36,085 bases of DNA from Oscillospiraceae bacterium (GTDB lineage: Bacteria > Bacillota > Clostridia > Oscillospirales > CAG-272), in NCBI GenBank assembly GCA_015063585.1, contig SVTW01000017.1, positions 1 through 36,085 on the forward strand. Direction: 5' to 3'. Shown here in pieces: positions 1-36,085 of this stretch. The stretch's first letter is position 1; each line of letters opens with the position of its first letter. The position numbers were made by a program, and so were the translations under genes. Under the pieces are notes generated by a model. That model was not told where the DNA came from, ran no database searches, and was given only the letters and a program-made list of their open reading frames with translations.

Positions 1-17
1 AGGATTTCTACCGAAAA

Positions 18-55
18 GCCGCTTTCTCCACCACGTTTTTGATGGAAAAAGCGGC
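18..55. terminator. stem-loop at left edge, probable terminator
   Basis: GCCGCTTT (18-25) pairs with AAAGCGGC (48-55), and TCCA/TGGA extend the stem inward. Short T-rich stretches lie on both sides but there is no long T run, so the direction is unclear. It could end a gene lying to the left of the window. No coding sequence was seen in 1-189. Confidence 0.45.
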
Positions 56-110
56 CTTTCTGATTCAATTCTTTTTGTGGCTTTTGTTCTGCGCTGAATA
101 AATCAGCCCC

Positions 111-185
111 AACCGCAAATTCCGCGCTACAAAAAAGCATACCGTCGGCTTTTTTGAGCAGAGGCTGCGCCAATGACGCAGCCTC
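111..185 (-). repeat. hairpin repeat, copy 1, downstream of the AraC gene
   Basis: On the minus strand this begins 4 nt after the AraC stop codon. Stem one is GAGGCTGCG...CGCAGCCTC. Stem two is AAAAAAGC...GCTTTTTT, which can act as an intrinsic terminator. The 75 nt match copy 2 at 2534-2611 except for a three-base CAT insertion in the first loop of copy 2. The two copies are inverted relative to each other and bracket the AraC/MATE pair. Confidence 0.75.
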
Positions 186-189
186 ATTT

Positions 190-975
190 TTATGATGGAT
201 TGTATAGCAGGTATTCCCGAGGCGTGCAGCCAAATTCGACTTGAAAGCAACGGTAAAAGCTCCGCAAGGACTGAAATCCGCTTTCAAGTGCCGCCTCGGT
301 TACGTTTTTTTCACCCGCGCGCATCAGGAGCAGTGTCTCGCGCAAGCGCAAAACCGTAAGATAATGATTGAATCCGATTCGCAACGTGTTTTTAAACAAT
401 CGCGAAAGATAGCTCGGATGGTAGCCAAACTCCGCCGCAACCGATTGCAGGGTTATGTTTTCCCGATAGGATTGATTGAGATAGAGGAGTACGCGCGACA
501 CAAGCGTGGGATGCGTTTGCTCTTGGGTATCCTCAATGGCAACATTCTCCAGCAAAATTCCCAAAATCACATAAATATACCCTTTTCGCAACAGCTCGCT
601 ATCGGTTTGCAAAATAGACTCCACACTTGCCCGAAGCTTTTCAAACAGGACGGCGTCCGTAAAAAAATTCTCCCTTGTACGGTAGCCTGCGAGCAGGGGC
701 TGAAACTCCCGAAACAGCTCGGGAGGAATGACAAGGGACAGGCTTTTCGATGCCCGCTCCGTTCGGTAACCGTGCGCGTCATAACTCCATGCCACCGAAA
801 AATCCCCCGCCTTGAGCACTTGCCGTCGGTCGTTGATCCACACCTCTTCCTCACCCTCTGTTACCAAACAGATCTCGATATGTGTGTGGAAATGCAGGCG
901 GTAGTTTTGATTGGTGCAACGGCTTACCCCAAGGGTTCGGTTCTGTTCCCGACTCAAAAGAAATTCAGCTTGCAT
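190..975 (-). CDS. AraC family transcriptional regulator
   Basis: A 261-residue protein with two parts. The N-terminal half looks like a cupin sensing domain, with FHTHIEICLVTEGEEEV around residues 29-43. The C-terminal ~100 residues form the AraC double helix-turn-helix, with YHPSYLSRLFKN as the first recognition helix and ESGFQSLRSFYRCFQVEFGCTPREY as the second. That architecture suggests a ligand-responsive activator or repressor, often of sugar or drug-related genes. The start at 975 has an AGGAG site 5 nt upstream and lies downstream of a perfect promoter (1053-1081). The gene is divergent from the MATE transporter at 1109, its most likely target by position. The ligand cannot be predicted. 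Confidence 0.9.
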   Translation of the reverse strand: MQAEFLLSREQNRTLGVSRCTNQNYRLHFHTHIEICLVTEGEEEVWINDRRQVLKAGDFSVAWSYDAHGYRTERASKSLSLVIPPELFREFQPLLAGYRTRENFFTDAVLFEKLRASVESILQTDSELLRKGYIYVILGILLENVAIEDTQEQTHPTLVSRVLLYLNQSYRENITLQSVAAEFGYHPSYLSRLFKNTLRIGFNHYLTVLRLRETLLLMRAGEKNVTEAALESGFQSLRSFYRCFQVEFGCTPREYLLYNPS

Positions 976-1052
976 GGCGTCTCCTTTTTATGTATAAAAA
1001 TGGCACACTTTTTTCACGATCTTGCAAGAAGTCGTCATAATATTATGTTATC

Positions 1053-1081
1053 ATTATACTACTTCATCGAAGCTCTGTCAA
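1053..1081 (-). promoter_or_regulatory. sigma-A promoter of the AraC gene
   Basis: On the minus strand TTGACA (1081-1076) is followed after exactly 17 bp by TATAAT (1058-1053), a full consensus match. The predicted start is near 1046, giving a leader of about 70 nt. Confidence 0.85.
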
Positions 1082-1092
1082 TAGGCTTCGAT
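1066..1092. promoter_or_regulatory. candidate operator, inverted repeat over the AraC promoter -35
   Basis: ATCGAAGC (1066-1073) and GCTTCGAT (1085-1092) form a perfect 8-bp inverted repeat with an 11-bp spacer. The araC -35 box sits in the spacer and the MATE ribosome binding site begins just beyond. A regulator bound here would cover the araC promoter, so autoregulation is plausible. This is inferred from position only. Confidence 0.4.
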
Positions 1093-1108
1093 CAAACAGA
1101 GGTATTTT

Positions 1109-2530
1109 ATGAATCTAAAAACCATGCAGACACTCCCAAGCAATCCGGACCGACCGCAATCCCCCATGCTTTTTTCCAACCGTGAAATTTTGCGTCTCAC
1201 AATTCCGCTGATCCTGCAACAGGTGCTCAGCATCACAATCGGCGCGGTGGACACCATGATGGTTGCCGCAGCAGGAGAAACCGCGGTTTCGGGTGTATCC
1301 TTGGTCAACACGCTCGACACCATGCTCGTGTTACTGTTTTCATCTATGATAACGGGCGGATCGGTTTTGATCTCGCAAGCCATCGGACGCCGCGACGAGC
1401 GCGACGCACGTACAGCGGCAAAGCAACTGCTCTACATCTCAACGCTCATCGCCGCCGCAGTTACCCTGATTGTGGTAATCTTCCGCGTCCCCCTTCTGCA
1501 CCTGCTGTTTGGCAAGGCAGAGGACGCCGTTATGGACAGCGCGCTTTCCTATTTCTTTTTTGTATCGCTCTCCTTCCCCTTTCTTGCAATTGAGAACTCA
1601 GGAGCCTCGATCTTCCGCGTACACGGAAATTCCCTGATTGGATTGAAGCTTTCGATCATACTGAACCTGCTCAACGTCAGCGGAAACGCACTTTTGATCT
1701 ACGTTTTCCATATGGGTGCGGCAGGCGCGGCGATCTCAACGCTCTTTTCTCGTCTTGTCGGCGCCGCTGTCATGCTGGTACTGATGACCCGAAAACAGAA
1801 TCCTTTCCGCATTGAACGCTTGCTTCATTACCGCCCCGATGCGACCATGATCCGATCGATCCTGCGCATCGGAGTCCCGAACGGAATTGAAAACGGCATG
1901 TTTCAATTTGGCAGACTCATGACGCAAAGTCTTGTATCCTCGCTCGGCACAACGGCAATCGCCGCGAATGCTGTTGCGCTCACCCTGGCAAATTATCAAT
2001 ACATGCCCGGCAACGCGCTTGGCGGTGTGATCATTCCCGTTGTTGGCAGATGTGTAGGAGCGGGTGAACAAAAGCAGGCAAAATACTATTCGCGCCTTTT
2101 TGTGGGGGCGACCTACGTTTTGATCTGGCTTGTGGTCCTGGTCACCGTGCTGTTTGCCAAGCCGATCATTTCGGTCTATGACCTCTCTGCCGAATCGGCG
2201 GCGCTTACGCATCAGCTGGTCATTTATCACTGCATCACGGCTTCCCTGATTTGGCCCATTGCCTTTACGCTTGCGGTTCCCTTTCGTGCGGCAAGTGACG
2301 TACGCTTCCCGCTCGTGATCTCAGTGTTTTCCATGTGGGTATTCCGCGTTGCGTTCAGCTACGTCTTCGCGCTGGAGCACATTTCCCTGTTCGGGGTGAC
2401 GATCCCCGGTCTTGGGCTGGGTGTTTTGGGCATCTTTATTGCCATGACGCTTGATTGGATCTTTCGCGCCGTACTCTTTCTCTACCGCTACCTCAGCGGA
2501 AAATGGCTTATGCACTACAAGCCCCTCTAA
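1109..2530 (+). CDS. MATE family efflux transporter
   Basis: A 473-residue polytopic membrane protein with about twelve hydrophobic segments in two halves, as in the MATE family of Na+ or H+ antiporters that export drugs and other organic cations. Near the start, LTIPLILQQVLSITIGAVDTMMV is typical of MATE helix 1. The first helix of the second half begins near ILRIGVPNGIENGMFQFGRL. ATG 1109 has an AGAGG site 6 nt upstream. The gene is divergent from the AraC regulator across 133 bp, suggesting it is that regulator's target. It is not closely similar to the second MATE protein at 2733-4112. The substrate is unknown. Confidence 0.9.
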   Translation: MNLKTMQTLPSNPDRPQSPMLFSNREILRLTIPLILQQVLSITIGAVDTMMVAAAGETAVSGVSLVNTLDTMLVLLFSSMITGGSVLISQAIGRRDERDARTAAKQLLYISTLIAAAVTLIVVIFRVPLLHLLFGKAEDAVMDSALSYFFFVSLSFPFLAIENSGASIFRVHGNSLIGLKLSIILNLLNVSGNALLIYVFHMGAAGAAISTLFSRLVGAAVMLVLMTRKQNPFRIERLLHYRPDATMIRSILRIGVPNGIENGMFQFGRLMTQSLVSSLGTTAIAANAVALTLANYQYMPGNALGGVIIPVVGRCVGAGEQKQAKYYSRLFVGATYVLIWLVVLVTVLFAKPIISVYDLSAESAALTHQLVIYHCITASLIWPIAFTLAVPFRAASDVRFPLVISVFSMWVFRVAFSYVFALEHISLFGVTIPGLGLGVLGIFIAMTLDWIFRAVLFLYRYLSGKWLMHYKPL

Positions 2531-2533
2531 AAA

Positions 2534-2611
2534 GAGGCTGCGTCATCATTGGCGCAGCCTCTGCTCAAAAAAGCCGACGGTATGCTTTTTTGTAGCGCGG
2601 AATTTGCGGTT
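2534..2611 (+). repeat. hairpin repeat, copy 2, downstream of the MATE gene
   Basis: Starts 4 nt after the MATE stop codon. It has the same two stem-loops as copy 1 (111-185, opposite strand): GAGGCTGCG/CGCAGCCTC, then AAAAAAGC/GCTTTTTT. The match is base for base except for CAT inserted in the first loop. The second stem followed by T residues probably terminates the MATE transcript. Confidence 0.75.
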
Positions 2612-2638
2612 TTCGACTGCAAAGCAGTCGAAAACCGC
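2606..2638. repeat. perfect 15-bp stem-loop
   Basis: GCGGTTTTCGACTGC (2606-2620) is separated by AAA from its exact reverse complement (2624-2638). It overlaps the end of repeat copy 2 and is absent from copy 1. It is one of several hairpins packed between the two convergent MATE genes, and a small GCC-GCAA-GGC hairpin follows at about 2647-2656. Function unknown. Confidence 0.7.
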
Positions 2639-2665
2639 GGTGTTTAGCCGCAAGGCAAAAACGTC

Positions 2666-2707
2666 GGGGGTGAGTACCAAATGCATTTTTGCATTTGACT
2701 CACCCCC
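2666..2707. terminator. long hairpin, likely terminator of the second MATE gene
   Basis: GGGGGTGAGT (2666-2675) pairs perfectly with ACTCACCCCC (2698-2707), and an inner CAAATGCA/TGCATTTG stem extends it. TTTT follows on the plus strand, and a T run (GTTTTTGCC) follows a few bases later on the minus strand. It lies between convergent genes and could stop transcription in both directions. Confidence 0.7.
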
Positions 2708-2732
2708 TTTTAGTAGAACGCACGCTTATGCC

Positions 2733-4112
2733 TTAAGGGCAGGTTTTTGTTTTTTTCTTCATCTCGCGCAGGATCCGCAGCAACAAAAAGCCGCCGAGAA
2801 TTGCCGCCAAGAGATTGACACCGACAAAATTGACCCAGATTCCGTCGAGTCCAAGAGACCAAAGTGCCCCCAGCATCAGAATCGGGAACGCAAAAGCGAC
2901 CGCAACCGACATTAGCGTTGCAAGCATCGGCTTTTCAATGGCACTCAAAAAACTTTGCGTTGTCACAACAAACCAGCGGAACAAATACGCAAAGCAGAAC
3001 AGTCGGATCGCCCCTGTTGAGAGGTCCAAAAGCAACGCGTCCTCCGCATTTGCAAAGAGTGACGCGATTTGGTGCGGAAAGAAAAACAGCAGTGCCGTTG
3101 AGATCAACCCAACGATCGACGTACCGATATAGGCAGTTTTGACGATCTTTTTTACCCTGTCGTAATTCTCCGCGCCCCAATTGTAGCCGATGGCGGGCGC
3201 GAGTGAATCGGCAATGCCGTAAAGCAGAGGCCAGCACAGGTCGCTTGAATACATCAAAACCGCATAAACGGCAACCGCGGTTGTGCCGCCGCCCTCACCG
3301 AGTATTTTTGCTCCGAGCGTCATGAGAGAAATATTCATTACAACCGAGGTAACACGCCCCGCGATGTTGCTCAGAAAAATGGGGGATCCGCAAGCGGCTA
3401 TCTCACGGAACATGGAAAGGTGAAATCGCGGGCGCACAAATTTCAGGAGTGCCTTTTTCAGGAGGAACGGAAGTGAGGCGATCACCGAGCACGCACACAT
3501 TGAGATGCAAGTTGCGAGAGCCGACCCCGTTACGTCCATATTGAGTCCAAACAAAAAGAAGGACAAAAGCGCGATCGTTAAAAGATTGGAGCCGATGTTG
3601 ATCGCCATGCTTGATTTGATGTATCCGCTGATGCGCAAATAATTATCCATCGCGAAAAAGAGCGTTGTGAGCGGACTGCAAAGCGCATAGGTACGCAGAT
3701 ATTTGACCGACGTTTCAAGCAGTAAATCGTCAGCCCCCATCAGGCTCGCAAGCGGCTCTGCCGCAAAAAACATAATGCTTCCCATAATCACCGACGAGAT
3801 CAGGATCATTACCACCGAGCAGGAAAAAACGTTGTTTGCCGTGGCATGATCCTTTTTTCCAAGCGCAATGGAGATGGGAACGGAAGCACCGACTCCGATC
3901 AGATCCGCCAAGGAAAAGTTGATCATAACCAACGGAAAGGCAATGTTAACGGCGGCAAAGGCTGCCTCGCCCAAGATCTGACCGATGAAAATCCCCTCAA
4001 TGATGCTGTAAACCGACATGGCAAACATGCTGATCATGCCCGGCAACGCGATCACAAAAAACAATTTTCCGGGCTTCATGGTAGCATACATCACTTCAGC
4101 CTTTGTACTCAT
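2733..4112 (-). CDS. MATE efflux transporter, MepA-like
   Basis: A 459-residue membrane protein with about twelve hydrophobic segments. The opening MKPGKLFFVIALPGMISMFA, followed by YSIIEGIFIGQILGEAAFAAVNIAFPLVM, is typical of the MepA branch of the MATE family, which exports cationic compounds including dyes and biocides. ATG 4112 has a GGGAG site 8 nt upstream. The gene has its own perfect promoter (4409-4437) and an unusually long leader of about 290 nt holding a tandem structured motif, so RNA-level control is likely. It is convergent with the other MATE gene. The symbol mepA is not assigned because orthology cannot be tested here. Confidence 0.88.
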   Translation of the reverse strand: MSTKAEVMYATMKPGKLFFVIALPGMISMFAMSVYSIIEGIFIGQILGEAAFAAVNIAFPLVMINFSLADLIGVGASVPISIALGKKDHATANNVFSCSVVMILISSVIMGSIMFFAAEPLASLMGADDLLLETSVKYLRTYALCSPLTTLFFAMDNYLRISGYIKSSMAINIGSNLLTIALLSFFLFGLNMDVTGSALATCISMCACSVIASLPFLLKKALLKFVRPRFHLSMFREIAACGSPIFLSNIAGRVTSVVMNISLMTLGAKILGEGGGTTAVAVYAVLMYSSDLCWPLLYGIADSLAPAIGYNWGAENYDRVKKIVKTAYIGTSIVGLISTALLFFFPHQIASLFANAEDALLLDLSTGAIRLFCFAYLFRWFVVTTQSFLSAIEKPMLATLMSVAVAFAFPILMLGALWSLGLDGIWVNFVGVNLLAAILGGFLLLRILREMKKKTKTCP

Positions 4113-4240
4113 TCTCTCACAACTCCCTTCATAACCGATCGAAAAGGCAAGCCAACGGAAGACAGAACCGCAAGGGCAGCTCTGCTTCAGACCGTTTTGA
4201 CTGCTCCTCGCAAATAAAAGCGCCGAACAAGACCGCTCCG

Positions 4241-4360
4241 TTTTACGCCCTTATCCGGCTGATACAAATACGCTGTATCTCCTCCGAGCGTAAAAGGAAA
4301 GCGACATCTTATCCGGCGCTATATTTACGAACATAGCATCCTCCGATGACTGCGATTTCC
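4241..4360 (-). ncRNA. candidate tandem riboswitch-like leader of the MepA-like MATE gene
   Basis: Two consecutive units lie in the leader, read on the minus strand. Unit A (4360-4296): GGAAA/TTTCC outer pairing, CAT/ATG, then CGGAGGA (4345-4339), a GCTAT/ATAGC hairpin, and GCCGGATAAG (4317-4308). Unit B (4295-4241): TTTTACGC/GCGTAAAA outer stem, CGGAGGA (4286-4280), a GATACA/TGTATC hairpin, and GCCGGATAAG (4259-4250). The loop sequences are identical while the paired helices differ in sequence but keep their pairing, as expected for a conserved RNA fold. A later segment CGGCGCT..TATTT (4225-4212) can pair with unit A (AAATA..AGCGCCG, 4326-4314), offering an alternative fold. Guanidine-IV (mepA-motif) riboswitches are known upstream of MATE genes in Clostridia, but I could not check a match. 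The rest of 4113-4485 shows a GAAGCAGA/TCTGtCTTC stem near 4150-4190 and no gene. Confidence 0.55.
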
Positions 4361-4408
4361 ACTCTATTATATGCAAAAAGACTGCAACGCAACCTCTTTT
4401 ACGTGTAG

Positions 4409-4437
4409 ATTATACCATAGAAATCGGTGCTTGTCAA
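4409..4437 (-). promoter_or_regulatory. sigma-A promoter of the MepA-like MATE gene
   Basis: On the minus strand TTGACA (4437-4432) and TATAAT (4414-4409) are separated by 17 bp, a full consensus. The predicted start near 4402 leaves a leader of about 290 nt. A second TATAAT (4371-4366) lies downstream but lacks a good -35. Confidence 0.85.
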
Positions 4438-4485
4438 TGGAAAACGGAGAATTCCCGAGAAAGTTAACAAAGCTCCTACGCCGCA

Positions 4486-4962
4486 TCACGACTCCACTAC
4501 AAGCTTACCGCAGATATGCTCGGGCGCAAGACAGAGCAAAACCGTGTTGTGCGCGTGCTGCGCAATCTCGGCTTTGATATATGCCTCGTTGTCGGTAAAC
4601 TTATGGCAAAGCCGCTCGGTAATATCCGCAACGGTTGCGGGGTCGTCTATGATCTCGATTTTTCCGAACACCACCACGCTCCGAACCGTAAGCGCCCAAT
4701 CGCCTGCCTTGCGGACGCCCTGTTCAAACAAGCAAAACGAAGCTTTATTGTTTCTGCGCAAGGCATCCTCACGGTGCCCCGCGCGTCCGCTGTGAAAATA
4801 GATCTTGCCGTCATTCTCATTGTAAAAATGATTCATCGGCATGCCATACGGGTAGTCCCCGTCACCGATCACGCTCAGAACACCGCGTGTTTCGCGTTTC
4901 AAGAGCGTAACGCATTCCTCCTTGGAAATCTGTTTGTTCTTTCTTCTTAATTCTCTGAACAT
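4486..4962 (-). CDS. pyridoxamine 5'-phosphate oxidase family protein, NimA-like
   Basis: A 158-residue protein of the FMN-binding split-barrel fold. It begins MFRELRRKNKQISKEECVTLL and continues with RGVLSVIGDGDYPYGMPMN, KIYFHSGRAGHREDALRRN and RSVVVFGKIEII, the pattern of NimA-like reductases linked in some bacteria to 5-nitroimidazole resistance. Most relatives are uncharacterised flavin proteins, so resistance should not be assumed. ATG 4962 is chosen over an upstream ATG (4986) because GGGAGG lies 7 nt before it. It follows the 3-epimerase gene by 42 nt with no terminator between, so it may be the last gene of the araD operon. The link to pentose metabolism is unclear. Confidence 0.82.
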   Translation of the reverse strand: MFRELRRKNKQISKEECVTLLKRETRGVLSVIGDGDYPYGMPMNHFYNENDGKIYFHSGRAGHREDALRRNNKASFCLFEQGVRKAGDWALTVRSVVVFGKIEIIDDPATVADITERLCHKFTDNEAYIKAEIAQHAHNTVLLCLAPEHICGKLVVES

Positions 4963-5004
4963 CTCTCTGCCTCCCGCCACAGTCAACCGAAATGCCTTTT
5001 TTCA

Positions 5005-5889
5005 TCAATCGGAAGATCCGGAGCGCATGAGCACCGCATCGATCTTCCCGCGCAAGAAGCGCGCCGCGTTTTCAATGTTCTCGCGGTAATGTTCCTCGCC
5101 ATGATACCAAAATTCGCCGGTGAACATGCGAACGCCTTGCCCGCAAAGAACCGTTAGGCAACGCTCGTATTCGGTGTGCCCGTCCGCCTGACCGAAAAGC
5201 ATGTCGCGGTAGAGCCCCGGCTTTGTTTCCTTCAAATGCGCGGCAAAGGTATGTGCGGCGCCCTTTTCAAGGTCACGCGCAACGTCGGTGCCGTACAGCA
5301 CGGCGGCATTTTTCAGGTTTCCGATATCGGGATACATACCAAGGTAGGGAGAATCGATCTCGGCGACGTAGCGCATCCCCTTCTCCACGGTGTCAAGGAA
5401 CGGGGTTTCCATCGTTTCAAATCCGAGCAGGACCCCTTTCATGGCTGCCATTTCCACCGCTGTACGCAAATTCTGCAAAAACCAACGGCGTGTATCGGCG
5501 TCACCGTTTTCGTAATAAACGTCGTAGCCCGCAAGCTGAATGATGCGAATGCCGATCCGTTCCGCAAAAGCAACTGCCTTTTGCATGATTTCCAAAGACC
5601 GTGCGCGGATCTCGGGATCATGCGATCCAAGCGGATATTTTCTGTGTCCGCTCAGGCACATCGTGCGGATCGGAACACCGGTTTCGGCAATTGCCGCGAG
5701 AATTTCGCGCTGTGTTTCCTCGCTGTCAAGACGCGAGAGCTTTTTGTCGGTCTCGTCGATCGAGATCTCCATATAGTCAAAGCCGCATTCACGTGTGAGG
5801 ATCAGCTTTTCCCGCCAGGAGAGGTCGGGCATTGCTTTTTCATACAGACCGAGCGAATACGGTGCGCTTACAGCTCCTGCTTCAGCCAT
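5005..5889 (-). CDS. ulaE: L-ribulose-5-phosphate 3-epimerase (UlaE/SgbU type)
   Basis: A 294-residue TIM-barrel sugar-phosphate epimerase that interconverts L-xylulose-5-phosphate and L-ribulose-5-phosphate in the cytoplasm. Family signatures are SLGLYEKAMPDLSW at the start, CGFDYMEISIDETDKKLSRLD, MCLSGHRKYPLGS, and the metal/catalytic segments GFETME, YPDIGN, AHLKET and TGEFW. ATG 5889 is preferred over an ATG at 5922 because GGAGG lies 8-9 nt upstream and the protein then starts where relatives start. The start overlaps the end of the previous gene by 22 nt, indicating translational coupling. With AraD it makes a two-step route to D-xylulose-5-phosphate. The matching kinase or decarboxylase is not in the window. 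Confidence 0.88.
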   Translation of the reverse strand: MAEAGAVSAPYSLGLYEKAMPDLSWREKLILTRECGFDYMEISIDETDKKLSRLDSEETQREILAAIAETGVPIRTMCLSGHRKYPLGSHDPEIRARSLEIMQKAVAFAERIGIRIIQLAGYDVYYENGDADTRRWFLQNLRTAVEMAAMKGVLLGFETMETPFLDTVEKGMRYVAEIDSPYLGMYPDIGNLKNAAVLYGTDVARDLEKGAAHTFAAHLKETKPGLYRDMLFGQADGHTEYERCLTVLCGQGVRMFTGEFWYHGEEHYRENIENAARFLRGKIDAVLMRSGSSD

Positions 5890-7226
5890 GCGGCAATCTC
5901 CTCCATATATCCGATATCCCAAAGCATCGAGCTGAGCTGGAATTTATCGCGCACGTCACGCGAGCAGATAAAGGCATCTACCGTTTCCTGCTTGCCAATT
6001 CCGATCTCCTCAGGTGTTGTAGGCATACCGATTGCCTTCATCAGCGCCTCAATTTCGGCAAACGAGGAGGCTGTTTCGGCAATTTTGAGCACCGTATCCC
6101 AATTGGAGATCGTTGTCTCCGCCCGCTTCATGCGTCCGCTTTTTTCATTCTTTTGTGCCGTTTGCTCCATCACAACAAATTGCTCCGCCGTAGCTCCGAA
6201 CACACGGCGCAAATTTTGCTCCCACGCGATCGGGTCAAACGCATCGGCGGCAGCCTCTACGCGTTCCATGGTCGGCTTCAACGTTTTCAAGCGCTCATAA
6301 ATTTTCAGCACCAGCAGAGTTCCCACTCCAACCTGAATGCCGTGAAGATCGCTCTCTTCTCCTCTTGCCAGCGCAGCCATCTCCCAGCAATGCGAAAAAT
6401 AGTGTTCAAGACCCGACGCCGGACGCGAAAGTCCCGCAAATGCCATGGCAATGCCGGACAGGATCAAGCCCTCCGTAATCGCCGTGATCGCCTCGGGGTC
6501 GCGCTCCTTAACGCCGCGTGCACCCGATGTGATCCGATCCAGGGAAACACGCACCAAGCGCTCAATTTCGGGACAATACTCCTCACCTCGAATCAAATGT
6601 GCCAGCTTCCACTCACAGAGTGCCGAGAATTTACCGAGCATATCGCCAAGCCCCGCTTGCAGCATGCGCATCGGTGCCTGTGACAGGATATCCACGTCAC
6701 AAATCAGCGCGGCGGGCAGGCGTGCCTTGAGAGACAGCTTGACCTGATTGACCTCCATTGCCGCGGTATCCGACGCGTAGCCGTCCATAGAAGGTGCGGT
6801 TGCAACCACAACCTCGGGCAGCCCCGAAATATTGGAGATCATTTTGCAAAGGTCATTCATCACACCGCTTCCGACACAAAGGATCGCATCGCAAGAGCGG
6901 TCATAATTGAGTACGATGCTACCCTGTGCAAACTCACTCGGTGCAATTCTGCCCCCTGCCTCGCAGGGAATGATATGGGTGGTAAACGGGACGCTGTTCT
7001 CGCGCAAAAGCGCCTCCACGCGCCGTCCCGCCGCCTCATACTCATTGGCATCGGTTACAAGAAAGGGCTTTTTGATAGAAAGCTCACGCAAAACATCGAT
7101 CAGCTTTGGCAAAACACCTCTGCCAACGACAATGGATTGGATTCCCAACGCCGCGTGCGTTTTGCCGCAATCGCAAACAAAGGGCTGGGAGATCAAGCGG
7201 TCGGGTGTCAAATTGGAAAATAACAT
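5868..7226 (-). CDS. sn-glycerol-1-phosphate dehydrogenase family protein (AraM/EgsA type)
   Basis: A 452-residue member of the iron-alcohol-dehydrogenase/glycerol-1-phosphate-dehydrogenase superfamily. The nucleotide-binding segments are GSGVMND (119-125) and TAPSMDGY (143-150). Likely metal ligands are D195 (GLGDMLGKF), H275 (SGLEHYFSH) and H295 (LHGIQVG). Bacillus subtilis AraM, which lies in the arabinose operon, reduces dihydroxyacetone phosphate to sn-glycerol-1-phosphate, and the operon context here is similar. This protein is some 50 residues longer than AraM. ATG 7226 has an AAGGAGG site 6 nt upstream. It lies 12 nt after araD and overlaps the 3-epimerase gene. Activity on another sugar phosphate is possible. 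Confidence 0.85.
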   Translation of the reverse strand: MLFSNLTPDRLISQPFVCDCGKTHAALGIQSIVVGRGVLPKLIDVLRELSIKKPFLVTDANEYEAAGRRVEALLRENSVPFTTHIIPCEAGGRIAPSEFAQGSIVLNYDRSCDAILCVGSGVMNDLCKMISNISGLPEVVVATAPSMDGYASDTAAMEVNQVKLSLKARLPAALICDVDILSQAPMRMLQAGLGDMLGKFSALCEWKLAHLIRGEEYCPEIERLVRVSLDRITSGARGVKERDPEAITAITEGLILSGIAMAFAGLSRPASGLEHYFSHCWEMAALARGEESDLHGIQVGVGTLLVLKIYERLKTLKPTMERVEAAADAFDPIAWEQNLRRVFGATAEQFVVMEQTAQKNEKSGRMKRAETTISNWDTVLKIAETASSFAEIEALMKAIGMPTTPEEIGIGKQETVDAFICSRDVRDKFQLSSMLWDIGYMEEIAAWLKQEL

Positions 7227-7238
7227 TTCTCGTCCTCC

Positions 7239-7928
7239 TTAGTTTTGACCGTAATAGGCATTCGCGCCGTGCTTACGGTAATAATGCTTGTCAAGCAGAT
7301 ACTGTGCCACTCGCTCGGTACCGCCAAGCGTAATCGTCATATACGCCATCTCAGCGCTTTTCTCGGCAACAAAAGCATGCTCCACCGCCGATGCGGGACT
7401 GTTGCCCCACGCAAACAGACCGTGGCAGGCTACCAACACGGCAGGCAGAGCCTCATAATCGAGCTTTTCATAGGTCTCCACGATCACCGAACCCGTGTTT
7501 TTCTCGTAGTCGCGCTCGATCTCCTCACGGGTCAGTTCCCGCGTGAGCGGAATATCGCCGTAGAAGCAATCGGCATGAGTGGTTCCCAACGCGGTTACGG
7601 GGCGCTTTGCCTGCGCAAAAGCGGTTGCAAATTTGGAATGGGTGTGCACAACACCGCAAACCTTGGGAAAATGCTTGTAAATTTCCAGATGCGTCAACAG
7701 ATCCGACGAGGGGCGCAGACACCCTTCCACCAAATTGCCGTCCATATCCACGACCACAATGTCGCTTGCCTGCATGTTCTCATAAGAGACCCCCGAGGGC
7801 TTGATCGCCACGTAGCGGCGGCTTTCATCAATCGCCGATACGTTTCCCCACGTCAACTCAACAAGTCCATAAGCAGGCAGTTTCAGATTCGCGTGCAATA
7901 CCTGTTCCTTCAAAGCTTCAAAACTCAT
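7239..7928 (-). CDS. araD: L-ribulose-5-phosphate 4-epimerase AraD
   Basis: A 229-residue class II aldolase-fold epimerase converting L-ribulose-5-phosphate to D-xylulose-5-phosphate. The zinc and phosphate sites are all present: GNVS (28-31), KPSG (43-46), SSD ending at D76, H95 and H97 in VVHTHS, and H169 in ACHGLFAWG. Length and residue numbering agree closely with E. coli AraD (231 residues). The C-terminal HYYRKHGANAYYGQ is also characteristic. ATG 7928 is chosen because AGGAAGG lies just upstream; an in-frame ATG at 7958 has no such site. It is the first gene of a minus-strand operon and divergent from a DeoR regulator. No araA or araB is present, so the substrate may enter as L-xylulose-5-phosphate. 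Confidence 0.93.
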   Translation of the reverse strand: MSFEALKEQVLHANLKLPAYGLVELTWGNVSAIDESRRYVAIKPSGVSYENMQASDIVVVDMDGNLVEGCLRPSSDLLTHLEIYKHFPKVCGVVHTHSKFATAFAQAKRPVTALGTTHADCFYGDIPLTRELTREEIERDYEKNTGSVIVETYEKLDYEALPAVLVACHGLFAWGNSPASAVEHAFVAEKSAEMAYMTITLGGTERVAQYLLDKHYYRKHGANAYYGQN

Positions 7929-7951
7929 TTTTTCCTTCCTTTCCAAGCCGA

Positions 7952-7980
7952 TTGACAAATCGCTCTCTGTATGATATAAT
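7952..7980 (+). promoter_or_regulatory. sigma-A promoter of the DeoR gene
   Basis: TTGACA (7952-7957), 17 bp, TATAAT (7975-7980), a full consensus. The predicted start is near 7987. Its downstream region runs through the opposing araD promoter (7982-8010). Confidence 0.85.
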
Positions 7981-7981
7981 C

Positions 7982-8010
7982 ATTATAGCACCTTTTTTTG
8001 TAAATGAAAA
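7982..8010 (-). promoter_or_regulatory. promoter of the araD operon
   Basis: On the minus strand TTTTCA (8010-8005), 17 bp, TATAAT (7987-7982). The -35 is weak (4 of 6) and the -10 is perfect. The predicted start is near 7975, inside the -10 of the plus-strand promoter, so both promoters cannot be occupied together. Confidence 0.65.
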
Positions 8011-8035
8011 GTAGGGGCGGTAAAATAGGAGAATG

Positions 8036-8062
8036 CGCAAAAATATACGCAACAATGCGCAA
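8036..8062. promoter_or_regulatory. candidate DeoR operator, three CGCAA boxes
   Basis: CGCAA occurs at 8036-8040, 8048-8052 and 8058-8062, on steps of 12 and 10 bp, about one helical turn each. The outer boxes lie in a 12-bp direct repeat AATGCGCAAAAA (8032-8043 and 8054-8065). DeoR-type repressors often bind direct repeats. The boxes lie just upstream of the araD operon -35 and in the leader of the regulator gene. Confidence 0.4.
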
Positions 8063-8074
8063 AAAAGAAGTGCG

Positions 8075-8809
8075 ATGAAACTAACAAAACGGCAAGAAGA
8101 AATCGTTCGGATCCTAAAAAAGCAGAGCTATTCCAAGGTGGATGCGCTTGCGAAAACGACCTATATCAGCGCCTCCTCGATCCGACGCGATCTGCAACGT
8201 CTTGAAAATTTGGGGATTGTAGAGCGCGACTACGGCGGTGTGAGACTGAAGGGGAATGAAAAAAAGAATCCCCCGCTCCAGGTTCGAAAAAACAAGGATC
8301 GCCCATTCAAGCGCGAGCTTGCGCAAAAAGCAAGCCGTTTGATTCGGGACGGCTATACTGTGATGCTGGATAGCTCAACAACCGTTTCCTATCTGGTTGA
8401 CGTCCTTGCGAAATTCAAAAGGATCACGGTGATCACCAATAATCTGGAAACCGCGCTCACCTGCATTGAACGCGGCATCTCGGTCTATTCAATCGGCGGA
8501 AAATCGGTACGCGGCATGCCTGTTATGGGCGGCTCATATGCCGAGAGCATGCTCTCCCATATCTCCGCGGATATCGTTTTTCTTTCTTCCTTCGGCATTG
8601 ACGAGAACGGAACCGTATCCGATCCCTCCGAGGAGGAAAACAATATGCGGCGGCTGATGATGCGTCAATCAAAGCACTCCGTACTGTTGCTCGATCAAAC
8701 GAAGATCGGGCGCGCCTCCACACACATTCTCTGCTCGGTGCGCGACTTTGACGACTTCATCACCAACGACGACAGCGTGAGCGAGCGCTATCTCCCACGT
8801 CAAAATTGA
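8075..8809 (+). CDS. DeoR/GlpR family transcriptional regulator
   Basis: A 244-residue repressor. The N-terminal winged helix-turn-helix reads KLTKRQEEIVRILKK then ISASSIRRDLQRLENLGIVER. The C-terminal sugar-phosphate-sensing domain has DGYTVMLDSSTTVSYLV, ITVITNNLETALTC and KHSVLLLDQTKIG, the DeoRC pattern. I place the start at ATG 8075, after AGAAG, because family members begin here. An in-frame ATG at 8033 lies only 1 nt from an AGGAG and is unlikely to be used. It is divergent from the araD operon and probably represses it, with a pentose phosphate as inducer; this is inferred from position and family. Confidence 0.88.
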   Translation: MKLTKRQEEIVRILKKQSYSKVDALAKTTYISASSIRRDLQRLENLGIVERDYGGVRLKGNEKKNPPLQVRKNKDRPFKRELAQKASRLIRDGYTVMLDSSTTVSYLVDVLAKFKRITVITNNLETALTCIERGISVYSIGGKSVRGMPVMGGSYAESMLSHISADIVFLSSFGIDENGTVSDPSEEENNMRRLMMRQSKHSVLLLDQTKIGRASTHILCSVRDFDDFITNDDSVSERYLPRQN

Positions 8810-8918
8810 CGTAATGTTTGCAGCTGTTTGATTTCCCTTTCCTTCGCATCTTGCTGAAACGGCTATTTTATGATACGCTACAGAACAATGAAAACAATTT
8901 TATCAGGAGGACATTTCA

Positions 8919-9923
8919 GTGCAATCAATTTGTCTCGGAAGAACCGGCCTTAAGGTCAGCAAAAACGGATTCGGAGCTCTGCCGGTTCAGCGCGTTGGAA
9001 CCGAGGAAGCATGCAAAATCCTACGCCGTGCCTATGAGGGCGGCATCAATTATTTCGACACCGCCCGTTTTTATACCGACAGTGAGGAAAAGATCGGGCT
9101 CGCGCTGCGTGACGTGCGCGAGAAGATCATTCTTTCCTCCAAAACAATGGCTACCACGGTGGAGGGCTTTTGGAAGGACCTGCACACAAGCCTCCGCCTT
9201 TTACAAACCGATTACATCGACATCTATCAGTTCCACAACCCCTCCTTCTGTCCCAAGCCCAATGACGGCACGGGACTTTATGAAGCCATGCTGGAGGCAA
9301 AGGCGCGCGGCATGATCCGCTTCATCGGCATGACCAACCACCGCCTGTCGGTTGCCGAGGAATCGGTTCGGTCGGGGCTTTACGACACTCTGCAATTTCC
9401 CTTCTCCTATCTTGCGGGCAAGCAAGAGGAGGCATTGGTCCGTTTGTGTGCGGAAGAAAACGTCGGCTTTATCTGCATGAAAGCCTTGGCGGGCGGTCTG
9501 ATCACACGCTCGGATGTGGCATACGCCTATCTGGCAAACTTCCCCGTAGCCCCCATTTGGGGCATTCAGCGCATGCAGGAGCTGGAGGAGTTTCTCTCCT
9601 ACCATGAAAATCCGCCCTCGCTGACACCCGAGCGGCTTGCCTTTATCGAGGCAGAACGCCGCGAGCTTGCGGGAGACTTCTGCCGTGGATGCGGCTATTG
9701 CATGCCCTGCCCTGTGGGAATTGAGATCAATAACTGCGCACGCATGTCCTTGCTTTTGCGCCGTTCTCCCACGGCTTCCCACCTGACCCCCGAAGGGCAG
9801 GCAAAAATGAAGAAAATTGAGGACTGCATCAACTGCGGCCAATGCAAGGCAAGATGCCCTTATGGACTGGATACCCCCGCGCTGTTGCGCAAAAACTATG
9901 AGGATTACAAAACCTTTCTGTAA
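8919..9923 (+). CDS. aldo/keto reductase with C-terminal 4Fe-4S ferredoxin domain
   Basis: A 334-residue fusion. Residues 1-250 are an aldo/keto reductase barrel with the catalytic set D47, Y52, K75 and H106 (NYFDTARFYT, SSKT, IYQFHNP). Residues 255-313 carry two four-cysteine clusters (C255, 258, 261, 264 and C303, 306, 309, 313), so it probably binds two 4Fe-4S centres. Such enzymes are common in anaerobes and are thought to exchange electrons between ferredoxin and a carbonyl substrate; the substrate is unknown. Translation starts at GTG 8919, 8 nt after AGGAGG. The 109 bp before it show no convincing promoter or terminator. The GTPase gene follows by 43 nt, likely co-transcribed. Confidence 0.87.
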   Translation: MQSICLGRTGLKVSKNGFGALPVQRVGTEEACKILRRAYEGGINYFDTARFYTDSEEKIGLALRDVREKIILSSKTMATTVEGFWKDLHTSLRLLQTDYIDIYQFHNPSFCPKPNDGTGLYEAMLEAKARGMIRFIGMTNHRLSVAEESVRSGLYDTLQFPFSYLAGKQEEALVRLCAEENVGFICMKALAGGLITRSDVAYAYLANFPVAPIWGIQRMQELEEFLSYHENPPSLTPERLAFIEAERRELAGDFCRGCGYCMPCPVGIEINNCARMSLLLRRSPTASHLTPEGQAKMKKIEDCINCGQCKARCPYGLDTPALLRKNYEDYKTFL

Positions 9924-9966
9924 TACCTCCCAATTATAAAAAAGCAGAGAAAGGAGAGAAACCGCG

Positions 9967-12546
9967 ATGAAAAAGAAGCTGACAGTTGGAATTTTGGCAC
10001 ACGTGGACGCGGGAAAGACCACACTCTCCGAGGCTCTGCTTTTTCGTTCGGGCATGATCCGCAAGCTCGGGCGGGTCGATCACAAAAACACCTTTCTCGA
10101 TACCAACGCAGTGGAACGGGAACGCGGCATTACGATCTTTTCCAAGCAAGCGCGCTTCTCGACGGTCTCCTGCGATTGGATCCTGCTCGACACACCCGGT
10201 CACGTAGATTTCTCGGCGGAAGCCGAACGAACGCTTGCGCTTCTTGACTATGCGATCCTTGTGGTAAGCGCATCGGACGGCGTGCAAAGCCACACCCGCA
10301 CGATCTGGCAATTGCTCGAATTCTACCGCATACCCACCTTTCTTTTTGTCAACAAGACCGATCTCGCCATCAAGCCCTCCGAAACGCTTTTACAGGAGCT
10401 CGCCGCGTCTCTCTCTCCGCAATGCGTCGCTTTTTTTGAAAACGATACCAAAGCGGAATTGGACGAAAAGCTGGCACTGATCCAGGAAGATTTTTTGGAA
10501 ACCGTTTCGCTGGGGGAGGAGATCTCGGATGCCGAGATTGCCGATCGGATCCTGCGCCGAAAGCTCTTTCCCTGCCTGTTTGGGTCGGCACTTCGCATGC
10601 AGGGGATCGATTTTCTGCTCGATTCGCTCGACCGCCTCACCTGTGCGCCGATTTATCCCGAAGCCCCCTTTGGCGCGAAGGTCTACAAGATCGCGCGGCA
10701 AGGAAACACGCGGCTCACGTATATGAAGATCACAAGCGGGCACCTTTCTGCCCGTGACGAGGTCCGATATCTCGCAACCGACCGGCAGCGTTTTTGTGAA
10801 AAGGTTGCGCAGATCCGTCTCTATTCGGGTGAAAAATTTGAACAGACCGATTCGGTCAGCGCGGGCGAGATCTGTGCCGTGATCGGGCTTTCCGCCACCT
10901 ATGCGGGGCAAGGTCTGGGATGCGAGAGCGATTCCTGCCGCCCTGTTCTTGAGCCCGTGCTCTCCTATCGCATCAAGCTCCCCGCCGATTGCGATCCGCG
11001 CGTATTTTTCCCGCGCCTGAAGGAGCTTGAGGAGGAGGATCCCTCTCTGCATCTCTATTGGAACGAGGAGCTTCGCCAAATTGAGGTGCGCTTGATGGGA
11101 GAGGTACAGACAGAACTGCTTCGCCGCATGATCCGCGACCGCTTTTCGGTTGATTGCGAATTGGATGCGGGTAAGATCCTTTACAAAGAAAAAATCGCGT
11201 CCCGTACGGTCGGGATCGGACATTTTGAGCCCTTACGCCATTACGCCGAGGTTCAGCTTCTGATGGAACCGCTCCCCAAGGGAACGGGGCTTTTGTTCGA
11301 TTCGCGCCTCTCGGAAAATCAGCTTGACCGCAATTGGCAACGGCTGATCCTATCCGTCCTGTATGAAAAATCGCATCGCGGCATTTTGATCGGTGCGGCG
11401 CTGACCGACACCAAGATCACGCTTGTTGCGGGCAAAGCACACCTCAAGCACACAGAAGGAGGCGATTTCCGCGAGGCAACCCTCCGCGCCGTTCGGCAGG
11501 GGTTGATGACGGCAGGCTGCACGCTGCTGGAGCCCTATTACCGCTTTCGAATGGAGCTGCCGAGCCGTCACGTAGGACACGCCATGAGCGATCTGCAGGT
11601 CCGCTGTGCCGAGTTTGAGGTCGAATCGGCAACCGAGGATATTACCGTTATATGCGGCAGAGCCCCCGCATCAAAACTGCACGGGTATACACGGGAGCTG
11701 ATCGCCTACACACATGGCGAAGGACGGCTGTTCTGCACCTCTGACGGCTTTGAGCCCTGCCCCGAGCCGGATACGATCGTTGCCGAAGCCCAATACGATC
11801 CCGAAGCCGATATTGAAAATCCACCGCACTCGGTCTTTTGCGCACACGGCGCGGGCTTTACCGTTCCGTGGAATGAGGTCGAGCACTATAAGCACCTGGA
11901 CGCGGGAATCAATCTGTCCGCCGCCGAGCAATCGCTCCTGCCCCGCCCTGCAAGGCTCGCGAAACAATACAATTTGAGCGACGAGGAGCTGGAGGCGATC
12001 ATGCTCCGCGAGTTTGGTCCGATCAAGCGCCGCCGTTACAGTGAGCCGCGCGTGCAATCGGCGCAAAAGAGCAAGCACACTCCCCATCACAAAGCGTCCA
12101 AGCTCCACCGTAAGCTCATGATTGTAGACGGTTATAATCTCATTTATGCATGGGAAAACCTCAAAGAGATTGCCGATTTCAGCCTTGAAAAGGCACGCGA
12201 AACGCTGATGGATATTTTGAGCAACTACGTGGCATATACCAAAACCGAGGTCGTGCTCGTATTCGACGCTTACCGCGTAAAGGAAGGCATTGGCTCAGAC
12301 TTTACACACGACGGCTATCGCGTGGTCTACACCAAGGAAAACCAAACGGCGGACGCCTTTATCGAAAAAATGATGTTTGAGCTCGGTCCCGATTACGACG
12401 TCAGGGTTGTAACGGGAGACCGACTGCTCCAATTTTCCGCAGTACACTCGGGAATTCTCCGCACCACCGCGAAGGAATTTCTCGCGGAGGTCACGCTGAT
12501 CGGAAACGAGATCGAAAGCTTTATCCGAAAGCTGGCGGAAGAATAA
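9967..12546 (+). CDS. TetM-like translational GTPase fused to Rae1/YacP-type NYN nuclease
   Basis: An 859-residue two-part protein. Residues 1 to about 640 are an elongation-factor-G-like GTPase of the Tet(M)/Tet(O) ribosomal-protection group, with G1 AHVDAGKTT (11-19), G2 RGITI (53-57), G3 DTPGHVDF (75-82) and G4 NKTD (129-132). A basic linker (about 675-715) follows. Residues 716-859 match the NYN/PIN-like nuclease Rae1 (YacP) of Bacillus, with VDGYNLIYAW, VLVFDAY, YTKENQTADAFIEK and VVTGDRLLQ, and candidate acidic catalytic residues D721, D767, D796 and D818. Rae1 cleaves mRNA in the ribosomal A site, the place where Tet(M) binds. The fusion suggests GTPase-directed delivery of a nuclease to ribosomes. 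ATG 9967 follows AAGGAGAG. Tetracycline protection cannot be concluded. Confidence 0.88.
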   Translation: MKKKLTVGILAHVDAGKTTLSEALLFRSGMIRKLGRVDHKNTFLDTNAVERERGITIFSKQARFSTVSCDWILLDTPGHVDFSAEAERTLALLDYAILVVSASDGVQSHTRTIWQLLEFYRIPTFLFVNKTDLAIKPSETLLQELAASLSPQCVAFFENDTKAELDEKLALIQEDFLETVSLGEEISDAEIADRILRRKLFPCLFGSALRMQGIDFLLDSLDRLTCAPIYPEAPFGAKVYKIARQGNTRLTYMKITSGHLSARDEVRYLATDRQRFCEKVAQIRLYSGEKFEQTDSVSAGEICAVIGLSATYAGQGLGCESDSCRPVLEPVLSYRIKLPADCDPRVFFPRLKELEEEDPSLHLYWNEELRQIEVRLMGEVQTELLRRMIRDRFSVDCELDAGKILYKEKIASRTVGIGHFEPLRHYAEVQLLMEPLPKGTGLLFDSRLSENQLDRNWQRLILSVLYEKSHRGILIGAALTDTKITLVAGKAHLKHTEGGDFREATLRAVRQGLMTAGCTLLEPYYRFRMELPSRHVGHAMSDLQVRCAEFEVESATEDITVICGRAPASKLHGYTRELIAYTHGEGRLFCTSDGFEPCPEPDTIVAEAQYDPEADIENPPHSVFCAHGAGFTVPWNEVEHYKHLDAGINLSAAEQSLLPRPARLAKQYNLSDEELEAIMLREFGPIKRRRYSEPRVQSAQKSKHTPHHKASKLHRKLMIVDGYNLIYAWENLKEIADFSLEKARETLMDILSNYVAYTKTEVVLVFDAYRVKEGIGSDFTHDGYRVVYTKENQTADAFIEKMMFELGPDYDVRVVTGDRLLQFSAVHSGILRTTAKEFLAEVTLIGNEIESFIRKLAEE

Positions 12547-12551
12547 AAAAC

Positions 12552-12587
12552 GGGAGACCGCAGCCTTTGTGCCGCATTCGGTCTCCC
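12552..12587. terminator. bidirectional intrinsic terminator
   Basis: GGGAGACCG (12552-12560) pairs with CGGTCTCCC (12579-12587). AAAAAA precedes and ATTTTTT follows, so both strands have a T run after the stem. It lies between the convergent GTPase and exonuclease genes. Confidence 0.9.
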
Positions 12588-12624
12588 ATTTTTTATATAT
12601 TACGTTGCAGTCGGCGCGGCAAGA

Positions 12625-13374
12625 TCATTCCCACTCAATTCCAACGGGGCAATGATCGCTCCCCATAACATCGGTCAAAATAAAGCTGTCACGCACGCGG
12701 CTCATCGCGCGCTCGGACACCACAAAATAATCAATGCGCCACCCCGCATTGTTCTCGCGTGCATGGAACATATAGCTCCACCACGAATACTGAACGCGGT
12801 CGGGATACAAGCGGCGGTAGGTATCCGCAAAGCCGCACCGAAGCAGCTCGCTGAATTTTCCGCGTTCCTCGTCGGAGAATCCCGCGTTTTGGCGGTTTGA
12901 TTTCGGATTTTTCAGATCGATCTCCTCATGTGCCACGTTCAGATCCCCGCAATAGATCACAGGCTTTTGGGCATCCAGCTCCAGAATATACGCGCGAAGC
13001 GCATCCTCCCATGCCATACGGTAATCCAACCGCGCAAGCTCTCGCTGCGCGTTGGGCGTGTAAACACAAAGCAGGTAAAAATCGGCATATTCCAACGTAA
13101 TGGCTCTGCCCTCACCGTCATGTGCGGGACTGCCGATGCCATAGCGCACCGAAAGCGGCGCATGCTTGGCAAAGATCGCGGTTCCCGAATATCCCTTTTT
13201 CTCGGCACTGTTCCAATAAGACACATACCCCTCGGGTGAAAAATCGGCTTGCCCTGCCTGCATTTTGGTTTCTTGAATGCAGATAAAATCGGCATCCTGC
13301 TCTGCAAAAAAGTCAGCAAATCCCTTGCCGAGACAGGCGCGGAATCCGTTCACGTTCCAGGAAATAAATTTCAT
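12625..13374 (-). CDS. xth: exodeoxyribonuclease III / AP endonuclease
   Basis: A 249-residue enzyme of the exonuclease III family, acting in base excision repair at abasic sites and 3' blocks. Motifs in order: [13 protein letters not shown] (1-13), [10 protein letters not shown] with the metal-binding glutamate, [26 protein letters not shown] with the catalytic Asp-Asn pair, and the C-terminal [11 protein letters not shown] with the catalytic Asp-His. The length is standard. A promoter lies at 13426-13454 and the terminator is shared with the GTPase gene, so it is transcribed alone. Bacillus-type naming would be exoA. Confidence 0.95.
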
Positions 13375-13425
13375 TTCTCAGCACACCTTTTCAATGTTCT
13401 GCCTCGGCTGTACCGATGCAATATC

Positions 13426-13454
13426 ATTATACCACGTTTTTTCGCTTGTTTCAA
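13426..13454 (-). promoter_or_regulatory. promoter of the exonuclease III gene
   Basis: On the minus strand TTGAAA (13454-13449), 17 bp, TATAAT (13431-13426). The -10 is perfect and the -35 has five of six bases. Confidence 0.75.
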
Positions 13455-13497
13455 TATTTTTTTGGGCTTTTTTCAGCCTTTTTTGTCGTTTTTCATG

Positions 13498-13526
13498 TTG
13501 ACAAAAATATGGGATTATGATATAAT
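13498..13526 (+). promoter_or_regulatory. sigma-A promoter of the aryl-acid operon
   Basis: TTGACA (13498-13503), 17 bp, TATAAT (13521-13526), a full consensus. The predicted start is near 13533, 36 nt before the symporter ATG. It is the only clear promoter for the eight genes to 22573. Confidence 0.87.
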
Positions 13527-13568
13527 ATAGAATATTTTAATTTACTAAAGTTCCCAGAGGTATCTATC

Positions 13569-15110
13569 ATGGCACTTGACTACGCAATTTTAGCCATCTA
13601 CGCATTGGCAATGATCGCGGTTGCGGTCTACACGAAAAACCGATCGGGCTCGGTAGACGACTTTTTACTCGCGGGCAAAAAGGGGCTCAACGGTTGGATG
13701 ACGGCATTCGCATACGGAACAACCTATTTTTCCGCCGTGATCTTTATCGGCTATGCGGGACAGTTCGGACGCTCGTTCGGTCTTGCATCGGTTTGGATCG
13801 GCATTGGAAACGCGATCATCGGTACACTGATCGCATGGCTCGTGCTCGCAAAGAGAACGAAAAATATGACGCGTCGTTTGGGCGCGAAAACCATGCCCGA
13901 GTTTTTTGAAAAGCGCTACGGCAGCACAAGCCTCAAGCTCTTCTCGGCAGTAATTATCTTTCTTTTCCTGCTCCCCTACTCCGCATCTGTCTACAACGGT
14001 CTGAGCAGTCTGTTCGAGATCGTATTCGGCATTGAGGGTTGGATCGTGATGCTGGCACTTGCGGCATTGACCGCGATCTACCTTTTCTTCGGCGGTTATT
14101 TCGCAACCGCACTCTCGGATTTCATTCAGGGAATCCTGATGATCATTGGAGTGGTTTGCATGGTGCTCTGCTTTATGAACAGCAAGCAGGTCAACTGGGA
14201 TATCTCCAAAATCATCAATGACCCCAACCTCACGTGGTTCACCTTCGGGTCCGAGCATCAGGGGCTTTACGGCAGCACGGTTTCGCTGATCTCGCTGATC
14301 CTGCTCACCTCCCTCGGTGTTTGGGCACTTCCCCAAACCATTCACAAATATTATGCGATCCGCGATAAAAAAGCCATTACACAGGGAATTGTGGTCAGCA
14401 CCGCTTTCGCGCTTCTGATCGGTTTCCTCGCCTATTTTACGGGCGCACTCAGCGCGTTCTTTCCCGAGGTTTCGGGAATCTCAGACGCGCAGGTGATCCC
14501 CACCATGCTCTCGATCGCGATCCCCGTCGGTCTGACAGGCGTGATCGCGGTACTCATTCTCTCGGCAAGTATGTCCACGCTCTCCTCGGTCTCGCTTGCC
14601 AGCGCGTCGGTCATCGCGGTTGACATCTACCATGGCGCGATCCATAAAAAAGCGTCGGACAAGCGCGTTAACACCGTCATGCGTTTGCTCTGCCTGCTCT
14701 TTGTTGCGATCTCGGTCATTCTCGCAATCCTCAATGAGCGCTTTCATATCGCAGCGATCGCTTACATGATGGGCGTTAGCTGGGGAACGCTTGCCGGTTG
14801 CTTTATGGGTCCTTACGTGCTCGGTCTGCTTTGGAAGCGCGTTACGGTTCCCGCTGTTTGGGCATCCTGCATCTCCTCGCTCCTGCTCACCGTTGGGCTG
14901 ATCCTCGTATTTGGCTACGACAAAAACGCTTGGAGCTGCTCGCTTGCAACCGCGCTCAAGGACGGTGTTGCTACATCCCCCCTGATCGGCGTGATCTGTA
15001 TGCTCTTTTCGCTGATCATCACGTTTGTGGTCAGCCTTCTCACCAAAAAACCAAACGATACGATTCTATACGATGCCTTCGAAAAACCGATTGAAGGCGA
15101 AATCAAATAA
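13569..15110 (+). CDS. sodium:solute symporter family protein
   Basis: A 513-residue membrane protein with about thirteen hydrophobic segments. It belongs to the SSS family of Na+-coupled importers, as shown by VDDFLLAGKKGLNGWMTAFAYGTTYFSA near the start, the segment FFGGYFATALSDFIQGILM (residues ~176-194) and LILSASMSTLSSVSLASASV in the second half. ATG 13569 follows AGAGG by 9 nt, just after a consensus promoter. As the first gene of an operon with two aryl-CoA ligases and an indolepyruvate oxidoreductase, it probably imports an aromatic acid or related carboxylate. This substrate is inferred from context, since the family also moves sugars, proline and other solutes. Confidence 0.9.
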   Translation: MALDYAILAIYALAMIAVAVYTKNRSGSVDDFLLAGKKGLNGWMTAFAYGTTYFSAVIFIGYAGQFGRSFGLASVWIGIGNAIIGTLIAWLVLAKRTKNMTRRLGAKTMPEFFEKRYGSTSLKLFSAVIIFLFLLPYSASVYNGLSSLFEIVFGIEGWIVMLALAALTAIYLFFGGYFATALSDFIQGILMIIGVVCMVLCFMNSKQVNWDISKIINDPNLTWFTFGSEHQGLYGSTVSLISLILLTSLGVWALPQTIHKYYAIRDKKAITQGIVVSTAFALLIGFLAYFTGALSAFFPEVSGISDAQVIPTMLSIAIPVGLTGVIAVLILSASMSTLSSVSLASASVIAVDIYHGAIHKKASDKRVNTVMRLLCLLFVAISVILAILNERFHIAAIAYMMGVSWGTLAGCFMGPYVLGLLWKRVTVPAVWASCISSLLLTVGLILVFGYDKNAWSCSLATALKDGVATSPLIGVICMLFSLIITFVVSLLTKKPNDTILYDAFEKPIEGEIK

Positions 15111-15128
15111 AGAAAGGTTCCCTTTGTC

Positions 15129-16430
15129 ATGATCTGGTCAAAAGAAGAAACTCTCCCAAGAAAAGAACTCGAAGCGCTTCAATTGGAGCGCCTGCAGGAA
15201 ACGGTAACGCGTGTGTATGACCGCGTTCCGGCATACCGCAAAAAAATGGACGACGCGGGTATAAAGCCCGAGGACATCAAAACGCTTTCCGATCTTTCCA
15301 AGCTCCCCTTCATAACCAAACAGGATATGCGCGACAATTATCCCTTCGGACTCTTTGCGGTCGACCGCGATCAGCTCGTGCGTATTCATGCGTCAAGCGG
15401 AACTACCGGAAAGCCTACTGTGGTAGGCTATACCGAAAACGACCTTAAAACATGGACGGATTGCGTCTCGCGGATCGCCTGCATGGGCGGTGCCTCCTCT
15501 CATGACGTGGCACAGATCTGCTTTGGCTACGGTATGTTCACGGGTGCGCTCGGACTGCACTACGGACTTGAAAACATCGGTGCGGCAATCGTTCCCTCCT
15601 CCACTGGAAATTCGCAGAAGCAGATCATGTATATGCAGGACTTTGAAACTTCGCTTCTCGTTGCTACCCCTTCCTATGCATTGCGCTTGGCAGAGGTTGC
15701 CCGGGAGATGGGGGTTGATCCGATTCGGGATCTGAAGGTAAAGATCGCGCTTGTGGGAAGCGAGCTGCTTACCGACGCCATGCGCGAGGAAATGCATAAA
15801 TATTGGGGCAAGGATATCCTGATTACATCGAACTACGGTATGAGTGAGTTGATGGGTCCCGGTGTTTCGGGCGAATGCTTGGAGCATTGCGGTATGCACA
15901 TCAACGAAGACTATTTTATCCCCGAGATCATTGACCCGAAAACCGGCGAGGTCCTGCCGGTGGGCGAGCAGGGTGAGCTTGTGATCACCTGCATCAAAAA
16001 AGAGGGTCTGCCGTTGATCCGCTACCGTACAAAGGATATCACACGTCTGTTCTATGAACCCTGTAAGTGCGGAAGAACCTTCTGCCGCATGGAAAATCTT
16101 TCGGGCAGAAGCGACGATATGCTCAAGATCCGCGGCGTCAACGTCTTCCCGAGCCAAATCGAGGAGGTCATTCTCGGAATTGCCGAGCTCGGCCCGCACT
16201 ATGAGATCATTCTTGAACGCGAGGGCTATCTCGATAAGCTCACCGTAAAGGTTGAGCTTGCACAGAGCACCGACTCCTTCTCCAAGCTCGAGCAGATCGC
16301 GGGAGAGGTCCGCGCACGCTTGAAAACCATGCTCGGACTGGATGCAAAGGTCCTGCTTGAATCCCCCAATACACTGCAACGCTTTGAGGGAAAAGCAAAA
16401 CGCGTAAAAGATTTCAGATTCAAGGAGTAA
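15129..16430 (+). CDS. paaK: phenylacetate-CoA ligase family enzyme, copy 1
   Basis: A 433-residue adenylate-forming enzyme that would activate an aryl acid with ATP and CoA to its CoA thioester. Motifs: HASSGTTGKPT (88-97, ATP phosphate loop), YGMSELMGPGV (adenine/acyl site), IRYRTKD, and the hinge region DDMLKIRGVNVFPSQ. The CKCGRTFC segment fits the cysteine-rich site of PaaK-type ligases. It begins 18 nt after the symporter and ends 5 nt before iorA. A paralogue lies two genes downstream (18785-20083), so the two may prefer different aryl acids. The archaeal and clostridial habit of placing such ligases beside iorAB supports aryl-acetate metabolism. Confidence 0.9.
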   Translation: MIWSKEETLPRKELEALQLERLQETVTRVYDRVPAYRKKMDDAGIKPEDIKTLSDLSKLPFITKQDMRDNYPFGLFAVDRDQLVRIHASSGTTGKPTVVGYTENDLKTWTDCVSRIACMGGASSHDVAQICFGYGMFTGALGLHYGLENIGAAIVPSSTGNSQKQIMYMQDFETSLLVATPSYALRLAEVAREMGVDPIRDLKVKIALVGSELLTDAMREEMHKYWGKDILITSNYGMSELMGPGVSGECLEHCGMHINEDYFIPEIIDPKTGEVLPVGEQGELVITCIKKEGLPLIRYRTKDITRLFYEPCKCGRTFCRMENLSGRSDDMLKIRGVNVFPSQIEEVILGIAELGPHYEIILEREGYLDKLTVKVELAQSTDSFSKLEQIAGEVRARLKTMLGLDAKVLLESPNTLQRFEGKAKRVKDFRFKE

Positions 16431-16435
16431 CAGAT

Positions 16436-18175
16436 ATGAAAAAGAAAACCATCATGCTCGGAAATGAAGCAATTGCAAGAGGCGCATTTGAAGCAGGTGT
16501 TACCGTTTCCAGCGCATACCCCGGTACGCCGAGCACCGAGATCAGCGAGTATCTTGCAAAATATAACGAGGTCTATACCGAATGGGCTCCAAACGAAAAG
16601 GTTGCAGCAGAGGTCGCGATCGGCGCGTCGGTGGCGGGAGCCAGAAGCATGGCATGCATGAAGCACGTTGGACTCAACGTTGCAAGCGATCCGCTCTATA
16701 CCTTTGCCTACACGGGCGTGGGCGGCGGCTCTGTTTTTGTGGTTGCCGATGACCCGGGACTCGCAAGCTCGCAAAATGAGCAGGACACGCGCATGATCGC
16801 ACGTGCGGCGCACGTTCCCGTTCTGGAGCCCTCCGATAGCGGCGAGGCAAAGGAATTTATGAAATATGCTTACGAGCTCAGCGAAACCTACGATACCCCC
16901 GTGATCCTGCGCACCACCACCAAGCTTGCGCACTCGCAAAGCACGGTAATGCTGGAGGACCGCGTGGAGGTTCCCCGCAAGGAATACACCCGCAACGTTG
17001 GAAAATACGTAATGATGCCCGCGTCTGCGATCGGCAGACACCTCGTTGTGGAAGCGCGTGAAAATCGCATGGCAGAGGACAGCGCCGGTTTCCCTGTCAA
17101 CCGCATGGAGATTCGTGATAAGAAGCTTGGATTCATCACCTGCGGCGTGGCATATCAATACGTTCGAGAAGCCTGCCCCGAGGCGAGCGTTCTGAAATTC
17201 GGATTGGTCAATCCGCTCTCCAAAAAGCTTGTTGCCGATTTTATGGAGCAGGTGGAAACCGTTTACGTATTTGAAGAGCTGGAGCCCGTGATCGAGGAAC
17301 AGGTGCGCGCATGGGGATTTGACGTGCGCGGAAAAGAGTGCTTTACCCGTCAGGGTGAATACAGCGCAAATCTGCTCCGCCGCGTGATCTACGGCAAGGA
17401 CAACGTTGCTTTTGAAAAGCAGGACGCGCCCAACCGTCCTCCCATTCTCTGCCCCGGCTGTCCGCACAGAAGCGTATTCTCGGTGCTCAGCAAGCTCAAG
17501 ATCCATGCCAGCGGTGATATTGGATGCTACACGCTCGGCGCGGTCGCTCCGCTCGGCGTGATCGACACCACCATCTGTATGGGCGCGAGCATTTCGGCTC
17601 TGCACGGAATGGAAAAGGCGGGCGGTAAGGACTTTATCAAAAATTGGGTTGCCGTGATCGGTGACTCCACCTTCTTACATACCGGTATCAACTCGCTGAT
17701 CAATATGGTCTATAATAAAGCAAGCGGAACCGTTATGATCCTCGATAACCGCACCACGGGTATGACGGGACATCAGGATCACGCCGCAACCGGTAAGACG
17801 CTCAAGGGCGAGGAAACGAATGCCATTGATTTTGTGGAGCTGTGCCATGCGGTCGGCGTTAAGAACGTGATCGAAGTCAATGCCTTTGACGTCAAGGAGC
17901 TGGAGCGCGTGATCAAGGAAAGCGTTGCGGGCGACACCCTCACCGTGATCATTACAAAATCGCCTTGCGTCCTTCTCAAAGGGCAAAAATTCCCGAACCG
18001 CTGTGTTGCCAACCCCGATGCATGCCGTGCCTGCGGTGCCTGCATGAAGATCGGTTGCCCTGCGATCACCAAGGCCCCCGACGGCAAGATCCGCATTGAC
18101 GAAACCATGTGCAACGGTTGCGGACTTTGCAAAAATTACTGTAAATTCAATGCGATAGAAACGGTGGTGAAATAA
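16436..18175 (+). CDS. iorA: indolepyruvate ferredoxin oxidoreductase, alpha subunit
   Basis: A 579-residue thiamine-diphosphate enzyme subunit. With IorB it interconverts aryl pyruvates and aryl-acetyl-CoA plus CO2 using ferredoxin. In order: the N-terminal pyrimidine domain (GNEAIARGAFEAGV, SSAYPGTPSTEI), CPGCPHRSVF near residue 340, the TPP/Mg motif starting GDSTFLHTGINS near 409, and two ferredoxin clusters at the C terminus (CRACGACMKIGC at 530-541 and CNGCGLCKNYC at 559-569). The length is typical. An AAGGAG site overlaps the end of the upstream ligase gene, and iorB starts one base after the iorA stop. The enzyme is oxygen-sensitive, indicating an anaerobic host. Confidence 0.95.
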   Translation: MKKKTIMLGNEAIARGAFEAGVTVSSAYPGTPSTEISEYLAKYNEVYTEWAPNEKVAAEVAIGASVAGARSMACMKHVGLNVASDPLYTFAYTGVGGGSVFVVADDPGLASSQNEQDTRMIARAAHVPVLEPSDSGEAKEFMKYAYELSETYDTPVILRTTTKLAHSQSTVMLEDRVEVPRKEYTRNVGKYVMMPASAIGRHLVVEARENRMAEDSAGFPVNRMEIRDKKLGFITCGVAYQYVREACPEASVLKFGLVNPLSKKLVADFMEQVETVYVFEELEPVIEEQVRAWGFDVRGKECFTRQGEYSANLLRRVIYGKDNVAFEKQDAPNRPPILCPGCPHRSVFSVLSKLKIHASGDIGCYTLGAVAPLGVIDTTICMGASISALHGMEKAGGKDFIKNWVAVIGDSTFLHTGINSLINMVYNKASGTVMILDNRTTGMTGHQDHAATGKTLKGEETNAIDFVELCHAVGVKNVIEVNAFDVKELERVIKESVAGDTLTVIITKSPCVLLKGQKFPNRCVANPDACRACGACMKIGCPAITKAPDGKIRIDETMCNGCGLCKNYCKFNAIETVVK

Positions 18176-18176
18176 G

Positions 18177-18755
18177 ATGACGAAAAATATTATGATCGTA
18201 GGCGTGGGCGGTCAGGGTACGCTTCTGACCAGCCGCATCATCGGAAAAACCGCGTTGGAGCAGGGCTGCGACGTGAAGATCTCCGAGGTTCACGGAATGG
18301 CGCAGAGAGGCGGAAGCGTTGTAACCTTCGTCCGCTTCGGCGATTGCGTACATGAACCGGTTGTAGAGGAGGGTCAGGCAGACGTTATCATCGCGTTTGA
18401 GCGTTTGGAAGCGATGCGCTACTCGCACTTTCTCAAGCCCGACGGCGTACTTGTAATCAATGATTGCCGCATTGATCCCATGACCGTTGTGATCGGTGCG
18501 CGCGAATATCCCGAACAGATCGTTGAAGCCCTGAAAAAAGACCACGCTGTCTACACCATCGACGGTCAAGGCATTGCAAAAGAGCTTGGGAACAGCAAGG
18601 TGCTCAATTCGGTTGTTCTCGGCTACGCCGCCAAATTTATCGGATTTGACAAGGATACGTGGATTCGCGTCCTCACCGAAACCGTGCCGCCTAAAACCGT
18701 GGAGCTCAACCGCGCGGCATTCTTACGTGGAACAGATGCCCATACGGCACTTTGA
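18177..18755 (+). CDS. iorB: indolepyruvate ferredoxin oxidoreductase, beta subunit
   Basis: A 192-residue gamma-domain subunit of the 2-oxoacid:ferredoxin oxidoreductase family. The signature is GVGGQGTLLTSRIIGKTAL at residues 9-27, followed by EVHGMAQRGGSV and the C-terminal NSVVLGYAAKFIGFD. It forms the active enzyme with IorA and completes the CoA-dependent reaction. It is separated from iorA by one base, so the subunits are translationally coupled. The size matches IorB of archaea and Clostridia. Confidence 0.94.
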   Translation: MTKNIMIVGVGGQGTLLTSRIIGKTALEQGCDVKISEVHGMAQRGGSVVTFVRFGDCVHEPVVEEGQADVIIAFERLEAMRYSHFLKPDGVLVINDCRIDPMTVVIGAREYPEQIVEALKKDHAVYTIDGQGIAKELGNSKVLNSVVLGYAAKFIGFDKDTWIRVLTETVPPKTVELNRAAFLRGTDAHTAL

Positions 18756-18784
18756 TCTATAAAAACAGAACCGAGGAAAAAACT

Positions 18785-20083
18785 ATGATTTGGAATGAAA
18801 CCAAGGAATGCATGAGCCGCGATCAGATGACAACTCTGCAAAGCGCAAGACTCGTAAAGCTGGTGGACTACGTTTATCACAACGTGGAATTCTACCGCAA
18901 GAAAATGCAGGCAGTTGACCTGATGCCCGGCGATATTAAGAGCATTGAGGACATTACCAAGCTCCCCTTCACCACAAAAGACGACCTGCGTGACAACTAT
19001 CCCTTTGGTCTTTTTGCCGTTCCCAACTCCGAGATCGTGCGTATCCACGCATCGAGCGGTACAACGGGAAAGGCAACCGTGGTCGGATATACCCGCTATG
19101 ACCTTGACATTTGGGCAGAATGCGTTGCAAGATGTCTGACGATGGCAGGCGTTGGCAAAGATGATATTATTCAGGTAGCATACGGATACGGTCTTTTCAC
19201 CGGCGGTCTCGGTGCGCACGCAGGTGCTGAAAAAATCGGCGCAACGGTTGTTCCGATGAGCACCGGTAACTCCAAAAAGCTCACCACCATGATGGTGGAT
19301 TTCGGTGCGACGGCAATTGCCTGCACCCCCTCTTATCTACTCCATATTTCCGAAGTGCTGGAAACCGAGGGACTGCTGGATCAGATCAAGCTCAAGGCGG
19401 CTGTGTGCGGTGCAGAGCCCTGGACAGAGAAAATGCGCCATGAGATCGAAACCAAGCTCAATATCAAGGCTTATGATATTTACGGACTCAGCGAGGTCAT
19501 GGGGCCCGGTGTGGCATGCGATTGCCAATATCATCGGGGATTGCACGTTTGCGAGGATCATTTCTATCCCGAAATTCTCAACTCCGCAACGCTTGCCCCC
19601 GTCGCGGACGGCGAAACGGGTGAGCTTGCCTTCACAACGCTCACCAAAGAAGGAATCCCGCTCATTCGCTATCGCACCAAGGATCTGACCAGCATGGATC
19701 ATACCCCCTGCGAATGCGGCAGAACAAGCGCGCGCATCTCGCGTTTCAAGGGCCGTGTGGACGATATGCTGATCATTCGCGGCGTCAACGTCTTCCCGAG
19801 CCAGGTTGAGGCGGCTCTGGTAGACGTGGAAGAAGTTACACCGCACTATATGATGGTGGTTGACCGCGTCAATAATCTCGACACACTGGAAATTCAGGTT
19901 GAGGTTGCTCCCAAATTCTACACCGATGAGGTTCGCGCGATCGAAGCCCTGACGAAAAAGATCGCGCACATCATCCAACAGGCACTCGGAATCAATGCCA
20001 AGATCAAAATCGTGGAGCCGCAAACGCTCGTACGCAGCCAAGGAAAAGCGGTTCACGTTATTGATAATCGTAAATTGTATTAA
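18785..20083 (+). CDS. paaK: phenylacetate-CoA ligase family enzyme, copy 2
   Basis: A 432-residue paralogue of the enzyme at 15129-16430, sharing DNYPFGLFAV, HASSGTTGKAT (88-97), VYGYGLFTGGLG-like substrate-site residues, YGLSEVMGPGV and DDMLIIRGVNVFPSQVE. The product would again be an aryl-CoA. I place the start at ATG 18785 after GAGGA; a TTG at 18752 overlaps iorB and adds eleven residues not seen in copy 1. The second cysteine-rich segment reads CECGRTSA here against CKCGRTFC in copy 1, one of many differences that suggest an old duplication or separate acquisition. It lies between iorB and the ACT protein gene. Confidence 0.9.
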   Translation: MIWNETKECMSRDQMTTLQSARLVKLVDYVYHNVEFYRKKMQAVDLMPGDIKSIEDITKLPFTTKDDLRDNYPFGLFAVPNSEIVRIHASSGTTGKATVVGYTRYDLDIWAECVARCLTMAGVGKDDIIQVAYGYGLFTGGLGAHAGAEKIGATVVPMSTGNSKKLTTMMVDFGATAIACTPSYLLHISEVLETEGLLDQIKLKAAVCGAEPWTEKMRHEIETKLNIKAYDIYGLSEVMGPGVACDCQYHRGLHVCEDHFYPEILNSATLAPVADGETGELAFTTLTKEGIPLIRYRTKDLTSMDHTPCECGRTSARISRFKGRVDDMLIIRGVNVFPSQVEAALVDVEEVTPHYMMVVDRVNNLDTLEIQVEVAPKFYTDEVRAIEALTKKIAHIIQQALGINAKIKIVEPQTLVRSQGKAVHVIDNRKLY

Positions 20084-20101
20084 TAAACGGAGGATCCTAT
20101 C

Positions 20102-20530
20102 ATGTTTGCAAAACAGTTAACGGTATTTATTGAAAACAGAACCGGACGCCTTTGTGAAGTGCTCAACGTGCTTCGCGAAAACAACGTCAACATTCTCTCT
20201 CTCAGCCTTGCCGATACCACCGAATTCGGCTTGCTCCGTCTGATCGTCAACAACCCTGAAATCGGTAAGGAAAAGCTGACCGAAGGCGGATTCTCTTCCC
20301 TGCTCTCGGACGTTTCCATCATTAAGATCCCCCACAAAACAGGCAGCCTGCAACAGCTTTTAAAGTCAATTGATCAAAGCGGCGTAAACATTGAGTATAT
20401 GTACGGTCTCTCGATTGAAGCCAACGAGGCTTACGTGGTTCTCAAGGCGTCCGACACCGCTAAAATTGACGCTATTTTGACTGCCGAGGGAATTGTAACG
20501 GTTTCGGCAGATCAGCTTGCCGGACTTTGA
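20102..20530 (+). CDS. tandem ACT-domain amino-acid-binding protein
   Basis: A 142-residue protein made almost entirely of two ACT domains. The first starts KQLTVFIENRTGRLCEVLNVLRENNVNILSLSL and the second starts near KTGSLQQLLKSIDQSGVNIEYMYG. It has no catalytic domain. ACT pairs bind amino acids and relay the signal to a partner. Placement beside aryl-CoA ligases and iorAB is common in anaerobes, and a feedback role sensing an aromatic amino acid is a reasonable inference. A GGAGGA site lies 8 nt before ATG 20102. Confidence 0.9.
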   Translation: MFAKQLTVFIENRTGRLCEVLNVLRENNVNILSLSLADTTEFGLLRLIVNNPEIGKEKLTEGGFSSLLSDVSIIKIPHKTGSLQQLLKSIDQSGVNIEYMYGLSIEANEAYVVLKASDTAKIDAILTAEGIVTVSADQLAGL

Positions 20531-20549
20531 TCCGCATGCCAAGCTATCT

Positions 20550-21359
20550 ATGGTAATTGATTTTCATACGCACATTTTCCCCGATAAAATTGCCGCGCGT
20601 ACCATTTCCTATCTTTCCGAAAAAGGTGGAATCCCCCCCTATTCGGACGGTTCGGTCAACGGACTGCTCGGTGAAATGGAAGCCGGTGGCGTTGACCTTG
20701 CCGTTGCGCTCCCCGTTGTGACCAATCCCGCACAGTTTGACAGCGTAAACCGCTTTGCGGCAGAGGTCAACACACGCTTCGAAAACGAGGCGCGCAAACT
20801 CATCTCTTTCGCGGGCATTCATCCGAAATGCGAGGGGATCGAGGAAAAGATGCGGCAGATCAAAGCGTCCGGCTTTCTCGGTGTAAAGATCCACCCCGAT
20901 TATCAGGAGACCAACTTTAACGACGAAGGATACCTGCGTATTCTTGCCGCCGCAAAAGAACTCGATCTGATCGTGGTGACACACGCGGGAGTGGACGCCG
21001 GTTATCGCGGTTGTCCCGTACGCTGTACGCCTGCCCTTGCCACCGAGGTGATCGACCGCGTGCGTCACCCCAAGCTCGTGTTGGCGCATTACGGAGCCAA
21101 CGAACTGTTTGAGGAGGTCTATGCCGCGCTTTGCGGCAAGGACGTTTACTTCGATACAGCGTATATTTTGCATACGGTTGGAAAAGAGACCTTTGAAAAA
21201 ATCCTGCGTCGACACGGCGCGGACCGCATTCTCTTTGCCACCGATTCCCCCTGGAGCTCCATGAAAACCGATCGGGAGATCCTGCAAGCCTTTGGGCTTG
21301 ACCAAAAAACCGAACGCATGATCCTTTGCGACAACGCAAAGCGTCTGCTCGGACTATGA
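20550..21359 (+). CDS. amidohydrolase family protein (TIM-barrel metal-dependent hydrolase)
   Basis: A 269-residue amidohydrolase-2-type barrel. Likely metal and catalytic segments are IDFHTHIFP (HxH at the start), GVKIHPDYQ, VVTHAG, LAHYGANELF and FATDSPWSS with the late aspartate. The family hydrolyses or decarboxylates varied substrates, often aromatic carboxylates, so in this operon it might act on an aryl compound, but the reaction is not predictable. The start is uncertain: ATG 20550 gives the expected N terminus but lacks a ribosome binding site, while TTG 20517 overlaps the ACT gene. Coupled translation after the ACT stop at 20530 is plausible. Confidence 0.83.
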   Translation: MVIDFHTHIFPDKIAARTISYLSEKGGIPPYSDGSVNGLLGEMEAGGVDLAVALPVVTNPAQFDSVNRFAAEVNTRFENEARKLISFAGIHPKCEGIEEKMRQIKASGFLGVKIHPDYQETNFNDEGYLRILAAAKELDLIVVTHAGVDAGYRGCPVRCTPALATEVIDRVRHPKLVLAHYGANELFEEVYAALCGKDVYFDTAYILHTVGKETFEKILRRHGADRILFATDSPWSSMKTDREILQAFGLDQKTERMILCDNAKRLLGL

Positions 21360-21370
21360 GGAAATACACT

Positions 21371-22573
21371 ATGGGATACAATCAGAAAATGTTCGGGCTC
21401 GGAAGCCGACGCTCGATCATCAGAGAAATTTTTGAATACAGCAAAACACGCGCAAAGGAGATTGGTGCGGAAAACGTTTTTGATTTCAGCCTTGGAAACC
21501 CCAGCGTTCCCGCGCCCGCGATCGTGAACGACAGCATTCGCGAGCTGCTTGATACGCAGGATTCGGTTCTGCTCCACGGCTATACCTCTGCGCAGGGTGA
21601 CCTTGGCGTCCGCACGGCAATTGCCGAGCATATCAAGGCGCGCTTTGACGTGCCGATCACGCCAAACCACATCTATATGACCTGCGGTGCCGCCGCTTCG
21701 CTCTCGATCTGTCTCAAGGCACTGATCGAGCCCGAACACGGTGACGAATGCATCGTATTCGCGCCCTTTTTCACCGAGTACCGCGTGTTTATTGAAAATG
21801 CGGGTGGCAAGCTTGTGGTAAGCATGCCTGAGGAGAGCAGCTTTGCGATCGACATTGCCGATTTTGAGGCAAAGATCAATGAAAAAACCAAAGCGATCAT
21901 TCTCAACTCCCCCAACAACCCCAGCGGTGTGGTTTACTCCGAGGAAACCGTAAAGGCGGTATGCGAGGTCCTCCGCCGCAAATCCGCAGAATTCGGCAAC
22001 CCGATCTATCTGATCGCCGATGAACCTTACCGCGAGCTCGTCTACTCTGACGTGCAGGTGCCCTACCTGATGAATCACTACGCAAACACGTTGGTCTGCT
22101 ACTCCTACTCCAAAGCACTCTCCCTGCCGGGTGAACGCATCGGCTATATTGCGGTCTGCCCCGAGATGGAGGATGCCGCCAACATCTATCTTGCTGTTTG
22201 CGGTGCAGGACGCTCGCTCGGTTACGTTTGCGCCCCCAGCCTTTTCCAACAGGTGATCGCAAAATGCGTGGACGCAACCGTTGATATTGAGATCTACCGC
22301 GAAAACCGTGATCTACTTTACAATAACCTCACTGCATACGGTTACCACTGCATCAAGCCCGACGGTGCTTTCTATCTGTTCGTAAAGGCGCCGGAGCCCG
22401 ATGCTTACGCATTCTACGAAAAAGCAAAAGCACATGAGCTGCTTGTGGTTCCCTGCGACGATTTCGGAACGCCCGGCTACGTTCGTATTGCCTATTGCGT
22501 AGACAAGGCGCGCGTGCTCGGTGCCCTTCCCGCATTCAAGACCCTTGCTCAGGAATACGGGTTCGGTCAATAA
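21371..22573 (+). CDS. PLP-dependent aminotransferase, class I/II
   Basis: A 400-residue fold-type I aminotransferase. Seen in order: FSLGNPSVPAP, HGYTSAQGDLGVRTAIAEHI, MTCGAAASLSICLKAL (cofactor phosphate site), NSPNNPSGVVYSEE, LIADEPYREL with the PLP-binding aspartate, and CYSYSKALSLPGERIGY with the lysine that binds PLP. In this operon it most likely interconverts aromatic amino acids and their 2-oxo acids, closing the route through IorAB. ATG 21371 follows GAGGA by 8 nt; ATG 21356 overlaps the upstream stop codon and is less likely. It is the last gene before a strong terminator. Confidence 0.9.
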   Translation: MGYNQKMFGLGSRRSIIREIFEYSKTRAKEIGAENVFDFSLGNPSVPAPAIVNDSIRELLDTQDSVLLHGYTSAQGDLGVRTAIAEHIKARFDVPITPNHIYMTCGAAASLSICLKALIEPEHGDECIVFAPFFTEYRVFIENAGGKLVVSMPEESSFAIDIADFEAKINEKTKAIILNSPNNPSGVVYSEETVKAVCEVLRRKSAEFGNPIYLIADEPYRELVYSDVQVPYLMNHYANTLVCYSYSKALSLPGERIGYIAVCPEMEDAANIYLAVCGAGRSLGYVCAPSLFQQVIAKCVDATVDIEIYRENRDLLYNNLTAYGYHCIKPDGAFYLFVKAPEPDAYAFYEKAKAHELLVVPCDDFGTPGYVRIAYCVDKARVLGALPAFKTLAQEYGFGQ

Positions 22574-22587
22574 AAAAATATGGTTCA

Positions 22588-22638
22588 AAAACAGATCCCC
22601 GCGGAATCCGTGATCAACGGTCCTCGGGGATCTGTTTT
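22588..22638. terminator. bidirectional intrinsic terminator
   Basis: AAAACAGATCCCCG (22588-22601) pairs perfectly with CGGGGATCTGTTTT (22625-22638). It ends the aryl-acid operon on the plus strand and probably the beta-mannosidase gene on the minus strand. Confidence 0.88.
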
Positions 22639-22662
22639 ACGTAATGATGCAAATCGGAAAAT

Positions 22663-25122
22663 TTATTCGCCGTAGCAGGTGGGGTCAATGTCATAGACCG
22701 TAAAGAAGGAAACCTTCTCCTCAATCTCGGCAGGCGTTACACCCTCCGCAACCGTCAAAGCGATATCTACGCCGCGCTCGCTTGTCACGCTGACGTATTG
22801 GTCTCCCATCTTGGGCTCTAGATCGGCAAAATCAAGGCGCACCTTATGCGCAAAGGTATCGCTTGCGAGGTGGAGCGTAAGGTTGGGTGCCGTGCCCGTA
22901 ACAGTGGCGGTGAGATGCGGCTTACGGTAAGCAAAGAACTTGGGACGGACAAAGAGCAAAACCGATTCGGAAAGCTGCTTTCCGGTTTCATCGAGGAGCG
23001 CAAAGCTGAGATAGCACTCTCTCTCCTTTCCTGCTATGATCGCGGCAAAGTCCATACTGCGGATATCGCGCGACGAGAGCGCGTCCTGTTCTACCGCAAA
23101 GGTTTCGCTCCAAACCGTTTGAAAATCGACGGTGCGCACCGTAAGTGCGACACTTCCGACAAACGCGCTTCTTTGCTCATTGGAAAGGTTGAATACAACC
23201 CGTGTGCCACTCTCATGCGCAGAGAGCAGGACCGGTGCATAGAACTTTCTTGCGGCGTAATGCAATGCCTTGAGTCGTCCCGCGCCGTCGAGAGATGCCC
23301 ACGAAACGGTAGGCCAACAGTCGTTGAGCTGCCAATAAAGCGAACCCATGCAACGGCCGCGATGACGGCGGAAATGCTCTACTGCCGTGCGGATCGCGTC
23401 GGCTTGCAGGATCTGCGAGCCATAGATCACACCCATGAAGCTTTGCGGATAGAGGTAGTAATCCGAAAGATATGCCATAAGCTTTCCGTTTCCGGCATTG
23501 CACTTTTGATGGCTGAGCAGAACGGGCGAGAACAGATTGCGGTCGCGCGCCTCGGTAAAGGATTCCACGGTTTTCGGCTCGGGCAGTGCTTCAAAACCAA
23601 ATTCCGAGCAGAAGCGGAAATAGCGCTTGCGGTATTCTTCATAGGGCTTCCAACCGTGCCATACGCTCCAATAGTGCGCGTCTCCTCGGTTTTCATCGCC
23701 GGGTGCGCCGTCAAAATATTGCGTTGAGGCGGGAGAGGACGGCCAATAGAAGGTATCGGGAGTCAGCTCCTCGCAAAGTTCGGGAAGCAGATTGTGATAA
23801 AGACGAACGTAATCCGCCAAAAGGACGGGGGTGTTACGCGGCGGTTTTCCTGACGCCATCGCCTCCTCAACCTCGTTGTTTCCGTTGAGCAGACCCAGGC
23901 ATGCGTGGTGACGCAGACGAAGGATATTCTCGCGGAATTCCGCCATCATATTTTCCTCACGCGAGGGCGTGAGCCAAATGCAGTTGCATGCGATCATGCA
24001 ATCCTGCCAGATGATCAATCCGTAACGGTCGCACAGGTCATAGAAATAGTCATGCGGATAAAATCCGCCGCCCCATACGCGAATGGTATTGAAATTCGCC
24101 TCCACACATTGGCGGATCAACCGCTCACTTCTTTCACAGCTCAAACGGCTGAGCAGATTATCCTCGGGAACGTAGTTTGCGCCCATGGAGAAGATCTTTT
24201 CTCCGTTGACCACGAAGCAAAATTCATTGCCGTAAGGATCCTTCTCCGTGCTGACGGTCAGAGTTCGCAAGCCAAGACGGTAGGTCTTCTCATCTAGAAC
24301 CTCCCCCTTAGCGGAAAGTAGCGTAGCGGTCATGGTATAGAGCGGTTGCTCACCGTATCCGCGCGGCCACCAAAGCAACGGTTGCTCCACACGGATCCAA
24401 GCCTCGCCGTCAACATTTGCTTCGCAGCTCCAAGACGCATCTCCGTTCGGAGAGGTTAACGTAAACTTGGTGATAAGCCCCTCGGCATCGCCCTCAAAGT
24501 CGGTTTTGCAAAGCAGGTCGACACGGCCGTCGCGATGGAACTGACGAAAGGCAGGGGTGCCGAGTCTTCCTTCGTTATACGCGATCAGAGAAACAGGCTT
24601 CCAGATTCCCATGTCAGGCAGCTCGGGGCCCCAGTCCCAGCCCATCATATACGACGCCTTGCGGATCTGCGCCACGCCGTCGATCGACTGTCCGTTACCT
24701 GCCAGATAGTGCTTTTTCTGCCATTCGCGCATATAGCGAAGCGGAGAGGAGATGCGAACGGTCAGCGTATTGTCTCCAACAAGCAGACGCTCGCGCACGT
24801 CAAATTCATACCCACGGTGCATATTTTCGGTATAGCCGAGTCTGCGCCCGTTGAGAAGAATCTCGGCGATCGTGTCGATGCCGTCAAAACGGAGCAGGAC
24901 ATGCGCGTTGGAAAGAAGCGACGCATCTACCGAGAAGTGTGTTTCAAAACTGCAGTCGCGCTCGGAAAGCGAGGTCAACTGCTTCTCGTTGGATCGGAAA
25001 AAGGGATCGTCGATCTTATGGTTTTCAAGCAAAATACTATACATGGAGCAAGGAACCGTACAAGCGATTGCTTCTTCTCCGTCCATCTGAAAAATCCACT
25101 TGGAAAGCTCTTGTTTTATCAT
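22663..25122 (-). CDS. glycoside hydrolase family 2 beta-mannosidase
   Basis: An 819-residue GH2 enzyme with no signal peptide, so it likely trims mannosides imported as small oligosaccharides. The N-terminal jelly-roll domain carries LRFDGIDTIAEILLNG and SYMMGWDWGPELPDMGIW, typical of mannosidases. The barrel has FNTIRVWGGGFYPHDYFYDLCDRYGLIIWQD, the acid/base E417 in NGNNE and the nucleophile E507 in CSEFGFEALP, 90 residues apart. GSLYWQLNDCWPTVSWAS marks the end of the barrel. ATG 25122 follows AGGAG by 6 nt and a promoter sits at 25151-25179; an upstream in-frame ATG at 25179 falls inside that promoter. It is transcribed alone. Confidence 0.92.
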   Translation of the reverse strand: MIKQELSKWIFQMDGEEAIACTVPCSMYSILLENHKIDDPFFRSNEKQLTSLSERDCSFETHFSVDASLLSNAHVLLRFDGIDTIAEILLNGRRLGYTENMHRGYEFDVRERLLVGDNTLTVRISSPLRYMREWQKKHYLAGNGQSIDGVAQIRKASYMMGWDWGPELPDMGIWKPVSLIAYNEGRLGTPAFRQFHRDGRVDLLCKTDFEGDAEGLITKFTLTSPNGDASWSCEANVDGEAWIRVEQPLLWWPRGYGEQPLYTMTATLLSAKGEVLDEKTYRLGLRTLTVSTEKDPYGNEFCFVVNGEKIFSMGANYVPEDNLLSRLSCERSERLIRQCVEANFNTIRVWGGGFYPHDYFYDLCDRYGLIIWQDCMIACNCIWLTPSREENMMAEFRENILRLRHHACLGLLNGNNEVEEAMASGKPPRNTPVLLADYVRLYHNLLPELCEELTPDTFYWPSSPASTQYFDGAPGDENRGDAHYWSVWHGWKPYEEYRKRYFRFCSEFGFEALPEPKTVESFTEARDRNLFSPVLLSHQKCNAGNGKLMAYLSDYYLYPQSFMGVIYGSQILQADAIRTAVEHFRRHRGRCMGSLYWQLNDCWPTVSWASLDGAGRLKALHYAARKFYAPVLLSAHESGTRVVFNLSNEQRSAFVGSVALTVRTVDFQTVWSETFAVEQDALSSRDIRSMDFAAIIAGKERECYLSFALLDETGKQLSESVLLFVRPKFFAYRKPHLTATVTGTAPNLTLHLASDTFAHKVRLDFADLEPKMGDQYVSVTSERGVDIALTVAEGVTPAEIEEKVSFFTVYDIDPTCYGE

Positions 25123-25150
25123 ATCGGTCTCCTTTAATTTCGTTATTCTA

Positions 25151-25179
25151 ATTATAATACAGATTCCGAAAAAAGTCAA
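25151..25179 (-). promoter_or_regulatory. promoter of the beta-mannosidase gene
   Basis: On the minus strand TTGACT (25179-25174), 17 bp, TATAAT (25156-25151). The -35 directly abuts the T run of the upstream terminator (25185-25210). Confidence 0.8.
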
Positions 25180-25184
25180 GAAAA

Positions 25185-25210
25185 ACGGGACGAAATTTCA
25201 TTCGCCCCGT
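25185..25210 (-). terminator. intrinsic terminator of the LemA gene
   Basis: On the minus strand ACGGGGCGAA pairs with TTCGTCCCGT with one mismatch, then TTTTTCTT. It lies 12 nt after the LemA stop codon. Confidence 0.8.
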
Positions 25211-25221
25211 CGGTTTTATCA

Positions 25222-25890
25222 TTAGAAAAATACGCCCTTTGCCTGTGCCTTGATCTCGGCGGACGCAATAAACGGAATACGGGTGGTATAGCCGTTTCTT
25301 GCCGCTACGATCATCTTGGTGGGCCATGCGAAGATGTCACGGTTCCATGCGTTTACGGTGTCGTTGTAGAGTTCTCTTGCAGCCGTGATCTCACGTTGGA
25401 GATACATGTTCTGCTGCATTGCATCACGGATCTCGTCGTGTGCCTGAAGATCGGGGTAATTTTCAAACGCGATGTTCACGCTCTTTGCAAGTGAATCGAG
25501 GCTTCCTGCCAGCTCAGCGCGACGGTCGTCCGCGTCTGCCGCAGAGCCGCTGCGGTATCTTGCGATGTTCTCATAGGTGGTCTTATCCAGATCGATTGCA
25601 CGGTCAAGCAAACGCGCACAGTTTTGCAAAACCACCACACGCTGCTCCAGATAGTTGTCGATCTGTGATGCGTTGCGTTGGATCTTCTGCTCAAGCTGTT
25701 GGAAATAGTTCTTTGCTTTGATCTTCATAATCGTGAAAACAATGCCGGGGATAATGCCGAGCACCCAAAGCAGGATCTCAAAGATCAGGGAGCCAACGCC
25801 TACGGTTACGGGAATTTTCTTTGCGATCACGCGTGTGTCCAAGCCCTCCTCGCGTGTGTCGTCTGTCAGTTCATCCAATAAATTTGCCAT
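25222..25890 (-). CDS. lemA: LemA family protein
   Basis: A 222-residue protein with one membrane segment at about 27-56 (PVTVGVGSLIFEILLWVLGI onward), a charged N-terminal tail and a long helical domain. The family hallmarks are FENYPDLQAHDEI (142-154) and ITAARELYNDTVNAWNRDI followed by FAWPTKMIVAARNGY. LemA proteins are membrane-anchored and of unclear function, often paired with a second membrane protein. Here the partner is the 574-residue two-TM protein 59 nt upstream, probably in the same transcript. An AGGAGG site lies 9 nt before ATG 25890. The tail before the membrane segment is longer than in classical LemA. Confidence 0.88.
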   Translation of the reverse strand: MANLLDELTDDTREEGLDTRVIAKKIPVTVGVGSLIFEILLWVLGIIPGIVFTIMKIKAKNYFQQLEQKIQRNASQIDNYLEQRVVVLQNCARLLDRAIDLDKTTYENIARYRSGSAADADDRRAELAGSLDSLAKSVNIAFENYPDLQAHDEIRDAMQQNMYLQREITAARELYNDTVNAWNRDIFAWPTKMIVAARNGYTTRIPFIASAEIKAQAKGVFF

Positions 25891-25949
25891 TTGATGTACC
25901 CTCCTGTAAAATATTTATTTTTGGTTTGGCAAAACAAAATAAAGGATGC

Positions 25950-27674
25950 TCAATCGAGCAGATAAGCCAGCAAGCCGTGCAGACGTGCCGCTTTTTGGGA
26001 TTCTCTGTCGATGGGCTGCTGTGCCGATGCGTCGGTGATCTCGATTTCGGTATCCCGACGGATCGGGAGATATTCCACCCACGGCACGGGAACGCTGTGC
26101 ATTCTGCCGTCACCGCCCATCATGGGAACAAAATCAACACGGTCGTATGCCGCGAAGGAATGCGCCGTGACCGTTACGCAGTCCACTCCACCGCGTTTTT
26201 CCCAAAACGCGGTTTTGAGAATCGATTCGGTCGCGCTTCCGTGCGGGGCAAAATTGCGGTGTCCCAGCTTGTTGGCAAGCGCCTCATGCTCATATCGCGT
26301 ATAGTTCCTCGCGTCAGCATAGGGCTCGCGCAAAGAATAGCAGGGCTCCTCCATGTATGCGGGAACCGACATCAGCGGTGCGAAATCGAAATAGAAGGAC
26401 TTGAAAAACGCTTCGTTAAAGCCTTTGAAATTTTGCTCGGCAAGGTCCACGCTGTGCGAGATGTAATGGTGCGGTGAGGTGTTCATATGCCAGGTTTGCG
26501 CATGCTCACTCACGATATGATTGAGACGCCCCTGTTTATAGAACGAAAAATCATCACCAAAGCCACTCGTATTACGCAAAAGATCAACCGTATTGTTTTG
26601 CGCCAACGGTGTGAACATCACGCGGAACTGTACCTCATTATCGCGATCAAGCGCGCCAAAAAGGACGTCAAACTCCGTATTGGTCATCTCACGGAAATCA
26701 CCGCCCTCAACAGTGGATTGCTCCGCGCGCTCCAAAAGATCCTTCTCCCCCGAACGAATCTTTCGCTCAAGCTCGCGTTCGCTCAGACGCTCGGTGTGTG
26801 CAGCCTTGCGGCTGAAGTGCAGATCGGGTGCCGCCTGACAACCATAGACCAACGCGGTATGCGTGCTGTATTCAGGCTTTGGTTTTGTCACCGAGGCGGT
26901 AAGAACCTGCGAGCGGTGCCGTGTATGGCGGTTTCCTTTGCTGTCGCGGTAGGTTTCGGTCCAATGGATCGTCAGGGATCCGTGATAGGTGTGCAGACCC
27001 ATGCGTTGACTGCGATGGCGGTAGAACAAAAATGGATTTTCGCAAAAATGCCCCGATACCGTATCCAGCACCGAATCCTGCTCGCCCATACGGTCAACAA
27101 AATCGCAATGGTCAACAAATGCGCGCTCGGCACGTTCGGTAAAACGCGGCTCAAAATCGAATTCGGGAATCGTCCGTTCAATCAAACGAAAGGTGTCCCC
27201 TTCGTCAAAAAGCGCGTTCAGCGGTGCCATCTGCGCCATTGCTTCCTCATAAAGCGCGTTGGCGCGCTCATTGTGCTTTTGCAACAGGACGTTTGAATCC
27301 TTGATCACGGGGTTGATCTTTTTCAGAATCAAAAGCAAGCCTCCCGCAAAGATCGCCCCGCCCACAAAAACAAGCAGGAGCGCCGCGCCGACGTCAGCGG
27401 AGAAGGAACATGCCCCAAACAGCAGGAGTATGCCTCCAAGCACACAAGCAATGATCAGAAGGACTCGAAAAACTTTATATTTCGAAATTCTTTTTTGAAT
27501 CCGCTCGATCGTTGCACGTTCGGCGTCGTATTTTTTCACGGTTGCGCGGTTCTGTTCCACATCAACTCTTGACTGTCGGAGCAGATCTTGGAAATAATCC
27601 GCGGTATTCTGCGCATGTTGGGCGCGAAAATGGGAATCGTAGCCCTTTAACGGTTCCAGCAAGTGTTCGTTCAT
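25950..27674 (-). CDS. two-transmembrane protein paired with LemA, function unknown
   Basis: A 574-residue protein of no function I recognise. It starts with a helical, probably coiled-coil region (25-67), has two membrane segments (about 68-90 and 94-117) and then a second helical stretch (121-150). The large C-terminal part (150-574) is soluble and mixed, with many aromatic and histidine residues, including RDSKGNRHTRHRSQVLTASV. Similar large two-TM proteins next to lemA genes occur in Firmicutes and Mollicutes; a DUF3137-type assignment is possible but unverified. It has its own promoter (27708-27736) and an upstream GGAGG site. A role in envelope organisation with LemA is only inferred from pairing. 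Confidence 0.75.
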   Translation of the reverse strand: MNEHLLEPLKGYDSHFRAQHAQNTADYFQDLLRQSRVDVEQNRATVKKYDAERATIERIQKRISKYKVFRVLLIIACVLGGILLLFGACSFSADVGAALLLVFVGGAIFAGGLLLILKKINPVIKDSNVLLQKHNERANALYEEAMAQMAPLNALFDEGDTFRLIERTIPEFDFEPRFTERAERAFVDHCDFVDRMGEQDSVLDTVSGHFCENPFLFYRHRSQRMGLHTYHGSLTIHWTETYRDSKGNRHTRHRSQVLTASVTKPKPEYSTHTALVYGCQAAPDLHFSRKAAHTERLSERELERKIRSGEKDLLERAEQSTVEGGDFREMTNTEFDVLFGALDRDNEVQFRVMFTPLAQNNTVDLLRNTSGFGDDFSFYKQGRLNHIVSEHAQTWHMNTSPHHYISHSVDLAEQNFKGFNEAFFKSFYFDFAPLMSVPAYMEEPCYSLREPYADARNYTRYEHEALANKLGHRNFAPHGSATESILKTAFWEKRGGVDCVTVTAHSFAAYDRVDFVPMMGGDGRMHSVPVPWVEYLPIRRDTEIEITDASAQQPIDRESQKAARLHGLLAYLLD

Positions 27675-27707
27675 ACGAATCCTCCCCTCCCATCTTATCT
27701 TATCTTC

Positions 27708-27736
27708 ATTATATCAAACACCTATATAAAAGTCAA
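27708..27736 (-). promoter_or_regulatory. promoter of the LemA-partner operon
   Basis: On the minus strand TTGACT (27736-27731), 17 bp, TATAAT (27713-27708). It should drive the 574-residue protein and LemA. Confidence 0.8.
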
Positions 27737-27776
27737 CAAAATTCTGCAAAAAACAAACTGCCAAAGTCAGGTTTTT

Positions 27777-27822
27777 AAAAAATCCGTGTCAAATACAGGT
27801 GTATATTTGACACGGATTTTTT
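27777..27822 (-). terminator. intrinsic terminator of the PHP gene, perfect 19-bp stem
   Basis: A 19-base arm (27777-27795) is exactly complementary to 27804-27822, with a loop of 8 nt. The arms end in A6 and T6, so it could act in either direction, but only the minus-strand PHP gene reads into it. Confidence 0.88.
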
Positions 27823-27836
27823 ATTGGGTGGCAAGC

Positions 27837-29258
27837 TCAAAGCTGTCTTGAAATAACCCCCGTATGCAGGTGGCTGCCCTTTGTTTCGGGGCCTTCAAGA
27901 TGGCGTGCGCGCCACTTCTCCTCAAACGCGAGCATAGACGCGGTGGGCTCTGCAGGCTTCATTGCGCCAAAGAAACGGGCACGGAACTTCTCCGCCTGCT
28001 CTGCCTGCGCCTCAATCAACGCGGCATCGGCATCGCCCATGCAGAAGGCACGCATCGTAACACCCTCACCCTCCATGATGCGCTGCATCTGCGGGAAGAA
28101 ATAGCGAAGCAAGAACTGCGAATAGCCAACCAAACGCATGCTGCCATAGCAACGGTACTTGCGATCATACTCATAGCCCTCGCCCTCAACCGCGACGCTG
28201 TTACCCGCGCGGACGGCGTTGATAATCGCGTCGTTTTCATTTTCCGACGCAAAGCAGATCGTGAAATGATCGGGGAAATCGCGGGAGCGCTCCAAGCCGT
28301 GCACGTCGCTCGATCCCACCACGGAGATCTTAAGACCTTCCACACGCAGATCCGCCCACATAGCAACCGAACGGTTCACACCGTCCTGTCCCATACCGCC
28401 AACCAGCTCGTAAACGTCAAACATACCACTCTTGAGAAGCAGGAACGCAAATTCATCATATACGTTATAGATACGCGATCCGCCCGGACGCCAGAAGGGA
28501 TGCGCGAACACGGCAAGTCCTCCAGCCTCATGAATGCGGTCACATGCCCACATTGCTTTTGCATAACGGCGGCGCAGGTGCGCGGGAACGCACGCGGGCA
28601 CACGAGGCTCATATTCCTCAGTAACGCAACGCTCAAAGCCTTCCTCATCGTTGATGTATTGCTCGGTCACACTCTTCTTTCCGCCAACGTGCACGATGTG
28701 AACCATGCTTCCGGGGGTATGGACCTCCTCACCGAACACGCGGGTAAAGCCGGTCTTTACGCCTTCGTACGCCTCGTCGATCTCGCCGCCCGGGTAGTAG
28801 CGGTTGTGGTCGGTGAGCGCAAAGAAATCGTATCCCTGCTCACGGTAATGTCCTGCAAGCGCGGCGGGGTCCTGCCGTCCGTCGGAACGGTAGCTGTGCG
28901 AGTGGAAGTCACCCTTGAGGGGCTTGAGCGCGTAAAGGTCGGAATAGAGCGAATAGACCGCAAATTCCTGCACAAGCTTCTCCCCCTGTTCAAGAATCAA
29001 GGTGTATTCCTGCTCGCCCTTGAAGGTATAAGAAAAGTGCAAAACGCCTCCGTGCGCAACGGCAGTCAGGACAACACGGCGCGTTTTGGAATCCTGGTAC
29101 TCGGTCTCGTCTGAATTGACGGGAATGATCGAGATACGGTATTCGGTATCTTCAAAGAGAAAAAAAGCACGTTCGGTAGGCGCAATCGTCATTTCGGTTG
29201 CTTGATCTGCCGGAACAACACTCGGCCAGATCATATAATTTCTGGGTGTGGGACGCAT
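27837..29258 (-). CDS. PHP domain metal-dependent phosphoesterase
   Basis: A 473-residue protein. Residues 1 to about 112 look like a beta-rich accessory domain. A PHP domain follows, with metal-binding motifs GDFHSHS (H119, H121), FALTDHN (D150, H151), GEEVHT, VFAHPFW and SSDVHG. PHP domains hydrolyse phosphate esters, but the substrate of this branch is unknown. About 130 C-terminal residues are variable and helical. ATG 29258 follows AGGAG by 7 nt. Promoter at 29305-29332, terminator at 27777-27822, so it is transcribed alone. Its neighbours include a sialidase-fold protein and a mannosidase, so a role in sugar metabolism is possible but not shown. Confidence 0.82.
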   Translation of the reverse strand: MRPTPRNYMIWPSVVPADQATEMTIAPTERAFFLFEDTEYRISIIPVNSDETEYQDSKTRRVVLTAVAHGGVLHFSYTFKGEQEYTLILEQGEKLVQEFAVYSLYSDLYALKPLKGDFHSHSYRSDGRQDPAALAGHYREQGYDFFALTDHNRYYPGGEIDEAYEGVKTGFTRVFGEEVHTPGSMVHIVHVGGKKSVTEQYINDEEGFERCVTEEYEPRVPACVPAHLRRRYAKAMWACDRIHEAGGLAVFAHPFWRPGGSRIYNVYDEFAFLLLKSGMFDVYELVGGMGQDGVNRSVAMWADLRVEGLKISVVGSSDVHGLERSRDFPDHFTICFASENENDAIINAVRAGNSVAVEGEGYEYDRKYRCYGSMRLVGYSQFLLRYFFPQMQRIMEGEGVTMRAFCMGDADAALIEAQAEQAEKFRARFFGAMKPAEPTASMLAFEEKWRARHLEGPETKGSHLHTGVISRQL

Positions 29259-29304
29259 GTGCAAACTCCTATCTTTTTCCGTTTTGTTCAAACGTTTTTT
29301 CTAT

Positions 29305-29332
29305 ATTATACCACTTTTTTTAAATTTGTAAA
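29305..29332 (-). promoter_or_regulatory. promoter of the PHP gene
   Basis: On the minus strand TTTACA (29332-29327), 16 bp, TATAAT (29310-29305). Confidence 0.7.
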
Positions 29333-29361
29333 TACCAAAACGGCAATTTCCATCAAAAAAA

Positions 29362-29393
29362 GAGGAGAGCCGCCTATAAGCGATCCTCCCCTC
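29362..29393 (-). terminator. intrinsic terminator of the sialidase-fold gene
   Basis: On the minus strand GAGGGGAG pairs with CTCTCCTC (one mismatch) and TTTTTTT follows. It lies about 20 nt past the stop codon of the gene at 29412. Confidence 0.78.
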
Positions 29394-29411
29394 AAAAATC
29401 AAGACCGAGAT

Positions 29412-30590
29412 TCAGTCCTCCAGCTCAGAGAACAGCACCTTTACCATTTTTGTGCTGTTGAGCGTATAGGAGGAGCCGTTGCTGTGATAGTATGCCACCA
29501 AAAAGCCGTCCTTTACCTCGATGATAGAGGGATAGCAGTAACTGTCGCGATAATCGTCCTCCAGCAGATATGCGCTTTTTGCAAAATAGGCAAGCGCGCC
29601 GCCAACGGGAGGCTTTCCGGTCGTATCAAAGGACCGCCCGTCATCGGTGCTGACCGCGCAAACAAAGGGGGTGCGTTTGGTATTTCCGCGCTTGGAAGAG
29701 TCGGTGCGCAGGCAGTTGTAAGCCAGCGGATTGAATACCGCAACGGTGTATTTCCCCACCTTTTTCACGCGCATCGGCGCATCGGGAGAGGTAAAGCAGA
29801 AATTGGGGACAATGGGCGTCCACGTTGCGCCCCCGTCACGCGAATAGGACTGATACTGATGTCCGTATGCGGTACGGCAATACATCCAAAGGTCACCGTT
29901 CTCATGCACGTAAACACCGGGTTCGCCAAGTCCCACGCTATCAACGAAAGGGGAAAAGAAACGGTGCGCAAGGGTGTTCCACGTTCTGCCGCAGTCATCG
30001 GAATAGGCAATTAGCACGCTTCCGCCATCACGCATTTTATTGAGCTCAAGGCTGTTTTCATTCTTGCCGGCAATGCTGAAAGAGGCCCCGTGATGAGACA
30101 GCGGAAGCAAAATTCTACCGTCCTTCTGAATCGCGGCACCGTCGTTGATCGCGCAATAATATCCGTCCTCTACGCCGCACACAATCGGCTCGCTCCAGCT
30201 CTTTCCCTCATCGGCAGAGTAAATAAACATCGGCATGCAAACAATGCCGTTTTCGGTGGTCTCATTCGGGTCGCCGTATCGGCGCTCCTTGCGAAGATAG
30301 ACCATGCCCAATTCCCCGCTTTTCATACGGAAAAGGCTGGGGGACATAATATTTTCGGCTTTTTCGTCCTTGACGAGATAAACAGCGGGCTCGGACCAGC
30401 TCTCGCCCTCATCGGCGGAATAGCAGGCGGTCAGTCGTGCCACAGCATGATCTACCCATGCGTCCCCGCAATATTCGGTATACAGATGCATTAGGCGCCC
30501 GTCCTTCAAACGGACAAAAGTCCCCTCCCCGTTGCGAGGATTCCCCTCCCCCGTTTGCAAAAACAGAACCTCTTTTCCAATTTTTTTCAT
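29412..30590 (-). CDS. sialidase-fold (BNR repeat) glycoside hydrolase-like protein
   Basis: A 392-residue six-bladed beta-propeller protein. It carries Asp-box repeats SADEGESW (58-65), SADEGKSW (125-132), SDDCGRTW, SRDGGATW and STDDGRSF, the mark of the sialidase superfamily. There is no signal peptide or membrane anchor, so it acts inside the cell. Relatives are annotated as exo-alpha-sialidases, but many such cytoplasmic proteins have other activities. The N-terminal GEGTFVRLKDGRLMHLYT resembles other bacterial members. ATG 30590 has a GGAGG site 10 nt upstream. Promoter at 30631-30658 and terminator at 29362-29393 indicate a single-gene unit. Confidence 0.83.
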   Translation of the reverse strand: MKKIGKEVLFLQTGEGNPRNGEGTFVRLKDGRLMHLYTEYCGDAWVDHAVARLTACYSADEGESWSEPAVYLVKDEKAENIMSPSLFRMKSGELGMVYLRKERRYGDPNETTENGIVCMPMFIYSADEGKSWSEPIVCGVEDGYYCAINDGAAIQKDGRILLPLSHHGASFSIAGKNENSLELNKMRDGGSVLIAYSDDCGRTWNTLAHRFFSPFVDSVGLGEPGVYVHENGDLWMYCRTAYGHQYQSYSRDGGATWTPIVPNFCFTSPDAPMRVKKVGKYTVAVFNPLAYNCLRTDSSKRGNTKRTPFVCAVSTDDGRSFDTTGKPPVGGALAYFAKSAYLLEDDYRDSYCYPSIIEVKDGFLVAYYHSNGSSYTLNSTKMVKVLFSELED

Positions 30591-30630
30591 GCGATGCAGT
30601 CCTCCGATTTATCTCTGGATTGTTAAGGTT

Positions 30631-30658
30631 ATTATACTATATTTTTGCAAAAAGTCAA
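30631..30658 (-). promoter_or_regulatory. promoter of the sialidase-fold gene
   Basis: On the minus strand TTGACT (30658-30653), 16 bp, TATAAT (30636-30631). Confidence 0.8.
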
Positions 30659-30676
30659 CCCTTTTGCGAGACATCT

Positions 30677-30712
30677 CTGAAAAAACAGTGTCCTTTTATG
30701 AAAGTTTTTCAG
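30677..30712. promoter_or_regulatory. inverted repeat upstream of the sigma factor promoter
   Basis: CTGAAAAAAC (30677-30686) faces GTTTTTCAG (30704-30712), immediately upstream of the -35 box at 30717. A protein-binding site is possible; there is no further evidence. Confidence 0.3.
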
Positions 30713-30716
30713 GGAG

Positions 30717-30745
30717 TGGACGCGCGCAAAAAAATATGGTATAAT
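30717..30745 (+). promoter_or_regulatory. promoter of the sigma factor gene
   Basis: TGGACG (30717-30722), 17 bp, TATAAT (30740-30745). Four of six -35 bases match and the -10 is perfect. The predicted leader is about 60 nt. Confidence 0.65.
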
Positions 30746-30810
30746 GATATTGAAATACCTGTCAGGATTTTGGATCTTGCCACACTATATGGGTGAAAGG
30801 AGGCGAGAAA

Positions 30811-32481
30811 ATGCAGAACACGGACAAAACGCGCGATCGGTTGATCGACGGGTTTGCTGAGGGCTATATGGAAAAGCTGTTCTACTTTTGTTTGAAAAGG
30901 ACAGGCAATCATACCGAGGCAGAAGACCTGACCCAGGATATTGCGCTGCAAATTATCACCGCGCTGAACAAGGGCTGTCTTCCAACCGACTTTTCGGCTT
31001 GGGTTTGGCAAATTGCGCGCAATCGCTATGCGGTATGGGCAAAGCGGAAACGCGATCATTCCGAATCGTTCAGCGGATCCGATATCGGCGATTATGAGAT
31101 TGAGGACGAGAGCGAAGATATCCTTGATGAAATGATCCATACAGAGCAAATGGCTCTGCTTCGGCGCGAGCTGGCGTTCATCAAAAGCGATTACCGCAAC
31201 ATCGTCGTTGCCTACTACATAGAAAACAAGAGTATCCGTGATATTGCATCGTCACAGTCCCTTTCGGTCAGCGCGGTATGGCAAAGACTGCATCGCGCGC
31301 GAATCATTTTGAAAGAAGGTATGGATATGGCAAGAACGTTCGGCAAGCTCAGTTATCAGCCCGAGGACATTGATTTTATTAACAACGGGCTATACGGCGC
31401 AAACGGCGAGCCCTGGAATTTTATCTCGCGCTCGCTGTGCAAAAACATTCTCTTGGCGGCGTATCGCACGCCCTCCACGGCGGAGGAGCTTGCGATGGAG
31501 GTCGGCGTGGCACTCCCCTACATGGAGGAGGAGCTTTCCGCCCTTGTGGAGGCGACCTTGATGAAGAAAAACGGCAATAAATACGAAACCAACTTCTTTA
31601 TCGTCAGTACCGAGGCGCAGAAAAAGATCGTTGCGCACCTACAAGAGATCACAACAGAGATCACCGATGCCGTGATTGCGGCAATGGAATACGAGGTTTC
31701 TTGGAAAAATGCCAATTGTCCGAATTGGCACGAAGGCTATCAGCCCTATGAGGATATGAAATGGGCATTGCTTATGTATCAGACCGATATAATTGTGTCC
31801 GATACGCTCGAGATGTTCAACAAAACGAGACCGTCGCTCCCAAAGGCAAATCTGGGATCGTGGGGGCATACGCTCCGTCCAAACGGCGGTGAGTGGGATC
31901 TTTTGGGCATGGAGCGATACCAAGGCGTCCAACCCGATTTTGTTGGGCTGTGCGGCTGTGTAACCTCGCCCGATGAAAAGCCCCTCCCCGCGGTGGATTT
32001 TCAGCAGTTCAAATTCCAATATCGTAGGATCAAGGACAAAACGCCCGCGTTTCTCCCCTATGCCTACGCACAAGCGCTTGTTTCGATCGCAAAAGGTGAG
32101 GGAGACACGGTGGCAGAGGCAATGCTTTCTTTCCTTGCGCAACACGGCTATATTCAAAAAGACGGGGACACCTACAAACCAACCTTTTTGGTCATGTTCA
32201 AAAGCCGGCAAAAGCCCATGCCGCCCGAAGCACTTGAAGCATTGGAGCATCTGCGAAAGGAGGCATCCAAAATCGCCATGCGGCACTATCTTTTCTGCCG
32301 CGAGCAGATCTACAAGGAAATTCCCGAATTTTTAAAGGACGACGAATACCAGATCGATCATGCCTGCGCCAATATGTTTGATCTGCGCGGTGCCGTTTTG
32401 GAGGAGGCACTGCGAAAGGGTTTTATTTCCTATGCAGAAAACGACAACCGGATTATGCTGGGAACGTTTTTGAGAATATAA
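30811..32481 (+). CDS. ECF-type sigma factor with long C-terminal sensor-like extension
   Basis: A 556-residue protein, about three times the usual ECF length. Residues 12-84 are sigma region 2 (HTEAEDLTQDIALQI, then FSAWVWQIARNRYAVW). Residues ~112-165 are sigma region 4, ending in SIRDIASSQSLSVSAVWQRLHRAR. The remaining ~390 residues begin with a winged-helix-like segment (~215-265, TAEELAMEVGVALPYMEEEL) and continue as a mainly helical domain with no membrane segment that I can name. No anti-sigma gene is adjacent, so the extension may itself regulate activity. ATG 30811 is chosen after AAGGAGG; a GTG at 30793 lies before that site. Two small genes and an ABC exporter follow. Confidence 0.82.
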   Translation: MQNTDKTRDRLIDGFAEGYMEKLFYFCLKRTGNHTEAEDLTQDIALQIITALNKGCLPTDFSAWVWQIARNRYAVWAKRKRDHSESFSGSDIGDYEIEDESEDILDEMIHTEQMALLRRELAFIKSDYRNIVVAYYIENKSIRDIASSQSLSVSAVWQRLHRARIILKEGMDMARTFGKLSYQPEDIDFINNGLYGANGEPWNFISRSLCKNILLAAYRTPSTAEELAMEVGVALPYMEEELSALVEATLMKKNGNKYETNFFIVSTEAQKKIVAHLQEITTEITDAVIAAMEYEVSWKNANCPNWHEGYQPYEDMKWALLMYQTDIIVSDTLEMFNKTRPSLPKANLGSWGHTLRPNGGEWDLLGMERYQGVQPDFVGLCGCVTSPDEKPLPAVDFQQFKFQYRRIKDKTPAFLPYAYAQALVSIAKGEGDTVAEAMLSFLAQHGYIQKDGDTYKPTFLVMFKSRQKPMPPEALEALEHLRKEASKIAMRHYLFCREQIYKEIPEFLKDDEYQIDHACANMFDLRGAVLEEALRKGFISYAENDNRIMLGTFLRI

Positions 32482-32500
32482 CACGATAAACCGATCAACA

Positions 32501-32544
32501 ACCGCCGAGAGTAGCCAAAAGTGCCACGCTCGGCGGTATTTTTT
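32501..32544 (+). terminator. intrinsic terminator of the sigma factor gene
   Basis: ACCGCCGAG (32501-32509) pairs with CTCGGCGGT (32529-32537), followed by ATTTTTT. From here to 32693 there is no further gene or clear signal. Confidence 0.9.
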
Positions 32545-32693
32545 GCTTTGTCTGAATCCTTCATAAAAGATAAACAGCCCCCCACGGGATCTTCCCCTCC
32601 CCCCGAAATTCTTCGCCTGTCCGAGGAAATTATGAAAAACGAAAAAACAAGATTAACAAAACGCAAACATTTCACAAAACAATCAAAAACAAA

Positions 32694-32710
32694 CGTCCTG
32701 TATAATACAG
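32694..32710 (+). promoter_or_regulatory. atypical promoter/operator before the two-TM gene
   Basis: TATAAT (32701-32706) is embedded in the palindrome CTGTA-TAA-TACAG (32698-32710). No -35 resembling TTGACA lies 16-18 bp upstream. CGTC at 32694-32697 resembles an ECF -10 element, but a matching AAC element at the normal distance is not evident. An activated or repressed promoter is likely. Confidence 0.4.
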
Positions 32711-32747
32711 TCACAAAATCAAAACAGACACAGAGAGGTAATTGATA

Positions 32748-33116
32748 ATGAACAAAAACGATCAGCAGTTTATGGCACAGAAGATCCGCGCGCAGTATAT
32801 GGAAAAGACGCCCTCGGAGCTTGACGAACTCCGCGAGCTGGATGCAAAGGTAAAACACCCCGCAAATATATTTGCATATGTGTTCGGCAGCATTTCCGCC
32901 ATTGTTATGGGAGGGGGTATGAGCCTTGTGATGACCGATATCGGTGCAACCATCGGTATCACAAGCGCACTTGTCCCCGGAATTGCAATCGGTGTTGTAG
33001 GGCTTGGTATGGCGCTTCTCACCTATCCGATGTATAAGGGCATTCTATCTTCGCGCAAGAAGAAGTACGGCGCTGAAATTCTCAGCCTCAGCGACAAAAT
33101 CATGAATAAAGAATAA
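32748..33116 (+). CDS. small two-transmembrane protein, function unknown
   Basis: A 122-residue protein. Residues 1-37 are charged and helical (KTPSELDELRELDAKVKHP), followed by two membrane segments at about 40-62 and 70-92 rich in glycine, with a short turn between them, then a basic tail SSRKKKYGAEI. Similar short two-TM proteins are widespread in Clostridia; some carry the database name dihydropteridine reductase, which the sequence does not support. ATG 32748 follows GAGAGG by 9 nt; an in-frame TTG at 32742 is unlikely. It lies 22 nt before the next small gene, probably in one transcript. A membrane stress role beside the sigma factor is possible but unproven. Confidence 0.78.
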   Translation: MNKNDQQFMAQKIRAQYMEKTPSELDELRELDAKVKHPANIFAYVFGSISAIVMGGGMSLVMTDIGATIGITSALVPGIAIGVVGLGMALLTYPMYKGILSSRKKKYGAEILSLSDKIMNKE

Positions 33117-33138
33117 AAGAAAAAGGAGATACATTACA

Positions 33139-33387
33139 ATGGGAATCAAAGCATTTTTTAAGAAGGCATTCGGTGACATGAAGGAAAGCACCAAGGCACA
33201 GCACGAGGTCGACAAGGCAAACTTTGCCGCAGCGAAGGCAGAGGCAAAAGCAAATTGGGAGGAAGCAAAGATGACGCCCTCTCAAAGACAGGCAAAAATG
33301 CAGGAAGATCGCGATGCTCAGATTGCGGCGGCGAACGAGCGCAAAACGGCAGCCGATGCACGCATTGATGCGGCAAAGAAGAAATAA
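33139..33387 (+). CDS. small charged alpha-helical protein, function unknown
   Basis: An 82-residue protein rich in Ala, Lys and Glu, predicted to be almost fully helical. It begins MGIKAFFKKAFGDM, an amphipathic segment that could bind membranes, and ends in DARIDAAKKK. No domain is recognised. AAGGAG lies about 10 nt before ATG 33139. It follows the two-TM gene by 22 nt and precedes the ABC ATPase by 79 nt, where an AAGCGAG/CTCGCTT stem (33404-33431) lies without a clear T run. It is probably co-expressed with the two-TM protein. Confidence 0.72.
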   Translation: MGIKAFFKKAFGDMKESTKAQHEVDKANFAAAKAEAKANWEEAKMTPSQRQAKMQEDRDAQIAAANERKTAADARIDAAKKK

Positions 33388-33466
33388 TAAAAATAAACAA
33401 CGTAAGCGAGGCGTAAAAACACGGCTCGCTTGTGTTGCGTTTACATATAAAGCAAAGGAGTAGAAA

Positions 33467-34381
33467 ATGAACGCTATTGAAATCAGAAATCTTTCAAAAA
33501 GCTTTCGCTCAATGTATGCGGTAGATCATCTGAATATGACCGTTCCGCAGGGCGCGATCTACGGCTTTATTGGTGAGAACGGTTCGGGGAAATCCACCAC
33601 CGAGAAGCTGATATGCGGTCACCTCGTTCCGGACGGCGGCGAGATCAAGCTGTTCGGCAGAGATTACACCGATCCCGGCGTAAGAGTCAGAGTCGGTGCA
33701 CTGATTGAGAATGCAGGCTGTTTCCCCGGATCAAGCGTGTATCAGAACCTTATGATGCAGTGCATCAATCTTGGGATTGAAAACGCAGACGAGGAAATCC
33801 GCCGTGTGCTTGAGATCGTGCGTATGGAAGATAACGCAAATCTCAAATTCAAGAGCTGCTCGCTCGGTATGAAACAGCGTATCGGTATCGCTATGGCACT
33901 GCTCGGCGATCCTGCACTTCTCATTCTCGACGAGCCGATCAACGGTCTTGATACTGACGGTATGCGCATTATGCGCGAGATTCTCGTTGACATCACAAAA
34001 AAGTACGGTTGTACCGTTCTCATTTCCTCTCACATTCTCGGTGAACTTGAAAAGATCGCCACGCACTACGGCATTATCCGCCAAGGGCGTATGATCATGG
34101 AGCTTTCCGCTTCGGAGATGGATTCGAGAGCGCAGGTGTTTACCTCATTGAAATGCGCGGATATGAATGGTGCAAAAGCGGTTCTCAAAAAACAGTACGC
34201 CGACGTGCGCGAGGAAGAAGGATATATCCGTATTTACGACGTGGATGATACCGCTTCTATCGTAGATTACTTGATGAAAAACGGTCATGTTGTCAGCGAA
34301 ATTTCAAGAAACAAGATCGGTCTTGAGGAATATTACATCGAGCTGATGTCACGTCCTACGGACCAAAAGGAGGCAGAATAA
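33467..34381 (+). CDS. ABC transporter ATP-binding protein, BcrA-like, copy 1
   Basis: A 304-residue ATPase. Walker A is GENGSGKST (36-44), the signature region is CSLGMKQRIGIAMALLGDP (131-149) and Walker B is LLILDEP (151-157), followed by SSHILGELEKIATHYGII. The C-terminal ~80 residues are the extra domain found in bacitracin-export type ATPases. It energises the permease at 34381, whose start overlaps the stop codon here by one base. AAGGAG lies 6 nt before ATG 33467. The substrate may be a peptide or lipid; nothing in the sequence identifies it. A close paralogue lies at 35333. Confidence 0.92.
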   Translation: MNAIEIRNLSKSFRSMYAVDHLNMTVPQGAIYGFIGENGSGKSTTEKLICGHLVPDGGEIKLFGRDYTDPGVRVRVGALIENAGCFPGSSVYQNLMMQCINLGIENADEEIRRVLEIVRMEDNANLKFKSCSLGMKQRIGIAMALLGDPALLILDEPINGLDTDGMRIMREILVDITKKYGCTVLISSHILGELEKIATHYGIIRQGRMIMELSASEMDSRAQVFTSLKCADMNGAKAVLKKQYADVREEEGYIRIYDVDDTASIVDYLMKNGHVVSEISRNKIGLEEYYIELMSRPTDQKEAE

Positions 34382-35223
34382 TGAATACAACACGTGAAAT
34401 CAAATTTGAATCGCCTACCTTCGCAAGACGAATTAAGGGTATGCTCGGCGTGGACTTCTACCGTTTGTTCCACACACCTCTCTTTTACATTTTCCTCGCC
34501 ATTGCCGCAATCATTCCTGCAATGGTATCGGCAATGACCATGATGCCCGATCAAAACGGACAGACAATGGAGCCGCTTTATTCTAACGTTTGGCAGATCA
34601 TTGCCGCCTCGAAATCGCTTTACGTGATCGAAGGAATTGCTGACTACGCCAACATGAATATGGTGTTCATCTTCGGCGGTATTATGGTTTCGATCTTTAT
34701 CGGTCACGATTATAAATCGGGCTACGTCAAGCAGCTCTTTACCACCCACGCAAAAAAGCAGGATTATATGATCTCCAAGAGTCTTGTTTGCGCCTTTGCA
34801 ATGGCGTGTATGTGCGTCACCTACTTTATCGGTGGCACGGTCGCAGGTCTGCTTGTGGGCTATGAGACAGACGTCAACATAGGCTCACTTATTATCGCGA
34901 TCCTTGGCAAAGTAGTTATGTCGCTCGGTTGGGCAAGCCTCTATACCTTCCTCAATGTGATCTTCAGAAAATATTTCGGTATTTCCGTGGCATCGTCATT
35001 CTTTTTCGGAACAGGTATCCTTATCATCGGTGCGGCGGCAATCGTGGAAGGTCTGGGGCTTCCCACGAGTTTCCTTAACATTTTCCTTTACGGTGCATCG
35101 GTCAATGCCAACCTTTCAAGCGGCATTGGTTCTTTGCTGATCTGCATTGTTGTGTCGGTTGCTTGGGCGGTCATTTACAACGTAGCAGGCACACGCCTTT
35201 TGAACAAGTGTGACGTATATTGA
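34381..35223 (+). CDS. ABC transporter permease, ABC-2 type
   Basis: A 280-residue membrane protein with about six hydrophobic segments. The first is LFYIFLAIAAIIPAMVSAM near residues 35-53 and the last ends near residue 272, followed by TRLLNKCDVY. A large extracytoplasmic loop lies between segments one and two. The segment HDYKSGYVKQLFTTHAKKQDYMISK is typical of ABC-2/BcrB-like permeases. It pairs with the ATPase just upstream (ATG overlaps its stop) and possibly with the second ATPase downstream. No second permease is visible before the window ends. Confidence 0.87.
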   Translation: MNTTREIKFESPTFARRIKGMLGVDFYRLFHTPLFYIFLAIAAIIPAMVSAMTMMPDQNGQTMEPLYSNVWQIIAASKSLYVIEGIADYANMNMVFIFGGIMVSIFIGHDYKSGYVKQLFTTHAKKQDYMISKSLVCAFAMACMCVTYFIGGTVAGLLVGYETDVNIGSLIIAILGKVVMSLGWASLYTFLNVIFRKYFGISVASSFFFGTGILIIGAAAIVEGLGLPTSFLNIFLYGASVNANLSSGIGSLLICIVVSVAWAVIYNVAGTRLLNKCDVY

Positions 35224-35242
35224 TTTGGAGGGCAGGCGCGAA

Positions 35243-35311
35243 ATGAAAATATTGGCTATTCGTCATTTGGGCTATTCGCGCCCACTCTTGGCGCTTGGCG
35301 CAAAGAGCTGA
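35243..35311 (+). CDS. possible 22-residue small ORF between ABC genes
   Basis: MKILAIRHLGYSRPLLALGAKS, starting at ATG 35243 with GGAGGG 11 nt upstream and a TGA at 35309-35311. It could be a leader peptide or chance. The spacing is longer than usual and there is no other support. The DNA around it contains GCTATTCG twice (35256-35277). Confidence 0.2.
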   Translation: MKILAIRHLGYSRPLLALGAKS

Positions 35312-35332
35312 AAGAAACAGGAGAAATAAAGT

Positions 35333-36085
35333 ATGAACGCAGTTGAAATAAAGAATTTATCGAAAAACTTCGGCCCCAAGCAGGCGGTGTGCGGTCTTAA
35401 TATGACCGTTCCCATGGGCGCGATCTACGGCTTTATCGGCGAAAACGGCTCGGGCAAATCCACCACCGAAAAGATGATTTGCGGTCTGATCCCCACAAGC
35501 GGCGGCTCGATCAAGCTCTATGGCAAGGACTATACCGACGAGAGTGTAAGAGCAAAAATGGGTGTTTTGATCGAAGCTCCCGGATGCTTCCCCGGACTTA
35601 CCGTGTTTGACAATATGATGCTTCAGGCTTCTAATCTCAGCATTTCGAATGCAGAGGGGGAGGTTATCAAGGTTCTCAAAATGGTTCGTATGGAGGGCGC
35701 GGCAGGCAATAAATACAAGAACTGCTCCCTCGGTATGAAGCAGAGAGTCGGCATTGCCATGGCTTTGCTCGGCGATCCCACTCTCCTTGTACTTGACGAG
35801 CCTCTGAACGGTCTGGATGCCGACGGTATGAGAATTATGCGCGAGGTATTCCTTGACATTATCAAGGACGGTAGGCGCAGTATCATCGTGTCCTCCCACC
35901 TTCTCGGCGAGCTTCAGAAGGTAGCAACGCACTACGGCATTATCCGTCACGGAAAAATGATCGTAGAAATGACGGCAGACGAGCTTGATGCAAGCTGTCG
36001 TACCTACGTTGCTCTGCAATCCGCTGAAATGAACAGAACCAAGATGCTCCTTGGCTGTAAATATTCCCGTGTAGAAGAGGACGAG
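35333..36085 (+). CDS. ABC transporter ATP-binding protein, BcrA-like, copy 2, cut by window end
   Basis: 251 codons are present and no stop is reached. The N terminus reads MNAVEIKNLSKNFGPKQAV and continues like copy 1, with Walker A GENGSGKST, CSLGMKQRVGIAMALLGDP, Walker B LLVLDEP and SSHLLGELQKVATHYGII. By eye the two ATPases are highly similar throughout, indicating a tandem duplication. AGGAG lies 9 nt before ATG 35333. A matching second permease probably follows beyond the window, but this cannot be seen. Confidence 0.9.
   Translation, partial: MNAVEIKNLSKNFGPKQAVCGLNMTVPMGAIYGFIGENGSGKSTTEKMICGLIPTSGGSIKLYGKDYTDESVRAKMGVLIEAPGCFPGLTVFDNMMLQASNLSISNAEGEVIKVLKMVRMEGAAGNKYKNCSLGMKQRVGIAMALLGDPTLLVLDEPLNGLDADGMRIMREVFLDIIKDGRRSIIVSSHLLGELQKVATHYGIIRHGKMIVEMTADELDASCRTYVALQSAEMNRTKMLLGCKYSRVEEDE

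What the first reader, a model, noticed from the sequence alone, without database searches (positions are those of the whole stretch)
9967..12546. Translational GTPase fused to a Rae1-type mRNA nuclease
The protein joins a Tet(M)-like, EF-G-related GTPase to a C-terminal domain closely resembling Rae1 (YacP), which in Bacillus cuts mRNA in the ribosomal A site. Both parts act at the same ribosomal position, so the fusion implies that GTP-dependent ribosome binding delivers the nuclease. It could serve stalled-ribosome rescue, translation-coupled mRNA decay or drug response. All G motifs and four candidate acidic catalytic residues (D721, D767, D796, D818) are intact.
Basis: partly seen in the sequence, partly recalled or inferred. 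Interest (0 to 1): 0.8.

Follow-up and report, generated by a model that had tools for sequence, protein, structure and literature searches.

The report
Ribosome GTPase fused to mRNA-cutting enzyme
A bacterium with close relatives in animal guts makes one protein that joins a ribosome-binding motor, related to tetracycline-protection proteins, to an RNA-cutting enzyme of the Rae1 kind; the pairing had been noticed before but I found no test of it, and it probably cuts the message on stuck ribosomes.

Summary
Window 9967-12546 (+) encodes 859 aa: an EF-G/Tet-type GTPase (1-645), a 71-aa linker and a Rae1/YacP NYN nuclease domain (Pfam 1.9e-39). It is no assembly accident: 47 other genomes gave the same architecture when translated. 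The four aspartates are invariant in every set aligned. Trees of either half put all 48 fused proteins on one side of one branch, fitting a single fusion; 17 unfused GTPase relatives end at residue 642-645. None of the 28 fusion-bearing genomes in a sample of 398 has a second NYN_YacP match. Tet tests fail: below NCBI's cut-offs, and lysine where TetM has the drug-site proline. Half of the fusions (24 of 48), this one included, lack the C-terminal segment that all 24 stand-alone Rae1 copies examined keep, as if the GTPase had taken over recruitment. Most likely it is a ribosome-targeted mRNA nuclease for stalled ribosomes; ribosome binding, GTP use and cleavage are inferred. The fusion was printed in 2015 (ten Clostridiales species, Atkinson), so this is a new member of a known, apparently uncharacterised kind.

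The parts
9967..12546 (+). GTPase-linker-NYN fusion protein gene, 859 aa
   Evidence: full-length relatives
9950..9956 (+). Shine-Dalgarno-like AAAGGAG, 10 nt before the ATG
   Evidence: read by eye
9976..10638 (+). G domain (residues 4-224), G motifs intact
   Evidence: Pfam GTP_EFTU 1.5e-47; invariant columns
10696..11766 (+). EF-G-type domains II-V (residues 244-600)
   Evidence: Pfam EF-G_D2 (just below cut-off), EFG_III, EFG_IV, EFG_C
11431..11472 (+). domain IV tip loop GKAHLKHTEGGDFR (489-502), family pattern HxKHTxGGDFR; K494 stands where TetM has Pro509
11767..11901 (+). conserved C-terminal tail of the GTPase (601-645); unfused relatives end here
11902..12114 (+). linker (646-716), 71 aa, variable in sequence and length across the family, with a short conserved motif around E674
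12118..12531 (+). NYN_YacP (Rae1-type) nuclease domain (718-855), without the C-terminal segment of stand-alone Rae1
12127..12129 (+). active-site Asp721
12265..12267 (+). active-site Asp767
12352..12354 (+). active-site Asp796
12418..12420 (+). active-site Asp818
12552..12595 (+). terminator-like hairpin (8-bp stem GGGAGACC/GGTCTCCC) and T run after the stop
   Evidence: read by eye; not reported by the scan, whose loop limit is 8

Best explanation
A ribosome-targeted endoribonuclease for stalled or slowed ribosomes. Step 1 (inferred from fold): the EF-G-type GTPase, with GTP, binds the A-site side of the ribosome; its own domain IV tip (HxKHTxGGDFR), unlike that of Tet or EF-G, reads or clears the decoding site. 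Step 2 (inferred): GTP hydrolysis releases domain IV, and the tether of about 70 residues keeps the NYN domain close, so that it enters the emptied A site (or that of a neighbouring, collided ribosome) and cuts the mRNA there, as Rae1 does in B. subtilis. Step 3 (from literature): the cut leaves an empty A site for trans-translation. Shown here: the architecture, intact GTP and nuclease sites, a branching order that fits one fusion event, no second Rae1 in fusion-bearing genomes, and loss of Rae1's own C-terminal segment in half of the fusions.
For: Both halves are complete and conserved; the four Asp are invariant in 48 of 48 fused and 24 of 24 stand-alone domains. Fused proteins lie on one side of one branch in the GTPase tree (48 fused, 17 unfused, 7 Tet/EF-G-like rows; SH-aLRT 100) and in the NYN tree (48 fused, 24 stand-alone; 100/99). 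Distances of the two parts correlate (r 0.62, 0 of 1000 permutations, 44 proteins). In the phylum sample (398 genomes, asked for at 90% completeness or more, plus the window's) each of 28 fusion-bearing genomes has a single NYN_YacP match; 191 others have a match and no fusion found. [quoted passage not shown] Tet-type GTPases bind the A site (passage, PMC8161019). The 24 stand-alone domains have 62-69 residues from the last Asp to the end; 24 of 48 fused ones have 37-48 (window 42), the other 24 have 51-71.
Against: Domain IV and Rae1 would compete for one A site. Distribution is patchy: 43 of 147 genomes of the order have any NYN_YacP match, and one genus holds a genome with it (G131) and one without (G077, 98% complete), so it is not a core factor. 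MutS2 matches occur in 147 of 147 of the same genomes (140 above cut-off), so there is no complementarity with that collision nuclease. No conserved neighbours. Half of the fused nucleases keep a longer tail. The lack of a second Rae1 may be shared ancestry rather than replacement, and correlated divergence follows from common descent alone.
Confidence: 0.5

Rival explanations
1. A drug-resistance protein: a Tet-type ribosome protector whose added RNase helps resistance, as Atkinson (2015) suggested, or clears mRNA from drug-stalled ribosomes.
For: Nearest solved structures of the GTPase part are TetO and TetM; an Agathobacter rectalis fusion is annotated as tetracycline resistance; the 2015 proposal. 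[quoted passage not shown]
Against: Far below NCBI's Tet cut-offs (398 against 775), where a true Tet protein from fusion-bearing genome G110 passes (819 against 775; 1284.7 against 1100). At the Pro509 position none of 48 fused and 17 unfused proteins has proline (K in 44 and 15). No consistent leader attenuator: 14 of 55 fusion genes with at least 100 nt upstream have a terminator-like hairpin against 24 of 244 control genes (p 0.003), but 12 of the 14 follow a co-directional gene, as that gene's own terminator would; without the spacing filter it was 16 of 95 against 28 of 495.
Confidence: 0.17
2. The nuclease acts on rRNA or tRNA (maturation or decay) and the GTPase only brings it to the ribosome.
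For: YacP-like NYN domains were proposed to act in rRNA and tRNA maturation (Anantharaman and Aravind 2006, as cited in PMC4342817).
Against: The characterised relative cuts mRNA (passages); the patchy distribution does not suit a maturation enzyme.
Confidence: 0.13
3. The two parts are only loosely coupled: an ordinary Rae1 activity and an ordinary GTPase activity in one chain, the fusion serving expression at equal amounts.
For: Long, poorly conserved linker (58-116 aa); the unfused GTPase and a stand-alone Rae1 occur together in 4 of 6 phylum-sample genomes with the unfused form.
Against: None of 17 unfused proteins falls inside the fused group; 24 of 48 fused nucleases lack the C-terminal segment kept by 24 of 24 stand-alone ones.
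Confidence: 0.15

Closest known systems
Rae1/YacP of Bacillus subtilis (PDB 5mq8, 5mq9)
   Same: NYN domain with all four Asp and the DGYN motif aligned over 142 residues
   Different: Rae1 is a free protein of about 170 aa (length recalled); here it is a C-terminal domain, in this window without Rae1's last segment, which by my numbering includes the site of the R166P change found among loss-of-function suppressors (passage)
Tet(M)/Tet(O) ribosomal protection proteins
   Same: G domain and EF-G-type domains in the same order; 234-245 bits over about 590 residues
   Different: Domain IV tip HxKHTxGGDFR instead of the Tet loop with Pro509; own tail 601-645; below curated Tet cut-offs
Clostridial Tet-NYN fusions noted by Atkinson 2015 (PMC4342817)
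   Same: Same domain architecture as described there for ten Clostridiales species (passages seen)
   Different: No experiment on them in the passages seen; called Tet proteins there; the sequences (additional file 8) were not seen
MutS2/SmrB collision nucleases
   Same: An NTPase ribosome-binder joined to or working with a nuclease (comparison recalled)
   Different: Unrelated folds (recalled); MutS2 is present alongside in the same genomes

Membership tests
Rae1/YacP NYN nucleases | NYN_YacP profile match above curated cut-off | tested here: met
   135.7 bits against 24.6
Rae1/YacP NYN nucleases | Four active-site aspartates | tested here: met
   D721, D767, D796, D818 align with YacP 7, 53, 81, 104; 48 of 48 fused and 24 of 24 stand-alone
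Rae1/YacP NYN nucleases | C-terminal segment of the stand-alone proteins | tested here: not met
   42 residues from D818 to the end against 62-69 in 24 of 24 stand-alone; 24 of 48 fused are short. So: a Rae1-type domain, not a whole Rae1
Rae1/YacP NYN nucleases | Translation-dependent mRNA cleavage in the A site | not testable with these tools
   needs biochemistry
EF-G-family translational GTPases | G motifs and domains II-V | tested here: met
   Pfam (D2 just below cut-off); A11, V13, D14, G16-L20, R53-T56, D75-H79, K130, D132 and G206 invariant in 44 fused proteins
Tet ribosomal protection proteins | Score above the NCBIfam Tet cut-offs | tested here: not met
   397.9 against 775 for tet_protect, and below cut-off for Otr(A), M/W, Q and M models; control L116 passes
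Tet ribosomal protection proteins | Proline at TetM 509 in the drug site (passage, PMC8161019) | tested here: not met
   K494 at that position
Tet ribosomal protection proteins | Confers tetracycline resistance | not testable with these tools
   needs a deletion strain
Anti-phage defence proteins | Match to a PADLOC model | tested here: not met
   0 families at E up to 0.001 for P0001

The most novel reading that the evidence does not exclude
A single-chain no-go-decay enzyme: an EF-G-type GTPase that no longer moves tRNA or displaces drugs but checks or clears the A site of a stalled ribosome and, on GTP hydrolysis, hands the site to its own tethered mRNA nuclease, replacing Rae1's self-recruitment. 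It would be a bacterial counterpart, in one polypeptide, of Hbs1/Dom34 plus a nuclease (comparison recalled).
Probability: 0.3. Interest if true: 0.8.

Novelty: new member of a known kind. Interest (0 to 1): 0.5.

Why it matters
How Rae1-type nucleases find the right ribosome is, as far as I know, open. A fusion that ties the nuclease to a ribosome-binding GTPase, found across many Clostridia families, with unfused relatives for comparison, makes this testable. It also suggests that a protein annotated as tetracycline resistance in a gut commensal record may not be one.

Tried and rejected
Conserved neighbourhood: apart from the fusion itself no protein cluster recurs in more than 5 of 35 loci. 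Complementarity with MutS2: none. Drug-type leader attenuator: a higher rate of upstream terminator-like hairpins than in control genes, mostly next to co-directional upstream genes. Defence system: no PADLOC match. Assembly chimera: rejected. Tetracycline phenotype of L. salivarius as a test of the unfused relative: inconclusive. Rae1 primary papers (PMC5412759, PMC6152456, PMC12067863, 10.1261/rna.079692.123), a collision paper (PMC9041291) and the Tet(O) structure paper (PMC3576927) were not held; what I say of them beyond the cited passages is recalled.

Full report
What is there. The gene at 9967-12546 (+) encodes 859 residues. Residues 4-600 carry the G domain and EF-G-type domains II-V, residues 718-855 a YacP-like NYN domain; all but domain II are above the Pfam cut-offs. 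The nearest solved structures by sequence are TetO/TetM for the first part and B. subtilis YacP for the second. In the window the gene lies 43 nt after an aldo/keto reductase gene with ferredoxin-type domains, has its own ribosome-binding site and a terminator-like hairpin behind the stop. In its own genome (2.24 Mb, 86.5% complete) it holds the only NYN_YacP match.

How widespread. In the window's order 43 of 147 genomes have a NYN_YacP match. In 42 it lies in a frame of 833 aa or more, 26 of which (the window's included) I translated and found fused at full length; in one (G107) the frame runs off the contig end and cannot be judged. No clear stand-alone copy was seen there. In the phylum sample 219 of 398 genomes have a match, 4 of them below the family's cut-off (genomes of at least 90% completeness were asked for, the window's added). 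By a search with residues 472-717, 28 of the 398 carry the fusion; 25 of these were translated, the other 3 judged by frame length. Each of the 28 has exactly one NYN_YacP match. The other 191 have a match and no fusion found; the match list was cut, and the non-fused matches visible in it lie in frames of 169-302 aa. In family f80 one genome has the fusion (G361) and another a stand-alone copy (G198), which fits replacement. A scan of named genomes kept its best 80 of at least 590 loci; 79 hold the intact fusion and one is cut by a contig end. By their titles 79 of the 80 are Clostridia; one title (L190) names Thermoflexaceae of the Chloroflexota, which I did not check further. Of plasmid records, two match over at least 80% of the query: Monoglobus pectinilyticus and Agathobacter rectalis.

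One fusion. A tree of the GTPase part (72 rows: 48 fused, 17 unfused, 7 Tet/EF-G-like; one weak relative, L062_OTH, dropped beforehand, and L113 and L115 moved by me to the Tet-like group because they match only to residue 601-607) puts all fused proteins on one side of a branch with SH-aLRT 100, and the unfused ones outside it when rooted on an EF-G-like row (a quick tree, long branches flagged among the outgroups and in L112). The tree of the NYN part (48 fused, 24 stand-alone) gives the same split, 100/99. The two parts diverge in step (r 0.62, 0 of 1000 permutations, 44 proteins), as common descent would also give. The 17 unfused relatives, in 16 genomes, end at query residue 642-645. None of the 10 genomes of the order that hold them has a NYN_YacP match; of 6 in the phylum sample 4 have a stand-alone one. 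A fragment of 220 aa in G508, a genome that also has the fusion, was set aside.

Not a Tet protein by test. The best NCBIfam model is tet_protect at 398 bits against a cut-off of 775; a fused relative, L080, scores 396 and an unfused one, L119, 430. L116, from a genome that also carries the fusion (G110), passes at 819 and, for the M/W model, at 1285 against 1100. In TetM, Pro509 sits in the tetracycline site at C1054 (passage of PMC8161019); here the aligned residue is K494, in a loop HxKHTxGGDFR shared by fused and unfused members. At that position K is found in 44 of 48 fused (the others V, S, Q, R) and 15 of 17 unfused (the others E), never P; T496 is invariant in all 65, D500 is D in 46 of 48 and 17 of 17. 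In the named set K494, H495, T496 and D500 are invariant in 80 of 80 rows.

The nuclease. All four aspartates are kept without exception in the three sets. Stand-alone Rae1 proteins end in a further segment that 24 of 48 fused ones lack, this one included. In B. subtilis an R166P change, which falls in that segment by my numbering, was found among suppressors that the authors read as loss of function (passage of PMC6613710). I infer that the segment may serve recruitment and that the GTPase can replace it; the other 24 fused proteins keep 51-71 residues there, so the loss is not general.

The linker. It is 58-116 residues long (median 74.5, 48 proteins) and poorly conserved except for a short motif around E674 that my pattern found in 30 of 48; some of the others carry a second version of it. 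A flexible tether suits sequential use of one A site better than rigid double occupancy (inference; no model could be made).

How it most likely works. Rae1 and Tet-type GTPases both work in the A site (passages), so they should not be there together. The best reading is that the GTPase selects and then vacates the A site and its tethered nuclease follows. Ribosome binding, GTP use, cleavage and their order are inferred. MutS2 is present beside it, so it does not replace that factor; patchy presence suggests a conditional role.

Novelty. Atkinson (2015, passages seen) reported that Tet proteins of ten Clostridiales species had acquired a YacP-like NYN domain and suggested an RNase-based resistance. 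In the listings of searches of the held open-access library I saw no later work on the fusion; several listings were partial (20 of 49, 20 of 48, 15 of 176, 10 of 20, 6 of 11), most papers were not opened, and subscription papers are mostly missing, the Rae1 distribution paper of 2018 among those not held.

Noticed in passing
L113, L114, L115 (genomes G087, G069, G015): Another Tet-like GTPase group with HTHPLDF in the domain IV loop instead of the Tet loop; L113 scores 489 bits against the tet_protect cut-off of 775. Possibly a further non-resistance subfamily.
   Followed up: partly
L105:2780-4678 and L106:2673-4571: Identical unfused GTPase rows from two genomes placed in different families (f1, f3), which means recent transfer or contamination.
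   Followed up: no
L220 (NC_007930.1 226540-228474): Ligilactobacillus salivarius plasmid pMP118 carries an unfused relative, annotated as Tet, near a plasmid copy of the gene for ribosomal protein S14.
   Followed up: partly
MT835563.1 5421-7964 and MT835514.1 15279-17804: Two 'Bacteriophage sp.' records from human faeces encode the fusion at 45-47% identity; they are unannotated and may be bacterial or prophage pieces.
   Followed up: no
window 9967-11898: PHROG 6880 ('translation elongation factor') matches residues 2-644 with 434 bits, so relatives of the GTPase part occur in phage records.
   Followed up: no
window 11983-12033: Linker motif EELEAIMLREFGPIKRR, conserved in an otherwise variable tether, with a second version in some other members; a possible docking helix.
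   Followed up: partly
L218 (Agathobacter rectalis plasmid, NZ_CP143948.1): The fusion gene lies beside a BrnT-type toxin and CopG-type antitoxin pair on the opposite strand.
   Followed up: no
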